The notes below the pieces were generated by a model. It had not been told where the DNA came from, made no database searches, and worked only from the letters and a program-made list of their open reading frames with translations. Shown here in pieces: positions 1 through 64,000 of a stretch of 64,000 bases of DNA. This DNA is from Clostridia bacterium (lineage in GTDB: Bacteria; Bacillota; Clostridia; Oscillospirales; CAG-272): assembly GCA_017467105.1 (NCBI GenBank), contig JAFTSU010000006.1, positions 18,476 to 82,475 of the forward strand, written 5' to 3'. How positions within the stretch are numbered: position 1 is the stretch's first letter; each line of letters begins with the position of its first letter. The position numbers and the translations under genes are program-made.

Positions 1-1
1 C

Positions 2-505
2 GAGATCACCAGAAACCTGCCCCTTGAGGAAGTGGAAATCGAGACTCCTATCTGTAAAACCAAGGCAAAGAGAATAGCCGGTAAGAAGCTGGCGATCGTT
101 CCGATCCTGCGCGCAGGACTGGGAATGGTGGACGGATTGCTCCGTCTTGTGCCTGTAGCCAGAGTAGGTCATATCGGTCTTTATCGTGACCCGGACACTC
201 ACGAGCCCGTGGAGTATTACTGCAAAATGCCCCAGGATATCGAGGACAGGCTTGTTATCATAGTTGACCCCATGCTCGCGACCGGTGGCTCTGCTACCGA
301 TGCTATAACTATGGTTAAGAAGAGAGGCGCGAACAACATTATGCTAATGTGCCTCGTGGCAGCTCCCGAGGGAGTTAAGAAGGTGCAGGACGCTCATCCA
401 GACGTTGACATTTATTGCGCCGCTCTGGACGAGAAGCTGAACGACCACGCATATATTGTGCCCGGTCTTGGCGATGCCGGTGACAGAATTTTCGGCACTA
501 AGTAA
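2..505 (+). CDS. upp: Uracil phosphoribosyltransferase, 5'-truncated by the window edge
   Basis: Makes UMP from uracil and PRPP in pyrimidine salvage, in the cytoplasm. The frame is open from base 2, so the true start lies before the window; about 167 residues of a protein normally near 209 are present. Visible are the segment [11 protein letters not shown] and the PRPP-binding loop [11 protein letters not shown], where the D-P-M-L-A-T-G-G signature is characteristic of Upp. The C-terminal uracil-binding part [14 protein letters not shown] is intact and ends with the expected GDxGDR-type tail. The next gene starts 23 bases downstream on the same strand, so the two may be co-transcribed. Confidence 0.97.
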
Positions 506-528
506 GCTGATTTTTCGAATTTCTTCCG

Positions 529-1488
529 ATGCGTGAGCTGAAAATTGGTAAAAACGATGCGGGTCAGAGGCTGGATAAATTTATAACCAAAACTTTGGAC
601 CTGCCCATGAGTTTACTGTACAAATCAATAAGACTTAAGAAGATCAAGGTCAACCGTAAACGCGCCGAGAACAATACTATGCTCGCGGAGGGAGATACGG
701 TACAGTGCTTTCTGAGTGAGGAATTCTTCGATAAGAAGGTGACGAAAGCGACCTATGAGAACGTGACGCCAAGCCTCGATATAGTTTACGAGGATGAGAA
801 CATTATGCTCCTGAACAAGAGGCCCGGCGTATCCGTCCATGAAGACGAAAAGGGCTCGACCAATACGCTGTTAACTCACATTCAGGCGTATCTATACTCC
901 AAAGGGGAATATAACCCCGATGATGAGCAGAGCTTTTCTCCCGCGCTTTGCAACCGCATTGACAGAAATACGGGCGGTATAGTGATCGCCGCGAAGAATG
1001 CCGAGGCGCTTCGCGTGATGAACGAGAAGATCAAGAGGCGAGAGATAGACAAAAGATATCTTGCCGCAGTTCACGGTATCCCAAAGCCTGAGAGCGCAAC
1101 GGTCAAGGCGTATCTATTGAAGGACGAGCGAGCTAATATGGTAAGGATATACGATAAAAATCCGCCAAGGGCAGCCAAGGAAATAATAACAAGGTATACC
1201 GTTATCGCCAAGGCGGGTGACACAGCGCTGCTTGAGGTAGAGCTGATAACCGGAAGGACTCATCAGATACGCGCCCACATGGCGCATCTCGGCCACCCGC
1301 TTGTCGGAGACGGAAAATACGGCGTTAACAAGGCGGATCGCACACGCGGATACAAGTATCAGGCGCTGTACTCGTACAGACTAAGATTTACCTTTGACAG
1401 AAGCGAGAAAACGGTTCTCGACTATCTTGACGGCAAGGAATTCAAAATTCCGAAAAAGGATATCTACTTCACTAGTGATTTCTTCTGA
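529..1488 (+). CDS. RluA-family RNA pseudouridine synthase
   Basis: Converts uridine to pseudouridine in structured RNA, most likely 23S rRNA; the exact target cannot be read from sequence. Residues 1-70 form an S4 RNA-binding domain (QRLDKFITK, LYKSIRLKKIKVNRK). The catalytic motif is NRIDRNTGG with the nucleophile Asp near residue 145, and GRTHQIRAHMAHLGHPLVGD follows near 242-261 as in RluC/RluD. The length, 319 residues, is typical of the family. It lies 23 bases after upp, and a strong hairpin terminator follows about 55 bases after the stop. RluC- or RluD-like are both possible. Confidence 0.93.
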   Translation: MRELKIGKNDAGQRLDKFITKTLDLPMSLLYKSIRLKKIKVNRKRAENNTMLAEGDTVQCFLSEEFFDKKVTKATYENVTPSLDIVYEDENIMLLNKRPGVSVHEDEKGSTNTLLTHIQAYLYSKGEYNPDDEQSFSPALCNRIDRNTGGIVIAAKNAEALRVMNEKIKRREIDKRYLAAVHGIPKPESATVKAYLLKDERANMVRIYDKNPPRAAKEIITRYTVIAKAGDTALLEVELITGRTHQIRAHMAHLGHPLVGDGKYGVNKADRTRGYKYQALYSYRLRFTFDRSEKTVLDYLDGKEFKIPKKDIYFTSDFF

Positions 1489-1544
1489 CTTTTCGTCGAA
1501 ATCGGCCTTCGGAACAATCATTACCTATGCATAACAGCTATAAC

Positions 1545-1597
1545 AAAACCCGATTATGTAAACATTTGTATACATAATCGGGTTTTATTTTTTTAAT
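1545..1597. terminator. Bidirectional rho-independent terminator
   Basis: A perfect 16-base stem (arms 1545-1560 and 1571-1586, 10-base loop) is flanked by A-run and T-run on opposite sides. It sits between the convergent pseudouridine synthase and beta-helix genes and can stop both. Confidence 0.93.
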
Positions 1598-1602
1598 ATC
1601 GT

Positions 1603-3672
1603 TTACGATATGATGTTGTCTGTTACTACAGTTTTGGATAAGCATCTATCGTCTAAGGCAAGCCCATCAAGAGAATCGGTTATGATATTATCCCGTACCG
1701 CGAGAGTTTTGGACGGTGGCTCTAAGGTAAAACCGTCTCCCTCCGAAAGCTCGAATGGCTCGACCAGAGTAAAGAGGCGCGAATCCGGATCGCAGAAGGC
1801 AACAGTAGACTCGCCGCCCTTTTTCCAGCGCAGAGTCCATCCCTTAAATCTATGGGAGAGCCGTCTGGGTATGGGGGGAGTAACGGGCAGACCGAACGCC
1901 TGCTCACGCCTATAGAAGCTCTTATTTCCCACTACCGTTCCGACCTCTCCTGTGGGAGCTGAAACCTCTATTCCCACACCTGCGCCGGAAAGGGTGTTGC
2001 TATGCACCATAGATCCTACCGACAGTATAGACGTTTTGATAGCGGTAAATGTTTTATCGGGCGAGGTTCCTCTGGAATAAATGTGGTTATCACTTACCGT
2101 CACGTACGAGGAGTCAAAACATATGCCGTATCGTTCCTTGGGCGCAGAATAGACGGCAGTCATATCCATAGAGTTGCCGCTTATTATCACGCGCTCGCTC
2201 GGAAGATCCGAGTATTGACTCGTTCCGACGACCCTTATGCCGTTCGAATTCATATTAACGAAGATGTTGCCTTTGATGATGACCTGAGACGCGCCTGCGC
2301 CGACGGTAATCGCTGCTCTGCCGTAGGGTACGTTATCCTCGAAAACGTTATCCGCAACTATATGCTGAGCGGTACCAAGCCTCTCATACTCCGGGTCTCT
2401 GGAGCGGAGATTACCTATAGCGACGGGACCTGCGTTTCTGACGTAATTACCAGTGAATCTGACAAATCTGTTAGATCCCTCCCAGGCGCAGCCCCCCACG
2501 TCTCTGATACGGCATCCCGTAACCGTGGTGTTTTCACCAAGATCGTTATTGTTAAATGCGTTTCGGGCACAGTCCTCTACCGAACAGTTATCATACGTTA
2601 AGGAAATCTGATATCTTTCGGGCTCGCTTACCGAGGTTCTGTGATCACCTTTTGAGTAAAACGCCTCGCCGGACATTCCGCGCGCGTGGCAGTCCTCCAC
2701 CCTCATTTTTGAAACGTTCGTTACCTGGAGCGCGGCTGTAAGTCTATAATAAAAGCCGTACACCTTAGTTGGCTCCACACCCCTGGTTTTGATACAGCCC
2801 TCATGGGCTCTTTCCTTAAAGGATGAGTTGCCTACCATCGTAAAGCCGCGCAAAAGAACGTTCTCGCAGCTCTCGACCTTGAAGCAATGCCCCGCTTTGA
2901 TGTCAACGGTGTCGCCTGCATCACCTAAGGAGTAATCCAAAATAACAGACGCGGAGCTTTCACCGATTATAGAAATATTCCTGGCGCTTTTAATTCTCAC
3001 CGAGTCGGTAAGATTATATCTGCCGCCCGGGAAATAAACGCCCTTCCCTTCACTTATAGCAGCAGAAACAGCGTTGTTTATCGCCGCTGAATCGCTATAA
3101 GACAGTGTACAGTCGGCACTGACCGTTGCCGTAGCGGAGAGCCGCACACCGTTTTTCTGAACGGAAACGACCTTGCATACCGTTTGAGCAGAGCAGACGA
3201 ACACGGCTGTACAGCCGTAGGCAAGATCCTCGAAATCACGTATGATAAGACGTCTGCCGTGATCGAGCGTGCATTCGCCGTTCCTTATCTCCACGTTGTC
3301 GGTCCAGCTTGTACCGAAATCTCGCGACCATCGTATAATCCCGGGAAGCTCAGGGCAGATATCAATTATGTAAACAACCTTATCGCCGTCAGAGCCGTCA
3401 TAGCCTACAAGCTCCATCTCGTCGGTTATCGTAAATCGGCGCTTAGGCGGTCTGGGATTTATCGAAGAGACGTCGCGACGTACGTACAGCTGGGCGCCAA
3501 CGACAGATGGGCAAGCGCCCGTAAGAAGCATCTCGTCTCCCACCCGAATATCGCCTGTATCTTCCGTTAAATACAGATCACAGCCAGCGTTAGAACGTAC
3601 CCGTGTCGAAAAATCTGATGCTTTAGCACCGTAATCCCTCACGTTTATATAAGAGTTAGAATCGATCATCAT
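1603..3672 (-). CDS. Right-handed parallel beta-helix (pectate-lyase-like) protein
   Basis: The N-terminus contains NVRDYGAKASDF, the hallmark opening of Pectate_lyase_3 / glycosyl-hydrolase-28-like beta-helix proteins, followed by many short turns such as ENVLLRGFTMVGNSSF, VTGCRIRDV and IIKGNIFVNMNSNGIRV that match PbH1 coils. Substrate and catalysis cannot be assigned; polysaccharide binding or cleavage is the family expectation. No signal peptide or anchor is seen, which is odd for an enzyme acting on polymers. ATG at 3672 (or 3669) is chosen because AAAGGAG sits just before it; an upstream in-frame ATG at 3738 lacks a ribosome site. It lies about 115 bases downstream of dut and may be read from the uvrB operon or alone. 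Confidence 0.8.
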   Translation of the reverse strand: MMIDSNSYINVRDYGAKASDFSTRVRSNAGCDLYLTEDTGDIRVGDEMLLTGACPSVVGAQLYVRRDVSSINPRPPKRRFTITDEMELVGYDGSDGDKVVYIIDICPELPGIIRWSRDFGTSWTDNVEIRNGECTLDHGRRLIIRDFEDLAYGCTAVFVCSAQTVCKVVSVQKNGVRLSATATVSADCTLSYSDSAAINNAVSAAISEGKGVYFPGGRYNLTDSVRIKSARNISIIGESSASVILDYSLGDAGDTVDIKAGHCFKVESCENVLLRGFTMVGNSSFKERAHEGCIKTRGVEPTKVYGFYYRLTAALQVTNVSKMRVEDCHARGMSGEAFYSKGDHRTSVSEPERYQISLTYDNCSVEDCARNAFNNNDLGENTTVTGCRIRDVGGCAWEGSNRFVRFTGNYVRNAGPVAIGNLRSRDPEYERLGTAQHIVADNVFEDNVPYGRAAITVGAGASQVIIKGNIFVNMNSNGIRVVGTSQYSDLPSERVIISGNSMDMTAVYSAPKERYGICFDSSYVTVSDNHIYSRGTSPDKTFTAIKTSILSVGSMVHSNTLSGAGVGIEVSAPTGEVGTVVGNKSFYRREQAFGLPVTPPIPRRLSHRFKGWTLRWKKGGESTVAFCDPDSRLFTLVEPFELSEGDGFTLEPPSKTLAVRDNIITDSLDGLALDDRCLSKTVVTDNIIS

Positions 3673-3786
3673 AAGCTCCTTTAGTGTATCGAGCATAATA
3701 GTCTGTTGGCTATACGCTTTAAAAAAGCACGAAAGCACCGACCTCTTTTGAAAAGTGCAGAAGACCTAAAAGGATCTGTAGCTAAA

Positions 3787-4221
3787 TTACTTCGTTCCGG
3801 TAGAGCCGAATCCGCCCGAGCCTCTTGTGGTGTCGGAAAGCTCATCCGAAACGGTAAAATCTGCCTTAAGGAACGGTACTATAGCGAGCTGCGCTACTCT
3901 TTCCCCCTCTTCTACCGTTGTTGGTGAGTCTGTATGGTTATGCAGTGCTACCATTATCTCTCCTCTGTAGTCGGAGTCGATAACACCAACCTTGTTTGCC
4001 GGAGCGAGTCCCCTTTTGGTTGCAAGACCGCTTCTGGCAAATATAAGTCCTACGTAGCCGTTGGGAATCTCCATAGCGATGCCCGTATGAATAACGGACG
4101 TTGCGTGGGGCTCTACCGTAACTGAGCTGCCGCTGTTATAGAGGTCTGCTCCGGCCGAGTATTCCGTGCCGTAGGTTGGCAGAGTGGCATTCTGTGTGAG
4201 CTTTTTTATCTTTACGTTCAT
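3787..4221 (-). CDS. dut: dUTP diphosphatase
   Basis: Hydrolyses dUTP to dUMP and pyrophosphate, keeping uracil out of DNA and feeding dTMP synthesis. All five trimeric dUTPase motifs are present: AGADLY (23-28), ARSGLA (62-67), GVIDSDYRGEI (79-89, catalytic Asp 82 and Tyr 85), GERVAQLAIVP (106-116) and the glycine-rich C-terminal RGSGGFGSTG that closes over the nucleotide. The length of 144 residues is standard. Its start overlaps the end of nrdG by 4 bases (ATGA), so translation is probably coupled. Its place in a uvrBA operon groups uracil avoidance with excision repair. Confidence 0.97.
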   Translation of the reverse strand: MNVKIKKLTQNATLPTYGTEYSAGADLYNSGSSVTVEPHATSVIHTGIAMEIPNGYVGLIFARSGLATKRGLAPANKVGVIDSDYRGEIMVALHNHTDSPTTVEEGERVAQLAIVPFLKADFTVSDELSDTTRGSGGFGSTGTK

Positions 4222-4784
4222 TTTTGCTTCTCCGTTTTGTATTCCTTATCCTCTGACATTCCGTGCCACAGGACTATGCTTCCGTTTTCCAGAGTCCTTC
4301 TCATATCAATAATACGCTGATTCGAGGAGCCGCGAAAGCGAAGTCCGAGCCTGTGATGTTCCTCTAAAAATCTGCCGTCAACAAGTATATCAACGTATGA
4401 GAGAAGCTCCCGTGTTACCTCGATACACTTAGGATGGCTACCCACCTCGCCTATCAGCTCCTCGTAGAGATTTCCGGTATAGAGCCAAATCGTCTTGTCT
4501 GGATATCTGCTTTTAAGCTCGCGTAAAAGAGGTAAAATTTCCCTCTGATTCTCCGGCTCCATAGGCTCGCCGCCAAGAATTGTCACGCCTCTGACGGAGG
4601 GGTTTTCCAGAGTTTCGAAGATCTCCTCCGCAACGGATGAGGTAAAGGATTCGCCGTAGTCGAAGGACCAGGTCTCCTTCTGAAAGCACCCGGGACAGCG
4701 GTTTCTGCATCCGCTGACGAAGAGGGTGGTTCTGACGCCCTCACCGTTTGCAATATCGTATTTTTTAAGCGCCCCGTAATGCAT
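4218..4784 (-). CDS. nrdG: Anaerobic ribonucleotide reductase activating protein
   Basis: A radical SAM enzyme that installs the glycyl radical on class III ribonucleotide reductase NrdD. The iron-sulfur motif CRNRCPGC (C26, C30, C33) lies close to the N-terminus, after the NrdG-typical ANGEGVRTTLFVSG. The segment VTILGGEPM is the SAM-contacting GGEP motif. It has 188 residues, slightly longer than the usual 155-175. The start ATG shares a base with the uvrA stop (TAATG) and its end overlaps dut. nrdD is not in the window, although nrdR is (42.9-43.4 kb). Confidence 0.94.
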   Translation of the reverse strand: MHYGALKKYDIANGEGVRTTLFVSGCRNRCPGCFQKETWSFDYGESFTSSVAEEIFETLENPSVRGVTILGGEPMEPENQREILPLLRELKSRYPDKTIWLYTGNLYEELIGEVGSHPKCIEVTRELLSYVDILVDGRFLEEHHRLGLRFRGSSNQRIIDMRRTLENGSIVLWHGMSEDKEYKTEKQK

Positions 4785-7615
4785 TATTCTTTACCTAGCT
4801 TTCCGCGTAAGAAGGCACCCGTGTACGATTTTTCGCACTCTGCGACCTCCTCAGGCGTGCCTGTAACGACAACGGTACCGCCGCCATCACCGCCCTCGGG
4901 ACCAAGATCTATAATATGGTCAGCAGTCTTTATAAGGTCAAGATTATGCTCAATTACTACGACGGTGTTACCGCCGTCAACCAAACGCTGCAGAATTGAA
5001 ATTAGCTTGGATACGTCCTCGGTGTGAAGTCCCGTAGTAGGCTCGTCGAGAATATATATAGTCTTTCCCGTTGAGCGCTTGGACAGCTCTGTGGCAAGCT
5101 TGACTCTCTGCGCCTCTCCTCCCGAGAGAGTGGTTGAGGACTGACCGATCTTGATATATCCAAGACCTACGTCAAAGAGCGTCTGCAGCTTGCGCTGAAG
5201 TGAGGGGAGACCGTCGAAGAAGGTTATTCCCTCCTCCACAGACATTTCAAGAACGTCGTATATGCTCTTGCCCTTGAACTTGACGTCAAGGGTATCTCTG
5301 TTATATCTTTTTCCCTTACATACGTCACACTTTACGTACACGTCGGGAAGGAAATTCATCTCTATACACTTTACTCCGTCGCCCTCACACGCCTCGCATC
5401 TGCCGCCGCGAACGTTGAAGGAAAATCTACCTGCGCCGTAGCCCTTTGCCTTGGCGTCACGGGTGGATGCGAAGAGATTTCGTATATCCGTAAAGAGTCC
5501 CGTATAGGTGGCAGGGTTTGATCTGGGGGTTCTGCCTATCGGGCTCTGATCAATCGATATGACCTTATCCAGATGCTCAAGTCCAAGGATCTTCTCCACC
5601 TTTCCGGGATAGGTGATGGCGCGGTTCAGGTCTCTTGCGAGAGTTCTGTAAAGTATAGAGTTTATGAGAGAGGACTTTCCGCTACCCGACACTCCCGTAA
5701 CTGCCGTAAAAGTACCAAGGGGAATATCCACGTTTATATTCTTCAAATTGTTTTCTTTCGCGCCGACGATCTGCAGTCTCTCTCCGTTTCCTGCCCTGCG
5801 TGACGCAGGCACCTCGATGCTGCGTCTGCCCGAAAGATAGGCACCCGTGATGGATTTTTCGCACCTTGCGACCTCATCGGGAGTGCCCGTGGCAACTATC
5901 TCTCCGCCGTGAATTCCCGCTCCCGGACCTACGTCAACTATGAAGTCCGCAGAGCGCATGGTATCCTCGTCGTGCTCTACGACTATAACGCTGTTTCCAA
6001 GGTCGCGCAGATTCAAAAGAGTGTTGACAAGCTTGCCGTTATCGCGCTGATGGAGACCTATGGACGGCTCATCGAGTATATAAAGCACTCCGGTCAGCGC
6101 GGAGCCGATCTGTGTGGCAAGACGGATACGCTGAGCCTCTCCGCCGGAAAGAGTACCTGCCGTACGGGAAAGAGAGAGGTAGCCAAGACCTACTCTAATG
6201 AGGAAGCCAAGTCTTGCCTTGATCTCCTTGAGTATCTCCCGCGCTATAATCATTTCCGTTTCCGAAAGAGAAAGAGCATCAACAAAATCATACATTTTCT
6301 CAACGGAGAGTCGGCAGATCTCGTCAATATTTAGTCCGCCAACCGTTACACCGAGGACCATATCCGAAAGTCTTCTGCCCTTACATCTCGGGCAATCAAC
6401 CTCCTCCACAAAGTCCTGATAATAATCTCCGCCGAACATCTTCATACGCTTCTCTATAATATGAACGATGCCGTCAAAGGTAGCGTTCTGCTCCCTGCCC
6501 GAGCCGCCAAAATAGCGTGTAACGTTGTAACGGGCAGAGCCTGTGCCGTTCATCAGAACACGCATAGCCTCCTCCGAAAACTCTGATACGGGTGTGTCGA
6601 GAGTAAAGCCGTACTTTTCTCCAACCGCGGCAACCAGAGGTCCGGTCCAGGAGTCCTCCGTCATAGTCTTGAAGCCGTTTACCGCAATCGCTCCGTCGCG
6701 CAGCGAGAGAGAGGGGTCGGGTATCAGCTTTTTCTCGGAGATGCGCTGCATATTTCCGATGCCCGCGCACTCGGGGCAGGCACCAATAGGATTGTTGAAG
6801 GAGAACATTCTCGGCTCAAGCTCAGGGAAGCTGATGCCATGCTCCTCGCAGGCGTACTTCTCTGAAAACTCAAGCTCCTCGCCGTCGGTGCGGTCAGGAT
6901 TAAGAGTTAATATGTTCACTCTGCCCTCAGACGCGCGAAGAGCGCTCTCCACTGAGTCTGAAAGTCTGGAGCGTATATCATCCTTAATAACAAGACGGTC
7001 AACGACTATATCTATATTATGCTTAAGATTTTTGTCAAGCTTTACGTCCTCTGAGAGATCATACATATTGCCGTCAACTCTCACTCTGGCGTATCCGGAT
7101 CTTCGCGCGTCGGCAAAGACCTTATCGTGCATTCCCTTTTGCGCTCTGACGACCGGTGACAAAACCATAAATCTGGTTCCATCCGGAAGAGACATGATAC
7201 GATCGACCATCTGATCCACGGTCTGCTGCTTGATCTCCTTACCGCAAACGGGACAGTGAGGAACGCCGATCCTTGCGTAAAGAAGCCTCAGATAATCGTA
7301 TATTTCCGTTACCGTTCCGACCGTGGAACGAGGATTCTTGGACGTCGTCTTCTGGTCTATGGATATAGACGGAGACAGTCCCTCTATAAGATCGACCTCC
7401 GGCTTATCCATCTGACCTATAAACATTCTGGCGTAGGAGGAGAGGCTCTCAACAAATCTGCGATGCCCCTCTGCGTAGAGAGTATCGAAGGCGAGAGAGG
7501 ACTTGCCGCTACCGGACAGACCCGTCAAAACCACAAGCTTGTCCCGTGGGATAGTAACGTCTATATTCTTTAAATTATTAACTTTTGCGCCCTTAATGAC
7601 AATCTTTCTTGACAT
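4784..7615 (-). CDS. uvrA: Excinuclease ABC subunit A
   Basis: The damage-recognition ATPase of nucleotide excision repair; it works as a dimer loading UvrB on DNA. The two ABC halves are complete: first Walker A GLSGSGKS (32-39) and second GVSGSGKS, with signature [12 protein letters not shown] in the first and [12 protein letters not shown] in the second. Zinc-finger cysteines are seen ([19 protein letters not shown] with [10 protein letters not shown]). The length of 943 residues matches the family. The start is 18 bases after the uvrB stop, in one operon with it. Confidence 0.99.
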
Positions 7616-7633
7616 TTTTGCACTATTTTCCTT

Positions 7634-9589
7634 TTATTTACCGTTTTTTAATTCTTTGATTCTGTCACGGATATAAGCAGCCTTCTCGAACTCGAGCGTA
7701 CGGGCAGCCTCACGCATCTCCGCGGTCAGCTTCTCTATCATCCGCTCTCTCTCAAGTCTTGACAGCTTAGTCTTTTTCTCCGGCTCGGCGCGCTTTCCAA
7801 TCTCGATGATCTCGGAAACCTGCTTTCTGACGCTCTCCGGAGTAATTCCGTGCTGCTCGTTATATCTCTTCTGTATTTCACGGCGGCGATTGGTCTCATC
7901 TATCGCGCCGCGCATAGATCCCGTCACCGTGTCGGCGTACATTATTACCCGTCCGTTTACGTTTCGCGCGGCTCTGCCTATAGTCTGTATAAGCGATGTC
8001 TCGCTACGGAGGAAGCCCTCCTTATCCGCGTCTAATATCGCGACCAGGGATACCTCGGGAATATCAAGTCCCTCACGCAGCAGATTTATTCCAACGAGGA
8101 CGTCGAATTCGCCGAGACGAAGATCTCTGATGATCTCCATTCTCTCCATAGTTTCCACCTGGTGATGAATATACTTTACCTTGATAGAATGAGTAGAGAG
8201 ATATTCGGTAAGATCCTCTGCCATATTCTTGGTCATAGTAGTGACAAGCACCTTCTCTCCCCTGGCGGTGACCGCCCTTATTTCTCCGATAAGGTCGTCT
8301 ACCTGTCCTTCAATTGGGCGTACGCTTATCTCCGGGTCGATAAGGCCCGTAGGTCTGATCAGCTGTTCTACCGTCGAGGAGCTTTCCTCTGCCTCGTATC
8401 CGCCGGGTGTGGCGCTGACGAAAACCACCTGCCTAATCTTCTCCTCGAACTCCTCAAAGAAAAGAGGGCGGTTATCAAAGGCGGAAGGCAGACGGAAGCC
8501 GTATTCAATAAGATTTTTCTTTCTGGCATAGTCACCGCCGGACATTCCGCGCACCTGGGGGAGTGTCACGTGTGACTCGTCTATAAACATAATAAAATCG
8601 TCGGGCATATAATCGAGAAGAGTATACGGGGTGGAGCCTTTTGGTCTGCCCGATAGAATTCTGGAATAGTTCTCTACACCCGAGCAGAAGCCGACCTCGC
8701 GGAGCATCTCCAGATCGTACTTAGTCCTCTCCTCTATTCGCTGAGCTTCAATGAGCTTATTCTGCGAGCGGAAAAACTCAGAGCGCTCTATCATCTCCTC
8801 CTCTATCTCAAGGAGCGCCGCTTCCCTCTTCTCATCCGATACTGCGTAGTGAGTAGCCGGAAAAATACAAACGTATGAAAGATGCTCTATGATCTCGCCG
8901 GTAAGAGGATTGACTCTGGAGATACGGTCCACCTCGTCGCCAAAAAACTCTACTCTGAAAGCGCTGTCACGCTTGGACGCGGGGAAGATCTCCACAACGT
9001 CTCCGCGGACACGAAATTTATTACGGACGAAGTTCAGATCGTTTCTCTCGTAGCTGATGGATACGAGTCTGCGGATAAGCTCGTCTCGGCTCATCTGCTG
9101 CCCCGGTCTGATACCGATAAGAAGATCGTTATATTCGTTAGGGTCACCCAGAGAATAAATACAGGATACTGACGCGACGATGATGACGTCACGTCTCTCG
9201 AAGAGTGAGGAGGTAGCGCTGTGACGGAGCATATCTATCTCGTCGTTGATCATTGCGTCCTTCTCTATATACATATCCTTACCGGGAATATAAGCCTCCG
9301 GCTGATAATAGTCATAGTAGGATACGAAGTATTCAACCGCGTTATCAGGGAAAAACTGTCGGAACTCTGTACAGAGCTGAGCCGCAAGAGTCTTGTTATG
9401 CGCCAATACGAGCGTGGGGCGGTTGAGATTAGCTATGACGTTAGCCATAGTAAAGGTCTTACCCGAGCCGGTAACGCCGAGAAGAGTCTGCGCTCTCTCG
9501 CCTGCAAGTATGCCCTCAGTAAGCGCACGTATAGCCTCGGGCTGATCTCCCGTAGGCTTGTATTCACTTTTTAATATGAATTTATCCAT
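7634..9589 (-). CDS. uvrB: Excinuclease ABC subunit B
   Basis: The DNA-damage-verifying helicase-like subunit of UvrABC. It begins [20 protein letters not shown], with Walker A GVTGSGKT near 38-45, the beta-hairpin region [12 protein letters not shown], helicase motif QTIGRAARN and a C-terminal UVR domain ([20 protein letters not shown]) that contacts UvrC. ATG at 9589 is chosen because the upstream in-frame ATG at 9607 overlaps the ribosome site AAGGGAG and leaves no room for initiation. First gene of the uvrB-uvrA-nrdG-dut unit. Confidence 0.98.
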
Positions 9590-9632
9590 AAAATGCGCTC
9601 CCTTCATATTTACCGACCTATCTACCCATTAT

Positions 9633-9661
9633 ATTTTACCATAAAATATTTTTAATGTAAA
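9633..9661 (-). promoter_or_regulatory. Promoter of the uvrB operon
   Basis: TTTACA (9661-9656) and TAAAAT (9638-9633) on the minus strand are separated by exactly 17 bases and lie about 45 bases before the chosen uvrB start. No SOS box was recognised by eye in the leader. Confidence 0.65.
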
Positions 9662-9855
9662 GCACAAAACAAATATTTTATCATTTTGTATTTTTCTCAA
9701 AGTTTAAATAGCGGTGATGTGCTTTTAGATTAAAACAATCTCACGCTATCCGGCATCCGAGCGAAGAATGTCGAGCAAGTATATTAAAGCGTCACTCTCC
9801 TGTACGCCTGCAGTAAACAGATCGAAGTGTTCGCTGTACTTTCTTAAAATTCAAA

Positions 9856-9901
9856 AGCAAAAAGCTTGAATGGAATTTGGCTCCCATTCAAGCTTTTTGC
9901 T
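9856..9901 (-). terminator. Hairpin terminator downstream of the Gfo/Idh/MocA gene
   Basis: A perfect 18-base stem (9856-9873 with 9884-9901) and a 10-base loop, followed on the minus strand by a T-rich tract. It is about 125 bases after the stop of the gene ending at 10027. The remainder of the 9662-10026 gap shows no coding signal I can support. Confidence 0.8.
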
Positions 9902-10026
9902 ATAATATGTATACTTTTATTTGCTTTTTGATCATTATTTACAAATACTTCGAGTTGTTTTTGTCAAAGAGCAAATCCTAATTTCAAAGCATTTTCGAGC
10001 ATAATCGCGTCTTCTGAGATGAGCCT

Positions 10027-11253
10027 TTACTGTTTCAACTCAGGATTTGGCATCTCCATAACGTCACGAGGCTGGCGAAGAAGCCACTTTCCACCTGTGA
10101 AGTCAGGAAAATACTGCACGGCACCTTTCGCACTCACAGACATCTCGGACAGAGCAGTGACGCTCATCCACGCCGCAGCATCGTACACGTCGATAGGCAT
10201 ATCTCTTCCCTCTCGAAGAGCGGCGAACCATTCCTTGAACTGTATGTAATCCATACCGCCGTGTCCTGCCTCTCGCTGCTCCTGTGTAATTTCCTTCCAG
10301 ACCTTATGAATATAGTCGGTGTATTTATCTCTGTTCTTCATGTTCTCCCAGTACTTGTGAGTGTCGCAGTCGCCCTCTATGGAGATCATCTCGCACTCCG
10401 CTGCGCACAGACCCTTTGTACCCCTTACCGTAAATTCACGGGAGTAATACTTCGGCAGGGTGGTATCGAGAGTTAAGGTTATAGTCTCGCCGCCCGCGCA
10501 GGTTATTATGGTGCTGACTATGTCGCCCTGATTGAAGCTTTTACCTACGATCGAAGGATCGGGATTCTTATCCGTCAGAGAGAAATCTCTTATTCCCGCG
10601 CTCTTTGATGCCACTGAAACCATGCTTACGAAGCGGTTTCCTCTGTTTATATTGAGTATTTTAGCGATCGGTCCAAGCTCGTGAGTCGGATAATTCTCGC
10701 AATTTCTTGAAAGGTAATTCCTTAGTCTGTAATGGCGGTTTATATTGCCTCCCGCTACCTCGTCACGCAGATCGTGGCTGTAAGCGCCGTGACAGTGAAC
10801 GATCTCTCCCAGCTTTCCCGCTCTGACCAGGGCTGTGGTCTGAAGTTCAAAATCGTCGTAGCAGCAATTTTCAAGCAGCATAAACGGTGTGCCGGTCTCC
10901 TCGTATGCGTGTACCAACGACCAGCAATCTTCAACGCTGTATGCTCCCCCTACCTCCAAGCCTACCGCCTTTCCAGCCTTCATACAAGCAAGGGCGATCT
11001 CCACATGGGACTCCCAGGCAGTAGCGACAAAAACAGCCTCCACCCTCTCATCAGCAATAAGATCGCGGTAATTTTCATAGCACAAGGGAGTATTTCCGCC
11101 CTTTTCCCGAACCAGCTTTTCTGCAGCCTCCACTCTGTCGCTGTACAGATCGCAAACCGCGACCACCTCAGCGTCTCCGGTGAAAATAATGGTGGGAAGA
11201 AGCGCGCTGCCTCTGTTACCGAGTCCTACGACTCCAACACTTATCTTTTTCAT
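10027..11253 (-). CDS. Gfo/Idh/MocA family oxidoreductase, GH109-like
   Basis: An NAD(P)-binding protein with an N-terminal Rossmann fold (GVVGLGNRG, residues 7-15) and the usual C-terminal alpha/beta domain. In place of the common EKP it carries GLEVGGAYSVEDCW, and further on THELGPIAKILNINRGNR. From memory these resemble the GH109 branch, whose members cleave alpha-N-acetylgalactosaminides by an NAD-dependent oxidation-elimination route; other sugar dehydrogenases in the superfamily remain possible. No signal peptide is seen, unlike many secreted GH109 proteins. It is divergent from an AraC-type gene that probably controls it. Confidence 0.82.
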   Translation of the reverse strand: MKKISVGVVGLGNRGSALLPTIIFTGDAEVVAVCDLYSDRVEAAEKLVREKGGNTPLCYENYRDLIADERVEAVFVATAWESHVEIALACMKAGKAVGLEVGGAYSVEDCWSLVHAYEETGTPFMLLENCCYDDFELQTTALVRAGKLGEIVHCHGAYSHDLRDEVAGGNINRHYRLRNYLSRNCENYPTHELGPIAKILNINRGNRFVSMVSVASKSAGIRDFSLTDKNPDPSIVGKSFNQGDIVSTIITCAGGETITLTLDTTLPKYYSREFTVRGTKGLCAAECEMISIEGDCDTHKYWENMKNRDKYTDYIHKVWKEITQEQREAGHGGMDYIQFKEWFAALREGRDMPIDVYDAAAWMSVTALSEMSVSAKGAVQYFPDFTGGKWLLRQPRDVMEMPNPELKQ

Positions 11254-11294
11254 CTCTGTCAGACCTTCCTTTTCTCATTATCCCCCTCACTCAT

Positions 11295-11481
11295 CCGGTG
11301 AAGCACCGGTGTGAACGGGACTGTTAATAATTCTGCCTTCATTTCGTTACTTTAATGGGACTGTGCAGAAGGCATTTAACTTGTCTGCACGGCATTCGCG
11401 GCAAAGCGCAGCTTAAAAGACCTGATGATTAGTAACGCTTTAAAATCTGCTATTGACACGCTTTTTTTACAATGCTATAAT
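11295..11481 (+). promoter_or_regulatory. Divergent control region with a consensus promoter for the AraC gene
   Basis: TTGACA at 11453-11458 and TATAAT at 11476-11481, with a 17-base spacer, point toward the AraC gene at 11578. A short dyad, CCGGTG-AAG-CACCGG (11295-11309), lies on the oxidoreductase side and could be an operator. The 324-base gap otherwise holds no gene. Confidence 0.7.
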
Positions 11482-11577
11482 AATTTTAGCATATCGTAAA
11501 TCATATGTATATACCATTTTTGATAGAAAATATGCGATATCTGATAATAATACACTAATATTTCTGGAGTATCTACT

Positions 11578-12408
11578 ATGCTGACCGGTGTGAAGATCGA
11601 CGATTGCCTGACCGTCAGGCGCATATATTCGTTTTTTATGAGGGATTTTGAGCCCGAATTTTTCTTCAAGGGGGAGTCTCACGATTTCTATGAGGCTGTC
11701 TGCTGTCTTAGCGGAGAGATCGGGATCACCGCCGGAAAGGAGATTTTTTCACTCCGTCGGGGAGAGATGACCCTTCATCCTCCGAGCGAATTCCACGCGA
11801 TACGAAGGCTCGGTGACGAAGAATGCAGAGCTATAATCTTCTCCTTTTCCGCAAATCATTTTCCTTCTGTTATCGGAAAAATATTCGGGATCGGTGAATC
11901 GGGGATTAATGATATCTCTGATATTTTCTCTATGATAACCGAGTCCTTTGAGCTGCGTAACGGTCAAGCTGTTTCCCTGAAGGCAGGAAAAGAGATAACG
12001 TCCTTTCTGGCGATCAAAAAGCTGGAGATATTTATGCTTCGCCACATCACAGACGGAGAGAGGATAAAGGAAACAAAAAATCACGGTGGCTCCGAGCTGT
12101 TCGCGCAGATACTCTCTTATATGGAGGATAGCATAAGCCGACAGCTTAACGTCTCTGAGATTGCGGATTCCTTGGGAGTGAGCGTGCCTACCCTTGAAAA
12201 GACGGTGAACAAATATCTGAGCTGCGGAGTGATCTCTCACTTTAACGCACTGAAAATGCAAAGAGCGCACAACCTTCTTTCATCCGGCCTTGGTGTATCG
12301 GAGGTAGCTCGGGAGCTTGGATTTTCCAATCAAAATTACTTCAGCGCCAGATTCAAGAGGTATTTCGGTTATCCGCCGTCCTCGTGCAAGTACAGACAGA
12401 CAAGGTGA
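11578..12408 (+). CDS. AraC-family transcriptional regulator
   Basis: N-terminal cupin-like sensing domain (about residues 1-100, with GEMTLHPPSEFHAI as the sugar-pocket-type strand) and two C-terminal helix-turn-helix motifs: LNVSEIADSLGVSVPTLEKTVNKYL and SEVARELGFSNQNYFSARFKRYFGYPPSSCK, ending in the canonical AraC signature. It lies divergently from the GH109-like oxidoreductase, the obvious target. The long 5' leader (about 90 bases after the -10) is AT-rich with imperfect inverted repeats around GCATATCG, possible autoregulatory sites. Confidence 0.9.
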   Translation: MLTGVKIDDCLTVRRIYSFFMRDFEPEFFFKGESHDFYEAVCCLSGEIGITAGKEIFSLRRGEMTLHPPSEFHAIRRLGDEECRAIIFSFSANHFPSVIGKIFGIGESGINDISDIFSMITESFELRNGQAVSLKAGKEITSFLAIKKLEIFMLRHITDGERIKETKNHGGSELFAQILSYMEDSISRQLNVSEIADSLGVSVPTLEKTVNKYLSCGVISHFNALKMQRAHNLLSSGLGVSEVARELGFSNQNYFSARFKRYFGYPPSSCKYRQTR

Positions 12409-12675
12409 TCACAAAAGCATTTACGTAGCTTAAGAGATAGCGCTCAGTTACCAAAGCGGTACATACAACCTAAAAGCAATTATGGAAAAACGCAGCACCA
12501 CATCACAGCTCCATTTTTTACAATACGCTCTGATAGACTTGATGTACAAGCCTTATCGGTTAACTGCTAAACCGCTTTAGCCACACCTTGCAAAAAATAT
12601 TTTCTAAAGAAAATACATATGGAAAGTATTTTAAGGACAGTTTTTGAGATGTAATAAAGCACGTCACCTACCGAC

Positions 12676-12720
12676 AAAAGAGGACGATGAGTTGTGAAAC
12701 CCCCTCGTCCTCTTTTCTTT
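12676..12720 (+). terminator. Rho-independent terminator
   Basis: A 12-base perfect stem (12676-12687 with 12705-12716), then a T-rich tail. It lies 270 bases after the AraC stop; the bases between hold nothing I recognise. Confidence 0.75.
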
Positions 12721-12966
12721 ATAAGCACTGTTTTTTGTCCGCAAAAGCTATTTTGTTTTGAGTTGTAAGGCTCGTTTGTGTTCGCCGTTATGAGTTTGCT
12801 TTTCTCGCGTTTGATATAATCCCTCTGTTACTTCAAACTGTGACGTAGGCACATTATAGCTTGGTGTAGCCAATCATAACTTTCAACTCGCCGCAGGCGA
12901 TCATAGTTACGTAATGTCCTTAAGGGCACTACGCGTAAGGTGTCGGATTTTTGTTATGAAAAAGGA

Positions 12967-13113
12967 ATGACGGATAAAAAACCGTTACAAATTACAAGAT
13001 TTTGCCATTTAGCTTGGGGGCGTGTCAATTTTTACCGTTTTTTGCGTGAGCTTATCAATACGTTGAGAAGATGGCACGGCTTAACAATTCAGAATATAAC
13101 AGCAAAATTCTAA
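12967..13113 (+). CDS. Possible small protein of 48 residues, doubtful
   Basis: ATG at 12967 opens a 48-codon frame beginning MTDKKPLQITRFCHLAWG and containing NFYRFLRELINTLRRWHG, basic and aromatic. The frame stays open upstream to about 12907 without a better start. AAAGG lies only a base or two before the ATG, too close for normal initiation. I do not recognise a family. It could be a decayed gene end or a chance frame in a 730-base gap (12409-13135) whose middle also has short imperfect repeats. Confidence 0.2.
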   Translation: MTDKKPLQITRFCHLAWGRVNFYRFLRELINTLRRWHGLTIQNITAKF

Positions 13114-13135
13114 CACTCGCTAAATCAAACAAAAA

Positions 13136-13456
13136 TCAATAGAGAGAAGAAGCAAAGCCTCCGACGAGAGAGCCTATCACAACGGAGTAAATAATGCTGA
13201 ATATCAGCGAAACTGCAAAGCCTATCAAAGCACCCTTGCCTGCGGACTTAGCCTTCTGGGGATAAGTATCCTTATTCATAAGATATAGAATAAGACCAAC
13301 GATAGGAATGAAAAATCCGAGCACCGCAAAGCCTGTATTTGGAGCATCAGCCTCATTTACGCCAATCGCTTTATTATTGCCCGTCGCGCAGCCGCAATGA
13401 GTGCAAACAACAGCCTCGTCTACAAGTTCTTTTCCACATTTAGTACAATATTTCAT
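13136..13456 (-). CDS. Zinc-ribbon membrane protein
   Basis: Residues 1-25 form a zinc ribbon (MKYCTKCGKELVDEAVVCTHCG, CxxC plus CxxC). After a short polar linker come two hydrophobic segments, one around FAVLGFFIPIVGLILYLM and one around GALIGFAVSLIFSIIYSVVIG. The topology suggests a small inner-membrane protein with a cytoplasmic zinc ribbon; function is unknown. ATG at 13456 is chosen since GGAGG lies 8 bases ahead; a TTG five codons earlier overlaps that site. Expressed divergently from the XRE gene from a consensus promoter that overlaps a strong palindrome. Confidence 0.85.
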   Translation of the reverse strand: MKYCTKCGKELVDEAVVCTHCGCATGNNKAIGVNEADAPNTGFAVLGFFIPIVGLILYLMNKDTYPQKAKSAGKGALIGFAVSLIFSIIYSVVIGSLVGGFASSLY

Positions 13457-13502
13457 CAATAATACCTCCAATACTATAAATATACCAAATAGGGATATTT
13501 AG

Positions 13503-13531
13503 ATTATACCATAGTGGTATAATTTTGTCAA
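13503..13531 (-). promoter_or_regulatory. Consensus promoter overlapped by a perfect palindromic operator
   Basis: For the zinc-ribbon gene, TTGACA (13531-13526) and TATAAT (13508-13503) are separated by exactly 17 bases. A 21-base perfect dyad (arms ATTATACCA 13503-13511 and TGGTATAAT 13515-13523, centre TAG) covers the -10 and spacer. The plus-strand arm also contains TATAAT (13518-13523) pointing at the XRE gene. A repressor bound here could control both genes. Confidence 0.8.
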
Positions 13532-13567
13532 GATATTTTGTCGAAATAACGGAGAAAATATATATTG

Positions 13568-13765
13568 ATGGAATTCAGATTAAAAAAACTCAGAAAGCAG
13601 AAGAAAATATCTCAGCTCAAGCTTGCTATGGATCTTGATATGAATCAGAACACTATCAGCAGATATGAAAACATGGAGAGGCAAGCCGACTACGAGACGT
13701 TAATAAAAATCGCTGACTATTTCGGCGTTTCTGTGGATTATCTTCTCGGGCGCAGGGACAAATGA
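13568..13765 (+). CDS. Small XRE-family helix-turn-helix regulator
   Basis: A 65-residue protein made of a single Cro/C1-type HTH: FRLKKLRKQKKISQLKLAMDLDMNQNTISRYENMER, then DYETLIKIADYFGVSVDYLLGRRDK, the standard XRE ending. There is no sensory or dimerisation extension. ATG at 13568 gives the canonical MEFRLKKLR start; a TTG codon directly before it is less likely. GGAG lies about 13 bases upstream, longer than usual spacing. Divergent from the zinc-ribbon gene with a shared palindrome; it probably binds that site. A terminator follows 11 bases after the stop. Confidence 0.92.
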   Translation: MEFRLKKLRKQKKISQLKLAMDLDMNQNTISRYENMERQADYETLIKIADYFGVSVDYLLGRRDK

Positions 13766-13776
13766 GCAATTAATAT

Positions 13777-13814
13777 AAAAAACGGAGCAAATGAGTTCGT
13801 TTGCTCCGTTTTTT
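13777..13814. terminator. Bidirectional terminator
   Basis: A 15-base perfect stem (13777-13791 with 13800-13814) begins with A6 and ends with T6; the loop is 8 bases. It separates the XRE gene from the convergent uxaC end. Confidence 0.93.
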
Positions 13815-13842
13815 GTTTATGCCGAATTATGATTTCAGTCCT

Positions 13843-15201
13843 TTAAAACTTGAAATACTCCTTGGCATTGTAGTAAGCGATGCCCTTAACTATATTTCCG
13901 AGAAGAGCGTAATCCTCCGGGAATTCGCCATCCTCCACCCACTTTCCGATCAGGTTGCAGAGAATGCGTCTGAAGTACTCGTGGCGAGGATAGGAAACGA
14001 AGGAGCGGCTGTCGGTAAGCATACCTACGAAGTTCGCAAGCATACCAAGATTTGCAAGCGCCTGCATCTGAGCCTCCATACCGTCGCGCTGATCGTTGAA
14101 CCACCAGCCTGAGCCGAACTGGATCTTACCCTTGATGCCTTCGCCCTGGAAGCAGCCAAGCATAGTTCCGAGAACGTAGTTGTCCTTGGGATTGAGCGTG
14201 TAGAGAATAGTTCTGGGAAGACACTCGGAATACTCAAGATAATTCATAAACGCTCCAAGATCCTCAGCGATACATAGGTCGTTTATGGAATCGTAGCCGG
14301 TATCGGCTCCAAGCTTGTCATACATCCTTCTGTTATTGTTACGAAGAGCGCCGATGTGCAGCTGCATAGTCCAGCCGAGCCTCGTATACTCCTCCGCGCA
14401 TACCTTGAGGATAGCGCACTTGAAGGCGTCGATCTCTGACTTCGTAAGCTCCGCGCCGGAAAGCTTCTTTTCAAATGCGAGCTTAGCATCCCCCTCGCTG
14501 AAGGGAACGTACTCAAGAGCGTGGTCTGAGAGACGGCAGCCAAAGCTGTTGAAGTATGCGATACGGTCTCTGATCCAGCTAACGAGAGCATCGTAGGTCT
14601 CTATTCCCTGCGCCTTCACGTAAGGAAGGAAGGTCTCCTTACCAATCTCCACAGCCTTATCGGGACGGAAGGTAGGAAGTATCTTGGTAGAGAAATCCTT
14701 AAGAGCCGCATGATACTCAAGTGTATCAGCGGGATCGTCCGTGGTGCATATTATCTCTACGTTTGAGCGCTTGATAAGCTCCTGCGCTCTGAACTCGGGC
14801 TTCGCAAGAAGCTCGTTACACTTGTTCCATATTCTCTCAGAGGACTCCTCTGTAAGTATCTCGTCGATACCGAAATATCTCTTGAGCTCAAGATGCGTCC
14901 AATGGAAGAGGGGGTTACCTATAAGCTTCTCAAGAGTTTTAGCGAATTCACGGAACTTCTCGAACTCGTCACCGTCACCGGTAACAAGTCTCTCGGGAAC
15001 TCCGTTGGAGCGCATCTGACGCCACTTATAATGGTCGCCGCCCAGGAAGAGATCAAAGGCGTTTCTGAACTGATAGTTCTCCGCTATCTGTTTAGGTGAA
15101 AGATGACAGTGGTAGTCAATTATGGGAAGATCCTTTACCATAGAGTAAAGCTTCTTCGCAGGCTTGTTTTTAAGCATGAAATTATCGTTAATAAAGCTCA
15201 T
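13843..15201 (-). CDS. uxaC: Glucuronate (uronate) isomerase
   Basis: Interconverts D-glucuronate with D-fructuronate and D-galacturonate with D-tagaturonate, the entry step of hexuronate catabolism. The metal-binding DYHCHLSP (30-37) near the N-terminus and HWTHLELKRYFGI, CTTDDPADTLEYH, and FGSGWWFNDQRDGMEAQM further on are typical of UxaC. The length of 452 residues is near the usual 465. Its start overlaps uxaA by 4 bases (ATGA) and it is last in uxaB-uxaA-uxaC. Confidence 0.97.
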   Translation of the reverse strand: MSFINDNFMLKNKPAKKLYSMVKDLPIIDYHCHLSPKQIAENYQFRNAFDLFLGGDHYKWRQMRSNGVPERLVTGDGDEFEKFREFAKTLEKLIGNPLFHWTHLELKRYFGIDEILTEESSERIWNKCNELLAKPEFRAQELIKRSNVEIICTTDDPADTLEYHAALKDFSTKILPTFRPDKAVEIGKETFLPYVKAQGIETYDALVSWIRDRIAYFNSFGCRLSDHALEYVPFSEGDAKLAFEKKLSGAELTKSEIDAFKCAILKVCAEEYTRLGWTMQLHIGALRNNNRRMYDKLGADTGYDSINDLCIAEDLGAFMNYLEYSECLPRTILYTLNPKDNYVLGTMLGCFQGEGIKGKIQFGSGWWFNDQRDGMEAQMQALANLGMLANFVGMLTDSRSFVSYPRHEYFRRILCNLIGKWVEDGEFPEDYALLGNIVKGIAYYNAKEYFKF

Positions 15202-16568
15202 AGCGTTACACCGTCCTTAAATATTGAAATTTCTCTGTAATCGTTCTCCTCGTTGCGAGTTTCTCTGCCCTCGGCAACCTCGATCACGTACTCGAACAGC
15301 TCGTCTGTCAGAGGATTGCCGTCGAGGGTGGGAGATGCGTCGAAGTCTATCCAGCCCCTCTTACGCTCCGCGAGAGAGTGGTTGGTTGCGACCTTGACCG
15401 TGGGAACGGGACCTCCAACGGGAGTACCTCTTCCCGTGGTAAAGAGAATTATATGCACGCCGGCAGCCATAAGATTGGTAATAGCGACAATATCGTTACC
15501 GGGTCCGTTCAAAAGAGACAGACCGTTTTTCTTCAGTACGTCACCGTAATCCAGAACGTCAACCACCTTGGACAGACCGCCCTTCTGTACGCAACCGAGC
15601 GACTTTTCCTCGAGAGTTGTGATACCTCCCTTCTTGTTTCCGGGAGAGGGGTTCTCGTAAATCACCTGATTATGTCTCTGATAGTAATCCTTGAAATCGT
15701 TGATAAGCTTTACGGTTTTATCAAAGACCTCCTCGCTTTCGCATCTCTGCATAAGAAGATGCTCCGCTCCGAACATCTCGGGCACCTCGGTGAGCACGCA
15801 GCTTCCGCCCATAGCGATAACCTTATCGGAGAGTCTGCCGACCAGGGGATTTGCCGTAATTCCGCTGTACCCGTCACTTCCGCCGCACTTTAGTCCAAGG
15901 CGTAATTTTGACACGGGTACGGGCTTTCGTTCAAATTCGGCGGCATATTCCTTCAGCTCATTGATGAGCGCTACGCCTGCCGCAATATCATCGTCGGCAT
16001 CCTGAGTGTTAAGGAATTTCACACGGCGAGGGTTGTAGTCGCCAAGCACCTTCTTGAACACCTCGATATTGTTATTCTCACAGCCGAGACCAAGAACCAG
16101 AACACCTGCGGCATTCGGATGGTTTACCATTCCGCGCAGGATAAGCTGTGTTACCGTCTGGTCATCTCCAAGCTGAGAGCATCCGAAGGGATGAGGAAAA
16201 TATCTGGCACCCGTAAGCTCGGAGAGACGCTGAGAAACCTTATTTACACAGCCTACGGTGTTTACGATCCATATCTCGTTTCTGATACCCACGTCACCGT
16301 TCTCACGCACGTAGCCCATAAAGGTTCTCTCCCCCGACTCCTCGGGAATATCGTAGAATACGGGCTCGTACTTATACTCCAGGTTTCCGGAGAGATTAGT
16401 CTTTACGTTATGGGTATGTACGTGCTCCCCTGCCTTGATATCACAGGTAGCGTGACCTATGGGGTTGCCGTATTTTATTATATTTTCACCTGCCTTGATA
16501 TCGCGGAGAGCGTACTTATGACCGTCCTCCAGATTGATATCAACGTTGTCAAGCTTATTGATTATCAT
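15198..16568 (-). CDS. uxaA: Altronate dehydratase
   Basis: Dehydrates D-altronate to 2-keto-3-deoxygluconate. An N-terminal SAF-type domain (about 1-85, GHATCDIKAGEHVHTHNV) is followed by the large UxaA/GarD domain: GYVRENGDVGIRNEIW, HPFGCSQLGDDQ, LGLGCENNN, LRLGLKCGGSDGYSG and FTTGRGTPVGGPVPTVKVATN. Its 456 residues are somewhat shorter than the 490 or so common in this family, with no obvious gap in the motifs. Start lies 18 bases after the uxaB stop. Confidence 0.95.
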   Translation of the reverse strand: MIINKLDNVDINLEDGHKYALRDIKAGENIIKYGNPIGHATCDIKAGEHVHTHNVKTNLSGNLEYKYEPVFYDIPEESGERTFMGYVRENGDVGIRNEIWIVNTVGCVNKVSQRLSELTGARYFPHPFGCSQLGDDQTVTQLILRGMVNHPNAAGVLVLGLGCENNNIEVFKKVLGDYNPRRVKFLNTQDADDDIAAGVALINELKEYAAEFERKPVPVSKLRLGLKCGGSDGYSGITANPLVGRLSDKVIAMGGSCVLTEVPEMFGAEHLLMQRCESEEVFDKTVKLINDFKDYYQRHNQVIYENPSPGNKKGGITTLEEKSLGCVQKGGLSKVVDVLDYGDVLKKNGLSLLNGPGNDIVAITNLMAAGVHIILFTTGRGTPVGGPVPTVKVATNHSLAERKRGWIDFDASPTLDGNPLTDELFEYVIEVAEGRETRNEENDYREISIFKDGVTL

Positions 16569-16586
16569 ACTTTTATCCTTTCCGGA

Positions 16587-17873
16587 TCAACCTACGTATT
16601 TTTCTACCTCGGTGGTAAGACGGGAGAGATCCTCGCCCCAAAGCTCTACGTTCGCAAGTATCTCTGCGGTGGTGTGACTCTTCATAAACGCGATCACGTC
16701 GGGATCGTCGCTGGTCATATCCGTCTTGTAGAACTCTATAAGCTTAGCGAAAGCAAAGAGAAGAGTCTCGGGCATCTTGCCGTATCTGTTGATATATTCA
16801 AGGATAGAGGGCAGAACGCGCACCTTGAACTTGGAAACGGAGTTGAGCGCGATGGAGGAAAGGTAATGCTTGATATAGGGGTTGCTGAAGCGCTCGATAA
16901 CGCTGTTCGCATAGCTCTGAAGCTCGTCAGCAGGAAGATCAAGGGTAGGAATGATCTCGTCAAACACGCACTTTCTTATATGCTCACGCATTGTGGGATC
17001 GTCGATACAGCTCTTGACGGTATCAAGACCGGAGAGAAGAGCGTACGCAACGAGGGAGGTATGAGCGCCGTTGAGGATCCTTACCTTTCTTGTGCGATAC
17101 ATTGCAAGCTTATCGGGAGTAACGATAACGTTAAGTCCTGCAGCTGAGAAGGGTAGCTCCTTCTCTATATCGTAGTCGGTCTCTATTACCCAAAGATGGA
17201 AGAACTCAGAAGCGTTGAGCATATTATCCTCATAGCCGAGAGCAAGATCCTCGCCCTTGGGATAGCCCGTATTGATACGGTCAACGAGGGTGTTGGTAAA
17301 TACGTTCTCCTTCTCTACCCAGGAGATGAAGCCGTCGCCAAGATTCCAAAGCTCCGCATACTTGAGAATGCACTTCTTCAGATTGTCTCCGTTTCTGTCA
17401 ATAAGCTCGCAGGGTAGGAAGATAAATCCACCGAGACCAAGATCGTAGCGACGCTTAAGAAGAAGGGTAAGCTTTGCGGGGAAGGTCTTGGGAGGTGCGT
17501 CGGTTATTTTATCCTCAGCGGAGAAAACTATACCGGACTCGGTAGTATTTGACACTACGAAGCGGAAGTCAGGGTTCTCAGCAAGGGCCAGATATCCCGC
17601 AAAATCCTCATAAGGCTTGACGCAACGGGAGATAACGTCGATTAAGGTCTTATCAACACCCTCTACGCCGCGAATAACGTGAGTATATACGCAATTCTGA
17701 GCGGTGAGCATATCGCACATTCCAGCCTCGATGGGCTGAACTACGACTACGCTACCGTCAAAGTCGGAGGATTCGTTTACCTTCTGGAGCATCCAATCCA
17801 CAAATCCGCGGAGAAATCCGCCCTCTCCAAACTGGATGACACGCTCGGTTCTTTGTTTTTTTTCAAAATTCAT
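16587..17873 (-). CDS. uxaB: Tagaturonate reductase (altronate oxidoreductase)
   Basis: Reduces D-tagaturonate to D-altronate with NADH. It belongs to the mannitol dehydrogenase superfamily: the N-terminal nucleotide-binding segment VIQFGEGGFLRGFVDW, then the catalytic-domain signature LNGAHTSLVAYALLSG that begins with K-x-x-x-x-N-G-A-H. The 428 residues are shorter than the 480-500 common in UxaB. First gene of the operon. Absence of uxuA/uxuB or kdgK/kdgA nearby means the lower pathway is elsewhere. Confidence 0.94.
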   Translation of the reverse strand: MNFEKKQRTERVIQFGEGGFLRGFVDWMLQKVNESSDFDGSVVVVQPIEAGMCDMLTAQNCVYTHVIRGVEGVDKTLIDVISRCVKPYEDFAGYLALAENPDFRFVVSNTTESGIVFSAEDKITDAPPKTFPAKLTLLLKRRYDLGLGGFIFLPCELIDRNGDNLKKCILKYAELWNLGDGFISWVEKENVFTNTLVDRINTGYPKGEDLALGYEDNMLNASEFFHLWVIETDYDIEKELPFSAAGLNVIVTPDKLAMYRTRKVRILNGAHTSLVAYALLSGLDTVKSCIDDPTMREHIRKCVFDEIIPTLDLPADELQSYANSVIERFSNPYIKHYLSSIALNSVSKFKVRVLPSILEYINRYGKMPETLLFAFAKLIEFYKTDMTSDDPDVIAFMKSHTTAEILANVELWGEDLSRLTTEVEKYVG

Positions 17874-17910
17874 AATCTTTTCCTTTCTTTTGAAAAATCA
17901 ATTTTTCCCA

Positions 17911-18020
17911 CTATAACTAATTATAGCTTACCGCAGGGTGGTCTTGCCTTAATAAAATTGATATTTTATGCGCAAAACAATAAAAATAATCTTGATTTTT
18001 TTGATATCGTATGATAAAAT
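17911..18020. promoter_or_regulatory. Divergent control region of the uxa operon and its AraC gene
   Basis: Toward the AraC gene: TTGATT (17992-17997), a 17-base spacer, then TAAAAT (18015-18020). Toward uxaB: a TATAAT (17925-17920, minus strand) without a convincing -35, which suits an activator-dependent promoter. That -10 lies inside a dyad, CTATAA-CTAA-TTATAG (17911-17926). Confidence 0.6.
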
Positions 18021-18051
18021 GTAATCAAAGGCTGAAAAGAGAGGTTTTTAT

Positions 18052-18870
18052 ATGCAGGAAGTGATATTCCCCGATGGGATGATACTGAATTGCCTTATCA
18101 AAAAAACGGTAGAGGAGCAGATGCATTCTCACCACTATCACGACAAGCTTGAGCTCTACTATATGGTAAACGGCAGCTGCAGCTACTTTATTGATAACAA
18201 GACCTACGAGGTGGTTGCGGGAGACCTTGTGATACTACCTCCCGGTATCATACACAGGACAAATTACATTGGCGAGGATCACGTCAGAATAGTCGTGGAA
18301 TGCTCGGATCATTTTATTCCCGCCCCGGTACTTGAAAAGGTTAATTCACTCCCTCCCCTGCTGCGCTCGCCCTCGGTATCAAAGGAGATATATATGCTGC
18401 TCAAGCGCATTGACGATGAATTCAAGTCGCCCGACGAGTATTCTGCAGAATCGCTGAAGGCTCGAATGAGCGCCCTCTTCATCCTTATTGCCAGGAACGC
18501 GGGAGCAACCGGTGCTATCTCCTCCAAAAACGAGATGATCGATGAGATAATCGATTATATAAAATCCAACTTCCAGCAGGATATAAAGCTCTCTCGCGTT
18601 GCAAAAAACTATTTCATCAGCCCGGAGCACCTCTCCAGAACGTTTAAACGCGACACAGGATTCGGATTTAACGAATTTCTTACTATTGTCAGACTCAAGC
18701 ACGCGGAGAATCTTCTGAAAAACAGAGGTGGAAAAAGCATATCCGAGATCGCCTACAGCTGCGGCTTTAACGACTCGAACTATTTTTCGGATAAGTTCAG
18801 GCACGCATACGGCGTATCCCCCTTAAAATTCAGCAAAAGACACGAGCTAGGAGAAAAAAATGGATATTAA
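18052..18870 (+). CDS. AraC-family regulator, likely of hexuronate use
   Basis: Residues 1-110 form a cupin sensing domain (MHSHHYHDKLELYYMVNG, VVAGDLVILPPGIIHRTNY, the metal-pocket style histidines of AraC cupins). The C-terminal 100 residues carry two HTH motifs (SRVAKNYFISPEHLSRTFKRDTG and ISEIAYSCGFNDSNYFSDKFRHAYGVSPLKF). Divergent from uxaBAC, its probable target; inducer unknown but a hexuronate is likely. Its 3' end overlaps the following SGNH hydrolase gene by 11 bases. Confidence 0.92.
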   Translation: MQEVIFPDGMILNCLIKKTVEEQMHSHHYHDKLELYYMVNGSCSYFIDNKTYEVVAGDLVILPPGIIHRTNYIGEDHVRIVVECSDHFIPAPVLEKVNSLPPLLRSPSVSKEIYMLLKRIDDEFKSPDEYSAESLKARMSALFILIARNAGATGAISSKNEMIDEIIDYIKSNFQQDIKLSRVAKNYFISPEHLSRTFKRDTGFGFNEFLTIVRLKHAENLLKNRGGKSISEIAYSCGFNDSNYFSDKFRHAYGVSPLKFSKRHELGEKNGY

Positions 18871-19648
18871 AAGCTTTCTCGGCAACGAGACGGAGAAGCC
18901 ACTTGACAGACTGATCGAGGGCGGCGGAGCCGTATCGGTATTCCCCACTATTGCCGTTATAGGAGACAGCCTATCCTCAGGAGAATTTGAGGTTATGGGC
19001 AATGACGGAAACAGGCATTACCTTGACTACTACGAGTACTCCTGGGGTGCGCAGATCGGAAGAATAACCGGTACCCGTGTTAAGATTTTCGCCCGTGGTG
19101 GTATGACCGCCAAGGAGTTTATTGAAGAGTTTGGGAACAAGGTTGCAGCCTTTAAGGCGGAGAACGCGGCTAACGCGTATATCATTGCGCTTGGAGTAAA
19201 CGACCTGATAAACGGACGCTCTGAGTGCGGCTCATTTGACGATATATGCATGGATGACTACACGAAGAACAGACACACCTTCATCGGCAGCTATGCGGCG
19301 ATAATACAGCGTATGAAGACAATTCAGCCGGATGCGAAATTTTTCCTGGTGAACTTCCCTAATATGACGGGCAGGACCGAGGAGAAGGCAAAAAGCGCAC
19401 AGATCGGCAACGATATTTTCAACAAGATGTGCGAGCTGTTCGATAACACGTATCTTATAAACCTCTACGAATACGGACCTCGCTACGACGAGGAGTTCAG
19501 AGAAAAGTTCTTCTTAAACGGTCATATGAATCCATTAGGTTATCTTTTGACCGCGCGTATGATCGTAAGCTATATCGACTACATAATCAGAAGAAATCCT
19601 ACCGATTTTACTAAGGTCGGACTTATGGGCTCTGATTATTGTGAGTAA
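18860..19648 (+). CDS. SGNH/GDSL-type hydrolase
   Basis: A serine ester hydrolase by fold; deacetylation of sugars is a frequent role in such contexts. Block I is VIGDSLSSGEF (nucleophile Ser 37), block III is GVNDLING, and the C-terminal NGHMNPLGY supplies the catalytic His. No signal peptide is visible, so it probably acts in the cytoplasm on imported sugars. Starts inside the last codons of the AraC gene (GGAG upstream), so the two are cotranscribed. A bidirectional terminator follows at 19678. Confidence 0.9.
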   Translation: MDIKSFLGNETEKPLDRLIEGGGAVSVFPTIAVIGDSLSSGEFEVMGNDGNRHYLDYYEYSWGAQIGRITGTRVKIFARGGMTAKEFIEEFGNKVAAFKAENAANAYIIALGVNDLINGRSECGSFDDICMDDYTKNRHTFIGSYAAIIQRMKTIQPDAKFFLVNFPNMTGRTEEKAKSAQIGNDIFNKMCELFDNTYLINLYEYGPRYDEEFREKFFLNGHMNPLGYLLTARMIVSYIDYIIRRNPTDFTKVGLMGSDYCE

Positions 19649-19677
19649 ATGTACTGATAACTGTGAGTAAAATACAA

Positions 19678-19718
19678 AATAACAGGGCGGTTTGATCATC
19701 TCAAATCGCCCTGTTATT
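19678..19718. terminator. Bidirectional hairpin terminator, relative of the cotJC-locus hairpins
   Basis: An 18-base stem with one wobble (19678-19695 with 19701-19718) and loop TCATC. Its core GGGCGGTTTGA/TCAAATCGCCC closely resembles the hairpins at 20394-20421 and 21184-21211, so it is the last of three related hairpins after cotJC. Confidence 0.9.
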
Positions 19719-19730
19719 AACGTTTGCGGA

Positions 19731-19802
19731 GCAAGCATTTCATCCGACCTATCGGATTTCATCCACGGATGTGGATTTCATCTGCCAAGGGCAGATTTCA
19801 TC
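19731..19802. repeat. Array of short hairpins with TTTCATC spacers
   Basis: Consecutive small dyads (ATCCGACCTATCGGAT, ATCCACGGATGTGGAT, ATCTGCCAAGGGCAGAT) are joined by a TTC junction, so each unit reads TTTCATC...GAT. The arms differ in sequence from unit to unit while the frame is kept. A short related set occurs at 21216-21270. Confidence 0.8.
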
Positions 19803-19840
19803 GAGAATTTTTATCCTGCAAAATTCTCATTGCTTCGCCA
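19803..19840 (-). repeat. Degraded copy of the cotJC 3' end
   Basis: On the minus strand it would encode GEAMRILQDKNSR, matching the cotJC terminus GEAMEILKDKKF. It lies just downstream of the stop of the 153-residue gene and before the terminator at 19718. The bases leading into it (TTGACTGTATTGGCGAAGC) are the same as those before the copy at 20435. Confidence 0.8.
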
Positions 19841-19862
19841 ATACAGTCAATATGAAGTATTT

Positions 19863-20324
19863 TTACCAGTTTTCTGCAATGTCAACTGTTTTGTTATATA
19901 CGGTAACAAAAGGGAAAGAGTGGTCATCAACCTTAAAGAAAACCCACTGTTCGCATTCATCGTCAAAATGATGAAAGCCGTTTTTAATATACATTTCAAT
20001 TCTTATACCGTTATCCAAAATAATTAGAACGTCGTGAAAAGAGTTGACATTCACAGACGTTACAATGCCACCCTCTATTTTATCTCTATATTGCTCAACA
20101 AAATACCATTCGTCATTATTTGTATCTTCCTGGCGATCCCAACTCTGGTAATCTAAAGTTGTTACAAGAATATCATTATCACTAATAATACGAGTATGGC
20201 ATAGTGCGTGAAGTACGTAATCTCCGAAACTAAAATCCATCATTTCACATATAAGACGCAAGCCGTCTAATCGTTTTCCAACGATTATTTGAAGATGTTC
20301 ATTCAACTTGGTTTGATATTCCAT
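19863..20324 (-). CDS. Hypothetical protein, 153 residues
   Basis: I do not recognise the family. The protein is acidic, soluble, without signal or membrane segments, rich in beta-type alternation (LIILDNGIRIEMYIKNGFHHFDDECEQWVFFKVDDHSFPF). Such compact acidic single-domain proteins are often immunity proteins or small house-keeping accessories, but nothing proves that here. It has its own promoter (20392-20364) and is followed directly by a degenerate cotJC 3' tail and hairpin, forming the distal unit of the array after cotJC. Confidence 0.75.
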   Translation of the reverse strand: MEYQTKLNEHLQIIVGKRLDGLRLICEMMDFSFGDYVLHALCHTRIISDNDILVTTLDYQSWDRQEDTNNDEWYFVEQYRDKIEGGIVTSVNVNSFHDVLIILDNGIRIEMYIKNGFHHFDDECEQWVFFKVDDHSFPFVTVYNKTVDIAENW

Positions 20325-20363
20325 AATTCTACCTCGTCTAATTCAAGTTTATTGATTAGTTTC

Positions 20364-20392
20364 ATTATATCACACCCTCACGAAAATGTAAA
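20364..20392 (-). promoter_or_regulatory. Promoter of the 153-residue gene
   Basis: TTTACA (20392-20387), 17 bases, TATAAT (20369-20364). The spacer ends GTGTGA directly before TATAAT, as in the promoter at 21184-21156, so the two unit promoters are related. It starts directly beside the preceding hairpin. Confidence 0.75.
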
Positions 20393-20393
20393 G

Positions 20394-20421
20394 AGGACGG
20401 CTTGATTTCTCAAACCGCCCT
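20394..20421 (-). terminator. Hairpin shared with the one after cotJC
   Basis: Stem GGCGGTTTGA/TCAAGCCGTCC with loop GAAA on the minus strand. The 28 bases are identical to 21184-21211. It follows the gene ending at 20497 and its cotJC-like tail. There is no long T run, so termination is likely but not certain. Confidence 0.7.
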
Positions 20422-20434
20422 TATCTTTATTTAG

Positions 20435-20473
20435 TTAGAATTTCTTATTTTTCAATATTTCCATAGCTTCGCC
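20435..20473 (-). repeat. Copy of the cotJC 3' end (13 codons)
   Basis: Minus strand encodes GEAMEILKNKKF and stop, against GEAMEILKDKKF and stop at the real cotJC end; 35 of 39 bases agree. It lies directly downstream of the 203-residue gene and is not joined to the rest of cotJC. Confidence 0.85.
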
Positions 20474-20496
20474 AATACAGTCAACATAAAGTATAT

Positions 20497-21108
20497 TTAA
20501 CTAAGATTATCACATTTTGTAATCTCAGGTCCAAAATGAAGAGGCTCGCAATTATCGTTTACCTCCCATAAATAACTGTACAAATACAGAATGTGTGTGT
20601 AATGCGGTGGTTTTGCTACGTATTGACGATAATCTGCGGAGCGTTTCCAAAACAACTCCAAGGTGAAACGGTCAGGCAAACTTGATAACAACTCTGCAAA
20701 AGAATCAGCCTGTTCATCCGAAAGTGACATCCAAACACTGTAAACAGAAGGATTTGGCATACTGGGTGCATTGTCAAACTTTTCTTTGATTTTGGGATTT
20801 TCTGCAAAAGCATCTTCTATAGCTCTCACAACATCCTGCGACACAAGCTGACAGTGTATAGAGTCAAGACATTCGCATGCATTACTTGGCTTCATTTTTG
20901 CTGTGAAACCTTTTTTAAGCACCACCCAGTCGCCGAGTCTGTCACCCTTTTTCCAAGATTGTCCATTATAAGAATAATCTTCATCTGCATATTTGGGGAA
21001 AATGGCAACGACCTTCCAATAGCCTGCACTATACTGTGTAACCCAATCACCAACCTTAAGTGTGGTTGTTGGTGTGGAGTTTTTCTTAAAAATATCAAAT
21101 AATCCCAT
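20497..21108 (-). CDS. Hypothetical protein, 203 residues
   Basis: Starts MGLFDIFKKNS, an opening common in small cytoplasmic proteins of unknown role. Residues 15-70 (KVGDWVTQYSAGYWKVVAIFPKY) look like a small beta-barrel; the C-terminal half is alpha-helical with an aromatic-rich end. No family could be assigned. It has its own promoter (21184-21156) and is followed by a copy of the cotJC 3' end. Base composition is slightly more AT-rich than cotJABC, which fits later acquisition. Confidence 0.75.
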   Translation of the reverse strand: MGLFDIFKKNSTPTTTLKVGDWVTQYSAGYWKVVAIFPKYADEDYSYNGQSWKKGDRLGDWVVLKKGFTAKMKPSNACECLDSIHCQLVSQDVVRAIEDAFAENPKIKEKFDNAPSMPNPSVYSVWMSLSDEQADSFAELLSSLPDRFTLELFWKRSADYRQYVAKPPHYTHILYLYSYLWEVNDNCEPLHFGPEITKCDNLS

Positions 21109-21155
21109 AGTTTACTCCTTAATTGATTAGTCAGCAGTATATGCCGTTTGATAAG

Positions 21156-21184
21156 ATTATATCACACCTATATAAAATAGTCAA
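21156..21184 (-). promoter_or_regulatory. Promoter of the 203-residue gene
   Basis: TTGACT (21184-21179), 17 bases, TATAAT (21161-21156) on the minus strand, with the spacer again ending GTGTGA. The -35 abuts the hairpin behind cotJC. Confidence 0.8.
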
Positions 21185-21270
21185 GGACGGCTTGATTTCT
21201 CAAACCGCCCTGTTTATTTCATCCTCATCCACCGCTAAAGCGGTCCCCCTTCCCCTATCTTGGGGAAGGC
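21184..21270. repeat. Hairpin after cotJC plus short hairpin array
   Basis: The 28-base hairpin at 21184-21211 (identical to 20394-20421) is followed by small dyads CCGCTAAAGCGG and CCTTCCCC...GGGGAAGG separated by TTTCATC-like bases. It fills the gap between the cotJC stop and the next unit's promoter. Confidence 0.75.
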
Positions 21271-21274
21271 TTAT

Positions 21275-21832
21275 TTAGAATTTCTTATCTTTAAGAATTT
21301 CCATAGCTTCGCCGAAACGCTGGAAATGGACGATCTCGCGCTGGCGAAGGAATTTTATCGCATCGTTTACGTCCGGGTCGTCGGAGAGGCGAAGGATATT
21401 GTCGTACATCGCTCTCGCCTTCTGCTCTGCGGCAAGATCCTCGGTGATGCTGGCAAGGTTATCCTCCTTGGAGGCTATTGCCATTGCGTTAAAGGGCACT
21501 CCCGATGCTGACGCCGGATAGATCGCTGCTCCGTGCTCTACGTAATATTTATCAAAGCCGCCTGCGCGAATCTCGTCCGGTGTAAGATTTCTCGTCAGCT
21601 GATAGACGATGCTGGCTACCATTTCCATATGGCCAAGCTCCTCGCTGCCAACGTCTGTGAGTATTCCGATAACTCTGCCGTCGGGCATCGTATAACGCTG
21701 GTTAAGATAACGCATTGCCGCGCCTAACTCACCGTCCGGTCCGCCGAGAGCAGTTATAATGATACCTGCAAGTCTGGGGTTAGGGTTTGCTATTTTCACA
21801 GGATGCTGAAGACTTTTCTCGTATATCCACAT
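21275..21832 (-). CDS. cotJC: Spore coat protein CotJC, manganese-catalase fold
   Basis: Component of the inner spore coat; related to non-heme manganese catalases. The four-helix ferritin-like core is visible with metal-ligand helices (LGGPDGELGAAMRYLNQRY, TDVGSEELGHMEMVASIVYQL, DLAAEQKARAMYDNIL, FLRQREIVHFQRFGEAMEIL), including the E-x-x-H of EELGH and of REIVH. The length of 185 residues is standard. Last gene of cotJABC, 4 bases after cotJB. Expected to be made in the mother cell under sporulation control. Its 3' 39 bases recur twice downstream. Confidence 0.95.
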   Translation of the reverse strand: MWIYEKSLQHPVKIANPNPRLAGIIITALGGPDGELGAAMRYLNQRYTMPDGRVIGILTDVGSEELGHMEMVASIVYQLTRNLTPDEIRAGGFDKYYVEHGAAIYPASASGVPFNAMAIASKEDNLASITEDLAAEQKARAMYDNILRLSDDPDVNDAIKFLRQREIVHFQRFGEAMEILKDKKF

Positions 21833-21836
21833 ACCT

Positions 21837-22223
21837 TTACTCCTCCCCTCTGCCGTCTATGCCGCCGTGTCTGTGCCAAGGCCAAGGATTATCGACCCAG
21901 CTCCAAGTATCGCCTTGAACCTCTGAGGCAAAGAGAGGAGCGCCATAAGCTGAATACCTCTCATAAAGATCACGCAGCGCATCGATGGTCTGATAGTAGT
22001 AATCCAAGGCTACTCTGCAGCCGGGATGGGTGTCAAGGTACAGCTCAAGCTCCGCCTTTACGAATCGCAGCTCCTGTATCTTAGTGAAGAGAGCATCCTT
22101 ATCTAAATTATCGAAATTTGTGGTACGTGTACCCGTTTTTTGCGCATTGTTGGTATTTGTACCGTTTCTTATCATAGGAGCCTTGCCACCGTCAGAGCTC
22201 TTATTTAATCTGTCCTTATTCAT
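21837..22223 (-). CDS. cotJB: Spore coat protein CotJB
   Basis: The C-terminal 85 residues carry the CotJB signature: LFTKIQELRFVKAELELYLDTHPGCRVALDYYYQ, then YGAPLFASEVQGDTWSWVDNPWPW. The first 35 residues are a low-complexity Asn/Thr-rich extension. ATG at 22223 is chosen since it gives MNKDRLNK and overlaps cotJA by 8 bases; a longer frame up to 22391 would run through cotJA and is rejected. Forms the coat sub-assembly with CotJA and CotJC. Confidence 0.92.
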   Translation of the reverse strand: MNKDRLNKSSDGGKAPMIRNGTNTNNAQKTGTRTTNFDNLDKDALFTKIQELRFVKAELELYLDTHPGCRVALDYYYQTIDALRDLYERYSAYGAPLFASEVQGDTWSWVDNPWPWHRHGGIDGRGEE

Positions 22224-22497
22224 TACCGTACACCCCCATTGGCTTATAAAGCTCCTCGAAAAGCGTTCCGTGCGAGAGCGCGTCGGAGGCTGAATAAAGA
22301 AGTCTGAATTTTTGACTCGGAGCGCATACGTATGCGAGAGCGCATTCATGGGGACAGTCGCCTGCCGCGACTCCTCCATCGCAATTTCCACCCTCGGTAT
22401 CTCTGAGCTCCCAAGCTGTGTCCGTGCCCTTCGGCGTATCGGCGCTTAAATCATTTGCGTCCATAGTCTTGCGCACGGGATATCCGTTTTCATTCAT
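22216..22497 (-). CDS. cotJA: Spore coat associated protein CotJA
   Basis: The C-terminal half has the CotJA pattern CALAYVCAPSQKFRLLYSASDALSHGTLFEELYKPM; the N-terminal half is a polar, low-complexity leader with several cysteines (GGNCDGGVAAGDCPHEC) that is not usual in CotJA. First gene of cotJABC. Its presence marks the organism as a probable endospore former. Confidence 0.9.
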   Translation of the reverse strand: MNENGYPVRKTMDANDLSADTPKGTDTAWELRDTEGGNCDGGVAAGDCPHECALAYVCAPSQKFRLLYSASDALSHGTLFEELYKPMGVYGNE

Positions 22498-22774
22498 TTC
22501 TCTAAATGTCCTTATTCTTTTGCGGTTTTACCGCTATTTAAAGTATACGCAAAATGATGGATTTGTTGACAAAAATCGAAGGGTCAGAGGCGCTCAAGTC
22601 TTGACAAAGCTAAAGAGATAATTTATAATATTTGTGGTCTTTCGCGTTTCCATCCGTACGGGAAGGCAAAGCATTTATTTCATACGATGCTTTTTCCTGT
22701 TTGTCCGAGATCGGTCTACGCAAGACCCTAGGTGTGTTGATTTATCTTTTCACCAAAGCAAAGGAGCGTATGCT

Positions 22775-23314
22775 ATGGGTGCAGTCTACGAATTTGAAAA
22801 GGAAAAGCTGATACTTGGAGTGATCTATCACGATAAGACGGTACTTGACGAGGTTATGAAAATTCTTACGGACGAGCTTGGTCCTGTTGACGATTGCTCT
22901 GAGGAATTCTCCTTTTCAGCCGAGTTCTCTACCTATTACGATGGGGAGATCGGTGGCGAGGGACTCCGAAGGATCTATAGCTTTGAGAGGCTTGTAGACC
23001 CATCCGAGCAGGCGTCGATCAAAAAGAGGACAAACGAGATCGAGACGCAGTTCTCCGTTGACGGAAACAGACGAATCAACCTTGACCCCGGCTTCATAAA
23101 TCACGGAAGACTTATGCTGGCTACCACAAAGAACGCAGGCTTCAGAATTCCCTTAAGTGACGGAATATACACGGAGCTGACTCTCTTTTACGCAAGGGGC
23201 GAGTGGCACAAGCTACCCTGGACCTACAGAGACTATCAGTCCGAGAGAGTGCAGCGCTTCATAACTAAGGTAAGAAGCAATTATCTCAAGGTGCGCAGAG
23301 AGAGCAAAAAGTAA
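22775..23314 (+). CDS. DUF4416 family protein
   Basis: A conserved Firmicutes and deltaproteobacterial protein of unknown role. The diagnostic run is present: EFEKEKLILGVIYHD, EEFSFSAEFSTYYDGEIGGEGLRRIYSFERLVDPSE, RRINLDPGFINHGRLMLATTKN, and TELTLFYARGEWHKLPWTYRDYQS. ATG at 22775 is selected because AAGGAG lies 8 bases upstream and the conserved part begins there; the frame extends upstream to 22634 without homology. 179 residues, single gene. Confidence 0.9.
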   Translation: MGAVYEFEKEKLILGVIYHDKTVLDEVMKILTDELGPVDDCSEEFSFSAEFSTYYDGEIGGEGLRRIYSFERLVDPSEQASIKKRTNEIETQFSVDGNRRINLDPGFINHGRLMLATTKNAGFRIPLSDGIYTELTLFYARGEWHKLPWTYRDYQSERVQRFITKVRSNYLKVRRESKK

Positions 23315-23520
23315 GTCGAAAAACACGCTAAAATGTAATAAAACAATGATCAATGATGGAAAATGTCCGCTATTTCTGTAGATTTATGCTCTACACTTTT
23401 CCGAAAAACAGCAAAACGCAGGATATGATCTATAAAAGTTCTTGCTTTCTATCTCCGGCGCGTTCAGAATATCGGATATTTTTCAATTATACTTAAAATA
23501 ATAATTTAAAATTTTAAATA

Positions 23521-23549
23521 TTGACATTATGCTCCCTTTGGTGTATAAT
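23521..23549 (+). promoter_or_regulatory. Consensus promoter of glyA
   Basis: TTGACA (23521-23526), exactly 17 bases, TATAAT (23544-23549), 35 bases before the glyA ATG. The gap 23315-23583 shows no riboswitch I could recognise. Confidence 0.9.
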
Positions 23550-23583
23550 TGTTGTGTTATAAAAAAATCGGAGGTTTAATAAA

Positions 23584-24828
23584 ATGAGAGAATACGAGCT
23601 TTTAAAGGCTAATGACCCTGAGCTTTATCAGGCTGTCGTTAACGAAACCGCACGTCAGAGAGGTAAGATAGAGCTTATCGCTTCTGAGAACTTCGTCAGC
23701 GAGGTTGTTATGGAGGCAAACGGCACTACCCTCACAAACAAGTATGCCGAGGGCTATCCCTCAAAGAGATATTACGGCGGCTGCGAGCACGTTGACGTAG
23801 TTGAAAACATCGCTATCGAGAGAGCAAAGCAGCTCTTCGGCGCAGGCTACGCAAACGTTCAGCCCCATTCAGGCGCTCAGGCAAATATGGCGGTATTCTT
23901 CGCCCTTCTTGAGCCCGGCGATACCGTTCTCTCTATGAACCTCGCTCACGGAGGACATCTGAGCCACGGCTCACCTGTCAATATGTCCGGTAAGTACTGG
24001 AATATCGTTCCCTACGGTGTTTCTGAGGAAAACGGCACTATAGATTACGATGAGGTCAGACGTCTGGCGCTTGAGTCAAGACCTAAGCTTATCCTTGCGG
24101 GCGCTTCCGCTTACCCCCGTATCATAGATTTCAAGAAGTTCTCCGATATTGCTAAAGAGGTTGGCGCTTACCTTATGGTAGATATGGCGCACATTGCGGG
24201 CCTCGTTGCGGCAGGAGCTCATCCCTCGCCCGTTCCCTATGCTGACGTTACCACGACCACTACTCACAAGACTCTCCGCGGTCCGAGAGGCGGTCTTATC
24301 CTCACAAACGACGAGGAGCTTGCAAAGAAGATCAACAAGGCGATCTTCCCAGGCATTCAGGGCGGTCCTCTGATGCACACTATAGCCGCAAAGGCAGTAT
24401 GCTTCGGCGAAGCGCTTAAGCCCTCCTTCAAGTCATACGCTGAGCAGATAGTGAAGAACGCTGCAGCGCTCTCAAAGGGTCTGCTTGCCGAGGGCTTCAA
24501 GCTGGTTTCCGGCGGAACAGACAATCATCTGATGCTGGTAGATTTGACGGGTATGAAAATAGATACCGGTAAGGAAGCTGAGCATCTTCTCGACGAGATC
24601 GGTATCACCTGTAACAAGAACGCTATCCCCTTCGATAAGCAGAAGCCCTTCGTTACAAGCGGTCTGCGTCTCGGAACTGCGGCGGTAACGACTCGCGGCT
24701 TCGTTGAGGAGGACATGCTTGAGGTCGCTAAGATCATCGGTATGACACTCAAGAACTTCGAGGCTAATAAGGACGAGGCTATTGCACGTGTTAACGCGCT
24801 GACAGCAAAATATCCTCTGTACGAATAA
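23584..24828 (+). CDS. glyA: Serine hydroxymethyltransferase
   Basis: PLP enzyme interconverting serine and glycine while charging tetrahydrofolate with a one-carbon unit. Conserved segments: [15 protein letters not shown] (31-45), [12 protein letters not shown] (63-74), HSGAQAN, and the PLP lysine in [15 protein letters not shown] (Lys about 229). 414 residues, standard. GGAGG lies 8 bases before the ATG. Transcribed alone from a consensus promoter. Confidence 0.99.
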
Positions 24829-24835
24829 TAAATCC

Positions 24836-24870
24836 TATGGACCGTTTGCTTTTTTGGCAAACGGTCCATA
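24836..24870 (+). terminator. Hairpin after glyA
   Basis: A 14-base perfect stem (24836-24849 with 24857-24870) and a loop of T6G, 8 bases after the glyA stop. It lacks a clear downstream T run, so it is a likely but imperfect terminator. Confidence 0.65.
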
Positions 24871-24990
24871 AAACGACGTTACCGTATTAATTTTGGTACG
24901 AGGCTTTGATCGGTTAACGCAAATTAATTTCGAAAAAATGGTAAGAGCATAAAAAGAGAGAGCACCATAGCAGTGCGACAGGAATATAAT

Positions 24991-25644
24991 ATGAAAAAAA
25001 TTACGCATTTTTTATTTGATTTTGACGGTACGCTTGTAAACTCAATGCCTACTTTTTGTAGCGGTGTGCTAACCGTACTTGACAAATTTAAAGTAAAATA
25101 CCCCGATGACATTATAAAGACCGTTACGCCTATGGGCCTTGTTGATACGTCTAAATATTGTATTAAAGAATTTGCTCTGGACGTTTCTGTAGACGAGTTC
25201 CGTGAAATGATGATGAGGACCATGGTATCGGATTATGAAAGCTCTATTCCCGAAAAAAAGAACGTTACCTCAACGCTTAAAAAGCTTAAGGAAATGGGAT
25301 ACTCCCTGAATATTCTGACCGGTAGTCCGCACGAAACCCTTGACCCCTGCTTTAACAGACTGGGCTTCGGAAAGTTTTTTGATAAGGCGTGGTCGGTTAA
25401 CGATTTCCCGTATAACAAGACAGACCCGAGGATCTACACCGAAAGCGCCCGACTTCTCGGCATAGAGCCCGAAAATATAGTTTTCCTTGATGATAATATT
25501 GACGCCGACCGTGCCGCAAAGGCGGCAGGACTCAACGTTATTGGTGTGTACGATATTTCCTCCGATGCCTTCGTTGACGCTATGAAGACAGAGCTTGACG
25601 GTTACGTTTACACAATGGATGAGCTTTTAAATCTTGATTTTTAA
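24991..25644 (+). CDS. HAD-superfamily phosphatase (phosphoglycolate phosphatase-like)
   Basis: Motif I is FDFDGTLVNS with both Asp residues, motif II is the Thr of ILTGSP, and motif III with the metal Asp pair is IVFLDDNIDADRAAKAAG. The helical cap between motifs I and II places it in subfamily IA with Gph and PgmB; substrate unknown. ATG at 24991 (MKKITHFLFDFDG) is preferred over a GTG six codons earlier. A structured terminator follows. Confidence 0.88.
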   Translation: MKKITHFLFDFDGTLVNSMPTFCSGVLTVLDKFKVKYPDDIIKTVTPMGLVDTSKYCIKEFALDVSVDEFREMMMRTMVSDYESSIPEKKNVTSTLKKLKEMGYSLNILTGSPHETLDPCFNRLGFGKFFDKAWSVNDFPYNKTDPRIYTESARLLGIEPENIVFLDDNIDADRAAKAAGLNVIGVYDISSDAFVDAMKTELDGYVYTMDELLNLDF

Positions 25645-25704
25645 TATTTATCATTTCCTTGATCTTTTTATACCAATGATATGATCTTATGATTATTTAA
25701 TATT

Positions 25705-25791
25705 AGAACGGAAGTTTTGCTTCCGGGCGAAAGAGTTGACTTTTTGGATCAGCCTTTTCTCCGGGTCGCGAAGCATACTTCCGTTCTTTTT
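25705..25791 (+). terminator. Long structured terminator
   Basis: Outer arms AGAACGGAAGT (25705-25715) and ACTTCCGTTCT (25777-25787) pair perfectly, followed by T-rich bases; the inner part contains further short complementarity (GCTTC with GAAGC). It lies behind the HAD gene. Confidence 0.75.
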
Positions 25792-25797
25792 TATTAA

Positions 25798-26140
25798 TCA
25801 GACGTATTTCTCTATGATATTCCGTACTTTATCATTATTAATCTCTCGAAGGTATCTCGTTGGTGACATACCAAACAACCTTTGAAAAATACAATGGATC
25901 AGAGTATCCCGAAAAGAACGCCACGTCGGCAACGCTTCTGTTGCCTTCGTTCATAAGCGCAGTTGCCCTTTCCATTCTCTTTCTTGTCAGATAAGTTGTG
26001 AAGCTCTCTCCTAAGTTGCTTTTTATGAGAGCCGAAAGATATTTATTTGAATAGGCGTAAACGAATCGGATAACTGAAATCTCCGCATCATTATTACTTT
26101 TTGATACGAAATTACACACGCTATTCATATTTGTTGCCAC
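25798..26140 (-). pseudogene. Frameshifted, N-terminally truncated AraC-type regulator
   Basis: The minus strand encodes an AraC HTH region (SNKYLSALIKSNLGESFTTYLTRKRM, RSVADVAFFSGYSDPLYFSK) but the frame then reads VVWYVTNEIPSRD and stops at 25838. One base over, the expected ending follows: RLFGMSPTRYLREINNDKVRN and on to a stop at 25798. A single-base deletion near 25882-25886 explains this. No cupin or other sensing domain precedes residue 1. Next to the EamA remnant, it marks a decayed locus. Confidence 0.8.
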
Positions 26141-26184
26141 CTTAGATATGCACGAAATTTTCCATATAAAAAACGATTATTTTA

Positions 26185-26475
26185 GTGTTCATCATAGGAT
26201 ATCTTACAGCGAAAAAGGATTATATCGTAATTGTCAAATTCGGATTTCCCTATGCTGTAGTTGCAGGACTGTCAAATGGAATCACTAATTTTTTAGGCTT
26301 AATTATTGCATCGATGATGGATCTTTCAATTTCATCACCCACATCAATGATTATAAAAAACGTTCTTACATTTATAATTGCGTTGCTGATATTCAAGGAA
26401 AAAATGTCATATCGTAAAATAGCGGGACTTATCGTTGGCATGGCCGCAGTCTTACTTATCACACTGCGATTTTAG
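26185..26475 (+). pseudogene. C-terminal fragment of an EamA/DMT-type transporter
   Basis: About 96 residues with three hydrophobic segments and the C-terminal EamA pattern, ending KNVLTFIIALLIFKEKMSYRKIAGLIVGMAAVLLI (compare the conserved KE in helix 9/10 linkers). A complete protein has ten helices in about 290 residues, so two thirds are gone, with no ribosome site at the GTG. Abuts the broken AraC gene in divergent orientation. Confidence 0.75.
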
Positions 26476-26695
26476 CGCCCTTCCAACTGTAAAGCGGCGT
26501 TTATAATGCTCCCCTGATCGATCGCATTAATGCTTGTTAAAGAAATAATAGCGGACCAAAAAAGATACACCGGAGAGCGCTTTCTGGGTTTACTGTCAGG
26601 GACAGCTTAGTCTGCTCGTGCCTTACATCAATGAAATCCACTTTACTATCAGAGTCTACCGCGTCTGTGATTGGTTTAGACGTTATGACAACAAA

Positions 26696-26724
26696 AAAAG
26701 GGCGAACAGCAGGTTCGCCCTTTT
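26696..26724 (-). terminator. Terminator of the rplJL unit
   Basis: A GC-rich stem (AAAGGGCGAAC with GTTCGCCCTTT) followed on the minus strand by a T7 tract, 20 bases after the rplL stop. The bases 26476-26690 upstream of it hold nothing recognisable. Confidence 0.92.
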
Positions 26725-26743
26725 CATATTCGTGGAGATGAAA

Positions 26744-27133
26744 TTACTTAACTTCAACCTCTGCGCCTGCAGCCTTAAGCTGCTCAGCGATCTTATCAGC
26801 GTCTTCCTTAGAAACGCCTTCCTTGATAGCCTTAGGAGCTGCCTCAACGAGATCCTTAGCGTCCTTAAGACCAAGACCGGTGATCTCACGAGCTACCTTG
26901 ATAACAGCGAGCTTGTTAGCGCCTGCTGCCTTAAGGATAACGTCGAACTCAGTCTTCTCCTCTGCTGCGGGAGCTGCTGCTGCGCCGGGAGCTGCTGCAA
27001 CTGCTACGGGAGCTGCGGATACGCCGAATTCCTCCTCAAGTGCCTTTACGAGATCTGCGAGTTCAAGAATGGTAAGACCCTTTACAAGTTCAAGGATCTG
27101 AGTAGACTTTTCGTTCATTTTAAAATCCTCCAA
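26744..27133 (-). CDS. rplL: 50S ribosomal protein L7/L12
   Basis: Forms the ribosomal stalk that recruits translation GTPases. N-terminal dimerisation helices ([23 protein letters not shown]), an Ala/Pro/Val hinge ([23 protein letters not shown]), and the globular C-terminal domain [38 protein letters not shown]. 129 residues. It lies 37 bases after rplJ. Confidence 0.99.
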
Positions 27134-27170
27134 TATTAATACAAATTGTTTATTAAATTAGCTTGCAGAA

Positions 27171-27707
27171 TTAAGCCTCTGCGGGAGCTTCTGCGGGAGC
27201 CTCTGCTCCGCCTTCGTTTTCCTTGTCGATCTTCGCCTGAAGTACGTAAGCGAAGCTGTAGAGAGACGACATAAGGCTGCCCATCATCTTGCCAATAAGA
27301 ACTTCCTTAGAGGGAGTTGCTGCAAGAGACTCAACACCTGCCTGATCAAGCACACCACCGTCAACGAAGCCTGCCTTGATCTCGAAGCTGTTGATCTTAT
27401 CTGCGAACTGCTTCATGATCTTAGCGGGAGCGATGGGATCATCCTGGCTGATAGCTATAGCTGTCATGCCGGAGAGATACTGCTTCATCTCGCCGTAGCC
27501 TGCGATCTCGCAAGCTCTGCCTGTGAGGGTGTTCTTCATAACGGTGTATTCTACACCTGCCTTACGAAGAGCCGCACGGAGCTCGGTGTCTTCGGAAACC
27601 TTAATGCCTTCATACTTTACGAGAACGCCTGCCTGAGCTGTCTGGATCTTCGCAGCCAGAGACTCAACGACTTGCTTCTTCTCTTCAAGAATCTTGTTGC
27701 TTGGCAT
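27171..27707 (-). CDS. rplJ: 50S ribosomal protein L10
   Basis: Base of the ribosomal stalk; binds 23S rRNA and L7/L12 dimers. Recognised by EKKQVVESLAAKIQTAQAGVLVKYEGI, LRKAGVEYTVMKNTL, and the C-terminal L12-binding helix (SLMSSLYSFAYVLQAKIDKENE) ending in a short Ala/Glu/Pro tail. 178 residues. The L10 protein, with L12, would repress by binding the leader RNA upstream. Confidence 0.98.
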   Translation of the reverse strand: MPSNKILEEKKQVVESLAAKIQTAQAGVLVKYEGIKVSEDTELRAALRKAGVEYTVMKNTLTGRACEIAGYGEMKQYLSGMTAIAISQDDPIAPAKIMKQFADKINSFEIKAGFVDGGVLDQAGVESLAATPSKEVLIGKMMGSLMSSLYSFAYVLQAKIDKENEGGAEAPAEAPAEA

Positions 27708-27724
27708 TTTTCCACCTCCATAAA

Positions 27725-27871
27725 TTTCAATAAAAAAACATCCTTTTCCGAAAAAGGCATACTAACCCCGAGGAAAAGGACAACAAAAATAAAAAATATT
27801 TAAGTTACTTTCACCTCGGCAGGAAAGCTGACGCTTTTACCGGAAACCTGCTGTCTTAGGATACCTATGGT
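27725..27871 (-). ncRNA. Ribosomal protein L10 leader RNA with attenuator
   Basis: Between the promoter and rplJ lies a 150-base leader. On the minus strand it has the conserved CCTGCCGAGGTGAAAG segment typical of the L10 leader and ends with a terminator-like hairpin, CCTTTTCC...GGAAAAGG, followed by T7. This is the known arrangement by which L10-(L12)4 binding promotes termination. Boundaries are approximate. Confidence 0.75.
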
Positions 27872-27900
27872 ATTATACTAAATTATTTGCAGTTTGTCAA
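27872..27900 (-). promoter_or_regulatory. Consensus promoter of rplJL
   Basis: TTGACA (27900-27895), 17 bases, TATAAT (27877-27872) on the minus strand, both perfect, as expected for a ribosomal protein operon. Confidence 0.92.
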
Positions 27901-27992
27901 TAGGTTTTGCAAAAAAAAATTGTTTTTATAATTTTGCTCTCCCATAAAGTCGCACTGTATTTGGATGCTGCTTTATCACACTATTCGATTCA

Positions 27993-28048
27993 CCGTCTTA
28001 AAGACGGCACCAGCCTTGCGTGATACTGTACTTTAGTACCACGCAAGG
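27993..28048 (-). terminator. Hairpin pair after the ASRT-like gene
   Basis: Two stems lie in tandem: CCTTGCGTG with CACGCAAGG (28014-28048) and CCGTCTT with AAGACGG (27993-28007). No T run follows on the minus strand; termination or RNA protection is possible. Confidence 0.5.
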
Positions 28049-28056
28049 TACCTTTA

Positions 28057-28425
28057 TCAGAAGGAATAACCCTCCACGCTATAGTATGCCATATTAGACT
28101 GACGAACGTCAAGTCTGCCAAAGCAGGCACAGATAGGCACGTCACTCTGCACCCACACGGTATATTGCTCTGATTCGCGAAGCATATATCCATCATCGCC
28201 GAGCGGATGGTCAAGTCGCACGCAGGTGGTACGCATACCGCCAAGCTTCACCTTGATGCCGCGTACGGGGTCTTTATCCTCAAATATGAGAGTAAGCTCG
28301 ATATTAGCCTCCGTATCTCCGAGGTTGGTCATCATCAATGCCTCGTGACCCTCGAAATCCGGATTGTCGCCGTGAGGGGGAAGATATCCGTCGCAAAAGA
28401 CCCAATTTCTTTTACCCATTTCCAT
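28057..28425 (-). CDS. ASRT-like protein (sensory rhodopsin transducer family)
   Basis: A single-domain all-beta protein of 122 residues matching the Anabaena sensory rhodopsin transducer family: NWVFCDGYLPP, GHEALMMTNLGDTEANIELTLIFEDKDPV, and VQSDVPICACFGRLDVRQSN. Despite the name, most members occur without rhodopsin and sit beside carbohydrate genes, so a small-molecule or sugar-binding role is more likely; no rhodopsin is seen here. ATG at 28425 has AAGGTGA six bases ahead. It starts 11 bases after the M24 gene in the same unit. Confidence 0.85.
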   Translation of the reverse strand: MEMGKRNWVFCDGYLPPHGDNPDFEGHEALMMTNLGDTEANIELTLIFEDKDPVRGIKVKLGGMRTTCVRLDHPLGDDGYMLRESEQYTVWVQSDVPICACFGRLDVRQSNMAYYSVEGYSF

Positions 28426-28436
28426 ATCTTGTCACC

Positions 28437-29633
28437 TTATCCCTTAAAAAGCTCGGGAACTGCCTTGTCATTATATTTAGTCATACGCTTCGCACCGTCC
28501 TTACCTATCAGGTAGCAGTCCTCGATGCGGAACGAGCCCCACTCCATTCCTTTGAAATAAGCGTCAATGCATATAGCCATGTTTTCCTCTATGACGCGCT
28601 TGTTGCCTACGGTGAATACGGGTGCCTCACACTCAAGCATACCTGTGCTGTGGAGACTGCCGTACGGACAGTAATCGATATAGCCGTACTTTGTGAGATA
28701 ATCGGTGTAAGCGTTAAGCACTACGTCGCAGGGAGTTCCCGGCTTCATCTTATCAGACGCATAGTTCAAAGCCTCGTAGGCACACATAACCGCATCCTTG
28801 ATCTTTTGGGGAATCTCTCCCAACACGAGCGGTGAGCAGATTACTCCGTTATAGCCCTCGTAGCATACGCCGGCTGCAAGGTTAAGTATCTCGCTCTCTC
28901 CGATTGTCCTAAGTGTATTGCGACACATGCTTATGTAAGAATTCTTTGGTCCCGTGGCAACCATCGGGGCGAATGCCTGAACATAGCTTTCCGCGCCGAG
29001 ACTCATCATTGCCGCCTCGAACATACCTTCGATATGTCTCTCGGTCATGCCTATCTTAATCTTCGGTACAGTTGTCTCAAAGGTCTCAGTTATCATCTCC
29101 CAGTTAGTCTTGAGCACCTCGATCTCTGATGAGCTCTTGCGAATTCTCTGCTCGTAGTGAACATCATCCATATCTACAATCTCCGCATCATAGAATACTG
29201 CCTTAAGCTTATTCATAATGATAGCGGGAAAAATAAGTCTGCCGATGAAGCCGACCTTCTTTACGCCCGGATGCTCCGCGCGCACTCTTGCGAACAGCTC
29301 CGCAAAATCAAGCTGCCCTTCGGTATCGTACTCAAAGCCGCTGACCTCGCCTATCTCGGGAAGAATAGCAATACGGCTAAACGGGAGCTTATTCTGTACC
29401 TGACAGTAGTCGTAGGACGCCTGACCGGAGCATACGGTCACCTCACCGTCAGAGGGAATGATAATCGCCGCGCTTTCATTTACGGGAGCAAATCCGCAAT
29501 AGTATCTTACTATAGCGATCTCCAAAAGATTAGAGAAGCCGACAACAAGGTCAACTCCCATCTCCGCCATCTTATTGCGGAGGGCGTTTACTCTGCCGAG
29601 ATATTCCTCGGGTGGAATTGTGGGAAAATTCAT
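28437..29633 (-). CDS. M24-family protein, creatinase-like, altered metal site
   Basis: An aminopeptidase P/creatinase fold: N-terminal creatinase_N domain (1-150) and pita-bread C-terminal domain (from about 165, SSSEIEVLKTNWEMI). The active M24 peptidases use Asp, Asp, His, Glu, Glu. Here the two Asp positions read ILNLAAG (Asn) and GYNGVICS (Val), His is kept in SLHSTGM, the first Glu is Asp (ICIDAYF) and the last is kept (RIED). This pattern argues against a dinuclear peptidase and for a metal-free hydrolase such as creatinase. AAGGAG before ATG. It follows the phosphotriesterase-like gene by 90 bases. Confidence 0.85.
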   Translation of the reverse strand: MNFPTIPPEEYLGRVNALRNKMAEMGVDLVVGFSNLLEIAIVRYYCGFAPVNESAAIIIPSDGEVTVCSGQASYDYCQVQNKLPFSRIAILPEIGEVSGFEYDTEGQLDFAELFARVRAEHPGVKKVGFIGRLIFPAIIMNKLKAVFYDAEIVDMDDVHYEQRIRKSSSEIEVLKTNWEMITETFETTVPKIKIGMTERHIEGMFEAAMMSLGAESYVQAFAPMVATGPKNSYISMCRNTLRTIGESEILNLAAGVCYEGYNGVICSPLVLGEIPQKIKDAVMCAYEALNYASDKMKPGTPCDVVLNAYTDYLTKYGYIDYCPYGSLHSTGMLECEAPVFTVGNKRVIEENMAICIDAYFKGMEWGSFRIEDCYLIGKDGAKRMTKYNDKAVPELFKG

Positions 29634-29723
29634 AGTTTTTCTCCTTTTTATATTAAGATTAATCGTTTTTGTCTATACCCGTGTTAAATTAGAGCGAATT
29701 TCTTACAGTATGTGCTATCACAA

Positions 29724-30731
29724 TCAGGTGAGAAAGGCTCTGATATTGTTGGTGAGAATAGCGTCGTACCTTGCCTCACTTATGCCGTTTTCAATTGCCA
29801 TTTGCTTTACCGTACGCAGAATATGAGCATAACCAGGGCCTCCGTAAGATCGCCACATGGTTTTTAAACATACGTCGTTGCACAAAAGAATTCTGTCACC
29901 GTACCCCTCGTCTATAAGCTGACGAAGAAGGTGTATTCTCTCAAGATCGTAGGCAAAGCGACGATCGCGAGTAACGTAAAACTCCTTGCCAAAATCGTCG
30001 AACTCAACATATACCCCCAAATCCAAAAGTCCGCGCACATAATCGGGGCGAAGCAAAACGTCAACGTGATCTATGCAGATCCTTTCGGGCCTTGCGCCCT
30101 CCGCAACAAGTGTATTTATAATATCAAAACCATTCTCGGTATAGAGATCGGTATGCACGTGTATAGGACGGTCACATTCACCGGACACTATACCTGCCGC
30201 GCGTAAGCACTTGCGCTCATCCTCGGATATTACTGCACTCGTACCTATTTCACCGATTATGCCCGCCTTGATACCCGTGCTTCCGATGCCTACGGTAAGA
30301 TCGCGGCGTATCTCATCTGCAAGAGCAGACACGGATGCGTGCTTCACGTACGGTGCGTGTGCCTTGTAATAGTAATGACCGGATCCGATAATTATATTTA
30401 TACCCGATCTCTCACTTATCTCGCGAAGTGCGATTGGATCTCTTCCTATCTCGTCGAGAGTGCAGTCGACTACGGTGTTTCCTCCAAACTGCTTAAAGAA
30501 TTTCATCTCATACACTGCCTTATCTATCTCGGACAGCAGTGCGTTATCGAGAATCGCATACGGATCGCACAGAACCTCTCCGCGATTTTCGAGGGTTATA
30601 TTTTCATAAAAGATCTTCGTCTCGTTGCCGGTGCGGTCAACACAATGTCTCATGTCTATCAACACGTGCTCGTGTGATGAGGTAATGCCAAGCTCGGATG
30701 GAGATATCTCGCCTAATGCCGTATTGATCAT
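29724..30731 (-). CDS. Phosphotriesterase-like amidohydrolase
   Basis: A TIM-barrel metalloenzyme related to PTE and E. coli PHP. Metal ligands are visible in order: HEH (20-22), bridging acid in IIGEIGTS, His in IHVHTDLY, His in ICIDHVD, Asp in LLCNDV. A Glu in the bridging position, as in PHP, rather than carboxylated Lys. Natural substrates of this branch are often lactones or sugar-derived esters. GGAGG five bases before ATG. Presumably regulated by the AraC gene just upstream. Confidence 0.88.
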   Translation of the reverse strand: MINTALGEISPSELGITSSHEHVLIDMRHCVDRTGNETKIFYENITLENRGEVLCDPYAILDNALLSEIDKAVYEMKFFKQFGGNTVVDCTLDEIGRDPIALREISERSGINIIIGSGHYYYKAHAPYVKHASVSALADEIRRDLTVGIGSTGIKAGIIGEIGTSAVISEDERKCLRAAGIVSGECDRPIHVHTDLYTENGFDIINTLVAEGARPERICIDHVDVLLRPDYVRGLLDLGVYVEFDDFGKEFYVTRDRRFAYDLERIHLLRQLIDEGYGDRILLCNDVCLKTMWRSYGGPGYAHILRTVKQMAIENGISEARYDAILTNNIRAFLT

Positions 30732-30807
30732 ATTATCCTCCGTATTTTATCATAGATTTATGTCGGTTATAAAACACACGCAAAATTACATTCAATCCCG
30801 GGGCGTG

Positions 30808-31686
30808 TCAATTATTCGTCATACGAAAGCTTCTTCTGTATGTGCCCGGGGTCGCTCCGGCATACTTTTTGAAGAGCTCACAGAAATATTTTGATTCGGG
30901 ATAACCAAGAGATGACGATATCTCTCCAACAGACAAGTCGCTCTCGATAAGCAGCCTCTTTGCCTCCTCCATTTTAAGCCTGGTAAAGCAAGCAAGCAGG
31001 GACTCTCCCGTCTGCTCCTTAAAGCTTTTACAAAGGTGTGAGCGAGAATAATTAAATCGCGTACAAATGTCGTCAAGAGTAAGTCTGTTATAAAAATTGC
31101 TCTTAAAATAACGGATTATTATCTCAGCAAGCTCACCGTAAAAATTATCTCCGTCAAGAAAAACTACGTTTGAATTTTCCAAAAGTGAGGTGCGCCGCAA
31201 CAGTGATATGAGCAGATAATCAAGCTGTAAAAGAATCGCCTGCTGACCGCCGAATATTGCATCCGGCAAAACCTCAAGCTGCTCCTGCTCGTTCATACGG
31301 AAGGTGCGTCGGCTTTCGTCAATTATGCGTTTTATATTTTCCGTGAGCTGTCCGTCGCAGGAAAATTTCATACCGGAAATAGCTCTTAGCGACTGAGTTG
31401 AGCTTTCAAAGCATACTACGAAAACGCGCGCTTTATTGCCGTTTTCCGAAATATACGAGTGGCGCAGCTCAGGCTGAATGAGAATCATCTCCCCCTCGAC
31501 AAGCTGCACCTTTTCGCCGGATAGCAGAAGCTCCACTCTTCCCTCCTCCACGAAGCACAGCTCGAAGAAATCGTGTCTTTCGGAATAATTCTTATATTTC
31601 CCCTCAAAATCCAGATATTCGAGGGCTAAAAGCTCCTTCACGTCAACTACTCTCAGAACCTGATGTCTTAGATACGTTTTCATCAT
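30808..31686 (-). CDS. AraC-family regulator
   Basis: N-terminal cupin domain (ERHDFFELCFVEEGRVELLLSGEKVQLVEGEMILIQPELRHSY) and C-terminal double HTH (LTLDDICTRFNYSRSHLCKSFKEQTG; VGEISSSLGYPESKYFCELFKKYAGATPGTYR). It lies 76 bases upstream of the phosphotriesterase-like gene on the same strand, and probably activates that three-gene unit. Start has GGAGG upstream and a doubled ATG. Confidence 0.9.
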   Translation of the reverse strand: MMKTYLRHQVLRVVDVKELLALEYLDFEGKYKNYSERHDFFELCFVEEGRVELLLSGEKVQLVEGEMILIQPELRHSYISENGNKARVFVVCFESSTQSLRAISGMKFSCDGQLTENIKRIIDESRRTFRMNEQEQLEVLPDAIFGGQQAILLQLDYLLISLLRRTSLLENSNVVFLDGDNFYGELAEIIIRYFKSNFYNRLTLDDICTRFNYSRSHLCKSFKEQTGESLLACFTRLKMEEAKRLLIESDLSVGEISSSLGYPESKYFCELFKKYAGATPGTYRRSFRMTNN

Positions 31687-32269
31687 CTTAACCTCCGGAT
31701 ACTACTCGCAGGATCACTTTATGTTTTATTATAAAGGACTGTGCCTCTTATGTAAACCCAAAATATTCCATAGTAATACCAAAATAGTACGCTATTAATA
31801 TTTTTATGGCTTTTTTCGGGTACTTCAATTCGTTGCTGCATCACCCATTGATATATTTAACGTACACGCCGACTGCCAAAGCGCAGAACTTGATTCCGCT
31901 ATTGAAAATTAAATACGCTTTTAAAATACGCTCCGATACAGAAGGCGTTTGAATTATACGGTGACCAGCGAGTAATATTTTGACACCGTCGCGTGACAAA
32001 AATCTCCCCCTGTTTATGGCAGAGGGAGATGAAATAATCTTATTCAACATTATTTGTTTTTCGACGTACGTTTGACAGAGAGCTCGTTTTAGCAAAACGT
32101 TATCTCTACGCTGTACGTTTGACAGCGTCGCGGCTCTGCCGTGATGAGATCTTCGCTTTTCTCAAATGATATTTAAAGTGCTCGTTTAATGAAGCGATTC
32201 CGTCGGAATCTTTTTACCGTGGCTCGTTACTAAGCGGTTCTGCCGGTCTGTCTGACTGTTATTGCAGTT
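31687..32269. other. Gene-free gap with one terminator
   Basis: A 583-base stretch. A stem at 32002-32030 (ATCTCCCTCT arm on the minus strand) followed by T4G is a likely terminator for the SGNH gene ending at 32270. A 13-base direct repeat, GTACGTTTGACAG, occurs at 32066 and 32113. No coding frame has a ribosome site or family resemblance. Confidence 0.5.
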
Positions 32270-32926
32270 TTATTTTCCCGACATAATACGGGCGAGTTCC
32301 TTCTCAAAGAACGGTAAAGCCAGCTCCATCCCGCGAGCGTTAAGATGGCACACGTCTCCCGGAACCCAGCAGTACTCCGTACGAAATGCGGGATCTGTCA
32401 TATAAACGCCCGAGGACTCCTCGTCGCACGCTCTGATAAAGTGAACTCCAAGCTCAGCGCATACCTCCTCCATAGCGGCGGTATATTCTCCGCAGGGAAG
32501 TCCCAGCTCATTCGGTCTGTCACCTACTCGCCAGAAGCTGACTGCAGCGATGATCGCGCGTGGGTATCTATCCTTCAGTCCCCTGATAAGAGATCCGAGA
32601 GCACCCTTATAGGTGGATACGTCCCCGCTGTCCTGAGTGCCTATAGCCGCGTTCTTGTTGTAATCGTTTCTGCCGCCTTCAATAACGACGAGATCTGCAT
32701 CAAGCAGGGGCATATCGGTGTAGCGGCTTATAATAGGCTGAAAGCCGCCCTCGCACGCAGAAAGAGTACAGCCGCACACGCCGTGGTTTTCAAAGGTCAT
32801 ACCGTACTTTGTTGCAAGCAGGTTGATCCAGGTCAGATCCTTACCTATTCCGTGACCGCCAAAAAGACTGTCTCCGATAAACAGAGCGGTTAAGCCCCTA
32901 AGACTTTTATAGTATACGTTTTCCAT
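32270..32926 (-). CDS. SGNH/GDSL-type hydrolase
   Basis: Block I FIGDSLFGGHG (Ser 20), block II glycine in NHGVCGCTLS, block III GGRNDYN, and the catalytic Asp-His in GDVCHLNARG near the C-terminus. No secretion signal is seen. 218 residues. A cytoplasmic sugar or lipid esterase is likely; substrate unknown. It is 98 bases downstream of rsgA on the same strand and may be read with it. Confidence 0.9.
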   Translation of the reverse strand: MENVYYKSLRGLTALFIGDSLFGGHGIGKDLTWINLLATKYGMTFENHGVCGCTLSACEGGFQPIISRYTDMPLLDADLVVIEGGRNDYNKNAAIGTQDSGDVSTYKGALGSLIRGLKDRYPRAIIAAVSFWRVGDRPNELGLPCGEYTAAMEEVCAELGVHFIRACDEESSGVYMTDPAFRTEYCWVPGDVCHLNARGMELALPFFEKELARIMSGK

Positions 32927-33023
32927 CTTGTACCTTCCTTATAAACGGGTAAAAGTGGGTACCCGTGTTAAAAATAATTATATTCAAGCGACTGTAGAGG
33001 CACCAAAAAAGTTCCTCTTTGAA

Positions 33024-33962
33024 TCAATACTCTGTCTTATTCTTCAGAACTCTGTAGATCGAGCGATAGGAGTCAAGACGGGTGGGAGCTATCTCACCTG
33101 CGAGCGCCGCCTTTGCCACGGCACACTCCTCCGCGCCCTCACCGTAGTGAGCGCAATCCGCATATCTGCAGCCTCCACTGAAGTGAGCAATATCCGGAAA
33201 GGCAGGCAAAAGCTCCTCCGCGCTGAAGAAATCAAATCTCTCAAAATCTATCAGTGAGAATCCGGGAGTATCCGCTAAATATCCCGTGTCGCGATCCTCT
33301 GAAATATCGAATATCTCAACGTGACGGGTGGTATGTCTGCCTCTCTCAATCTTGCGCGAAATCTCCGCTGTGGCAAGAGATAAATTCGGGAAAAGAGCAT
33401 TCATAAGAGTGGATTTGCCAACGCCGGATGCGCCAGCAAACGCCGCAAGTCTGCCTCCCTTGAGGCTATTTCTTATGTAATCTGAAAGCTCCGACACGCC
33501 CTCCCCATCCTCTGAGGATGTGACGAAGGCGGCAATTCCTGCCTGCCTGTAAATACCGAGATACTCCTCTGCCTGAGCTGTAGAAAGATCCGATTTAGTT
33601 ATCACGACCACGGGTATTATGGAATTGTGTATGGCTATGGCAATAAGCTTGTCTACCGTTTCTATAACGGGAGTCGGCTTCTTTGCCGCAAATACTATGA
33701 AGAGATAGTCGAGATTTGCTATAGGGGGTCTGATAAGTGAGTTGCGGCGCTCTGATACTTCGGATATAACCACGCCGTCAGGAGTGGAGTCGTCTACCGT
33801 AACGGTTACAAGATCGCCAATAAAAAGCTTCTCCTCGTCACGCTTAAGATTACCCTTTGCTCGACAGGTGAGCCTTGAAACACCGCCGTCCGACTCACAG
33901 ATCCGCACCTCGTACAGTCCGCCAAGCCCCTTCGTTATCCTTCCCTTTTTCTGAGTGATCAA
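33024..33962 (-). CDS. rsgA: Ribosome small subunit-dependent GTPase A
   Basis: A circularly permuted GTPase that checks 30S maturation. It begins with the OB fold GRITKGLGGLYEVR, then the permuted GTPase order G4 (TKSD), G5, G1 (GASGVGKST) and G3 (DTPGF), and ends in a zinc knuckle (CRYADCAHYGEGAEECAV). TTG at 33962 is chosen: AGGAG lies 6 bases upstream and the OB fold starts a few residues later. An ATG 15 codons upstream (34007) has no ribosome site. Confidence 0.95.
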   Translation of the reverse strand: MITQKKGRITKGLGGLYEVRICESDGGVSRLTCRAKGNLKRDEEKLFIGDLVTVTVDDSTPDGVVISEVSERRNSLIRPPIANLDYLFIVFAAKKPTPVIETVDKLIAIAIHNSIIPVVVITKSDLSTAQAEEYLGIYRQAGIAAFVTSSEDGEGVSELSDYIRNSLKGGRLAAFAGASGVGKSTLMNALFPNLSLATAEISRKIERGRHTTRHVEIFDISEDRDTGYLADTPGFSLIDFERFDFFSAEELLPAFPDIAHFSGGCRYADCAHYGEGAEECAVAKAALAGEIAPTRLDSYRSIYRVLKNKTEY

Positions 33963-34061
33963 ATTTTTCTCCTGTTCTCTTTTTTCAAAATGAAGCAGCT
34001 GCCTCATTTATTAGAATGAAGTTACTGCATTATCTATCAAAAGGAATTATTACCTTAACTA

Positions 34062-35156
34062 TCAAAACGAAGCTATCACCTTAATATCATTATTTACCGT
34101 TGAATTCTCATCACCCATACGCGAGCGGCGCAGCTGACCGCAGGCAGCATTCACGTCGCTGCCAAGCCTTCGTCGAACGGTGGCGGTTATACCGCGCTTC
34201 TCAAGTCGGTCGCGGAAGCTGTTCACAGAATCGGTATCTCCTCGCTTAAATCCGGTCTCCTTGACCTCGTTCACTCTGATAAGATTAACGTGTATGGGGG
34301 CACCCGTGTTGCGAAAAGCGCCGTTCAGGATAGCGGCAAGTCCGTCAGCATCGGATATGGAATCATTCTGTCCTGATATGAGAGTGTATTCGAAGGAAAT
34401 GCGTCTGCCTGTGACCTTGTAGTAGTCAACGCAGGCGCGGAGAAGCTCTTCGATCTTCCACTTATTATTGATTGGCATAATAGCGGATCGCTTCTCGTCT
34501 GTTGATGCATGTAAAGAAATAGACAGGGTTATGGGTATATCCACCTCGGAAAGCTTATAGATTCCGGGAACGATGCCGCAGGTAGAAAGGGATATATGTC
34601 TGTAGCCGATATTCAGTCCGTCGGGATGGTTCACAAGGCGGAGAAATTTAATAACGTTATCAAAATTATCAAGTGGCTCGCCGATACCCATCATAACGAT
34701 ATTGGAAATTCTCTCGCCCGAGTCCGCCTCTGCCATAATGATCTGCCCGAGAAGCTCGGAGGGATATAGGTCACGGACCTTACCGCCTATAGTAGACGCG
34801 CAGAATTTGCAGCCCATATAGCAGCCCACCTGACTGGATATGCATATGGTGTTACCATGCTGGTACTTCATAAGCACGCTCTCAATAACCGAGCCGTCAA
34901 AGAGACGGAAGAGGTACTTGACGGTACCGTCAATTTTCGACACCAGCTTCTCCTCTACGGTAGGGAGCGTGTCAATTATTTTCTCCTTAAGTCTCTCACG
35001 GAGCGCCTTTGGAAGCGAGGAGAGAGAATCGATCCCCCCACCCTTATGCAATCGAGTGAAGGTCTGCTTCGCTCTGTATTTCGGCTCGCCGAGGGAGAGG
35101 AAATACCTCTCTAATTCCTCCGGTAAAAGTGAGTATATGTCAATCTTTTCTGTCAT
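34062..35156 (-). CDS. rlmN: 23S rRNA (adenine-C2)-methyltransferase
   Basis: Radical SAM enzyme methylating A2503 of 23S rRNA and A37 of some tRNAs. The cluster motif CYMGCKFC (C112, C116, C119) follows ISSQVG; GIGEPLDN is the SAM GEP motif; the resolving cysteine lies in NAACGQL (about C339). Length 364, standard. In the usual Firmicutes order between rsmB and rsgA, but prpC and prkC, normally also here, are missing. Confidence 0.98.
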   Translation of the reverse strand: MTEKIDIYSLLPEELERYFLSLGEPKYRAKQTFTRLHKGGGIDSLSSLPKALRERLKEKIIDTLPTVEEKLVSKIDGTVKYLFRLFDGSVIESVLMKYQHGNTICISSQVGCYMGCKFCASTIGGKVRDLYPSELLGQIIMAEADSGERISNIVMMGIGEPLDNFDNVIKFLRLVNHPDGLNIGYRHISLSTCGIVPGIYKLSEVDIPITLSISLHASTDEKRSAIMPINNKWKIEELLRACVDYYKVTGRRISFEYTLISGQNDSISDADGLAAILNGAFRNTGAPIHVNLIRVNEVKETGFKRGDTDSVNSFRDRLEKRGITATVRRRLGSDVNAACGQLRRSRMGDENSTVNNDIKVIASF

Positions 35157-35240
35157 AGCCTTACCGTTCTGCCATAGGGCAGCTTTTTATAATTTTCACC
35201 GTTTTCTCGTATACGGTATTGATTTTATGTAAAAACAGTC

Positions 35241-36557
35241 TCAGCGAATGCGCGTGAGCTTGCATATAAAGAAGCCGTCCGCTTTGTGAACGTGCGGCAG
35301 CATTTGAAGCATACCGTTTTCGGACTCAAGCGCGCCGACGGTAAATTCAACCGGTGCATAGTCGGGACTTGCCGATAGAAACGCCTCTACGACACGCTCG
35401 TTCTCCTCCGGGTTCACCGTACAGGTTGAATATATCATCTCGCCGTCTACGCGGAGATATTTTGCCGCCGCGTTCAGAATGCGCAGCTGAAGAGGCGGAA
35501 GAGCGTCCATAGTATTTTCCGCGTTGTAGCGGAGATCCGGCTTTTTGCCGAGAACACCGAGCCCGGAGCAAGGTACGTCGCAAATCACCTTATCCGCTCT
35601 GCCGATAAGATCCTCTCTCGGCTCTTCGCCATCGTGGCAATCCGGAATGACCGATCGAAGTCCGAGTCGCTCAGCGCCCCCCGCTATCAGCGAGAGCTTG
35701 CTCTCGTGAAGATCGAGGGAGTGTATCTCTCCTGTGTCTCCCATAAGGATCGCAGCCGCAAAGCTCTTGCCTCCGGGGCAAGCGCAGCAATCCACAAGGA
35801 TGTCCTTCTCCTTCGGCGCGAGGGCAGCTACCGCCGTAAACGACGCTCTGTCCTGCACGAGAAAATATCCTTCGGAAAATCCGGGCAAATTCTCCGGATT
35901 TACGGATCTGTCTATACGTATATGTGTACCCGTGTCAAGATTTCGTTCTGCCTTATAGCCTGCGTCAGACAAAAGAAGAATGTAATCCTCTACAGAAATA
36001 CGGGTGGTATTCACGGTGAGATCGGTATACTTTACGTTATTAAAATAATCAAGGATACGCTCGGTATCTTCTCTTCCGAGGAGGCTGTCAAAGTGCTTGA
36101 CAAGCTTCAGAGGAAATGAATATTTTACCGAAAGGTATCTTGAATAATTCTTGTTTTTATCGGGCTCGGGAAGGTGATCCTTCTCCCTTGCCGCGCGTCT
36201 TAAAATGCCGTTAACGATAGATCTCTCTCCGGAGCTTCTCGCAAGCTTGACGGTCTCGTTAACCGCGGCGAAATCCGGAATAGAGTTCATATGAATTATC
36301 TGGCAAAGTCCAAGTCTCAGAATGTTCACAGTATGCGGATCAAGCCGAGACAGCTCACGCGCCGCAAGAGCCGATATAATATAATCGTATGTGAGCTTAT
36401 GCTCTACGGCGGTGTAGACGAGGGCGGTAAGCGCACCTCTCTCTGAGGGGGAGAGAGTATCGAGATAGTGGGCGTCAAGCGCCAGATTAACGTACTTGTC
36501 CTGCGCCTCCCATTCGATGAGGACGGAAAGAGCAAGCTCTCTTATATTTTTCTTCAT
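35241..36557 (-). CDS. rsmB: 16S rRNA (cytosine-C5-967)-methyltransferase
   Basis: N-terminal NusB-like RNA-binding helical domain (1-140) and a SAM-dependent RsmB/NOL1 domain: CACPGGKSFAAA (motif I), DVPCSGLGVLGKKPDLRY with the releasing cysteine, and STCTVNPEENE with the catalytic cysteine. 438 residues. Overlaps the end of the zinc peptidase gene by 4 bases (ATGA). Confidence 0.97.
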   Translation of the reverse strand: MKKNIRELALSVLIEWEAQDKYVNLALDAHYLDTLSPSERGALTALVYTAVEHKLTYDYIISALAARELSRLDPHTVNILRLGLCQIIHMNSIPDFAAVNETVKLARSSGERSIVNGILRRAAREKDHLPEPDKNKNYSRYLSVKYSFPLKLVKHFDSLLGREDTERILDYFNNVKYTDLTVNTTRISVEDYILLLSDAGYKAERNLDTGTHIRIDRSVNPENLPGFSEGYFLVQDRASFTAVAALAPKEKDILVDCCACPGGKSFAAAILMGDTGEIHSLDLHESKLSLIAGGAERLGLRSVIPDCHDGEEPREDLIGRADKVICDVPCSGLGVLGKKPDLRYNAENTMDALPPLQLRILNAAAKYLRVDGEMIYSTCTVNPEENERVVEAFLSASPDYAPVEFTVGALESENGMLQMLPHVHKADGFFICKLTRIR

Positions 36558-37252
36558 CTTCTTCTGTCAGTAAATCTCATTATAAGCCTGAGAAGCTGGA
36601 TCAGAGACACGGCAAGAGCCGCAACGTAGGTCAGCGCCGCCGCTGTAAGCACCTTACGGGATGCGTAAAGCTCACCCTTCGTGTACCATCCTGACGAGCG
36701 AAGAGCGGTCATAGCTCTCCTTGACGCGTTAAACTCACAGGGCAATGTCACAAGCTCAAAGAGAGTAACCGTGGCAAAAAGACCTATGCCGAAGAGGGTA
36801 ACGTAATAACCGATTTCACTTTCAAGAAGCGCCATACAAAGCACTCCTGCCATAATTACGATCCAGGTAAACCTGGAGGCAAAGGTAGTAACGGGCACCA
36901 TAGCGGATCTCACCCTGATGGGAAGATATCCTACCGCGTGCTGAATCGCGTGACCTGCCTCGTGAGCGGCAACTCCGCACGCCGCGGCAGATGTAGAGCC
37001 ATACACGGAGTCTGACAGACGAAGCGTATTGGTCCTCGGATCGTAATGATCGGTAAGGGAGCCGGAAACTCTCTCTATCTCCACGTTATTTATTCCCGCG
37101 GAGCGAAGTATCATATCGGCGACCTCCGCGCCCGTTCTGCCGCGTGAGGTTGGAATGCGTGAGTAGTGGTTAAAGGTAGTAGATACCTTGATCTGCGCCC
37201 ATACCGCAAATATCATAGCTGCTATAGCCAAGGGATAAAGAATAATATCCAT
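36554..37252 (-). CDS. YugP-type membrane zinc metallopeptidase
   Basis: One N-terminal transmembrane segment, then the metalloprotease motif HEAGH (97-101) in AAHEAGHAIQHAVGY with the third ligand expected in CEFNASRRAM, and two or three further hydrophobic helices. The family (Zn_peptidase_2) is conserved beside rsmB in Firmicutes; its substrate is not established. 232 residues. It lies 3 bases after fmt. Confidence 0.92.
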   Translation of the reverse strand: MDIILYPLAIAAMIFAVWAQIKVSTTFNHYSRIPTSRGRTGAEVADMILRSAGINNVEIERVSGSLTDHYDPRTNTLRLSDSVYGSTSAAACGVAAHEAGHAIQHAVGYLPIRVRSAMVPVTTFASRFTWIVIMAGVLCMALLESEIGYYVTLFGIGLFATVTLFELVTLPCEFNASRRAMTALRSSGWYTKGELYASRKVLTAAALTYVAALAVSLIQLLRLIMRFTDRRR

Positions 37253-37255
37253 AAT

Positions 37256-38188
37256 TTACTGTAATTTGTCTCCCGGTTTGATTTTTCTGCCGCGAACGAG
37301 ATCTCCGGCGGTCATTTTTCCCTTGCCCTCCGGAATTACCCGACGGACAAGAAGTGCCCCTTCTCCGCAGGCTACGGTAAAGCTTCCCTCTCCGGAGCCG
37401 TCCGTAGCGACAACCTCGCCTATCTCGCCCTTGGCGTCTATGACCGAGGTATGACTTATCTTGAGCATTTTCCCGTCAAGGTATGCAAAGGCTCCCGGAA
37501 TCGGGGTAACACCGCGAATGATCGGCTGCAGGACGGCTGCAGGAAGTGAAAAGTCTATTTTGCAGTCCTCCCGCTCTATCTTCGGGGCGTAGGAGGCGAG
37601 GGAGTCGTCCTGAGGAGTGCGGTTCACCTCACCCTGCTCTATCTTATAAATAGTCTCGGAAAGAAGGGCCGAGCCTATCTCGGCTGAAGTATCGTGTACA
37701 GCCTCAAAATCGTCATCGGGTCCTATTGGAAAGCTGCGGGCGGTGATGATATCGCCGGTATCGAGTCCCTCGTCCATATACATAACGGTAACGCCCGTCT
37801 CACGCTCACCTGCCATTATCGCTCTCTGCATAGGCGCGGCGCCTCTGTACTTCGGCAGAAGGGATACGTGTAAATTGATACAGCCGTATTTCGGGTAATT
37901 AATGACCTCGGGTGGCAGTATCTTGCCGTATGCCACAACGCAGATAAGCTCAGGACAGTAGCGCTCCAGAAGAGCGGAAAACTCACCGTCGCGAAGTGTT
38001 TTGGGCGTGTGAGTCGGAATGCCGTGCTCTGTGGCGCAAGCCCTTGTTTCCGTGGGAGTCATTATCATTTTACGGCCTCTCGGCTTATCCTCACGGGTGA
38101 TAACAGCCACCACGTTATGACCGTCATCTATCAGCTTTTTCAGGCAGAGCGCCGATATCTCAGGCGTGCCCATAAACATAATTCTCAT
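37256..38188 (-). CDS. fmt: Methionyl-tRNA formyltransferase
   Basis: Formylates initiator Met-tRNA with 10-formyl-THF. Catalytic triad Asn 105, His 107 and Asp 143 lie in INLHVSLLPKYRGAAP and GLDTGDI; the flexible tRNA loop DKPRGRKM is at 34-42. The C-terminal OB-like domain is present. 310 residues. ATG abuts the def stop (TAAATG). Confidence 0.98.
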   Translation of the reverse strand: MRIMFMGTPEISALCLKKLIDDGHNVVAVITREDKPRGRKMIMTPTETRACATEHGIPTHTPKTLRDGEFSALLERYCPELICVVAYGKILPPEVINYPKYGCINLHVSLLPKYRGAAPMQRAIMAGERETGVTVMYMDEGLDTGDIITARSFPIGPDDDFEAVHDTSAEIGSALLSETIYKIEQGEVNRTPQDDSLASYAPKIEREDCKIDFSLPAAVLQPIIRGVTPIPGAFAYLDGKMLKISHTSVIDAKGEIGEVVATDGSGEGSFTVACGEGALLVRRVIPEGKGKMTAGDLVRGRKIKPGDKLQ

Positions 38189-38656
38189 TTATTTCAGCTC
38201 CTCGGGGGTAAGAGGACGGATCTGCACGTCGGTATAAAGCTTACCGTCCAGGTGGTCGCACTCGTGACAGATAGCTCTGGCGAGAAGTCCGTCTCCCGTA
38301 ATATCATACTGCTTACCGTGGCGGTCAAGGGCTCTGACGGTAACGTGCATCGGACGCTTTGTCAAGCCGTAATTTCCCGGGAAGGAAAGACAGCCCTCCT
38401 GCTCCTGCTGCTCTCCGGCGAATGCGATTATCTTAGGATTGATAAGCTCCAGAACCTTACCCTCCTCTACCTCGATAACCACGACCCGACGAAGCACGCC
38501 GACCTGAACGGCGGCAAGTCCGCAGCCGCCGGCCGCACGCATAGTCTCGGTCATATCGTCAAGAAGAGTAAGTATTCTGGGGGTGATCTCCTCTACAGGT
38601 CTTGAAACCTTGCGAAGAGTGGGATCTCCAAATTTAAGTATTTTAAGCGTTGCCAT
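38189..38656 (-). CDS. def: Peptide deformylase
   Basis: Removes the N-formyl group from nascent proteins. All three motifs: GCGLAAVQVG (45-53; Val replaces the usual Pro), EGCLSFPG (Cys 89) and HECDHLDG (His 131, Glu 132, His 135). 155 residues. Cotranscribed with fmt immediately downstream. Confidence 0.98.
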   Translation of the reverse strand: MATLKILKFGDPTLRKVSRPVEEITPRILTLLDDMTETMRAAGGCGLAAVQVGVLRRVVVIEVEEGKVLELINPKIIAFAGEQQEQEGCLSFPGNYGLTKRPMHVTVRALDRHGKQYDITGDGLLARAICHECDHLDGKLYTDVQIRPLTPEELK

Positions 38657-38866
38657 TTTTTATTCCTTTCCCTTTCACGACTCGTTATCTCACTAAAGGT
38701 CGCAAAGGCGTTCATTATTATATATTTCCGTACGTCTGCTTAAGTCCCTTTTTCAGCTTGATCAGCCGTTATTCAAGAGAAAACTCAACACGGGGTCGGT
38801 CTGAATGAAGAAATCTGACGTATCGGCTGATTCATTTAAACAAGCTCCGTGTCATCTCTTACAATA

Positions 38867-41110
38867 TCACACGGTCAAGGGATTCAGATCCACGGAGAGA
38901 GTGACGTCTCTTACCTCTGCGAAGCTGCAAAGCATGCCGTGGAAGAGAGATCTGGAGCGGTGGTTCAGCTTGCACTTGACCACGACTCTCATTCTGTATT
39001 TTTCACATATTTTATAAACCTGCGCCTCGAACGGTCCGTAAACCATAAAGGGCAGATCGGAATAATCGTTTTCAATTTTCTCGCGAAGCAGATCTATTAA
39101 GTGACCGGACTCAGCCAACAGCCTCTCCTCACTCTCTGATGTAAGTGTCAGATTGACCATATCGCAGAACGGAGGATACGAAAGCTCACGTCTGAGCGCT
39201 ATCTCTCCCTCGTAGAAGGCATCGTAATCCTGCTTGCAGGCGAGACGCAAGACCTCGTTACCTGGCGAGAAGGTCTGAATAACAGCCTTTCCGCCGCTAT
39301 GCGCTCTGCCCGCTCTGCCGATCACCTGCGTAAGCAGAGAGAAGGTCTTCTCCGAGGCGCGAAAGTCGCTGTGGTACAGAGACGTATCAGCCAGCGCTAC
39401 TCCAACCAGCGTAACGTCGGGGAAATCGTGACCCTTCGCCACCATCTGCGTACCGAGAAGCACGTCATACTCTTTTTTGCGGAACTGATCCAGCATCTTG
39501 TCGTAGGCAAGCTTGCCCTGGGTCGTGTCCGCGTCCATTCTCATAACGCTCATATCCGGAAGATATTTATCAAGCTCGCTCTCAAGCTTCTGAGTACCGA
39601 AGCCAAGATAGGATAGCTTCTCAGCGTTACAGGACGGACAAGCTCTGGGGATCGGCTGAGCAAAGCCGCAGAGGTGACAAAGAAGCTTACCTCCCCCTCT
39701 GTCCGTATGATGAGTCAAGGAAACGGAGCAGCGGGGACATGTGATGACCTCTCCGCAGGATTTACAGCTGATCTCCGAGGAGTAGCCGCGCCTGTTCAGA
39801 AAAATGATCGCCTGCTTTTCGCTGTCATAGACCTCTGAAAGCTCGTTATAAAGCCGCTCGCTGATTGCGGAGAGATTACCGCGACGCAGCTCCTCGCGCA
39901 TATCTACGATGATCGCCTCGGGAAGAGACACACCGCCGTATCGGGTGCGCAGTGGTATAAGGGTATAGGTACCCGTCTTCGCCTTATAGAAGCTCTCAAG
40001 GGAGGGCGTGGCGGACGCGAGGAGCATAAGCGCCCCCGCCTTGCCGCATCTGTACGCCGCGATATCTCTGGCGTGGTACTTGGGATCCGACTCGGATTTA
40101 TAGGTATGCTCGTGCTCCTCGTCTATTACGATCAGCCCGAGATTTTTTATTGGCGCGAATATTGCGGATCTGGTGCCTATGACAAGATCTACGTCCCCTC
40201 TGTCTATTCTGCGCCAGGCGTCAAGCCTCTCGCCTCTTGAGAGAGAGGAGTGAATGACGGCGACCCTCTCGCCGTATCGGCTGCAGAAAATGTTTACCGT
40301 CTGAGGTGTAAGTGATATTTCGGGAACAAGCATAATGACAGTTTTACCGTCGGAAAGCACCCTGTCGATAAGACGCATTATAACCTTGGTTTTTCCGCTT
40401 CCCGTAACTCCGTAAAGAAGTGCCGCCCGTGGCTCGCCCGATTCTATCAGCTTTTCAGCCGTTTTGTACGCTGAGGACTGCTCATCAGATAGTACGATGG
40501 GGGACGTGTCGCGATTCAGCGCATATTTCTGGTAAGGATTGCGTATCTGCTCCCTCGACTCCACAGTCAAAACGCCCTTATCCCGAAGGGCTTTTATATG
40601 AGCGGGGGTAACCCCCTTTATCTCACGGATAAGCGACTCGTCTGCAGATGAAACACCTATAAGATAACGGATGATCTCACGCTGTCCCTCGCTTCTTATC
40701 CCTGCTCTGCCGGATGCCGAAAGAAGCGTCCGAGCCTCCTCTCCCGATATGGCGAGAGACAGGATACGCATCTCTTTGATATTTGCAAGATCGGTTATCG
40801 CTCCGGGCGGAAGGACGGTCCTGACCGCCTCTCCAAACGTGCAAAGCGTGTATTCCTTCATAAAAAGGCATAGCCCGAGCATCTCCTCCGAGAGAGAGTA
40901 TCGGTCGGTAATGACCGAATGCACGGGCTTTATCTGCGCCACCGACTCTGCCGTCTCACTCACACCGATAACAACAGCAACTCGAAGCCTGTTTGCCTTA
41001 CCGAACGGTACTCTTACGAGCGATCCGGGATTTATTACAGTGTCGCATGAATAGTCAAAGGGGCGGTCTATATGATAAGGAGCGTCCAATATATATACTT
41101 TTATAAACAT
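38867..41110 (-). CDS. priA: Primosomal protein N' (replication restart helicase)
   Basis: Superfamily 2 DNA helicase that reloads the replisome on stalled forks. Walker [15 protein letters not shown] box IVIDEEHEHTY, paired zinc-binding cysteines (CKSCGEVITCPRC, CHLCG, CPSC) and motif VIGRAGRAHSGG. ATG at 41110 is chosen since AAAGGAG precedes it; the ATG at 41131 overlaps that site. About 747 residues. rpoZ is upstream; coaBC, usual neighbour, is absent. Confidence 0.98.
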   Translation of the reverse strand: MFIKVYILDAPYHIDRPFDYSCDTVINPGSLVRVPFGKANRLRVAVVIGVSETAESVAQIKPVHSVITDRYSLSEEMLGLCLFMKEYTLCTFGEAVRTVLPPGAITDLANIKEMRILSLAISGEEARTLLSASGRAGIRSEGQREIIRYLIGVSSADESLIREIKGVTPAHIKALRDKGVLTVESREQIRNPYQKYALNRDTSPIVLSDEQSSAYKTAEKLIESGEPRAALLYGVTGSGKTKVIMRLIDRVLSDGKTVIMLVPEISLTPQTVNIFCSRYGERVAVIHSSLSRGERLDAWRRIDRGDVDLVIGTRSAIFAPIKNLGLIVIDEEHEHTYKSESDPKYHARDIAAYRCGKAGALMLLASATPSLESFYKAKTGTYTLIPLRTRYGGVSLPEAIIVDMREELRRGNLSAISERLYNELSEVYDSEKQAIIFLNRRGYSSEISCKSCGEVITCPRCSVSLTHHTDRGGGKLLCHLCGFAQPIPRACPSCNAEKLSYLGFGTQKLESELDKYLPDMSVMRMDADTTQGKLAYDKMLDQFRKKEYDVLLGTQMVAKGHDFPDVTLVGVALADTSLYHSDFRASEKTFSLLTQVIGRAGRAHSGGKAVIQTFSPGNEVLRLACKQDYDAFYEGEIALRRELSYPPFCDMVNLTLTSESEERLLAESGHLIDLLREKIENDYSDLPFMVYGPFEAQVYKICEKYRMRVVVKCKLNHRSRSLFHGMLCSFAEVRDVTLSVDLNPLTV

Positions 41111-41176
41111 ATAACGTTCCGCTCCTTTCATTATCCTTCGCCAAAGGCGAAAACTTACAAAGGCTACAGCCTTATA

Positions 41177-41440
41177 TTATTCTTCCGCTCCCTTAAGCTT
41201 GAATCTGCCCTCCTCGAGCTGAGCTATAGCAAGCTTTACAGCCTTCTTATCCTTGTATTCGGGATCAATTAGCTGAGCCAGATTCTTATCAGTCTCGTGA
41301 TTGTCGATCATCTTCTGCGCCTTGCTTCTCATCTCGATGTACTCGTCGGTAACGATGCGCGCGCACTTAGCCACACCCACTACCAGCTCGTAACGGTTAA
41401 GCTTGCCCTCTGTAAGCTGTTCTACTGTTGGATAGATCAT
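41177..41440 (-). CDS. rpoZ: RNA polymerase omega subunit
   Basis: Supports assembly of RNA polymerase. Conserved N-terminal helix LNRYELVVGVAKCARIV and the run KAVKLAIAQLEEGRF near the C-terminus. 87 residues. It stands between remA and priA, where gmk would normally separate it from remA. Confidence 0.95.
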   Translation of the reverse strand: MIYPTVEQLTEGKLNRYELVVGVAKCARIVTDEYIEMRSKAQKMIDNHETDKNLAQLIDPEYKDKKAVKLAIAQLEEGRFKLKGAEE

Positions 41441-41542
41441 AGTTTTTTCCTCTTTATACTTTATATTTTATTTTCAAAATCGTTTCATCCCTCTCGGACT
41501 TCCGAGAGGTGATACGTGCAAAGCAATACACCGCCGTGGCGG

Positions 41543-41815
41543 TTATTCCTCGTCGCTTTCGTCGTCGGTCACGCTCTCGTCATCGCTGGCAAGACGGTTG
41601 GTAACCGTCTCCGTCTGAATTGCCGAGAGAATAACGTGATCGGAGTCTGTAATGATAACCGCGCGAGTACGTCTGCCGCAGGAAACGTCAATAACTCTGC
41701 CGCCCTCCTTGGCATCCCTGACAAGTCGCTTGATCGGCTCGGAATCCGGGGAGGCTATAGCAACTATGCGACCCGCCGATACCATATTTCCAAATCCTAT
41801 ATTTATAAATTTCAT
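41543..41815 (-). CDS. remA: RemA/DUF370 regulator
   Basis: In Bacillus subtilis RemA activates biofilm matrix operons by wrapping DNA as an octamer ring. The conserved core is complete: [47 protein letters not shown]. The acidic tail ([14 protein letters not shown]) is an addition. Cotranscribed with yicC upstream and rpoZ downstream. Confidence 0.95.
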
Positions 41816-42007
41816 AGCTTTCCTCTTTCATTTAGCTTAAGCTCGCAATATACGTCTTTATTTCCGCAAGGAATCGCCGCGTCATTTTATCCGAGTAATT
41901 ACCGTACGCGTATTCTGTTGCTTAAAGGCCGGAAGCCATCCGCCGCAGATGAACGCGCAGGGTGAAAAAGCATAATTTGATACACGGGGGTGCCGCGTTC
42001 GACAGTT

Positions 42008-42895
42008 TTACTCTATATTCTGTATCTGCTCGCGGATCTTCTCCAGCTCGCCCTTCATATTAACTACTATACGGGCGATGCGGGCGTTATTTGCCTTCGA
42101 GCCTATGGTATTGGTCTCACGGTTAAGCTCCTGCATAAGAAAGTCCAGCTTTCTGCCCGAGGGCTCGCCCGATGCGATTATGTCGTAGAACGCGCCTACG
42201 TGAGAGCGAAGTCTGACAAGCTCCTCGTCTATAGCGATCTTATCCGCCCATATCGCGCACTCGGTGAGTAGTCTGTTCTCGTCAACCGCTACCTCGGCAT
42301 CTCCGAGAATTGCGCGGATCCTAGTCTCCAGCTTATCTCTGTAGCCTACGGTATCGGTTTTGGAGATCTCCTCTATTTCCTCCGACCAGGCGCGGACCTG
42401 CTCGATCTTCTGCTTGATGTCGTCCTCCGCCTTCTTACCCTCAGCCTCGCGCATTGCGTTGTAGCCGTCCAGCGCATTGTCCAGCACCGCGCGGAAGATC
42501 TGCCACTCTGCCTCAAGATCCTCTTCCTCCTTCTCACGAGTGAAGATATCCTGATTTCGAGCCACGGTCATAGCGCTGATATCGTCGGCGAGCCCGTACT
42601 CGTCAACAAGTCGGCGAAGCGCTTTTAAATAGCTGCGGAGATATACATCATCTATACCGATATCGCCGTCGGAGGCGCCGTGATGCTCTACCGTAACGAA
42701 AACGTCCACCTTAGCCCTTGAGGTCGCAAACCTCTTCACGTGGTCCTTGATACGCTCCTCTAAAAAGAGGTAGGCTCTGGGTAGCTTGACCGAGCAATCG
42801 AAGAAGCGGGAATTCACGCTCTTGATCTCTATCGTAATGTCACGGCGCTCGCCTTCCAGCTTTGCTCTGCCAAAGGCAGTCATACTCTTAATCAT
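42008..42895 (-). CDS. yicC: YicC-type endoribonuclease family protein
   Basis: Family members are RNA endonucleases implicated in decay of some small RNAs. The N-terminal signature MIKSMTAFGRA, EIKSVNSRFFDCSVKLPRAY, and the C-terminal LDFLMQELNRETNTIGSKAN are complete. 295 residues. Its start overlaps nrdR by 8 bases. Confidence 0.95.
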   Translation of the reverse strand: MIKSMTAFGRAKLEGERRDITIEIKSVNSRFFDCSVKLPRAYLFLEERIKDHVKRFATSRAKVDVFVTVEHHGASDGDIGIDDVYLRSYLKALRRLVDEYGLADDISAMTVARNQDIFTREKEEEDLEAEWQIFRAVLDNALDGYNAMREAEGKKAEDDIKQKIEQVRAWSEEIEEISKTDTVGYRDKLETRIRAILGDAEVAVDENRLLTECAIWADKIAIDEELVRLRSHVGAFYDIIASGEPSGRKLDFLMQELNRETNTIGSKANNARIARIVVNMKGELEKIREQIQNIE

Positions 42896-43376
42896 CTGAT
42901 TTAACCTCCGCCTTAGCCGCTACCTTCTTACGCGAGCGGCGATATATACTCTTGATCTCATCCATAAAGCTGTCAATATCCTTGAACTCGCGATATACTG
43001 ATGCGAACCGTATGTAAGAAATGATATCCGTTTCCTTAAGCCTTGTAAGAACAAGCTCGCCAATGTCGGTGGAGCTTATTTCTGTGACCTGTGAGCTCTG
43101 CAGCTCCGCCTCTATAGACTCAGCTATCTGCTCCGAGTTCACGTCACGCTTCTGACAGGCGCGCTGTATGCCGAGAGCAAGCTTATGCTTATCAAAGATC
43201 TCCCGTCTTCCGTCGCGCTTGATAACCGCAATGGGCTCTGTATCTATGACCTCGTAGGTGGTGAATCGCTTGCCGCAGGATGGGCACTCGCGGCGGCGTC
43301 TGATGCTGGAGCCGTCATCTATGGGACGGGAATCCATAACTCTGGAATCGGGCAAATGGCAAACGGGACACTTCAT
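42888..43376 (-). CDS. nrdR: Transcriptional repressor NrdR
   Basis: An ATP/dATP-responsive repressor of ribonucleotide reductase genes. A zinc ribbon (CPVC and CPSCG, cysteines 3, 6, 31, 34) is followed by the ATP-cone (VIKRDGRREIFDKHKLALGIQRAC). 162 residues. AGGAG lies 9 bases before ATG. First gene of the nrdR-yicC-remA-rpoZ-priA group. Confidence 0.97.
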   Translation of the reverse strand: MKCPVCHLPDSRVMDSRPIDDGSSIRRRRECPSCGKRFTTYEVIDTEPIAVIKRDGRREIFDKHKLALGIQRACQKRDVNSEQIAESIEAELQSSQVTEISSTDIGELVLTRLKETDIISYIRFASVYREFKDIDSFMDEIKSIYRRSRKKVAAKAEVKSDD

Positions 43377-43407
43377 CTTGGATAACTCCTAAAATATATT
43401 TCATATT

Positions 43408-43436
43408 ATTTTAGCATATATTTGAAAAAAAGTAAA
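43408..43436 (-). promoter_or_regulatory. Promoter of the nrdR group
   Basis: TTTACT (43436-43431), 17 bases, TAAAAT (43413-43408) on the minus strand, about 32 bases before the nrdR start. Confidence 0.7.
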
Positions 43437-43616
43437 GATTATTTAAAATATTTCCAAAATATTTACAAAGGCGCATCTATGATCACAACGAAACAGAGAA
43501 ACAAGTCGCAAGATATGGGCAGCCAAGACGTGATAACCGAACTATTACACCGTGGGATTAAAAAAGCGGGAAAAAGGAACACTCACAATAAAGCGGTTTT
43601 TCAACCGCAAATACAA

Positions 43617-43652
43617 CAAAAGGAGTATGGGCAATTTGCCTGTACTCCTTTT
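43617..43652. terminator. Hairpin with flanking A and T runs
   Basis: A 10-base outer stem (AAAAGGAGTA with TACTCCTTTT) and inner GGCAA/TTGCC pairing. It lies in a 575-base gap (43377-43951) that shows no supported gene. Confidence 0.6.
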
Positions 43653-43727
43653 CGAACTTCTCACGCTGCAAGCTATAGTGTGTTACACCATTGTTTTCAG
43701 GGTGGTAATAGGTGAATCTTTCACTAA

Positions 43728-43904
43728 ATTGGAAGTGAAGTTGCTTTGCAGTGAAGTTTGTGCTACGCACAAGTGAAGTTAAGTTTGCCTACTTTGCCAA
43801 AGGCAAAACCTCACTATCCATAGGATAGCTTTACTTATGAAGTAAGCTTCACTTGCCAGAATGGGAAAACTTAGTTGGGCGACCTGCGCTAAAGCAGGTC
43901 GCCC
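43728..43904. repeat. Hairpin array with GTGAAGTT spacers
   Basis: Small dyads (TGTGCTACGCACA, TTTGCC...GGCAAA, TATCCATAGGATA, TTACTT...AAGTAA) are joined by GTGAAGTT on the left and its complement-like CTTCAC/CCTCAC on the right, so the array is also inverted overall. A strong stem, GGGCGACCTGC with GCAGGTCGCCC (43877-43904), closes it. Similar design to the arrays at 58.4, 59.7 and 62 kb, with different spacer words. Confidence 0.75.
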
Positions 43905-43951
43905 AAGGAATGATCTTCTTACTGCTATACGTTTTTTAAACTGCCCTGTGC

Positions 43952-44905
43952 TTAAGTTTTATTCTTAAAGTCCAGCGCGGGAATGTTAATGCGGCATAGG
44001 TACTTAAAGCACATAGGCCAAAGCATACCCGCAAAAACAACTATGAGAAAATATCTGACGGCTCGCGCTATGAACTCATTTCCGAAGAGGGCGACGAGTG
44101 GAGCGGAGAGTCCTGACTTGATGAGAAGAACGATACCAAAGCCCAGCGCAAGCTTTATAACCTGCACGTACCACTTTGCGCGTGTGTCAAATTTCGTAAA
44201 TTTCGTGTCAACAAGGTACACAGGGAAAAGACCCGCAAGACAGCCGATAAGAGTGTACGCGTTCTTCATAGCGGAGTGGAGATTATGGGGATCCAGGTCC
44301 GAATCCGAAGATACCGCGTGGACGTACACCGTGAATCCTATACAAAGAAAAATACCGAGTCCCGCAAGATACGGCATAAAGCGGCGAAAGCTCTCATCGC
44401 TTGAAAATACAGGGCGAAGCAGAAGAACAAGAGCTAGTCCAAAGACGAGAGATACTGCAATATCGAGAAGTGTATGTACGCCGAGATACATTCTGGAAAA
44501 CGCTACCAGAACTATAAGAGAGACGGATATAACTGTTATTACCTTCTTTCGGTTATAAGCCGCAAAGGCACCGAGAGTTCCGGCAACGTTCTGCGTGTGA
44601 CCGGACGGGAATGAGTAGCCCGACGCCGCCTCGATCGCGGAGTCGATCGGCTTGAACTCAGGATCTACGACCCAAGGGCGAGGTATACGGCAAAGCAGCT
44701 TCAAAAATTGATTTGCAACCGTACCGAAGAGTCCAACGAAGAGAACGTAGTAGCCCTCCCGCTTATTCACGCACCAGAAAACAGTCATGGCAAAGGCGAG
44801 AAAGAATATCTCGTCGCCAACGTAGGTGATCGCGGAAAAGAAGAAGTCGAGAATAGGCGTCCTGATAGCAGCGATCCCTCGCAGAATATCCATAAGTATA
44901 TCCAT
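43952..44905 (-). CDS. PAP2-superfamily membrane phosphatase
   Basis: A polytopic lipid phosphatase with seven or more hydrophobic segments. The three motifs are intact: KLLCRIPRPW (KxxxxxxRP type), YSFPSGHTQ, and SRMYLGVHTLLD (SRxxxxxHxxxD). Expected to dephosphorylate undecaprenyl pyrophosphate or phosphatidic acid at the outer face. It is longer at the C-terminus (317 residues) than minimal PAP2 proteins. Single gene with GAAAGGA before ATG. Confidence 0.92.
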   Translation of the reverse strand: MDILMDILRGIAAIRTPILDFFFSAITYVGDEIFFLAFAMTVFWCVNKREGYYVLFVGLFGTVANQFLKLLCRIPRPWVVDPEFKPIDSAIEAASGYSFPSGHTQNVAGTLGAFAAYNRKKVITVISVSLIVLVAFSRMYLGVHTLLDIAVSLVFGLALVLLLRPVFSSDESFRRFMPYLAGLGIFLCIGFTVYVHAVSSDSDLDPHNLHSAMKNAYTLIGCLAGLFPVYLVDTKFTKFDTRAKWYVQVIKLALGFGIVLLIKSGLSAPLVALFGNEFIARAVRYFLIVVFAGMLWPMCFKYLCRINIPALDFKNKT

Positions 44906-45090
44906 GTTTTTCCTTTCTGGCTCTGATGAATCATATCACCGTGAGCATCTGCTTTTATTTTTCTGTTTACAAAATTGTATAACGCACAAAATTCACTTGC
45001 ATATATTGCTATAAAAATGCGTAAATATTCAACTGTGAAATTCAATTTTAAAGCCGTTACAAGAGAATTATGTAAATAACTGTTGTCAAA

Positions 45091-46476
45091 TTATATATTT
45101 ATTGCATCTCCCTTGAGCATCTTACTAGTTATACAAATTACAACAGCGAGGAGAGAAAGTCCCGTAAGCACCCAGGATACCGGGTAGCAAAGCCAAAGAA
45201 GCCAAGGCTCTCTGGCAAGTGGGTATATAAGTGACATCCAGATAATACGGAAGATGAGAACTCCTATAATATTCGATATCATCTGGAGCATAGTCTTACC
45301 GTAAGCCTGCAGCGCGCCTGAGTTTACGCACATAACGCCCTGAAGCACCGCGGGATAGAATATATAAAGCATTCTGAGCTTTCCAAACTCGACTGCAGCG
45401 TCGCTATCACTAATAAACAGTCTGATTAGCTGCTCGTTAAATAGAAGACCTAAGGCTGTTAACAAAAGAGAGACTGTGCAGGATAGAATGTATGCTTTAA
45501 CGAGAGATTCCTTCGTCCTTTCCTTATTTCCCGCACCAATATTCTGACCCATGAACGTAGACACCGTTACTGTAAAAGCTCCGGTAATAGTATAGAGATA
45601 TGACTCAAGCGAGTTGGATGCTAAGTTACCCGATATACCGACCTCGCCAAAGGCGTTGACTGCGGGAGCGATAAAGAAGTTTGATATAGCAAAGGTTGCG
45701 CTTGAGATCGATGCCGGCAGACCGTAGTGAAGTATTCTGGACAGAGAGGACATATGAAGCTCAGGTCTCAGCGGCACAAGTCGGCAGGGGCCGTCTATCC
45801 TCATCTGTCTGATAAACAGAAGCACCGCCGAAAGAAGCATAGATATGAAGGTGGCAAGCGCAACGCCCAGAACCGGATCTCCCAGCACAAGAACAAAGAT
45901 AACGTTACAGACCACGTTCACAGCACCCGACAAGCTCATATATATAAAGGGAGTTTTTGAGTCACCGTTTACTCTGAAGACGGCTGCAGAGTAGTTTGTA
46001 AATATCAGAAATGGCACACCCAGGAAATATATACGAAGATATGTCTCCGCCCCTCTGTACACTTCCCCCGAGGGACAGTCGGTTACGTCCAGAAGAGTCC
46101 CGGTCAAAAGCTGTCCCAGCAGTGCGACGAGCAGACCGAGTCCCAGCGCTACAGTGTATCCGGTAGATGTAGTTCTGCGCGCCGCATCCGAATTACCTGA
46201 TCCCAGCTGATGCGCCAGCATAATTTTCATACCTATAAATACCGTCACTGTAATGTTGACGAGAAGGCTGGTGATAGAGCCGGTAGCTCCCACGCTCGCC
46301 AGAGCGGTAGTGCTGCCCATATTTCCAACGACGATATTGTCTGCTGTATTATACAGATTCTGCAATACGTTCGTCAGCACCAGCGGAATGGCGTAGCGGA
46401 TCATATTAGCACTGATATTGCCGTGCAATATATCTACAGGCTTCTTTTCTCTTTTTGTCTTAGTAAAGCTATTCAT
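45091..46476 (-). CDS. MATE-family efflux transporter
   Basis: Twelve hydrophobic segments in two related halves; DILHGNISANMIRYAIPLVLTNVLQNLYNTADNIVVGN is the usual MATE opening, and FIGMKIMLAHQLGSGN the conserved loop. Exports cationic drugs or metabolites using sodium or proton gradients; substrate unknown. ATG at 46476 is preferred, GGGAG lying 7 bases ahead; upstream in-frame ATGs at 46482 and 46506 sit badly. About 461 residues. Confidence 0.92.
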   Translation of the reverse strand: MNSFTKTKREKKPVDILHGNISANMIRYAIPLVLTNVLQNLYNTADNIVVGNMGSTTALASVGATGSITSLLVNITVTVFIGMKIMLAHQLGSGNSDAARRTTSTGYTVALGLGLLVALLGQLLTGTLLDVTDCPSGEVYRGAETYLRIYFLGVPFLIFTNYSAAVFRVNGDSKTPFIYMSLSGAVNVVCNVIFVLVLGDPVLGVALATFISMLLSAVLLFIRQMRIDGPCRLVPLRPELHMSSLSRILHYGLPASISSATFAISNFFIAPAVNAFGEVGISGNLASNSLESYLYTITGAFTVTVSTFMGQNIGAGNKERTKESLVKAYILSCTVSLLLTALGLLFNEQLIRLFISDSDAAVEFGKLRMLYIFYPAVLQGVMCVNSGALQAYGKTMLQMISNIIGVLIFRIIWMSLIYPLAREPWLLWLCYPVSWVLTGLSLLAVVICITSKMLKGDAINI

Positions 46477-46675
46477 TATCATTCTCCCGAAACTGAATGG
46501 CGACACCGAGTCACACCCGATCCGTTTCCACTATCATCATACAGTTTTTCAAAGAAAAAAGCAATAGCTTTTTCAAAAAAAGATCAAAAAGGGAAAATAA
46601 CGTTATTTTTAGGACAATAATAAAAGAGTTGCTTGCGTTTTTGGAAGCATCCGAAAAATAGATACGGCATTAAAG

Positions 46676-47461
46676 TCAGGAAATAGTGAGAAATACCGTT
46701 GTATAAATACCAGCCCACTGAGTAAGAGCTCCGGCAAGAACGAAAAAGTGCCAGATGACGTGAGACATGGGGATCTTAAGGACAAAGGGAATAATACCGA
46801 GGGTATAGATAACACCGCCGGCGAGGATATGTATAGCAAGCGACGGATAGAAGCTCCACAAGGCAGGCAGAAGCATAAGCGCGCTCCAGCCGAGAAGGAC
46901 ATAGAGAGGTATGTGCAGTTTGCGAAGCCTGGTGGGTCCAAAAACAGAGACGAGAGCTATACCCACCGCTATTATCAGCCATTGAATTACGAAGAATGAA
47001 TAGCCGAACGCACCTCCTACGACGCTAAGTAGCGGAACGGCAAAGGTAGCACCGATCAGCAGATATATAGATAAGTAATCAAAGCGTCTGAAAAGCCGCT
47101 TTACCCCTGATCCGTGCGGAAAAGCGTGATATAAGCAGCTCATCCCGAAGGAAGCGAGCATACCGAAAAAGTAAATAATAGCTCCGACGGTTTCGGAAGC
47201 ACTGTCAGCCTCTCTGAGCATAAGATACAGGGCAACAACCGAAAGAATGGCGCCTATGCCGTGTGTTGCGGAGTTCAGTATCTCCTCGATCAAGGATCTT
47301 TTCGGCGGGTCCTTGGGAATAGGCCTGCCTATGTGAGCTCTGTACGCCTCCAGCTCGTATGAGAGATGTCTTTTCAAACTTCTTTTTTTAGCTTTATAGC
47401 GTCTCTTATACGCTTTGCACTCTCTTCTGTACTTTTCTTTAATGATTTTCTCGTTTTTCAT
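46676..47461 (-). CDS. trhA: Hemolysin III / TrhA (PAQR) family membrane protein
   Basis: Seven transmembrane segments with the family's conserved polar residues: SATHGIGA, ASFGMSCLYHAF, RFDYLSIYLLIGATF and SHVIWHFFVLAGA (the histidines and aspartate that form the putative metal site). The highly basic 45-residue N-terminal extension is cytoplasmic. Role in membrane homeostasis is proposed for the family. 261 residues. Confidence 0.9.
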   Translation of the reverse strand: MKNEKIIKEKYRRECKAYKRRYKAKKRSLKRHLSYELEAYRAHIGRPIPKDPPKRSLIEEILNSATHGIGAILSVVALYLMLREADSASETVGAIIYFFGMLASFGMSCLYHAFPHGSGVKRLFRRFDYLSIYLLIGATFAVPLLSVVGGAFGYSFFVIQWLIIAVGIALVSVFGPTRLRKLHIPLYVLLGWSALMLLPALWSFYPSLAIHILAGGVIYTLGIIPFVLKIPMSHVIWHFFVLAGALTQWAGIYTTVFLTIS

Positions 47462-47744
47462 TTTCTTTCCTCAATTAACAGTAACGTTGCCATCCCGGCT
47501 ACTAATACTCAAAAAGCGCATCTTAGACGCTCTCCGAGAGCACGGGCAGCTCTATTATAAAACGAAAAGCAGAAATAGTCACCCCACACTCCGTGGAACG
47601 AGGTAGAGACGACGTAGAATTGAATTCTACTGCCGGTAGAGCGGTGCGTTTGTAAATAGTTATTTACATTATTCCCTCGTTTGTTTTGACACGAGTGCGG
47701 TTTAGCTGTCAAAATGCACGTATTAGAAAAGCGAGAAATAAAAA

Positions 47745-47771
47745 TGCGGTGAGTATCACTACCTCACCGCA
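47745..47771 (-). terminator. Terminator behind the RpiB-like gene
   Basis: A 9-base stem TGCGGTGAG with CTCACCGCA (47745-47753, 47763-47771), followed on the minus strand by a T-rich tract. The rest of the 47462-47874 gap has no gene. Confidence 0.8.
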
Positions 47772-47874
47772 CTTAAGTATTATTACATAAGTAATAAATC
47801 AAAAACCATCAAGCAAAAGGAGGATGTATTCCCTCCGTTTTGCGAAAATACCGTTAGCTTACGTTTCCGTTTTA

Positions 47875-48516
47875 TCAGTCATTAAGAAGCTTCTCTACTG
47901 CAGCGCGGATCTTGTCGCACTTACAGTTGGCGAAGAAGTACTCACGGAACTTAGGACCTGCTATAGCGCCCTTCACAAGCTCTCTGTCAAGGTTCTCAAG
48001 AATGTAGACCATATCGGTGTGAGTTACCTTCTTGACCTCGTCAAGAATCTTCTTGTTTCTCTGCTCGGGAACTGCTCTCTCACGGGGATAACCGAGACCC
48101 CACTCTGATACAAAGAGCTTCTCGAATACGTACTGAAGGTTAAGCTCGCAGCCCCAGCCCCAGCCCTTAGCGAAGGGCATAGCAATTGCGTTGCCGTTGT
48201 TAACCTGTGTGAACTGATATGCGTCGGTAGGATCTACAACGTGACCGCAAAGAACTCCGGGGAAAGAGTTGCACGCCAGCATTGCGCCCTCTCCGGTTCC
48301 GCAGCCGGTGATAACCAGATCACAAGCGCCGGAATTCAAGAGAATGGCGGAAAGAATACCGATCTGAACGTAGGTGAGCTGCTCCTTATCCTCTGCGGAA
48401 TACATACCGTAGTTGAACACCTCGTGACCGAGAGGCTCTACAACCTTCTTAAGAGTGTCGCAGATAAGAGCGTTTTTAGCCGCCTGGCTGTTTTCGTTAA
48501 TAAGAGCGATTTTCAT
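47875..48516 (-). CDS. RpiB/LacA/LacB-type sugar-phosphate isomerase
   Basis: A ribose-5-phosphate isomerase B-like fold of 213 residues, longer than RpiB (about 150). The phosphate/catalytic loop reads ITGCGTGEGAMLACNSFPGV, then DAYQFTQVNNGNAIAMPF. The C-terminal 60 residues form an additional helical part. This subfamily is often next to uronate or pentose genes; its exact substrate is unclear. AAGGAG before ATG. Confidence 0.85.
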   Translation of the reverse strand: MKIALINENSQAAKNALICDTLKKVVEPLGHEVFNYGMYSAEDKEQLTYVQIGILSAILLNSGACDLVITGCGTGEGAMLACNSFPGVLCGHVVDPTDAYQFTQVNNGNAIAMPFAKGWGWGCELNLQYVFEKLFVSEWGLGYPRERAVPEQRNKKILDEVKKVTHTDMVYILENLDRELVKGAIAGPKFREYFFANCKCDKIRAAVEKLLND

Positions 48517-48816
48517 TTTATTTCTCCTTTTAATTGTTTAATTGTTAAACAGGGATAAATTTTTGACTCAACAGAGCTACAGCGGTATACGTTAAAGCTC
48601 TGAGTCACAGAATATGCGCAGCTGTACAGAAAGCAATGAACAAGCTCTCTTCTCTGCCTACTGCGCCTGTTATAAGTTCAGTCGCAAGAATTCTTTGCGG
48701 GGTACCTGACAAGCGGAATTGTTTGCGAGGCTAGGCAAAGCGAGCGCGAAGCTTGAAGCTGTATTTTCATACAGCGATAGCGACAAGCCGAAGCTTTAAC
48801 AAAGCATCGCGAAGAA
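48517..48816. other. Gap of 300 bases with self-complementary stretches
   Basis: Contains short complementary words (CTGTAT/ATACAG, GCAAGAATTC and GAAGAATT) between aspS and its downstream neighbour. No clear terminator, gene or riboswitch was recognised. Confidence 0.35.
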
Positions 48817-50109
48817 TTACGGAGTCAGGCGGTTAGGTCCGCGGAAGAGGAATTGCACCTCTTTGATAGACAGACCGAGGAACAGCATAGTAAGACGGTC
48901 GATGCCGATACCAAAGCCACCGTGAGGAGGACAGCCGTATTTGAAGAAATCAAGGTAGAACTTAACGTCATTGGCAAGTCCCTTCTCCTCTGCCTGCGCC
49001 TTAAGAACGTCGTAGCGATGCTCACGCTGTGCGCCCGTGGTTATCTCCACACCGCGCCAGATAAGGTCGTAGCCCTGAGGAACTCCGTTCTCGTCACGCA
49101 TATGGTAGAAGGCTCTCTCCTTAGCGTCGTAATCGGTGATGAAGAGGAACTCGTGATCAAACATATCGCGGGCGAGCTGCTTGGTCATTCTCTCCGCCTC
49201 GGTGGTAAGGTCGCCGTGAAGCTCCGCGGGAACGGTATAGCCGTATCTTTCCTCAAGCTCCCTATAAACGTCGGCAAGCTTCATTCTGGGGAAAGGAAGA
49301 GTGGGAACCTTGACCTCATACTCCTCGCCGAAGAGGGCAACGATCTCGTCGCCGTGCTTATCCTTTACCTTCGCGAGCGCATAGGTAAGCAGCTCCTCCT
49401 CCATCTTCATAACGTCCTCAAAGGAGTCAATATAGGAGAACTCAAGGTCAAAGCCGGTGAACTCGGTTGCGTGCTTGTTGGTGTAGGACTTCTCCGCTCT
49501 GAAGACGGGTCCGGTCTCGAAGATGCGCTCAAGTCCCGATGCCATAGCCATCTGCTTATAGAACTGAGGGGACTGAGCAAGGTATGCGTTGGTGTCGAAG
49601 TACTTGACCTCGAAAACGTCGGAGCCTGACTCGCTTGCCGCGCCGATAAGCTTGGGCGTATGGATCTCTACGAAGTTCCGCTCGGTAAGGAACTCACGCA
49701 TAGCGGCGGAAAGCGTGGTCTGCATACGGAGCATAAGGTGGTTCTTATCGCGTCGAAGATCGACCCATCTGTAGTCCATACGAACGTCAATATCAGAGTC
49801 ATCCTTGATAGGAAGAGCATCAGCAACAGAGTCAACGCGCATAAAAGTGGGATACATTTCCTTGCCGCCCATCTTAACGTATTCGCTGGCAACAACCTCA
49901 CCCTCAAAGGTGACTACGGAGTGAATGGTGAGAGAGTCAAGCATCTCGAGCATCTCCGGGTGCTTCTCCTTCTCAACCGTGATCTGCAGCTTGCCCGTAA
50001 TGTCCTTGACAACTATGAACGCCATAGTTCTCTTGTTACGGAAGTTCTCGACGAAGCCCGATACACGACATATGCCGGGAACAACGTCCTTGATGTAAGT
50101 TCTTTTCAT
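48817..50109 (-). CDS. aspS: Aspartyl-tRNA synthetase, archaeal/eukaryotic type
   Basis: Charges tRNA-Asp, and in this class often also tRNA-Asn with aspartate for later amidation. About 430 residues; N-terminal OB fold (VSGFVENFRNKRTMAFIVVKD), class II motif 2 FETGPVFRAEKSYTNKHATEFTGFDLEFSYI and motif 3 GFGIGIDRLTMLFLG. It lacks the GAD insertion of the 590-residue bacterial AspRS. ATG at 50109 is preferred (AAAGGA upstream, conserved MKRTYIKD); frame extends to 50187. Non-discriminating use would need gatCAB elsewhere. Confidence 0.95.
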   Translation of the reverse strand: MKRTYIKDVVPGICRVSGFVENFRNKRTMAFIVVKDITGKLQITVEKEKHPEMLEMLDSLTIHSVVTFEGEVVASEYVKMGGKEMYPTFMRVDSVADALPIKDDSDIDVRMDYRWVDLRRDKNHLMLRMQTTLSAAMREFLTERNFVEIHTPKLIGAASESGSDVFEVKYFDTNAYLAQSPQFYKQMAMASGLERIFETGPVFRAEKSYTNKHATEFTGFDLEFSYIDSFEDVMKMEEELLTYALAKVKDKHGDEIVALFGEEYEVKVPTLPFPRMKLADVYRELEERYGYTVPAELHGDLTTEAERMTKQLARDMFDHEFLFITDYDAKERAFYHMRDENGVPQGYDLIWRGVEITTGAQREHRYDVLKAQAEEKGLANDVKFYLDFFKYGCPPHGGFGIGIDRLTMLFLGLSIKEVQFLFRGPNRLTP

Positions 50110-50242
50110 TTTTTCGTCCTTTATATTAATGTTATTTTTATCAATCATTGCTTCAAAGAGAAGCGCAAAACGCGTTTTTCGCGACACGGGTGTGGGTATT
50201 CACGTTTCGCCCGTGCTATAGGGTCTGTTATCAGCCGGTCGA

Positions 50243-51070
50243 TCACTCAGACTTAAAGCACAGATCAAGAAACTCTACAGCCTCGTCAACCCATTTCTGT
50301 GCCGTGGGCTGAACATGGGATGAATTTGACATCGTTATCCTGTTCGCAAGGGATATACCGTGAGGTCCCTTGGGATAAAGTCTGAGAGTTACGGGAGCTC
50401 CTGCCGCGATGTACGACTCCGCAAGCTTCAGCGACCCTATGGGAGAGACAGCCGTATCCTCCGCGGTATGCCAGATGAATGCGGGTGGAGAGCTTTTGTC
50501 TACCCTCTTCTCAAGGGAGAAGCGATTACGTTCATCCTCCGTTAAGCTATCAAACGGTTTGCCAAGGAGATTTTTGAAGGAGTTCTCGTGGGTTGGTCTC
50601 TCTGCGCTGACAACCGGATAGCACAGCACCACAGCATCGGGACGGTTATCCCCTTCCTTAATACCAAGGGAGTCCAGAATCTGCCTCTCAGAGTGCATAA
50701 GAGCAAGAGATCCTGCCAGATGTCCGCCTGCGGAAAAGCCCAAAACTGCGACACGGGTGGGGTCTATACCGTATTCCTCCGCATTTTCTCTGATATGAAC
50801 CATCGCCCAGGACGCATCGGTGAGCTGGCGCGGATACAGATAATTTTCCGAGCCGGTACGGTAGTATAAAACGAAAGCATTAATGCCTCTCGAAAGGAAC
50901 GCAAGCGCTATTGGCTCCGCCTCTCTGTGCGAGCAGGACGAGTAACCTCCTCCGGGAAGAATAAGCACCGCGGCGCGACTGGGCGGCGGAGACATAGTAT
51001 CCTGCGACACGTATACGTCAAGCCATACGTTTTCATCTGACTTGTCCGGGTAAATACGCTTATTTAGCAT
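50243..51070 (-). CDS. Alpha/beta-hydrolase, carbohydrate-esterase-like
   Basis: An acetyl-xylan-esterase or BD-FAE-like hydrolase. Oxyanion motif LPGGGYSS (38-45), nucleophile elbow GFSAGGH (Ser 113), Asp 205 in HTAEDTAV and His 237 in KGPHGIS complete the triad. No signal peptide after the chosen ATG (51070, with GAGGTGG upstream). Likely deacetylates imported oligosaccharides. Confidence 0.9.
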   Translation of the reverse strand: MLNKRIYPDKSDENVWLDVYVSQDTMSPPPSRAAVLILPGGGYSSCSHREAEPIALAFLSRGINAFVLYYRTGSENYLYPRQLTDASWAMVHIRENAEEYGIDPTRVAVLGFSAGGHLAGSLALMHSERQILDSLGIKEGDNRPDAVVLCYPVVSAERPTHENSFKNLLGKPFDSLTEDERNRFSLEKRVDKSSPPAFIWHTAEDTAVSPIGSLKLAESYIAAGAPVTLRLYPKGPHGISLANRITMSNSSHVQPTAQKWVDEAVEFLDLCFKSE

Positions 51071-51101
51071 AATCCACCTCAAAAAATATATTCTACTAGA
51101 T

Positions 51102-51130
51102 AGTATAACACTTCGCGAGCAAAAAAGCAA
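51102..51130 (-). promoter_or_regulatory. Promoter of the esterase gene
   Basis: TTGCTT (51130-51125), 17 bases, TATACT (51107-51102) on the minus strand, about 30 bases before the start. Confidence 0.65.
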
Positions 51131-51161
51131 GAGATTTTATAAGTTATAGTTTTATTTTATC

Positions 51162-51413
51162 GTGCTGTTTTTTGCAACCAACCCATTTGAGCTGTTTATT
51201 TCCTTTGGCAATCGCATACGCGCCACCTGCCCTGCCGCGCAGACCTTCCTATTGCAGCTATGTGACGGTACCGGCGGCTATCTTCCCACCGAGCTTGCGG
51301 TGCGCGGCGGTCACTACAGAGCATACGTAACCAGCGGACAGACAGGACCTGACGGCGGAGATCTTCTGGTCGACAAAACTCTTGACATTCTGCACAAAAT
51401 GTGGAATGATTAA
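51162..51413 (+). pseudogene. C-terminal remnant of a neutral-ceramidase-like protein
   Basis: About 83 codons resemble the C-terminal end of bacterial neutral/alkaline ceramidase-like proteins: FFATNPFELFISFGNRIRA, LLQLCDGTGGYLPTELAVRGGHYRAYV, GPDGGDLLVDKTLDIL. The family is about 430 residues; there is no N-terminal part and an in-frame stop lies four codons before the start of similarity. Probably a deletion remnant; it may still be transcribed toward the next gene. Confidence 0.7.
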
Positions 51414-51445
51414 TACGGTAGTATAGAAGAACAAGGAGAAAGGCG

Positions 51446-52534
51446 ATGAAAAAATTTAAAACGGGCGCTGCGTACCACGGCAACAGAATGCCATCCAAGG
51501 TTGCGGCAGATATGCACGAGATGTCTATGGCGGAAATGGACGTTGTTGTTCATATGTTTTCTCATATGGATATGGAGCGTCACAGCAAGGCTATGGCGGA
51601 AATATTCAAGGCGAGCGAGGCGGAGGGTCTTGAGGTCTGGGTTGATAATTTCGGACTTTGGGGCGAGCCCGGCGATAAAGCGCATTTCCTTATGTACCAT
51701 CCTGAAGCAAAGGCTATCCTGGGCGACGGAACCGCTCATCCGTTTAAGCCGTGCTTTAACTCTCCTCTATACCGTAAATTCACTAAGGATTGGATAGATA
51801 AGGTAGGTGAGCTTGGCGGTAAAACTATATTTTGGGACGAGCCTAATCTTCCATTAAAGGTGGTGGAAGGAACCGATAAATTTTACACGGGTTGCGCGTG
51901 TCCTGTATGTCAGAAGCTTTTTGAGGAGAAATTCGGAAAGCCCATGCCTATGATCGCAGATGCGGACGTGGCAAAATTCCGCTCTGATACCATCTACGAT
52001 TTTCACAATTATATCACCGAGTATTCAAAAAGCTTAGGTATGAATAATGTTATTACGCTTTTACCAAACCAGATGGAAAGAATGTACAAAAACGTAGGAT
52101 TCGAAAACGAGATAGGAGTTATTGACGTATCAAGAATCTGTTCTATCGAGCATATTGACAATATCGGTACCGATCCGTATTGGTTTGGAACTCCGGCATT
52201 CGCTCCCGACGGCAATCCCTACGAATACGTATACAATTCAACGAAGGCAATGGTAGACGTGGCTGACAAGCTCGGCAAGGATCATAATCTCTGGATACAG
52301 GGTTACGGTGCAAAGGCAGGCAGAGAGCCGGAAATATACACAGCAACCGAGGCTGCCTTTGACGCAGGTGCGAGAACGCTGATATCCTGGAGCTATGGCG
52401 GCGGTGAATCAAACAACTACCGCTCAGAGAACCCCGAAAAGACCTGGATGATCACGAAGGAAGCATTCAAGCACGCAAAGGCTATGGACAGAGCTATGCT
52501 GCTTGAGGAAAATCGCAGGAAATACAAAAAATAA
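51446..52534 (+). CDS. Uncharacterised protein, probable glycoside-hydrolase-like barrel
   Basis: I do not recognise a named family. The sequence alternates predicted strands and helices as in a TIM barrel; acidic residues at strand ends (VWVDNFGLWGEPG, TIFWDEPNLP, GTDPYW, ISWSYGGG) are suggestive of a retaining glycosidase. A CPVCQKLFEEKFG element (CxC..C) is present near residue 155. No signal peptide. AGGAG before ATG. It follows the ceramidase remnant by 32 bases. Confidence 0.75.
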   Translation: MKKFKTGAAYHGNRMPSKVAADMHEMSMAEMDVVVHMFSHMDMERHSKAMAEIFKASEAEGLEVWVDNFGLWGEPGDKAHFLMYHPEAKAILGDGTAHPFKPCFNSPLYRKFTKDWIDKVGELGGKTIFWDEPNLPLKVVEGTDKFYTGCACPVCQKLFEEKFGKPMPMIADADVAKFRSDTIYDFHNYITEYSKSLGMNNVITLLPNQMERMYKNVGFENEIGVIDVSRICSIEHIDNIGTDPYWFGTPAFAPDGNPYEYVYNSTKAMVDVADKLGKDHNLWIQGYGAKAGREPEIYTATEAAFDAGARTLISWSYGGGESNNYRSENPEKTWMITKEAFKHAKAMDRAMLLEENRRKYKK

Positions 52535-52540
52535 AACAAA

Positions 52541-52620
52541 TAAAACCCCGTCTGTAACAGACGTATCCAAAAGGAGCAAATCCGCTTTGGGTGCGTTTCA
52601 CAGACGGGGTTTTACTTTAT
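52541..52620 (+). terminator. Long-stem terminator
   Basis: A 15-base perfect stem (52541-52555 with 52600-52614) enclosing 44 bases that contain a second copy of ACAGACG, followed by a T-rich tail. It closes the preceding gene and, in reverse, the DUF5107 gene. Confidence 0.88.
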
Positions 52621-52668
52621 TAACGTAACGGTACGATCGCTTTTACAGTGGGGTCTGGTAATCCGAGC

Positions 52669-54771
52669 TTATATTCTGTATTTCGTATGTCTATTATAGG
52701 ACATTCTGAAATCTATGGAGTACGCGGGAGGACAGGTCTTCCAAGCCTCATCAATAAGCTTATCCATAGCTTCAACATTAGAGCTGTCTATACCGCGCTC
52801 GCGCGCAAGCTTTCTCGCGCAGTATTCAAACCAGATATCCGTGAGCGAATTTTCGCCCTCGCGGATATCGCTGTGCTCCTCGGTGAAGAACAGATCAAGA
52901 TAATCTATTCTGTCAAGCTTTACTGCGGCAAGAGCGGCACTTATCCTGATTCTGTCCTGCTTTTTCAGCAAGTCGGGGAGCGTGTCGAATATTTCCCAGC
53001 ATTTCTCGTATTTCTGCTGAGCATTCAAGAAGATCATATACTCCGAAGCAAGCGCAAAATCGTCACACGCCTCGGGCAATGCCATAGCGAGATCGTAGTA
53101 TTTTTCCGCTTCAATCTTGTTTCCCTCCGTGCTCTCTATAACGGCAAGATTACGGTATGCAAGAACGGATGGGGAGATACCGACGGATGCCTTGCAGGCT
53201 GCCTTTGCGAGTCTTGTCAGCTCTTCTTCACGGTTTTCGTCATACGCCTCGGTAAGAAGAACGTCGATGCGCTGGTTCTCATATGTAGCAACTCCGAGAT
53301 GAAGGAATGCAAGATAAGAATCATTCTTTTCTGTCGCGCTGCGAATTCTGTCTATCCACTTATCACTGACCATATATGACAGTGGCAATTTGTCGGGTGG
53401 ATCGGGGGGAAATTCACCGTTTTTCAAAAGATAAAGCCACACCCGCTCCTCGTCACCAAGGGTAGAGCTTGGGAAGCAGAGATTTTCGGGAGCGATTCCG
53501 TCCCCGTCCTGCTCCATTCTCATAATTTCAAGCGCGCCAAAGCCGGAGCCCATATGACGAATCTTATCCTCGGTAACGGGAATATCCGCAAGTCTTGTGC
53601 ATCTTTCGTCGAGTGTTGTGATATCATCAAAGGAAAGTCTGTCTTTGATACCTATGTTAAGATGATCAACTGCGGTGCTGTAATCCTCGGAAAAGGCGAG
53701 AGCGTTATCTATTTCCATACCTCCAAAGCACTGTGTCCACTCGTACTTGCTGTGAGCGGGAAGGATAATATCGTGAAGCTGTGACGGCGCAATACCCGCC
53801 TGCAGCTCAGCGTAATAGCCCGTTCCCTTACCTGCAGAAAGGAACTCCTGCCAGTGCTCGCCTGCTCTGTGGTTTCCCCAGGTAAATAGCTTTTTATAAT
53901 AAAGCGGAGCTGTGGAACGCTCGTAGAAAGCCGTACCGTCCCGGTATGCTGCCGCCTCCCAGGTGGATTCGTTATCGCTATCCTTCTGAATAAAGAAATC
54001 AAAGGCGCGCGGCGCTCTCGTAGGATAGGAAACGTCAATGCCGGGTAAGGAATTTATATACGGTAAGGTCTCGTAGCGGCACTCGCCCTGAACGAAGGAA
54101 ATTACATTTTTGTTTGAGGCGAGAACTCTCGTTTCGGTATCTGTAGGTACAGCTATATTGGACCACCAATACGTAGTTGTGTCCTTATCAAACGGATTTA
54201 CCATACGAACGTGAGCAATCAGATGACGCGAGCTGTCGGGCAAATGAAAATCAGATTGCCAGAATATGCTCTTGTTGCGCTCAAACTCGTATATACGAAG
54301 GAATTCATTACCCTGCCCGTCGGACAAAATTGCTGCAAAAACGTTGTCGCAGGTGGTATACGTATGACCGTAATTACCAACATTCCACTCAATTCCACCT
54401 GAGAGCCAAGCGTTTCTTGTCGCAAGATTTCCCGGTTGAATCACTGTATTTGTAAACAATAGTTGCTTTTTAAGCACCTTATCATACAGAGAATGAAGTC
54501 TGCCTCCGTACTCAGGTAAAAACCTTGCCTCCAAATACTCATTCTCCAAAACGAAGCATTTGAGAGCCATATCCACGTGAGTGTGACTGTATCTGTCCTG
54601 CATAAGATATGGCAGCACCTTAGTGATGTAGGCTCCTCCCACTTTCAGCCGGTTTGGAAAAGTATCATTACACTTGATAACCGTAGGCTTTCTCCGTCTG
54701 AAATTAGGAAGCGGATTCACACCGTCAAGCGGTGCGCCCTTTATGCTGAATCTTTCTTCTCTTATCCTCAT
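52669..54771 (-). CDS. DUF5107 and TPR-repeat protein
   Basis: Residues 20-330 form the DUF5107 domain, which is beta-sandwich like galactose mutarotases (ENEYLEARFLPEYGGRLHSLYDKV, NAWLSGGIEWNVGNYGH). The C-terminal 300 residues are helical TPR-type repeats (AYRNLAVIESTEGNKIEAEKYYDLAMALPE). The combination is frequent in gut carbohydrate loci; function unknown, probably binding or processing of oligosaccharides. 700 residues. No signal peptide. Confidence 0.85.
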   Translation of the reverse strand: MRIREERFSIKGAPLDGVNPLPNFRRRKPTVIKCNDTFPNRLKVGGAYITKVLPYLMQDRYSHTHVDMALKCFVLENEYLEARFLPEYGGRLHSLYDKVLKKQLLFTNTVIQPGNLATRNAWLSGGIEWNVGNYGHTYTTCDNVFAAILSDGQGNEFLRIYEFERNKSIFWQSDFHLPDSSRHLIAHVRMVNPFDKDTTTYWWSNIAVPTDTETRVLASNKNVISFVQGECRYETLPYINSLPGIDVSYPTRAPRAFDFFIQKDSDNESTWEAAAYRDGTAFYERSTAPLYYKKLFTWGNHRAGEHWQEFLSAGKGTGYYAELQAGIAPSQLHDIILPAHSKYEWTQCFGGMEIDNALAFSEDYSTAVDHLNIGIKDRLSFDDITTLDERCTRLADIPVTEDKIRHMGSGFGALEIMRMEQDGDGIAPENLCFPSSTLGDEERVWLYLLKNGEFPPDPPDKLPLSYMVSDKWIDRIRSATEKNDSYLAFLHLGVATYENQRIDVLLTEAYDENREEELTRLAKAACKASVGISPSVLAYRNLAVIESTEGNKIEAEKYYDLAMALPEACDDFALASEYMIFLNAQQKYEKCWEIFDTLPDLLKKQDRIRISAALAAVKLDRIDYLDLFFTEEHSDIREGENSLTDIWFEYCARKLARERGIDSSNVEAMDKLIDEAWKTCPPAYSIDFRMSYNRHTKYRI

Positions 54772-54899
54772 TATATTACCCCTATCGCTTTATTTAATTG
54801 TTTTATTTAAATGAAAGTAACTGTACGTGTACAATAATCGTTAGGGCCATCGGTCTTTTTAATCGCCACGTCGCTTAGGACACTTGAGAGTTGCTTATA

Positions 54900-56288
54900 T
54901 TATTTGCTGATATTAGGCAGGCTGGCTGCGGCGATGGACTGACCTACGCGGCGGCTGCTCTCATCGGGAAGATGAATAGTGATTTTCTCGGAAAGCTCGG
55001 GGAACTCCTCGGAAAGCACCTTTTCCGCGGTCTTGTGAAGAATGCTTCCGCCCTCACCGGAGGAAACTCTTCCCATCAGAAGCACGTGCTTAATATCGTA
55101 GAATATTGCGTAATAAGCCACCGCATAGCCGAAGTACGCACCGATGGACTCGTAGATCTTGGCTGCTCTGTCGTCGCCCTCTGCCATAAGCTTCTGAACG
55201 ACCTTAAGCTTCTCTGCGGGAGACGCACTCTCGTCAAGCTCTATACCTGCCGTGGGAGCAAGCTTAATAACTGCGTCCTGGGAGAAATACTTAACTCCGC
55301 AGCCGTAGTCGCCTGACCACTCGTCAACCATAGCGGACTTGTTATAATCTGCGGGAACGAATGCAAGTTCGTTAAGCCAGCCTGTTATATTGCCGTTTCC
55401 GTCAACGTATCCGCCGGCCTCGCTGGTACCCATAGCAACGCCGAGAACGTTGTTATCGTCAAGGTCCATAGCTCCAGCAAGAGCGGTAACGTCACCGTCA
55501 TTCGCAACCTCGATCGGAACGTTTCCAAGCTCGCGCGCTATGTCGGTGTAGATATTCTTGACCACCTTTTCAAAGGCTTCGGGATTCTCGTTCTTTACCT
55601 TCAGGAAGAGAGACGAGGTCATAATACGGTTTCCGATAACGACTCCCGCGGTAGACACGCCGATAGCGTCTACTCTGGGCATCTTGGACGCGGCAGTTCT
55701 CATAGCCTCCATAATTCCATTATAGTGGTACTGCGGGTCATTCTGGAGCTTGGGGAACCATACTACCTCCTCGGAGTAGGTTGCCTCGCCCTCTACGACA
55801 GAGCTTACCTTACGGTCGCTTCCGCCTGCGTCGAAGCCGATACGGCAGCCGTCAAGATGGCGTCCTACGGGAGCGGCAGACTCGTTCTCGTGGGGAGCCT
55901 TGTCAAAGGGCACGTTCACCACCTCAAAGGGTGCCTCGTATACCTCGGACATAAATTTGCTGTCAAAAGCACGGATTCCGCCCTCTGAGTAATCAGCCTT
56001 TATTCTGTCGGCTATAACCTTTGAGCCGGCGATAATGATCTTATATCCTCCCTTAACCCAAAGGAGTGTCTTTATAATTCTCTCAACAAAATCGTGGTTC
56101 TCCTCGTCGTGACCGGTGCCGTCCTTGTAAACGTCAACGGTAAATACGGAGGTAAGTCCACCGTTTCTCTCAAGTCCGATAGTAAGCTTTTCACCGCCCG
56201 CAGCCTTTACTGCCGCCTGAAAATCGCGGTAAACAACAGCCATGGGCATAAAGCCGGGATCAAGGGGCGCTTTAACTTTAAGATTCAT
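54900..56288 (-). CDS. ROK-like / hexokinase-fold sugar kinase
   Basis: Actin-like ATPase fold with phosphate-1 motif IGFDAGGSDRK and the downstream VDAIGVSTAGVVIGN, EVANDGDVTALAGA, LGVAMGTSEAGGYV, VLLMGRVSSGEGG signature. The first 165 residues form an added alpha/beta domain not seen in plain ROK kinases, so this is a distinct long subfamily; sugar substrate unknown. ATG at 56288 has AAAGGA upstream; the frame is open to 56369. 462 residues. Confidence 0.8.
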   Translation of the reverse strand: MNLKVKAPLDPGFMPMAVVYRDFQAAVKAAGGEKLTIGLERNGGLTSVFTVDVYKDGTGHDEENHDFVERIIKTLLWVKGGYKIIIAGSKVIADRIKADYSEGGIRAFDSKFMSEVYEAPFEVVNVPFDKAPHENESAAPVGRHLDGCRIGFDAGGSDRKVSSVVEGEATYSEEVVWFPKLQNDPQYHYNGIMEAMRTAASKMPRVDAIGVSTAGVVIGNRIMTSSLFLKVKNENPEAFEKVVKNIYTDIARELGNVPIEVANDGDVTALAGAMDLDDNNVLGVAMGTSEAGGYVDGNGNITGWLNELAFVPADYNKSAMVDEWSGDYGCGVKYFSQDAVIKLAPTAGIELDESASPAEKLKVVQKLMAEGDDRAAKIYESIGAYFGYAVAYYAIFYDIKHVLLMGRVSSGEGGSILHKTAEKVLSEEFPELSEKITIHLPDESSRRVGQSIAAASLPNISK

Positions 56289-56737
56289 AATATATAATCC
56301 TTTCTCGCCGGGAGTATGTACCTTCACCAAGTAACAGCCCTTGATTGTCTTTTGTGGCGCTTGCTGCAACCTGACGGTTATGCTCCCAATAATGCTTAGC
56401 GTTGGTTAGAGTATAGCAAAATGAAAAAGAGAGTTTATGAACATTCTGTGAATTTTTTGAAATTTAATCCCATAATCATAATTCTGTGTACTAAATTACA
56501 AATTTACTCCGCAAGCTTGCTGTAAGTTGCCTTTTATAACAAGCTAAATGAGCAAATGCATTACCGGGGATAGGTGGGTTTGGCTCTGCTCTTACCGGCT
56601 GTACTAAAGCATTAGGCAGAGCCGAAGGACCGCAAAGCAGTACGGTATGGTATAACATTCTCTTTCTTCAAATTGCTACCGAACCGAAAAGGACAGGTGC
56701 TCTGACGCATCGGGCATTTTTACGACGTGCAAAGCAA
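56289..56737. other. Divergent gap with one long hairpin
   Basis: Contains a stem GGCTCTGC with GCAGAGCC (56582-56623 region) and AT-rich leader of the kinase gene. No supported frame. Function of the hairpin unknown. Confidence 0.4.
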
Positions 56738-56787
56738 TTGCAAAAGCATTGCAAGCACTTGACTTTTACACCGATATGATTTATAAT
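56738..56787 (+). promoter_or_regulatory. Promoter and putative operator of the GH88 gene
   Basis: TTGACT (56759-56764), 17 bases, TATAAT (56782-56787). Immediately upstream is an inverted repeat TTGCAA-AAGCA-TTGCAA (56738-56754), a shape that fits a LacI-type or AraC-type regulator site. Confidence 0.75.
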
Positions 56788-56876
56788 ATAATAAGATTTT
56801 TAAAATGCCAGACGAGAGTATTCTTGAATATCCTGACGGTCGTGTGTCCTCTTGCCTGAGCTTATGGAGAATGAAA

Positions 56877-58040
56877 ATGAAAAACTACGACGCTATTCTG
56901 AAGGAAAACATTTATTGGGCAAGAGAGACCTTTGCTAAGATAGACGGTAAATTTTCCAAGGTAACTCTCCGCTCCCGCGATAAGCTATCCGATGGAGTTG
57001 ACAAAAACGGCTTCCATATCAGCAAATCTCCGAGCGGCTGGACATCAGGCTTCTGGGGAGGTCTCAACCATCTGCTTTATAATTATACAAAGAACGAGGA
57101 GTACCTCAAGACCGCCCGTCGCTCCGAGGAGCTGATGGATCCTGCGCTTGTCGATTTTGCCGGACTTTATCACGACGTTGGCTTTATGTGGCATATTCTC
57201 TCGGGCGCAAACTACCGTCTGTACGGCGACGAGATGTCGAAAAACCGTAATCTTCACGCAGCTGCTTCCCTTTTCTCAAGGTACGTATTAAGCGGTGGAT
57301 TTATCCGCGCATGGAACGGTCATTGGGGCGATGAGAACGTCGAAAATTGGACGATAATCGATTGCCTGATGAATTTGCCTATACTCTACTGGGCGTCTGA
57401 GGTGCTGCACGATGACAGATTTACTCAGATCGCTAAGGCTCACGCAGATATGGCGATACGTGATCACGTACGTCCCGACGGCTCTGTAGCACATATCGTT
57501 GAGCACGACAGAGAAACGGGAGAGCCGGTAGCCACCTACGCCGGTCAAGGATACGCCGTAGGGTCCAGCTGGTCCAGAGGTCAGGCGTGGGGTATTTACG
57601 GCTTTGTGATCTCATACAAGCACACCCGTGACGAGAAATATCTTGATGCGGCTAAGCGTATTGCGAACTACTTTATCGCCAATTGCAGCGACGATTGGCT
57701 ACCCCGTGTCGATTTTCGTGCTCCATCCGAGCCTGTTTACTATGACTCTACCGCTGGCGCTATCGCAGCGTGCGGACTTATAGAGATCGCGAAAGAGGTA
57801 GGAGAAAATGAAGGCGGAGCCTTCCTTAACGCAGCTATCAATCTTCTTAGAGCTTTGGATAAGAGTTTTGCTGACTACAGCCCCGAAAACGATGCAATGC
57901 TCGGCTATGGCACTGTCCGCTACCCAAGCCGCAAGGAGTATCTTCCGGACGTACACATCTCCATAATCTACGGCGATTATTACTTCACCGAGGCGATCCT
58001 GAAGCTTCTGGGCGCCGACTTCGACCCCTGGATGAAATAA
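56877..58040 (+). CDS. GH88 unsaturated glucuronyl hydrolase
   Basis: Releases 4,5-unsaturated uronic acid from oligosaccharides made by polysaccharide lyases. An alpha/alpha barrel of 387 residues with the catalytic pair Asp 100 (YHDVGF) and Asp 162 (TIIDCLMN), the substrate-binding GQGYAVGSSWSRGQAW and YYDSTAGAIAACGL. ATG at 56877 is chosen, GGAG lying 7 bases before; upstream in-frame ATGs are at 56871 and 56805. No signal peptide, so it acts on imported oligomers. Links to uxaBAC by product. Confidence 0.92.
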   Translation: MKNYDAILKENIYWARETFAKIDGKFSKVTLRSRDKLSDGVDKNGFHISKSPSGWTSGFWGGLNHLLYNYTKNEEYLKTARRSEELMDPALVDFAGLYHDVGFMWHILSGANYRLYGDEMSKNRNLHAAASLFSRYVLSGGFIRAWNGHWGDENVENWTIIDCLMNLPILYWASEVLHDDRFTQIAKAHADMAIRDHVRPDGSVAHIVEHDRETGEPVATYAGQGYAVGSSWSRGQAWGIYGFVISYKHTRDEKYLDAAKRIANYFIANCSDDWLPRVDFRAPSEPVYYDSTAGAIAACGLIEIAKEVGENEGGAFLNAAINLLRALDKSFADYSPENDAMLGYGTVRYPSRKEYLPDVHISIIYGDYYFTEAILKLLGADFDPWMK

Positions 58041-58068
58041 AGCAAAGCTTTTCATTATAAAAAGCTTT

Positions 58069-58100
58069 TTGTCGCACCTGCAACTAAGCAGGTGCGACAA
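58069..58100 (+). terminator. Terminator-like hairpin after GH88
   Basis: A 13-base perfect stem (58069-58081 with 58088-58100), 6-base loop, then an AT-rich but not T-only tail. Its core CGCACCTGC/GCAGGTGCG resembles the stem at 43877-43904. Confidence 0.7.
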
Positions 58101-58181
58101 TTATAATTAACGATATGCATTGTATTTACTTATGACAAAAGGGGTTGTGCTCACATTTTAAATAAAACTTGAATAAAGCTA

Positions 58182-58210
58182 TTGACAAACCGATAAAAAT
58201 ATGATATCAT
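58182..58210 (+). promoter_or_regulatory. Promoter of tRNA-Leu
   Basis: TTGACA (58182-58187), 17 bases, TATCAT (58205-58210), 24 bases before the tRNA 5' end. Confidence 0.85.
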
Positions 58211-58233
58211 TTATAGGCTTGAAAAAGCAAAAT

Positions 58234-58318
58234 GCGGATGTGGCGGAATTGGCAGACGCGCTGGTTTCAGGTTCCAGTGAAGCGATTCATGTGGGTTCAA
58301 GTCCCGTCATCCGCACCA
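58234..58318 (+). tRNA. tRNA-Leu, anticodon CAG
   Basis: An 85-base class II tRNA with encoded CCA. Acceptor arms GCGGATG and CATCCGC pair fully; D-arm GCG...CGC; anticodon loop TTCAGGT gives CAG at 58268-58270; a short variable arm; T-loop TTCAAGT. The anticodon stem has one T-T mismatch next to the loop. It has its own promoter and a strong terminator beginning at its 3' end. The 3' 52 bases recur at 61901. Confidence 0.96.
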
Positions 58319-58323
58319 AAAAA
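58267..58323 (+). repeat. Left copy of the 57-bp tRNA-Leu repeat (att-like)
   Basis: The segment from the anticodon loop to A6 after CCA is identical to 61901-61957. Such 3'-tRNA duplication, starting at the anticodon loop, is the classic footprint of site-specific integration. Confidence 0.9.
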
Positions 58324-58361
58324 TACTGCAGAAAGCATATGTTTTCTGCAGTATTTTTTTA
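58319..58361 (+). terminator. Terminator of tRNA-Leu
   Basis: Stem TACTGCAGAAA with TTTCTGCAGTA (58324-58353) flanked by A6 and T7. Confidence 0.9.
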
Positions 58362-58536
58362 TCCATTGCGAAAGCAATGGCATATCATCACGCTTTAGCG
58401 TGTATATCATCGCCACAGGCGTATATCATCAGCCGTAGGCTGTATTCGTTTTCGCAATGATGATATACAACACTCCGTGTTGATGATATGCAATTCCTCC
58501 GGAATTGATGATATACAAGGCTACCGCCTTGATTTT
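58361..58536. repeat. Hairpin array 1 with ATATCATC spacers
   Basis: Nine or more small dyads (ACGCTTTAGCGT, CGCCACAGGCG, AGCCGTAGGCT, AACACTCCGTGTT, AATTCCTCCGGAATT, AAGGCTACCGCCTT) are joined by GTATATCATC in the left half and by the complement GATGATATAC in the right half. So the array is a dyad made of dyads. Its last hairpin touches the promoter of the four-helix-bundle gene. Confidence 0.9.
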
Positions 58537-58557
58537 AGTTAGCTTTTGTGCTATAAT
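58529..58557 (+). promoter_or_regulatory. Promoter of four-helix-bundle gene A
   Basis: TTGATT (58529-58534), 17 bases, TATAAT (58552-58557); the -35 overlaps the right arm of the last hairpin. The same layout occurs at 62179-62207. Confidence 0.85.
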
Positions 58558-58577
58558 GTACCCAAAGAGGTGATATT

Positions 58578-58925
58578 ATGTCAAAGAATTACTTGCTTAT
58601 GTATTCAGAGCAGCTTGCAACCGATATTGAGTTGATGTGCCAAAGTATTAAAGCACCTTCAAACACTTTGTTCCAAATCCGCAAAAGTTCAAGTAGCGTT
58701 TACGCAAACATTCGTGAAGCAAATTACGGTCAATGCAAAGCAGATATGCTTTCAAAGTTTGAAATTGGTCTTAAAGAATGTAGCGAAACGGAAGGTTGGT
58801 TACAACTACTATTTAATACAAATGCCATAGATGAAGAAACATACAAAAAGCATCGCAATCTTTGTGGCAGGATCAGACGTATGCTGATATTAAGTTGTAA
58901 GACGTTAAAGGAGAATTTGAAATGA
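58578..58925 (+). CDS. Four-helix-bundle protein (23S rRNA IVP / Avd-like), copy A
   Basis: 115 residues, helical, matching the S23/IVP 'four helix bundle' family: LFQIRKSSSSVYANIREANYGQCKADMLSKFEIGLKECSETEGWLQLL. Relatives are encoded in 23S rRNA intervening sequences or serve as Avd partners of retroelement reverse transcriptases; no reverse transcriptase is present here. AGAGGTGAT precedes ATG. Stop overlaps the lipoprotein start by 4 bases (ATGA). Copy B at 62228-62575 is about 90 percent identical. Confidence 0.88.
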   Translation: MSKNYLLMYSEQLATDIELMCQSIKAPSNTLFQIRKSSSSVYANIREANYGQCKADMLSKFEIGLKECSETEGWLQLLFNTNAIDEETYKKHRNLCGRIRRMLILSCKTLKENLK

Positions 58926-59488
58926 AAAAGATATTAGCAATTATACTTGTGCTTTGCACGTGTTGCCTCACATCTTGCTCGCTGTTTATCACCGAGTATG
59001 AAGGTCTTGAAACCTTTGCGGACGGGAATTCAGATATAAGCCTATGTCAAGAGGTTATCCCATTTGGTATGATATCAAAGTTTGAATATTCTAACGGCAA
59101 TCATTTCTTTATAAGCAAGTATGAGCTTACTAAATATGAAGTTCAAAAGGTGCTTTTATACTTAACTTATGATGCTGATACATATACAGATGCTAAAGCA
59201 TTTGTAAGCACAAATCTTCACCTCGTTGAAAGAAGCGACGAAACCGTAAGCAACTATGTATTTTTTGATAATTACGGTTACGAAGAATACTATTATGAGG
59301 GACGCGGTGTAGTAGATTATCCTACTTTTTATACAATGGTTGCGTTCGATGATGACAACTACACTATTGTATTTTTCGGGATGTATATTCCTAATAATTC
59401 TATACATTTGGGTAACGATGACTCGCCAACAACGTTTGATGAACACTTAAAATATTTCTATGGCGATTGGTATGATTTTTTCTCATAG
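58922..59488 (+). CDS. Lipoprotein of unknown function A
   Basis: Signal peptide MKKILAIILVLCTCCLTSC with lipobox LTSC (lipid Cys 19). The mature 170 residues are acidic and Tyr/Phe-rich without a known domain. Translationally coupled (ATGA) to the four-helix-bundle gene. Copy B's lipoprotein at 62572 has the same coupling but a different mature part, so the four-helix-bundle module seems to be paired with interchangeable lipoproteins. Confidence 0.85.
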   Translation: MKKILAIILVLCTCCLTSCSLFITEYEGLETFADGNSDISLCQEVIPFGMISKFEYSNGNHFFISKYELTKYEVQKVLLYLTYDADTYTDAKAFVSTNLHLVERSDETVSNYVFFDNYGYEEYYYEGRGVVDYPTFYTMVAFDDDNYTIVFFGMYIPNNSIHLGNDDSPTTFDEHLKYFYGDWYDFFS

Positions 59489-59613
59489 CATTTCGTCAGC
59501 GAGATATAAATTCAGCCGGATAATTGAATTTGAAACCGCTTTGGTAAAAACTCATCCGTTTTTGACCTAAATCATCCGCTTTCAATTTTGTATTCTTTTC
59601 GTAGCCCTTTCAC

Positions 59614-59813
59614 AAAAAAGTCGTATCGATAGGATACGACTTTTTTTATCCAAACCGCAGGTTTGGTATATCATCACGCGTAAGCGTGTATCTCATCAGC
59701 TCCTTTGGAGCTGTATATCATCACTCGTAAGAGTGTATTTCCCTGCGTCTTGATGATATGCAATGCTTTACATTGATGATATACACGCCTTTCGGCGTGA
59801 TTTGGGTTATAAT
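59614..59813. repeat. Terminator and hairpin array 2 with ATATCATC spacers
   Basis: A6, stem GTCGTATC/GATACGAC, T7, then dyads in the same design and nearly the same order as array 3 at 61952 (identical for the first 65 bases). It ends GTGATTTGGGTTATAAT: the -10 is kept but bases between it and the -35 are missing, so the promoter that follows arrays 1 and 3 is broken here, and no four-helix-bundle gene follows. Confidence 0.88.
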
Positions 59814-59964
59814 CCGTCTCTTAAAAAGGTAAAATATCTTTTTTATAGCCCACTCACATGCCCGGAAAGCCTTGAAAACTCAGGCTTTTCAGGTTTTTCT
59901 TTTGCTTTTCGCAACCGTTTTTTCGTTGGCAGACGCATTTTGCTGACGGCAAGATAAACGAATG

Positions 59965-60423
59965 TCAAAGTGAAATCATTATGAAAATCGTTGCCACCAC
60001 AATAAGTACTCCAATAAGCGCCAACGTTAAACACCCCGATCTTCTATTATGGATATAGTGCTGAGTTTTTTTATTGTTTGTTGATTGATACGAATTCTTT
60101 CCACGCTGTATCTCAAGTTTCTTCTTATGATAAAGTGCGAGCGGATCTTTTCCTGCGATAATCCGAGAATAAAAGTCATCAAGCCACAAAGCATCTTTTA
60201 TATCAGACATATTTTCAGCAGTGCATCCGGGATCATGAACTATACGGTTTCTTATCCACCGGTATTGCTTTAGTTGTTTTAAATCTTCTTCCCACCCCGA
60301 AACATATCTATTGCCACCAGAAGTCTTTATCATATCATCAATGTAGAATGATAAACCATGATTGCCGCCATACATTTCGTTGCATATTTTTTCAACACGT
60401 TTATACGAATCAAGAAAATCCAT
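59965..60423 (-). CDS. DUF6548-like membrane-anchored protein
   Basis: 152 residues. The first 95 residues (SYKRVEKICNEMYGGNHGLSFYI, LKQLKQYRWIRNRIVHDPGC, ALWLDDFYSRIIAGKDPLALY) match, from memory, the DUF6548 family of Firmicutes proteins. A basic linker leads to a single C-terminal transmembrane helix (CLTLALIGVLIVVATIFIMI), so it is tail-anchored. It starts directly after the fic stop, in one operon with it. Role unknown; the pairing with Fic inside a putative island suggests defence or toxin function. Confidence 0.75.
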   Translation of the reverse strand: MDFLDSYKRVEKICNEMYGGNHGLSFYIDDMIKTSGGNRYVSGWEEDLKQLKQYRWIRNRIVHDPGCTAENMSDIKDALWLDDFYSRIIAGKDPLALYHKKKLEIQRGKNSYQSTNNKKTQHYIHNRRSGCLTLALIGVLIVVATIFIMISL

Positions 60424-61452
60424 TTATTGCTCCTTTTTTATTCTCCAACTTCCGCTTTTCTTACCACCTACGCGCTCTACGATTCCGCGTTCTTGCATGG
60501 ATTTAACAGCAGTTTTAACTGTACGAGGGGATTTGCCTATTCTTTCAGCAACTTCATCGAGCGTGATGCTAGGATTTGCGCGGAGAATCTCAATAATCGC
60601 GGTTGCTCGGTTTTTAACAATCGGGGCAGGTTCTTTTGGCTCTTTGTAAGCGACGTGCATTTCTCTATTAGAGAGGATATTGTCTTCACCGAGAAGAAGA
60701 TTACGAAGGAAAAGTTCTACATAGTAGGTCGTTTCGGTAATGCCTTTTTCGCGGTTGTTGTAGTTTGCTCTTACAAGAGCGTTTCTGAAATACCAGGAGT
60801 TTTCTGCAAATATATCGTTAGTTACGTTGAACCCGAGTTTCGAAAGATACTTTATAAGAAATACAGCAGTAGTTCTTGTGTTGCCTTCTCCAAAGATGTG
60901 AATTTGCCAGAGGTTAGATATAAACTTTGCAACGTGCTTTATAACGTCTTCGGTGGACAGTCCTTTGTAGTCGAAGTTCTTTTCTACACCGAAATCGTAT
61001 TCCAAGGTTTCGCGTAAGTTTATAGCGTTGCCGTAAATAACGGTATCACCGTCAAGCACCCACTCGTCTTTAGTGATGTTATAATCTCTGATTCTTCCGG
61101 CATGAGAGTAGATGCCTTCAAAAAGGCGTTTGTGGATTGTAGTGAACTCGACCGGAGAGAATACAAATGACTTTTCAGATATAATCTCGGCTATACGTAC
61201 AGATACTTTATCCGCTTCTTCTGCGCGCTCTGACTTCGCTTTGTTTTCCTTGTAATATGAGGTTATGAGCTTATGTGCATCATCGAAGCTTATATCACCG
61301 TCAATATGCTGCTCAGCGGTTTTTATGAGGTATTCAGACGGCTCAAGTCCATCAACCTTTTGCAGTCCTATCGCGGTTTTCCACGCGTAAGTCTTATAAT
61401 ATTTAGTCGGTTCTTTTTCTCTTGAATACTCTTCAAAGATTTCGTCTTTCAT
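60424..61452 (-). CDS. Fic-domain protein with C-terminal winged helix
   Basis: A probable AMP-transferase (or other nucleotide transferase). Fic motif HIFGEGNTRT (185-194) differs from the consensus HPFxxGNGR in Ile for Pro and Thr for Gly but keeps the catalytic His, Glu, Asn and Arg. Residues 40-68 resemble small Fic-associated inhibitory segments; C-terminal residues 275-340 form a winged HTH (ITLDEVAERIGKSPRTVKTAVKSMQERGIVERVGG). Related two-part Fic proteins are common in Clostridia. The upstream region holds repeated AAAGTRCAA words. Confidence 0.9.
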   Translation of the reverse strand: MKDEIFEEYSREKEPTKYYKTYAWKTAIGLQKVDGLEPSEYLIKTAEQHIDGDISFDDAHKLITSYYKENKAKSERAEEADKVSVRIAEIISEKSFVFSPVEFTTIHKRLFEGIYSHAGRIRDYNITKDEWVLDGDTVIYGNAINLRETLEYDFGVEKNFDYKGLSTEDVIKHVAKFISNLWQIHIFGEGNTRTTAVFLIKYLSKLGFNVTNDIFAENSWYFRNALVRANYNNREKGITETTYYVELFLRNLLLGEDNILSNREMHVAYKEPKEPAPIVKNRATAIIEILRANPSITLDEVAERIGKSPRTVKTAVKSMQERGIVERVGGKKSGSWRIKKEQ

Positions 61453-61484
61453 ATGGCACTCCTAGTTTTTTATTATACATATAA

Positions 61485-61562
61485 AGTATACCACAATTTT
61501 CTCTAAAGTACAATACTTAAAGTGCAACTTTTTTTGCTTTTTTCACTTTAAAATTGCACTTT
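61485..61562 (-). promoter_or_regulatory. fic promoter with repeated operator words
   Basis: On the minus strand TTGTAC (61513-61508), 17 bases, TATACT (61490-61485). The word AAAGTACAA/AAAGTGCAA occurs at 61505-61513 and 61519-61527, and inverted (TTGCACTTT) at 61554-61562. The Fic protein's own winged helix could bind these. Confidence 0.6.
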
Positions 61563-61814
61563 AAATTCGGTATTTAAAAATCTCTTTTCTTTGTTTAAGG
61601 CAGTATAATTTTTTGCCATTATCCCTACCAAAAACAGACGCAAAAAGGCGGGTTTTCGGGGATGAAAACTCGCTACAATCGCCTGGAAAACTATTTGAGG
61701 GATACTTGCCTTATTCCGCACTTATTTGCAATACGCTGTAAATTTCAGCCTATTTCACCTTTTGACCACAGGAAATCATTTGGGAGAAAAACACAATAAA
61801 ACCATTAAAAACGC

Positions 61815-61843
61815 TTGATTCAATTGCGTTTCTATGGTATACT
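61815..61843 (+). promoter_or_regulatory. Orphan promoter before the tRNA 3' fragment
   Basis: TTGATT (61815-61820), 17 bases, TATACT (61838-61843). It lies about 58 bases before the tRNA 3' half and leads to no supported reading frame. The remainder of 61563-61900 shows no gene. Confidence 0.55.
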
Positions 61844-61900
61844 AAACACGTTAATAAACTTAACACGGGTACGGGAGTTTCCACCGAGGTAGCATCACCA

Positions 61901-61957
61901 TCAGGTTCCAGTGAAGCGATTCATGTGGGTTCAAGTCCCGTCATCCGCACCAAAAAA
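61901..61957 (+). repeat. Right copy of the 57-bp tRNA-Leu repeat (tRNA 3' fragment)
   Basis: Exact copy of 58267-58323: anticodon loop to CCA and A6. The preceding bases do not form a tRNA 5' half, so it is a fragment. Together with the left copy it bounds a 3.6-kb segment holding four-helix-bundle A, lipoprotein A, DUF6548-like and fic. Confidence 0.9.
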
Positions 61958-62185
61958 GTCGTATCGATAGGATACGACTTTTTTTATCCAAACCGCAGGT
62001 TTGGTATATCATCACGCTTTAGCGTGTATCTCATCAGATCCCTTGGAGCTGTATATCATCACTCGTTAGAGTGCATTTCCCTGCGGTTTGATGATATACA
62101 ATGCTTTGCATTGATGATATACTCGTCCGAAAGCGAGATATACTCGTTTTCGGACGGATGATATACAAGGCTCACGCCTTGATTT
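61952..62185. repeat. Terminator and hairpin array 3 with ATATCATC spacers
   Basis: Begins A6, stem GTCGTATC/GATACGAC, T7 (same as array 2), followed by dyads with ATATCATC spacers on the left and GATGATAT spacers on the right, ending AAGGCTCACGCCTT next to the promoter, as in array 1. Compensating changes in the hairpin arms relative to array 2 are seen (for example CGCGTAAGCG versus CGCTTTAGCG). Confidence 0.9.
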
Positions 62186-62207
62186 TGATGTTAGAATGTG
62201 GTATAAT
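62179..62207 (+). promoter_or_regulatory. Promoter of four-helix-bundle gene B
   Basis: TTGATT (62179-62184), 17 bases, TATAAT (62202-62207), arranged as in front of copy A. Confidence 0.85.
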
Positions 62208-62227
62208 ACACTAAAAGAGGTGATATT

Positions 62228-62575
62228 ATATCAAAGAACTATTTATTGATATATTCCGAACAGCTTGCGACCGATATTGAATTGATGTGTCAAAGTATTA
62301 AGGCACCGTCAAATACACTTTTTCAAATTCGAAAAAGTTCAAGTAGTGTTTATGCCGATATCAATGAGGCAAATTACGGTCAAAGTAAAGCAGACATGCT
62401 TTCAAAATTCGAAATAGCGCTCAAAGAATGCAGCGAAACTGAAGGTTGGTTACAGCTACTGTTTAATACAAGTGGCATTGATGAAGAAACATACAAAAAC
62501 CATCGCAATCTGTGCGGTAGAATCAGACGAATGTTGATTTCGAGTTGCAAAACCTTAAAGGAGAATATAAAATGA
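62228..62575 (+). pseudogene. Four-helix-bundle protein copy B, ATG start changed to ATA
   Basis: Aligned with copy A over its full 115 codons without a frameshift or stop. The start codon at 62228-62230 is ATA where copy A has ATG, while the ribosome site AGAGGTGAT is unchanged. A TTG six codons later (62246) could start a 109-residue form but is badly spaced. Either the gene is newly silenced, or it uses weak ATA/TTG initiation. The ATGA coupling to the following lipoprotein is kept. Confidence 0.8.
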
Positions 62576-63573
62576 AAAAATTATTTGCATTTGTACTGAC
62601 AGCAATTTTGTGCTTATGCTGTCTTGCATCGTGCGGTAGCGCACACAAAGAAAACGAATGGTTTTCGGAAGAAAAATTAACTAACTGCCTTGTAGGTGAT
62701 TTGCCTACTATCACAAAGGATTATGTAAATCACGACGACGAGGATATTTACGTTAGCTTTACTGCTGGGGAGCGTGAAGCCTATGTTGCCGAGGTTTTTG
62801 AATATATGAAATCGCAGGATTTCAAGTATCTTGGTACGCGCGGAGAACAGGCAAGCACGTTGGCAGGCAGCTTCACCACGTATTATTTCAAGCCTGCAAC
62901 CGAGCTTTCTGAATTTTACGTTGGTAGTTCATACAAGTTTGTCTATTCAGACGGTACGCTCGATGAGGGAGGCGATCCAATCTTCTGTATTCTCACCATT
63001 TACGACTATGAAGCAAAGAATCTTGAATACGGAACAAAGAATTTTGCGTATAACACCTTAATCACACTTCGCTATAAGTCAGAAGCACCGTTAAGTGGCA
63101 GATATGCTTTGAACGAGGAAGAACACGAGCATACAGGCGAATGGCATACAAGCGAATCTACCCATTACTATCAGTACACTTGCGGTTGTCCTTCTCCCGA
63201 TATCGCAGAGCTTCACAGTGATTACGATGAAAACTTTATCTGTGATATCTGCGGATACGTTATGCCCGAACACGAGCATACGAGCGAAATGCGTTCAAAT
63301 GAATATGCGCATTGGTACGTTAATACTTGCGGATGCGAAACTCCCGAAAATTCAGCTAAACACGGCGATATAGATGGGGATTTTCTTTGTGATGATTGTG
63401 GTTATGATATGAACGAACACGAGCATACCTATGAATACAATCACGATGATATAGGTCATGGTTGGTCTTATACCTGCGGTTGCATGACTCCGCCTAACTT
63501 TGCACAACACTTTGATGGCGACGGTGATGGAAAATGCGACGAGGATTCTTGCGGATATGATATGTCCGAGTAA
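62572..63573 (+). CDS. Lipoprotein B with three Cys/His-rich repeats
   Basis: Signal peptide with lipobox LASC (Cys 21). After a 160-residue unknown domain come three tandem repeats (about 185-233, 234-282 and 283-333), each starting HEHT, then TCGC, then xDxDG-like acidic run, then CDxCGYxM. The regular Cys/His spacing suggests metal binding, and the acidic runs calcium. ATG at 62572 overlaps the four-helix-bundle stop; a TTG at 62545 is not preferred. Confidence 0.85.
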   Translation: MKKLFAFVLTAILCLCCLASCGSAHKENEWFSEEKLTNCLVGDLPTITKDYVNHDDEDIYVSFTAGEREAYVAEVFEYMKSQDFKYLGTRGEQASTLAGSFTTYYFKPATELSEFYVGSSYKFVYSDGTLDEGGDPIFCILTIYDYEAKNLEYGTKNFAYNTLITLRYKSEAPLSGRYALNEEEHEHTGEWHTSESTHYYQYTCGCPSPDIAELHSDYDENFICDICGYVMPEHEHTSEMRSNEYAHWYVNTCGCETPENSAKHGDIDGDFLCDDCGYDMNEHEHTYEYNHDDIGHGWSYTCGCMTPPNFAQHFDGDGDGKCDEDSCGYDMSE

Positions 63574-63583
63574 TAAAATAATT

Positions 63584-64000
63584 ATGAGAAAGATAATATC
63601 AATAGTTTTACTGCTCTCGCTCTGCTTTTCATTTACGGCTTGCGGTAATAGCGCCGAGCCGAAAGAAATATCCTGCGAGGATATTATAAACGCATACGAG
63701 GATGCCGGATATTTCGTGACACACGGAGAGCATAAGACGCAGGCAGAAGGCTCACAACTCTGCTACATAAAAGCGAGTTTAACCGAAGATTCTGACAGCG
63801 ATTATATCTACTTCATAACTTGCTTCACAGAGGAACAAGCCGAAGAAGCTGCCGAAACGGATAAATACAATTTGGCAGTATGGTTGTATGCTGCTGTAAG
63901 CGGAGAAAGTCGATGGCCCAAAACCGGAACTTACGGAAAAATTGAATACAGTTATTATAATTCGGGGTTAATAAAGCCCTTCAACGAGCTTATTAAATAA
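63584..64000 (+). CDS. Lipoprotein of unknown function C
   Basis: 138 residues with signal peptide MRKIISIVLLLSLCFSFTAC (lipid Cys 20). The mature part is acidic, with a pattern EDIINAYEDAGYFVTHGEH and YIYFITCFTEEQAEEAAE. No family recognised. It starts 10 bases after the lipoprotein B stop and its TAA is the last codon of the window. Confidence 0.82.
   Translation: MRKIISIVLLLSLCFSFTACGNSAEPKEISCEDIINAYEDAGYFVTHGEHKTQAEGSQLCYIKASLTEDSDSDYIYFITCFTEEQAEEAAETDKYNLAVWLYAAVSGESRWPKTGTYGKIEYSYYNSGLIKPFNELIK

Follow-up and report, generated by a model that had tools for sequence, protein, structure and literature searches.

One-gene cassettes in tandem behind the spore-coat gene cotJC, probably accreted by a large serine recombinase

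SCC elements enter the 3' end of rlmH by means of CcrAB or CcrC; the end of the gene is restored, tandem composites occur and some members lack a recombinase. These elements span tens of kb and usually carry ccr. The ssrA-specific genomic islands of Dehalococcoides are reported to be associated with a CcrB-type serine recombinase, DsiB, and to lie in tandem behind the 3' end of their target gene, each boundary consisting of a 15 bp element motif followed by a copy of the gene 3' end; 15 islands are described as lacking an integration module (PMC3146451). CIMEs (cis-mobilizable elements) are described as recombinase-less elements that lie in tandem with, and can be moved by, a partner sharing their att sites (PMC5704250).

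The locus described here lies in a 64 kb stretch of clostridial DNA (the window) and contains two complete one-gene cassettes, of 840 and 634 bp, 3' of cotJC. Its features are as follows.

21275..21832, minus strand: cotJC, the platform gene, encoding a Mn-catalase-type spore coat protein of 185 aa (ORF; PF05067, E 1.2e-51)
21309..21313, minus strand: GGCGA, the putative crossover (attB) within cotJC, with core dinucleotide GA at 21309-21310
20469..21308, minus strand: cassette 1, 840 bp, bounded on either side by a core GA, one in cotJC and one in the first end site
21183..21211, minus strand: terminator-like hairpin of cassette 1, with 12-bp arms and a 4-nt loop
21156..21184, minus strand: promoter of cassette 1, TTGACT-17-TATAAT with TGTGATATAAT, recognised from the sequence
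20497..21108, minus strand: cargo gene 1, 203 aa, no Pfam family (ORF and Pfam scan)
20469..20498, minus strand: right end of cassette 1, a P-type half-site, AAATATACTTTATGTTGACTGTATTGGCGA
20435..20473, minus strand: cotJC tail copy 1, reading GEAMEILKNKKF-stop and forming the left end of cassette 2; 35/39 bases match cotJC
19835..20468, minus strand: cassette 2, 634 bp
20393..20421, minus strand: terminator-like hairpin of cassette 2, sharing 28/29 bases with that of cassette 1
20364..20392, minus strand: promoter of cassette 2, TTTACA-17-TATAAT, recognised from the sequence
19863..20324, minus strand: cargo gene 2, 153 aa, no Pfam family (ORF and Pfam scan)
19835..19864, minus strand: right end of cassette 2, a P-type half-site, AAAAATACTTCATATTGACTGTATTGGCGA
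19724..19839, minus strand: last (third) cotJC tail, reading GEAMRILQDKNSR-stop, core at 19835-19836; it leads into small hairpins with a constant linker, GATGAAAT (by eye)
19681..19716, minus strand: terminal hairpin of the same family as the cassette hairpins (by eye)

Each cassette reads, in order, cotJC 3'-end copy, hairpin, promoter, gene, and a half-site fused to the next cotJC tail. Placing the crossover at GGCGA is based on two findings: in the arrays, cotJC bodies and tails cease to correspond at this sequence, and in G368, G244, G410 and G278 it is the point of transition from cotJC to an element encoding a large serine recombinase (LSR). The hairpins, promoters, two genes, tail copies and further related hairpin of the original prediction were all located on the minus strand. 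To these can be added a unit-end motif just upstream of each tail (TACTTYATRTTGACTGTATTGGCGA in the window), which marks the cassette boundary. Chance does not explain the tail copies: when the cotJC 3' end is aligned locally to the DNA behind it, these places score 32 and 20, as compared to 11 at the next best place and 13 for the reversed tail. The likeness of the promoters was likewise borne out, GTGTGATATAAT occurring without mismatch at these two promoters only in the 64 kb window.

Repeated insertion of cassettes of about 0.75 kb at the cotJC 3' end, as had been proposed, is supported by cross-species comparison, because the number and kind of cassettes vary by species at the same place, because two array-free relatives have the next gene close behind cotJC, and because cargo and tails are common to different species. 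The distance from cotJC to an nfnA-like gene is 136 and 190 bp in array-free G011 and G034, and 2296, 2132 and 4589 bp in array-bearing G012, G014 and G046 (among 15 loci containing cotJC, only 6 have the nfnA-like gene, which was also found on one contig lacking cotJC). At the species level the array genes vary, rather than being always the same two in the same order. Of the 69 genus genomes, 11 contain the hairpin, exactly those that have the end motif, and all 26 hairpin places listed lie inside or immediately beside arrays. Given this confinement, chance or a general terminator repeat was rejected as the source of the similarity.

The tails are shared in a way that the cotJC bodies are not. 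The tail of the window's cotJC is identical (31/31) to an internal tail of G039, another species, and nearly so (30/31) to one of G006, the bodies being 78% and 73% identical, respectively. Newcomer cassettes appear to supply cotJC with a different stretch of roughly a dozen C-terminal amino acids. An array was predicted to end in the native tail; this fits G000 and G001 and fails in G018, whose own tail, ALRSLTE, is like that of array-free relatives and whose last tail is MRSLTE. In G058, where cotJC was not found, cassettes with a cotJC-type tail lie behind an unrelated 188-aa gene present in one of the 69 genomes. Within each of G291, G368 and G244 the tails are nearly alike, yet the cargo is common to other genera; this suggests homogenisation or local duplication of the tails. 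Some tails form stem-loops when inspected by eye.

The half-site at the right ends of the cassettes has the consensus AAAAATACTTCATGTTGACTGTATTGGCGA. Allowing up to 2 mismatches, the end motif was found at 24 places in 11 of the 69 same-genus genomes, as opposed to 2 matches, both in one other genome, for the reversed pattern. In nine of the 11 genomes cotJC is on the same contig; in one the link to cotJC is by contig ends, and in one the sites lie behind another gene. The 36 end sites aligned comprise the 40 of a loose scan minus 6 weak off-array sites plus 2 with changed cores added by hand; the 196 kb concerned, when reversed, give at most 15/24 bases. The half-site stays conserved behind unrelated cargo genes. 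In all, 33 cargo cassettes were catalogued in 15 genomes of four genera, two of them with an undefined left end. They measure about 0.5-1.2 kb and hold a single gene; in 32 of 33 the longest ORF runs in the cotJC direction and in 32 of 33 the cargo stop lies 20-50 bp ahead of the core. A promoter motif is present in 27/33 cassettes versus 2/33 reversed leaders, and a hairpin by a strict rule in 23/33 (a count made without a control). The leaders, that is tail, hairpin and promoter, are similar within arrays.

The window shows no visible recombinase, as originally noted; this does not hold in sister genera, where a serine recombinase with a similar half-site is found at cotJC. The protein, P0004 (504 aa), has the Resolvase (PF00239), Recombinase (PF07508) and zinc-ribbon (PF13408) domains of an LSR. 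In two sister-genus genomes, G368 and G244, its element (truncated in G244) lies between cotJC and a cassette: cotJC enters P' at GGC|GA, the same nucleotide as in the arrays, and is followed by the element, P.B', the cassette and P.B'. Among 12 LSR loci at 50% identity or more, nine, including G368 and G244, run into a cotJC tail within about 60 nt of the LSR stop, all nine tails being matched by tblastn; the other three do not. The P half-sites of G368 and G244 agree with the cassette consensus at 21/24 and 18/24 positions, whereas those of four other measured loci agree at only 13-16/24 and the reversed control at 15; hence only the G368/G244 type is tied to the cassettes by sequence. Both attL and attR ends are seen in four loci, and in three elements the rebuilt attP forms a dyad, as expected of an LSR (about 46-50 bp), with 16-18 paired positions versus a shuffle maximum of 13. 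Relatives of the LSR at 48% identity occur on two Campylobacter plasmids and two below 30% in phages; the viral contigs had neither an exact end motif nor an LSR relative. Another protein of the G368 element contains a SAM-like domain of the tyrosine-recombinase type (PF02899, E 0.00016).

We consider it probable that the locus is a tandem array of mobile one-gene cassettes accreted at the cotJC 3' end by LSR site-specific recombination. The attB site (B.B') would be formed by the cotJC codons for ...RFGEA..., crossover taking place at the GA of GGCGA, and a cassette would consist of GA, cotJC tail (B'), terminator, promoter, one gene and P half-site. Insertion would keep cotJC whole, its tail now being cassette-borne, while cassette and old tail would meet in a P.B' junction. 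In this way cotJC would remain an intact attB and arrays could grow. P0004 has no match at E<=1e-40 in the 69 genus genomes, many of them incomplete, while the same query does find matches in the family (at most three candidates per genome scored); for this reason the manner of cassette movement is something we infer. The likely mover is the serine recombinase that other relatives have at this position; P0004 or a close relative would move the cassettes, probably as passengers. The element would be integrated as B.P'-[LSR]-P.B'1-cassette-P.B'2; element and cassette could leave together by recombination of attL with the far attR and integrate in a new host, from which the element would exit alone (attL with the near attR), leaving cassette and tail behind. 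Since cassette left ends are B' (tail) and not P', a circle made of a single cassette would carry P.B', and its reaction with B.B' would differ from standard attP x attB recombination, which counts against the LSR model. The passenger route avoids this problem; its basis is two genomes, in one of which the LSR is truncated.

The best reading is tandem accretion like that of SCC or the Dehalococcoides ssrA islands, shrunk to integron-like one-gene cassettes. With SCC the cassettes have in common a serine recombinase at the 3' end of a protein gene, a restored gene end, tandem arrangement and recombinase-less members; SCC elements differ in their size and usual ccr genes, each cassette having one gene and no recombinase. 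As in SCC and the ssrA islands, a serine recombinase element lies at the 3' end of a gene, copies of which are found in tandem; here, however, scans of 34 of the 36 cargo ORFs showed no recombinase family in the mobile units, and the LSR occurs in separate elements only. Integron arrays likewise have tandem one-gene cassettes, a fixed platform, mostly uncharacterised cargo and a shared recombination end. Unlike in integrons, no attC was seen and no tyrosine integrase was noticed in the ORF lists read by eye, a serine recombinase is found instead and most cassettes have their own promoter. The ssrA islands resemble the cassettes in serine recombinase, tandem order and element motif plus gene-end copy at the boundary, but are larger and lie within 100 kb behind an RNA gene, whereas the cassettes, of about 0.5-1.2 kb, follow a protein gene whose C-terminus is exchanged (PMC3146451). 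CIMEs keep attL and attR, whereas a cassette has the gene tail (B') at its left end and only the right boundary is attR-like (PMC5704250): the right boundary is P.B' and the left B.B' or P.B', not B.P'. The truncated G244 element does retain B.P' and P.B'.

Other explanations were weighed against LSR accretion. The cassettes might have arisen once by LSR accretion and might now be spread and reshuffled with no site-specific enzyme, solely through RecA-dependent exchange at the repeated leaders (tail, hairpin, promoter) following transformation or conjugation. The lack of an LSR match in the 69 genus genomes, the similarity of leaders within arrays and the near-identical tails inside G291, G368 and G244 would agree with this. 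We nonetheless hold it to be unlikely: tail exchange breaks at GGCGA, with bodies at 73-78% and tails at 30-31/31, the G058 cassettes with their cotJC-type tail sit behind an unrelated gene, and the P half-site is conserved behind unrelated genes. A strict integron, in which an IntI-like tyrosine integrase moves cassettes via attC-type hairpins, would account for tandem one-gene cassettes with common ends and mostly uncharacterised cargo, and could draw on the stem-loops in some tails and the SAM-like domain of the G368 element. It is disfavoured and very improbable, as no IntI-like ORF was noticed beside the arrays (ORF lists read by eye, genomes incomplete), the consensus of the 36 end sites lacks the GTTRRRY box (attC sites have GTTRRRY/RYYYAAC boxes), and a serine recombinase with a similar half-site lies at the same nucleotide.

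Two further candidates concern cotJC itself. The 519-aa LSR of a skin-like element, which splits cotJC at codon ~133, shares gene and genus with the arrays, but its crossover lies about 120 bp upstream, no genome with cotJC split at that codon was found among the 11 array genomes, and the cassettes end at another sequence; the crossover position led us to reject it as driver, and we give it hardly any chance. Least credible of all is that the 3' end of cotJC was duplicated locally in tandem and then diverged, the cargo being native neighbours. In several arrays the tails do look like that of the host's cotJC, but cargo varies by species and is partly common to genera, foreign tail types occur within arrays, the common end motif does not come from cotJC and the G058 array lies behind another gene, so that the comparison already contradicts this view. 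Hairpin transposition of the IS200/IS605 or RAYT type and the action of XerCD were also entertained, then set aside once the LSR appeared. As to tRNA-Leu, where the same logic had been proposed, the likeness holds for architecture only: this genome (57% complete) has two copies of the end motif, both in the cotJC array, and action of the same system at tRNA-Leu is not supported.

The cargo is mostly uncharacterised. Nine families common to several genomes, three of which span genera, take in 22 of the 36 cargo ORFs; the window's two genes are absent from these nine. Scans of 34 cargo proteins gave scattered matches only (SF0329 2, DUF2310 2, DUF3885 1, others weak), and no recombinase family among these 34 of 36 ORFs, the other two being lipoprotein-like relatives. 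Cargo gene 1 has no solved relative, its three matches having E 0.09 or worse; its one homologue among the other 68 genomes of the genus, at 39% and containing an in-frame stop, lies behind tRNA-Trp in G006.

Tentatively, and with somewhat less than even confidence, the array may be viewed as a serine-recombinase counterpart of the integron: a protein-gene platform that keeps its attB and gathers promoter-bearing one-gene cassettes across species and genera, its C-terminus rewritten by each newcomer and the recombinase only transient. If true, this suggests that integron-style storing and trading of single genes arose anew with an unrelated enzyme, in Clostridia that are known from metagenomes of the ruminant gut. 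cotJC would then be an anchor for mining a pool of mostly uncharacterised mobile genes, and cassette arrival a possible reason why the C-terminal residues of a spore-coat protein vary by species. Tests of array growth can start from a serine recombinase whose attB is defined and whose attP has been rebuilt. The neighbour of the window's array is a GDSL-type gene, which is also present in G001.

Two complete units of 840 and 634 bp, counted from the GA of a GGCGA motif, lie behind cotJC in the window. The reference features are:

21275-21832, minus strand, cotJC (185 aa; Mn_catalase, E 1.2e-51)
21309-21310, minus strand, GA of GGCGA within cotJC, starting point for cassette measurement

Each unit, or cassette, runs from a cotJC tail through a terminator-like hairpin and a promoter with GTGTGATATAAT to one gene, and ends in a motif, TACTTYATRTTGACTGTATTGGCGA, joined to the following tail of cotJC. 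The original observation of tandem units with tail copies and near-identical hairpins was borne out: the tail copies align at scores of 32 and 20, against 13 for a reversed control, and the two hairpins are identical at 28 of 29 bases. The end motif closing each unit is an additional feature. The cargo genes code for proteins of 203 and 153 aa, neither of which matched a Pfam family at E<=1. Small hairpins with variable stems and constant linkers (GATGAAAT, AATTCAT, ACTTCAC) were seen at 19724-19839 of the window and in stretches L053, L054, L058, L122 and L125 of the compared genomes (G numbers); in several cassettes they are placed between tail and terminator and, by eye, the tail itself is the first stem in some species.

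Comparing the DNA downstream of cotJC across species showed an array of cassettes that varies from species to species. An nfnA-like gene, found at 6 of 15 loci tested, lies 136 and 190 bp behind cotJC in array-free genomes G011 and G034, versus 2132 (G014), 2296 (G012), 4589 (G046) and 6513 bp (G006, where other genes also intervene) in the presence of an array. The end motif (<=2 mismatches) occurs at 24 places in 11 of the 69 genomes of the genus (control: two matches, both in one other genome), and the same 11 carry the hairpin (control 0), whose 26 listed places are all inside or directly beside arrays. cotJC precedes the array on the same contig in 9 of the 11. In G052 one contig ends in cotJC and another opens with the array; in G058, where a search for cotJC found none, the array stands behind a 188-aa gene present in 1 of the 69 genomes and begins with a cotJC-type tail. 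When named genome contigs were scanned for the exact motif, 12 stretches turned up; six RGIG 'Clostridia bacterium' MAGs (roe deer, goat, yak, sheep) contributed seven of them and unrelated organisms the other five. Among 395 genomes of the family, nine had motif matches: G291, G368 and G426 with a cotJC tail following, G312, G158, G365 and G270 with no such tail behind, and further matches in G000 and G012. Two more genomes, G409 and G421, seem to hold arrays as well, with sites that have diverged. A 117-aa gene behind an FtsH-like gene in G270 (L159, contig 49, near 45617) closes with a half-site resembling the cassette right end and has no cotJC tail; by eye it resembles a 104-aa cargo gene of G409, and is possibly another ectopic cassette.

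We listed 33 cargo-bearing cassettes in 15 genomes and four genera, two of them (the first of G052, and that of G426) with an undefined left end. Two-ended cassettes measure 458-1200 bp, except for one of 1732 bp holding an inserted transposase-like gene (HTH_38, rve domains). In 32/33 the longest ORF is co-directional with cotJC, and in 32/33 the ORF stop lies 20-50 bp upstream of the core. The promoter motif was present in 27/33 leaders versus 2/33 reversed leaders, and a hairpin in 23/33 (strict rule, run without control). The 36 end sites, selected for similarity and position (six weak ones off the arrays were removed from an initial 40, and two with a changed core added), yield the consensus AAAAATACTTCATGTTGACTGTATTGGCGA, which reversed sequence matched at 15/24 at most. 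Most internal tails can be read as a cotJC C-terminus (GEAMEILKDKKF, GEAMRSLTE, GDALRIAQDNLDSKNFYA and others); the second tail of G014 is decayed and a few others are altered.

Alignments indicate that the tails are mobile along with the cargo. Over 31 bases the window cotJC tail is identical to an internal tail in G039 (31/31), where the cotJC bodies (360 nt) share 78% identity, and differs at one base from an internal tail in G006 (30/31; bodies 73%). The latter has 12/31 bases in common with the tail of cotJC in G006 itself. The breakpoint between divergent bodies and matching tails is GGCGA.

Of the 36 cargo ORFs, 22 fall into nine families common to more than one genome (60-93% identity), three of which cross genera; one shared pair is alike only in a 71-aa zinc-ribbon end. 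The other 14, both window genes included, are unshared within the set. Scans of 34 cargo proteins returned SF0329 (2), DUF2310 (2), DUF3885 (1) and weaker matches including Imm32 (E 0.003) in Pfam; SF0329 (2) and zinc-finger matches in NCBIfam; two weak matches (E 0.003 and 0.01) in PADLOC; and seven families, each with one member, in PHROGs. Within the 68 other genomes of the genus the 203-aa protein has a single relative, 39% identical and with an in-frame stop, which sits behind tRNA-Trp rather than cotJC; cargo may thus be common to cotJC and tRNA platforms. At this locus (L223, G006 contig 14), small hairpins with linker AACATCATT lie between tRNA-Trp and the homologue, after which the leader is repeated and a PF05635 gene follows.

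In G368, of a sister genus, cotJC passes at GGC|GA into an element of ~8 kb encoding ArdA, a DUF3991/Toprim-like protein, a protein with a SAM-like tyrosine-recombinase-type domain, and P0004, a 504-aa large serine recombinase (LSR; Resolvase, Recombinase and zinc-ribbon domains). The LSR stop is directly followed by TGCTTCATGTTGATTGTTTTGGCGA, a cotJC tail and a cassette for a 151-aa protein that closes in the usual way. The arrangement recurs in G244, where the element is internally deleted and retains LSR residues 192-504 only. P0004 matched 17 of 395 family genomes at E<=1e-70. Among the candidates scored (up to three per genome), 12 loci reached at least 50% identity, and 9/12, in eight genera, continue as a cotJC tail shortly after the LSR; tblastn recovered all nine tails, the G154 match overlapping the LSR end too. 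At most of these nine loci only the tail side was seen; both element ends were seen at four loci (G368, G244, G410, G278). The rebuilt attP sites of three elements are dyads (17/23, 18/23, 16/25; maximum 13 in 2000 shuffles each). P, the right half-site, matches the cassette consensus at 21/24 in G368 and 18/24 in G244, and at 13-16/24, about background, in four more distant loci. Together, the cotJC junctions and half-site scores argue for cotJC as the attB of this LSR family, and for a likeness of cassette ends to the P half-site of the G368/G244 type alone.

Cassette boundaries, their conservation and sharing, and an LSR at the same nucleotide were directly observed; the movement of cassettes we infer. 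With a cotJC tail (B') at its start and P at its end, an inserted cassette would leave cotJC as B.B', with attB intact, plus a fresh P.B' junction. Cassettes could travel as passengers: an LSR element ahead of them would recombine its own attL with the far attR, exit with the cassettes, integrate elsewhere and later exit alone via the near attR. This would require standard attP x attB and attL x attR reactions only, and predicts an LSR between cotJC and cassettes, as found in both G368-type elements. Alternatively, a P.B' circle would integrate directly into B.B', which is no standard LSR reaction. We weakly prefer the passenger route. Against LSR-driven movement count the lack of a P0004 match at E<=1e-40 in the 69 genus genomes, the likeness of tails within each of G291, G368 and G244, and the failure in G018 of the prediction that the host-native tail stands last in the array.

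SCC is a known case of serine-recombinase islands in tandem, with a motif at the boundary and a gene-end copy. The same holds for Dehalococcoides ssrA islands in the relevant passages of PMC3146451, and recombinase-less islands are there attributed to accretion (also in passages of PMC5704250). The cotJC arrays share this tandem-island logic and are therefore not categorically new. They differ in their single-gene scale, in a platform that is a protein gene with an exchanged C-terminus, and in that the enzyme was not found in the array-bearing genus. Relative to integrons, the cassettes are similar in scale, comprise single genes and mostly have their own promoter. In a full-text collection with few subscription papers and no bioRxiv preprints, the papers connecting cotJC with insertions or recombinases, judged by titles, abstract starts and the cotJC passage of PMC11222575, describe no such arrays.

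Other interruptions of cotJC were noted. A skin-like element of 8-27 kb splits it at codon ~133-137 in G002, G008, G030, G031 and G036 (L073-L079) and also in seven g32 genomes, where the cotJC match stops at residue 137-138. The three such elements with listed ORFs encode a 519-534 aa recombinase (large serine type in the one scanned) and a second cotJC-like Mn catalase (~33% identical); one element encodes a 1362-aa protein, Cas9-like by eye. In G001 (L125 and contig 19) cotJC is also broken at codon ~63-71, its parts on two contigs. At 58234-61953 of the window, a unit bounded by a partial 3' copy of tRNA-Leu(CAG) (~61903-61953) contains a 23S_rRNA_IVP-type protein (PF05635), a lipoprotein-like gene and small hairpins with linker TGATGATATAC. 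A possible further platform lies in G000 (L043, contig 16, ~39300-39796), where the apparent end of a ribosomal protein S9 gene is followed by small hairpins whose linkers are of the GATGAAAT type, a promoter like those of the cassettes and a gene start.
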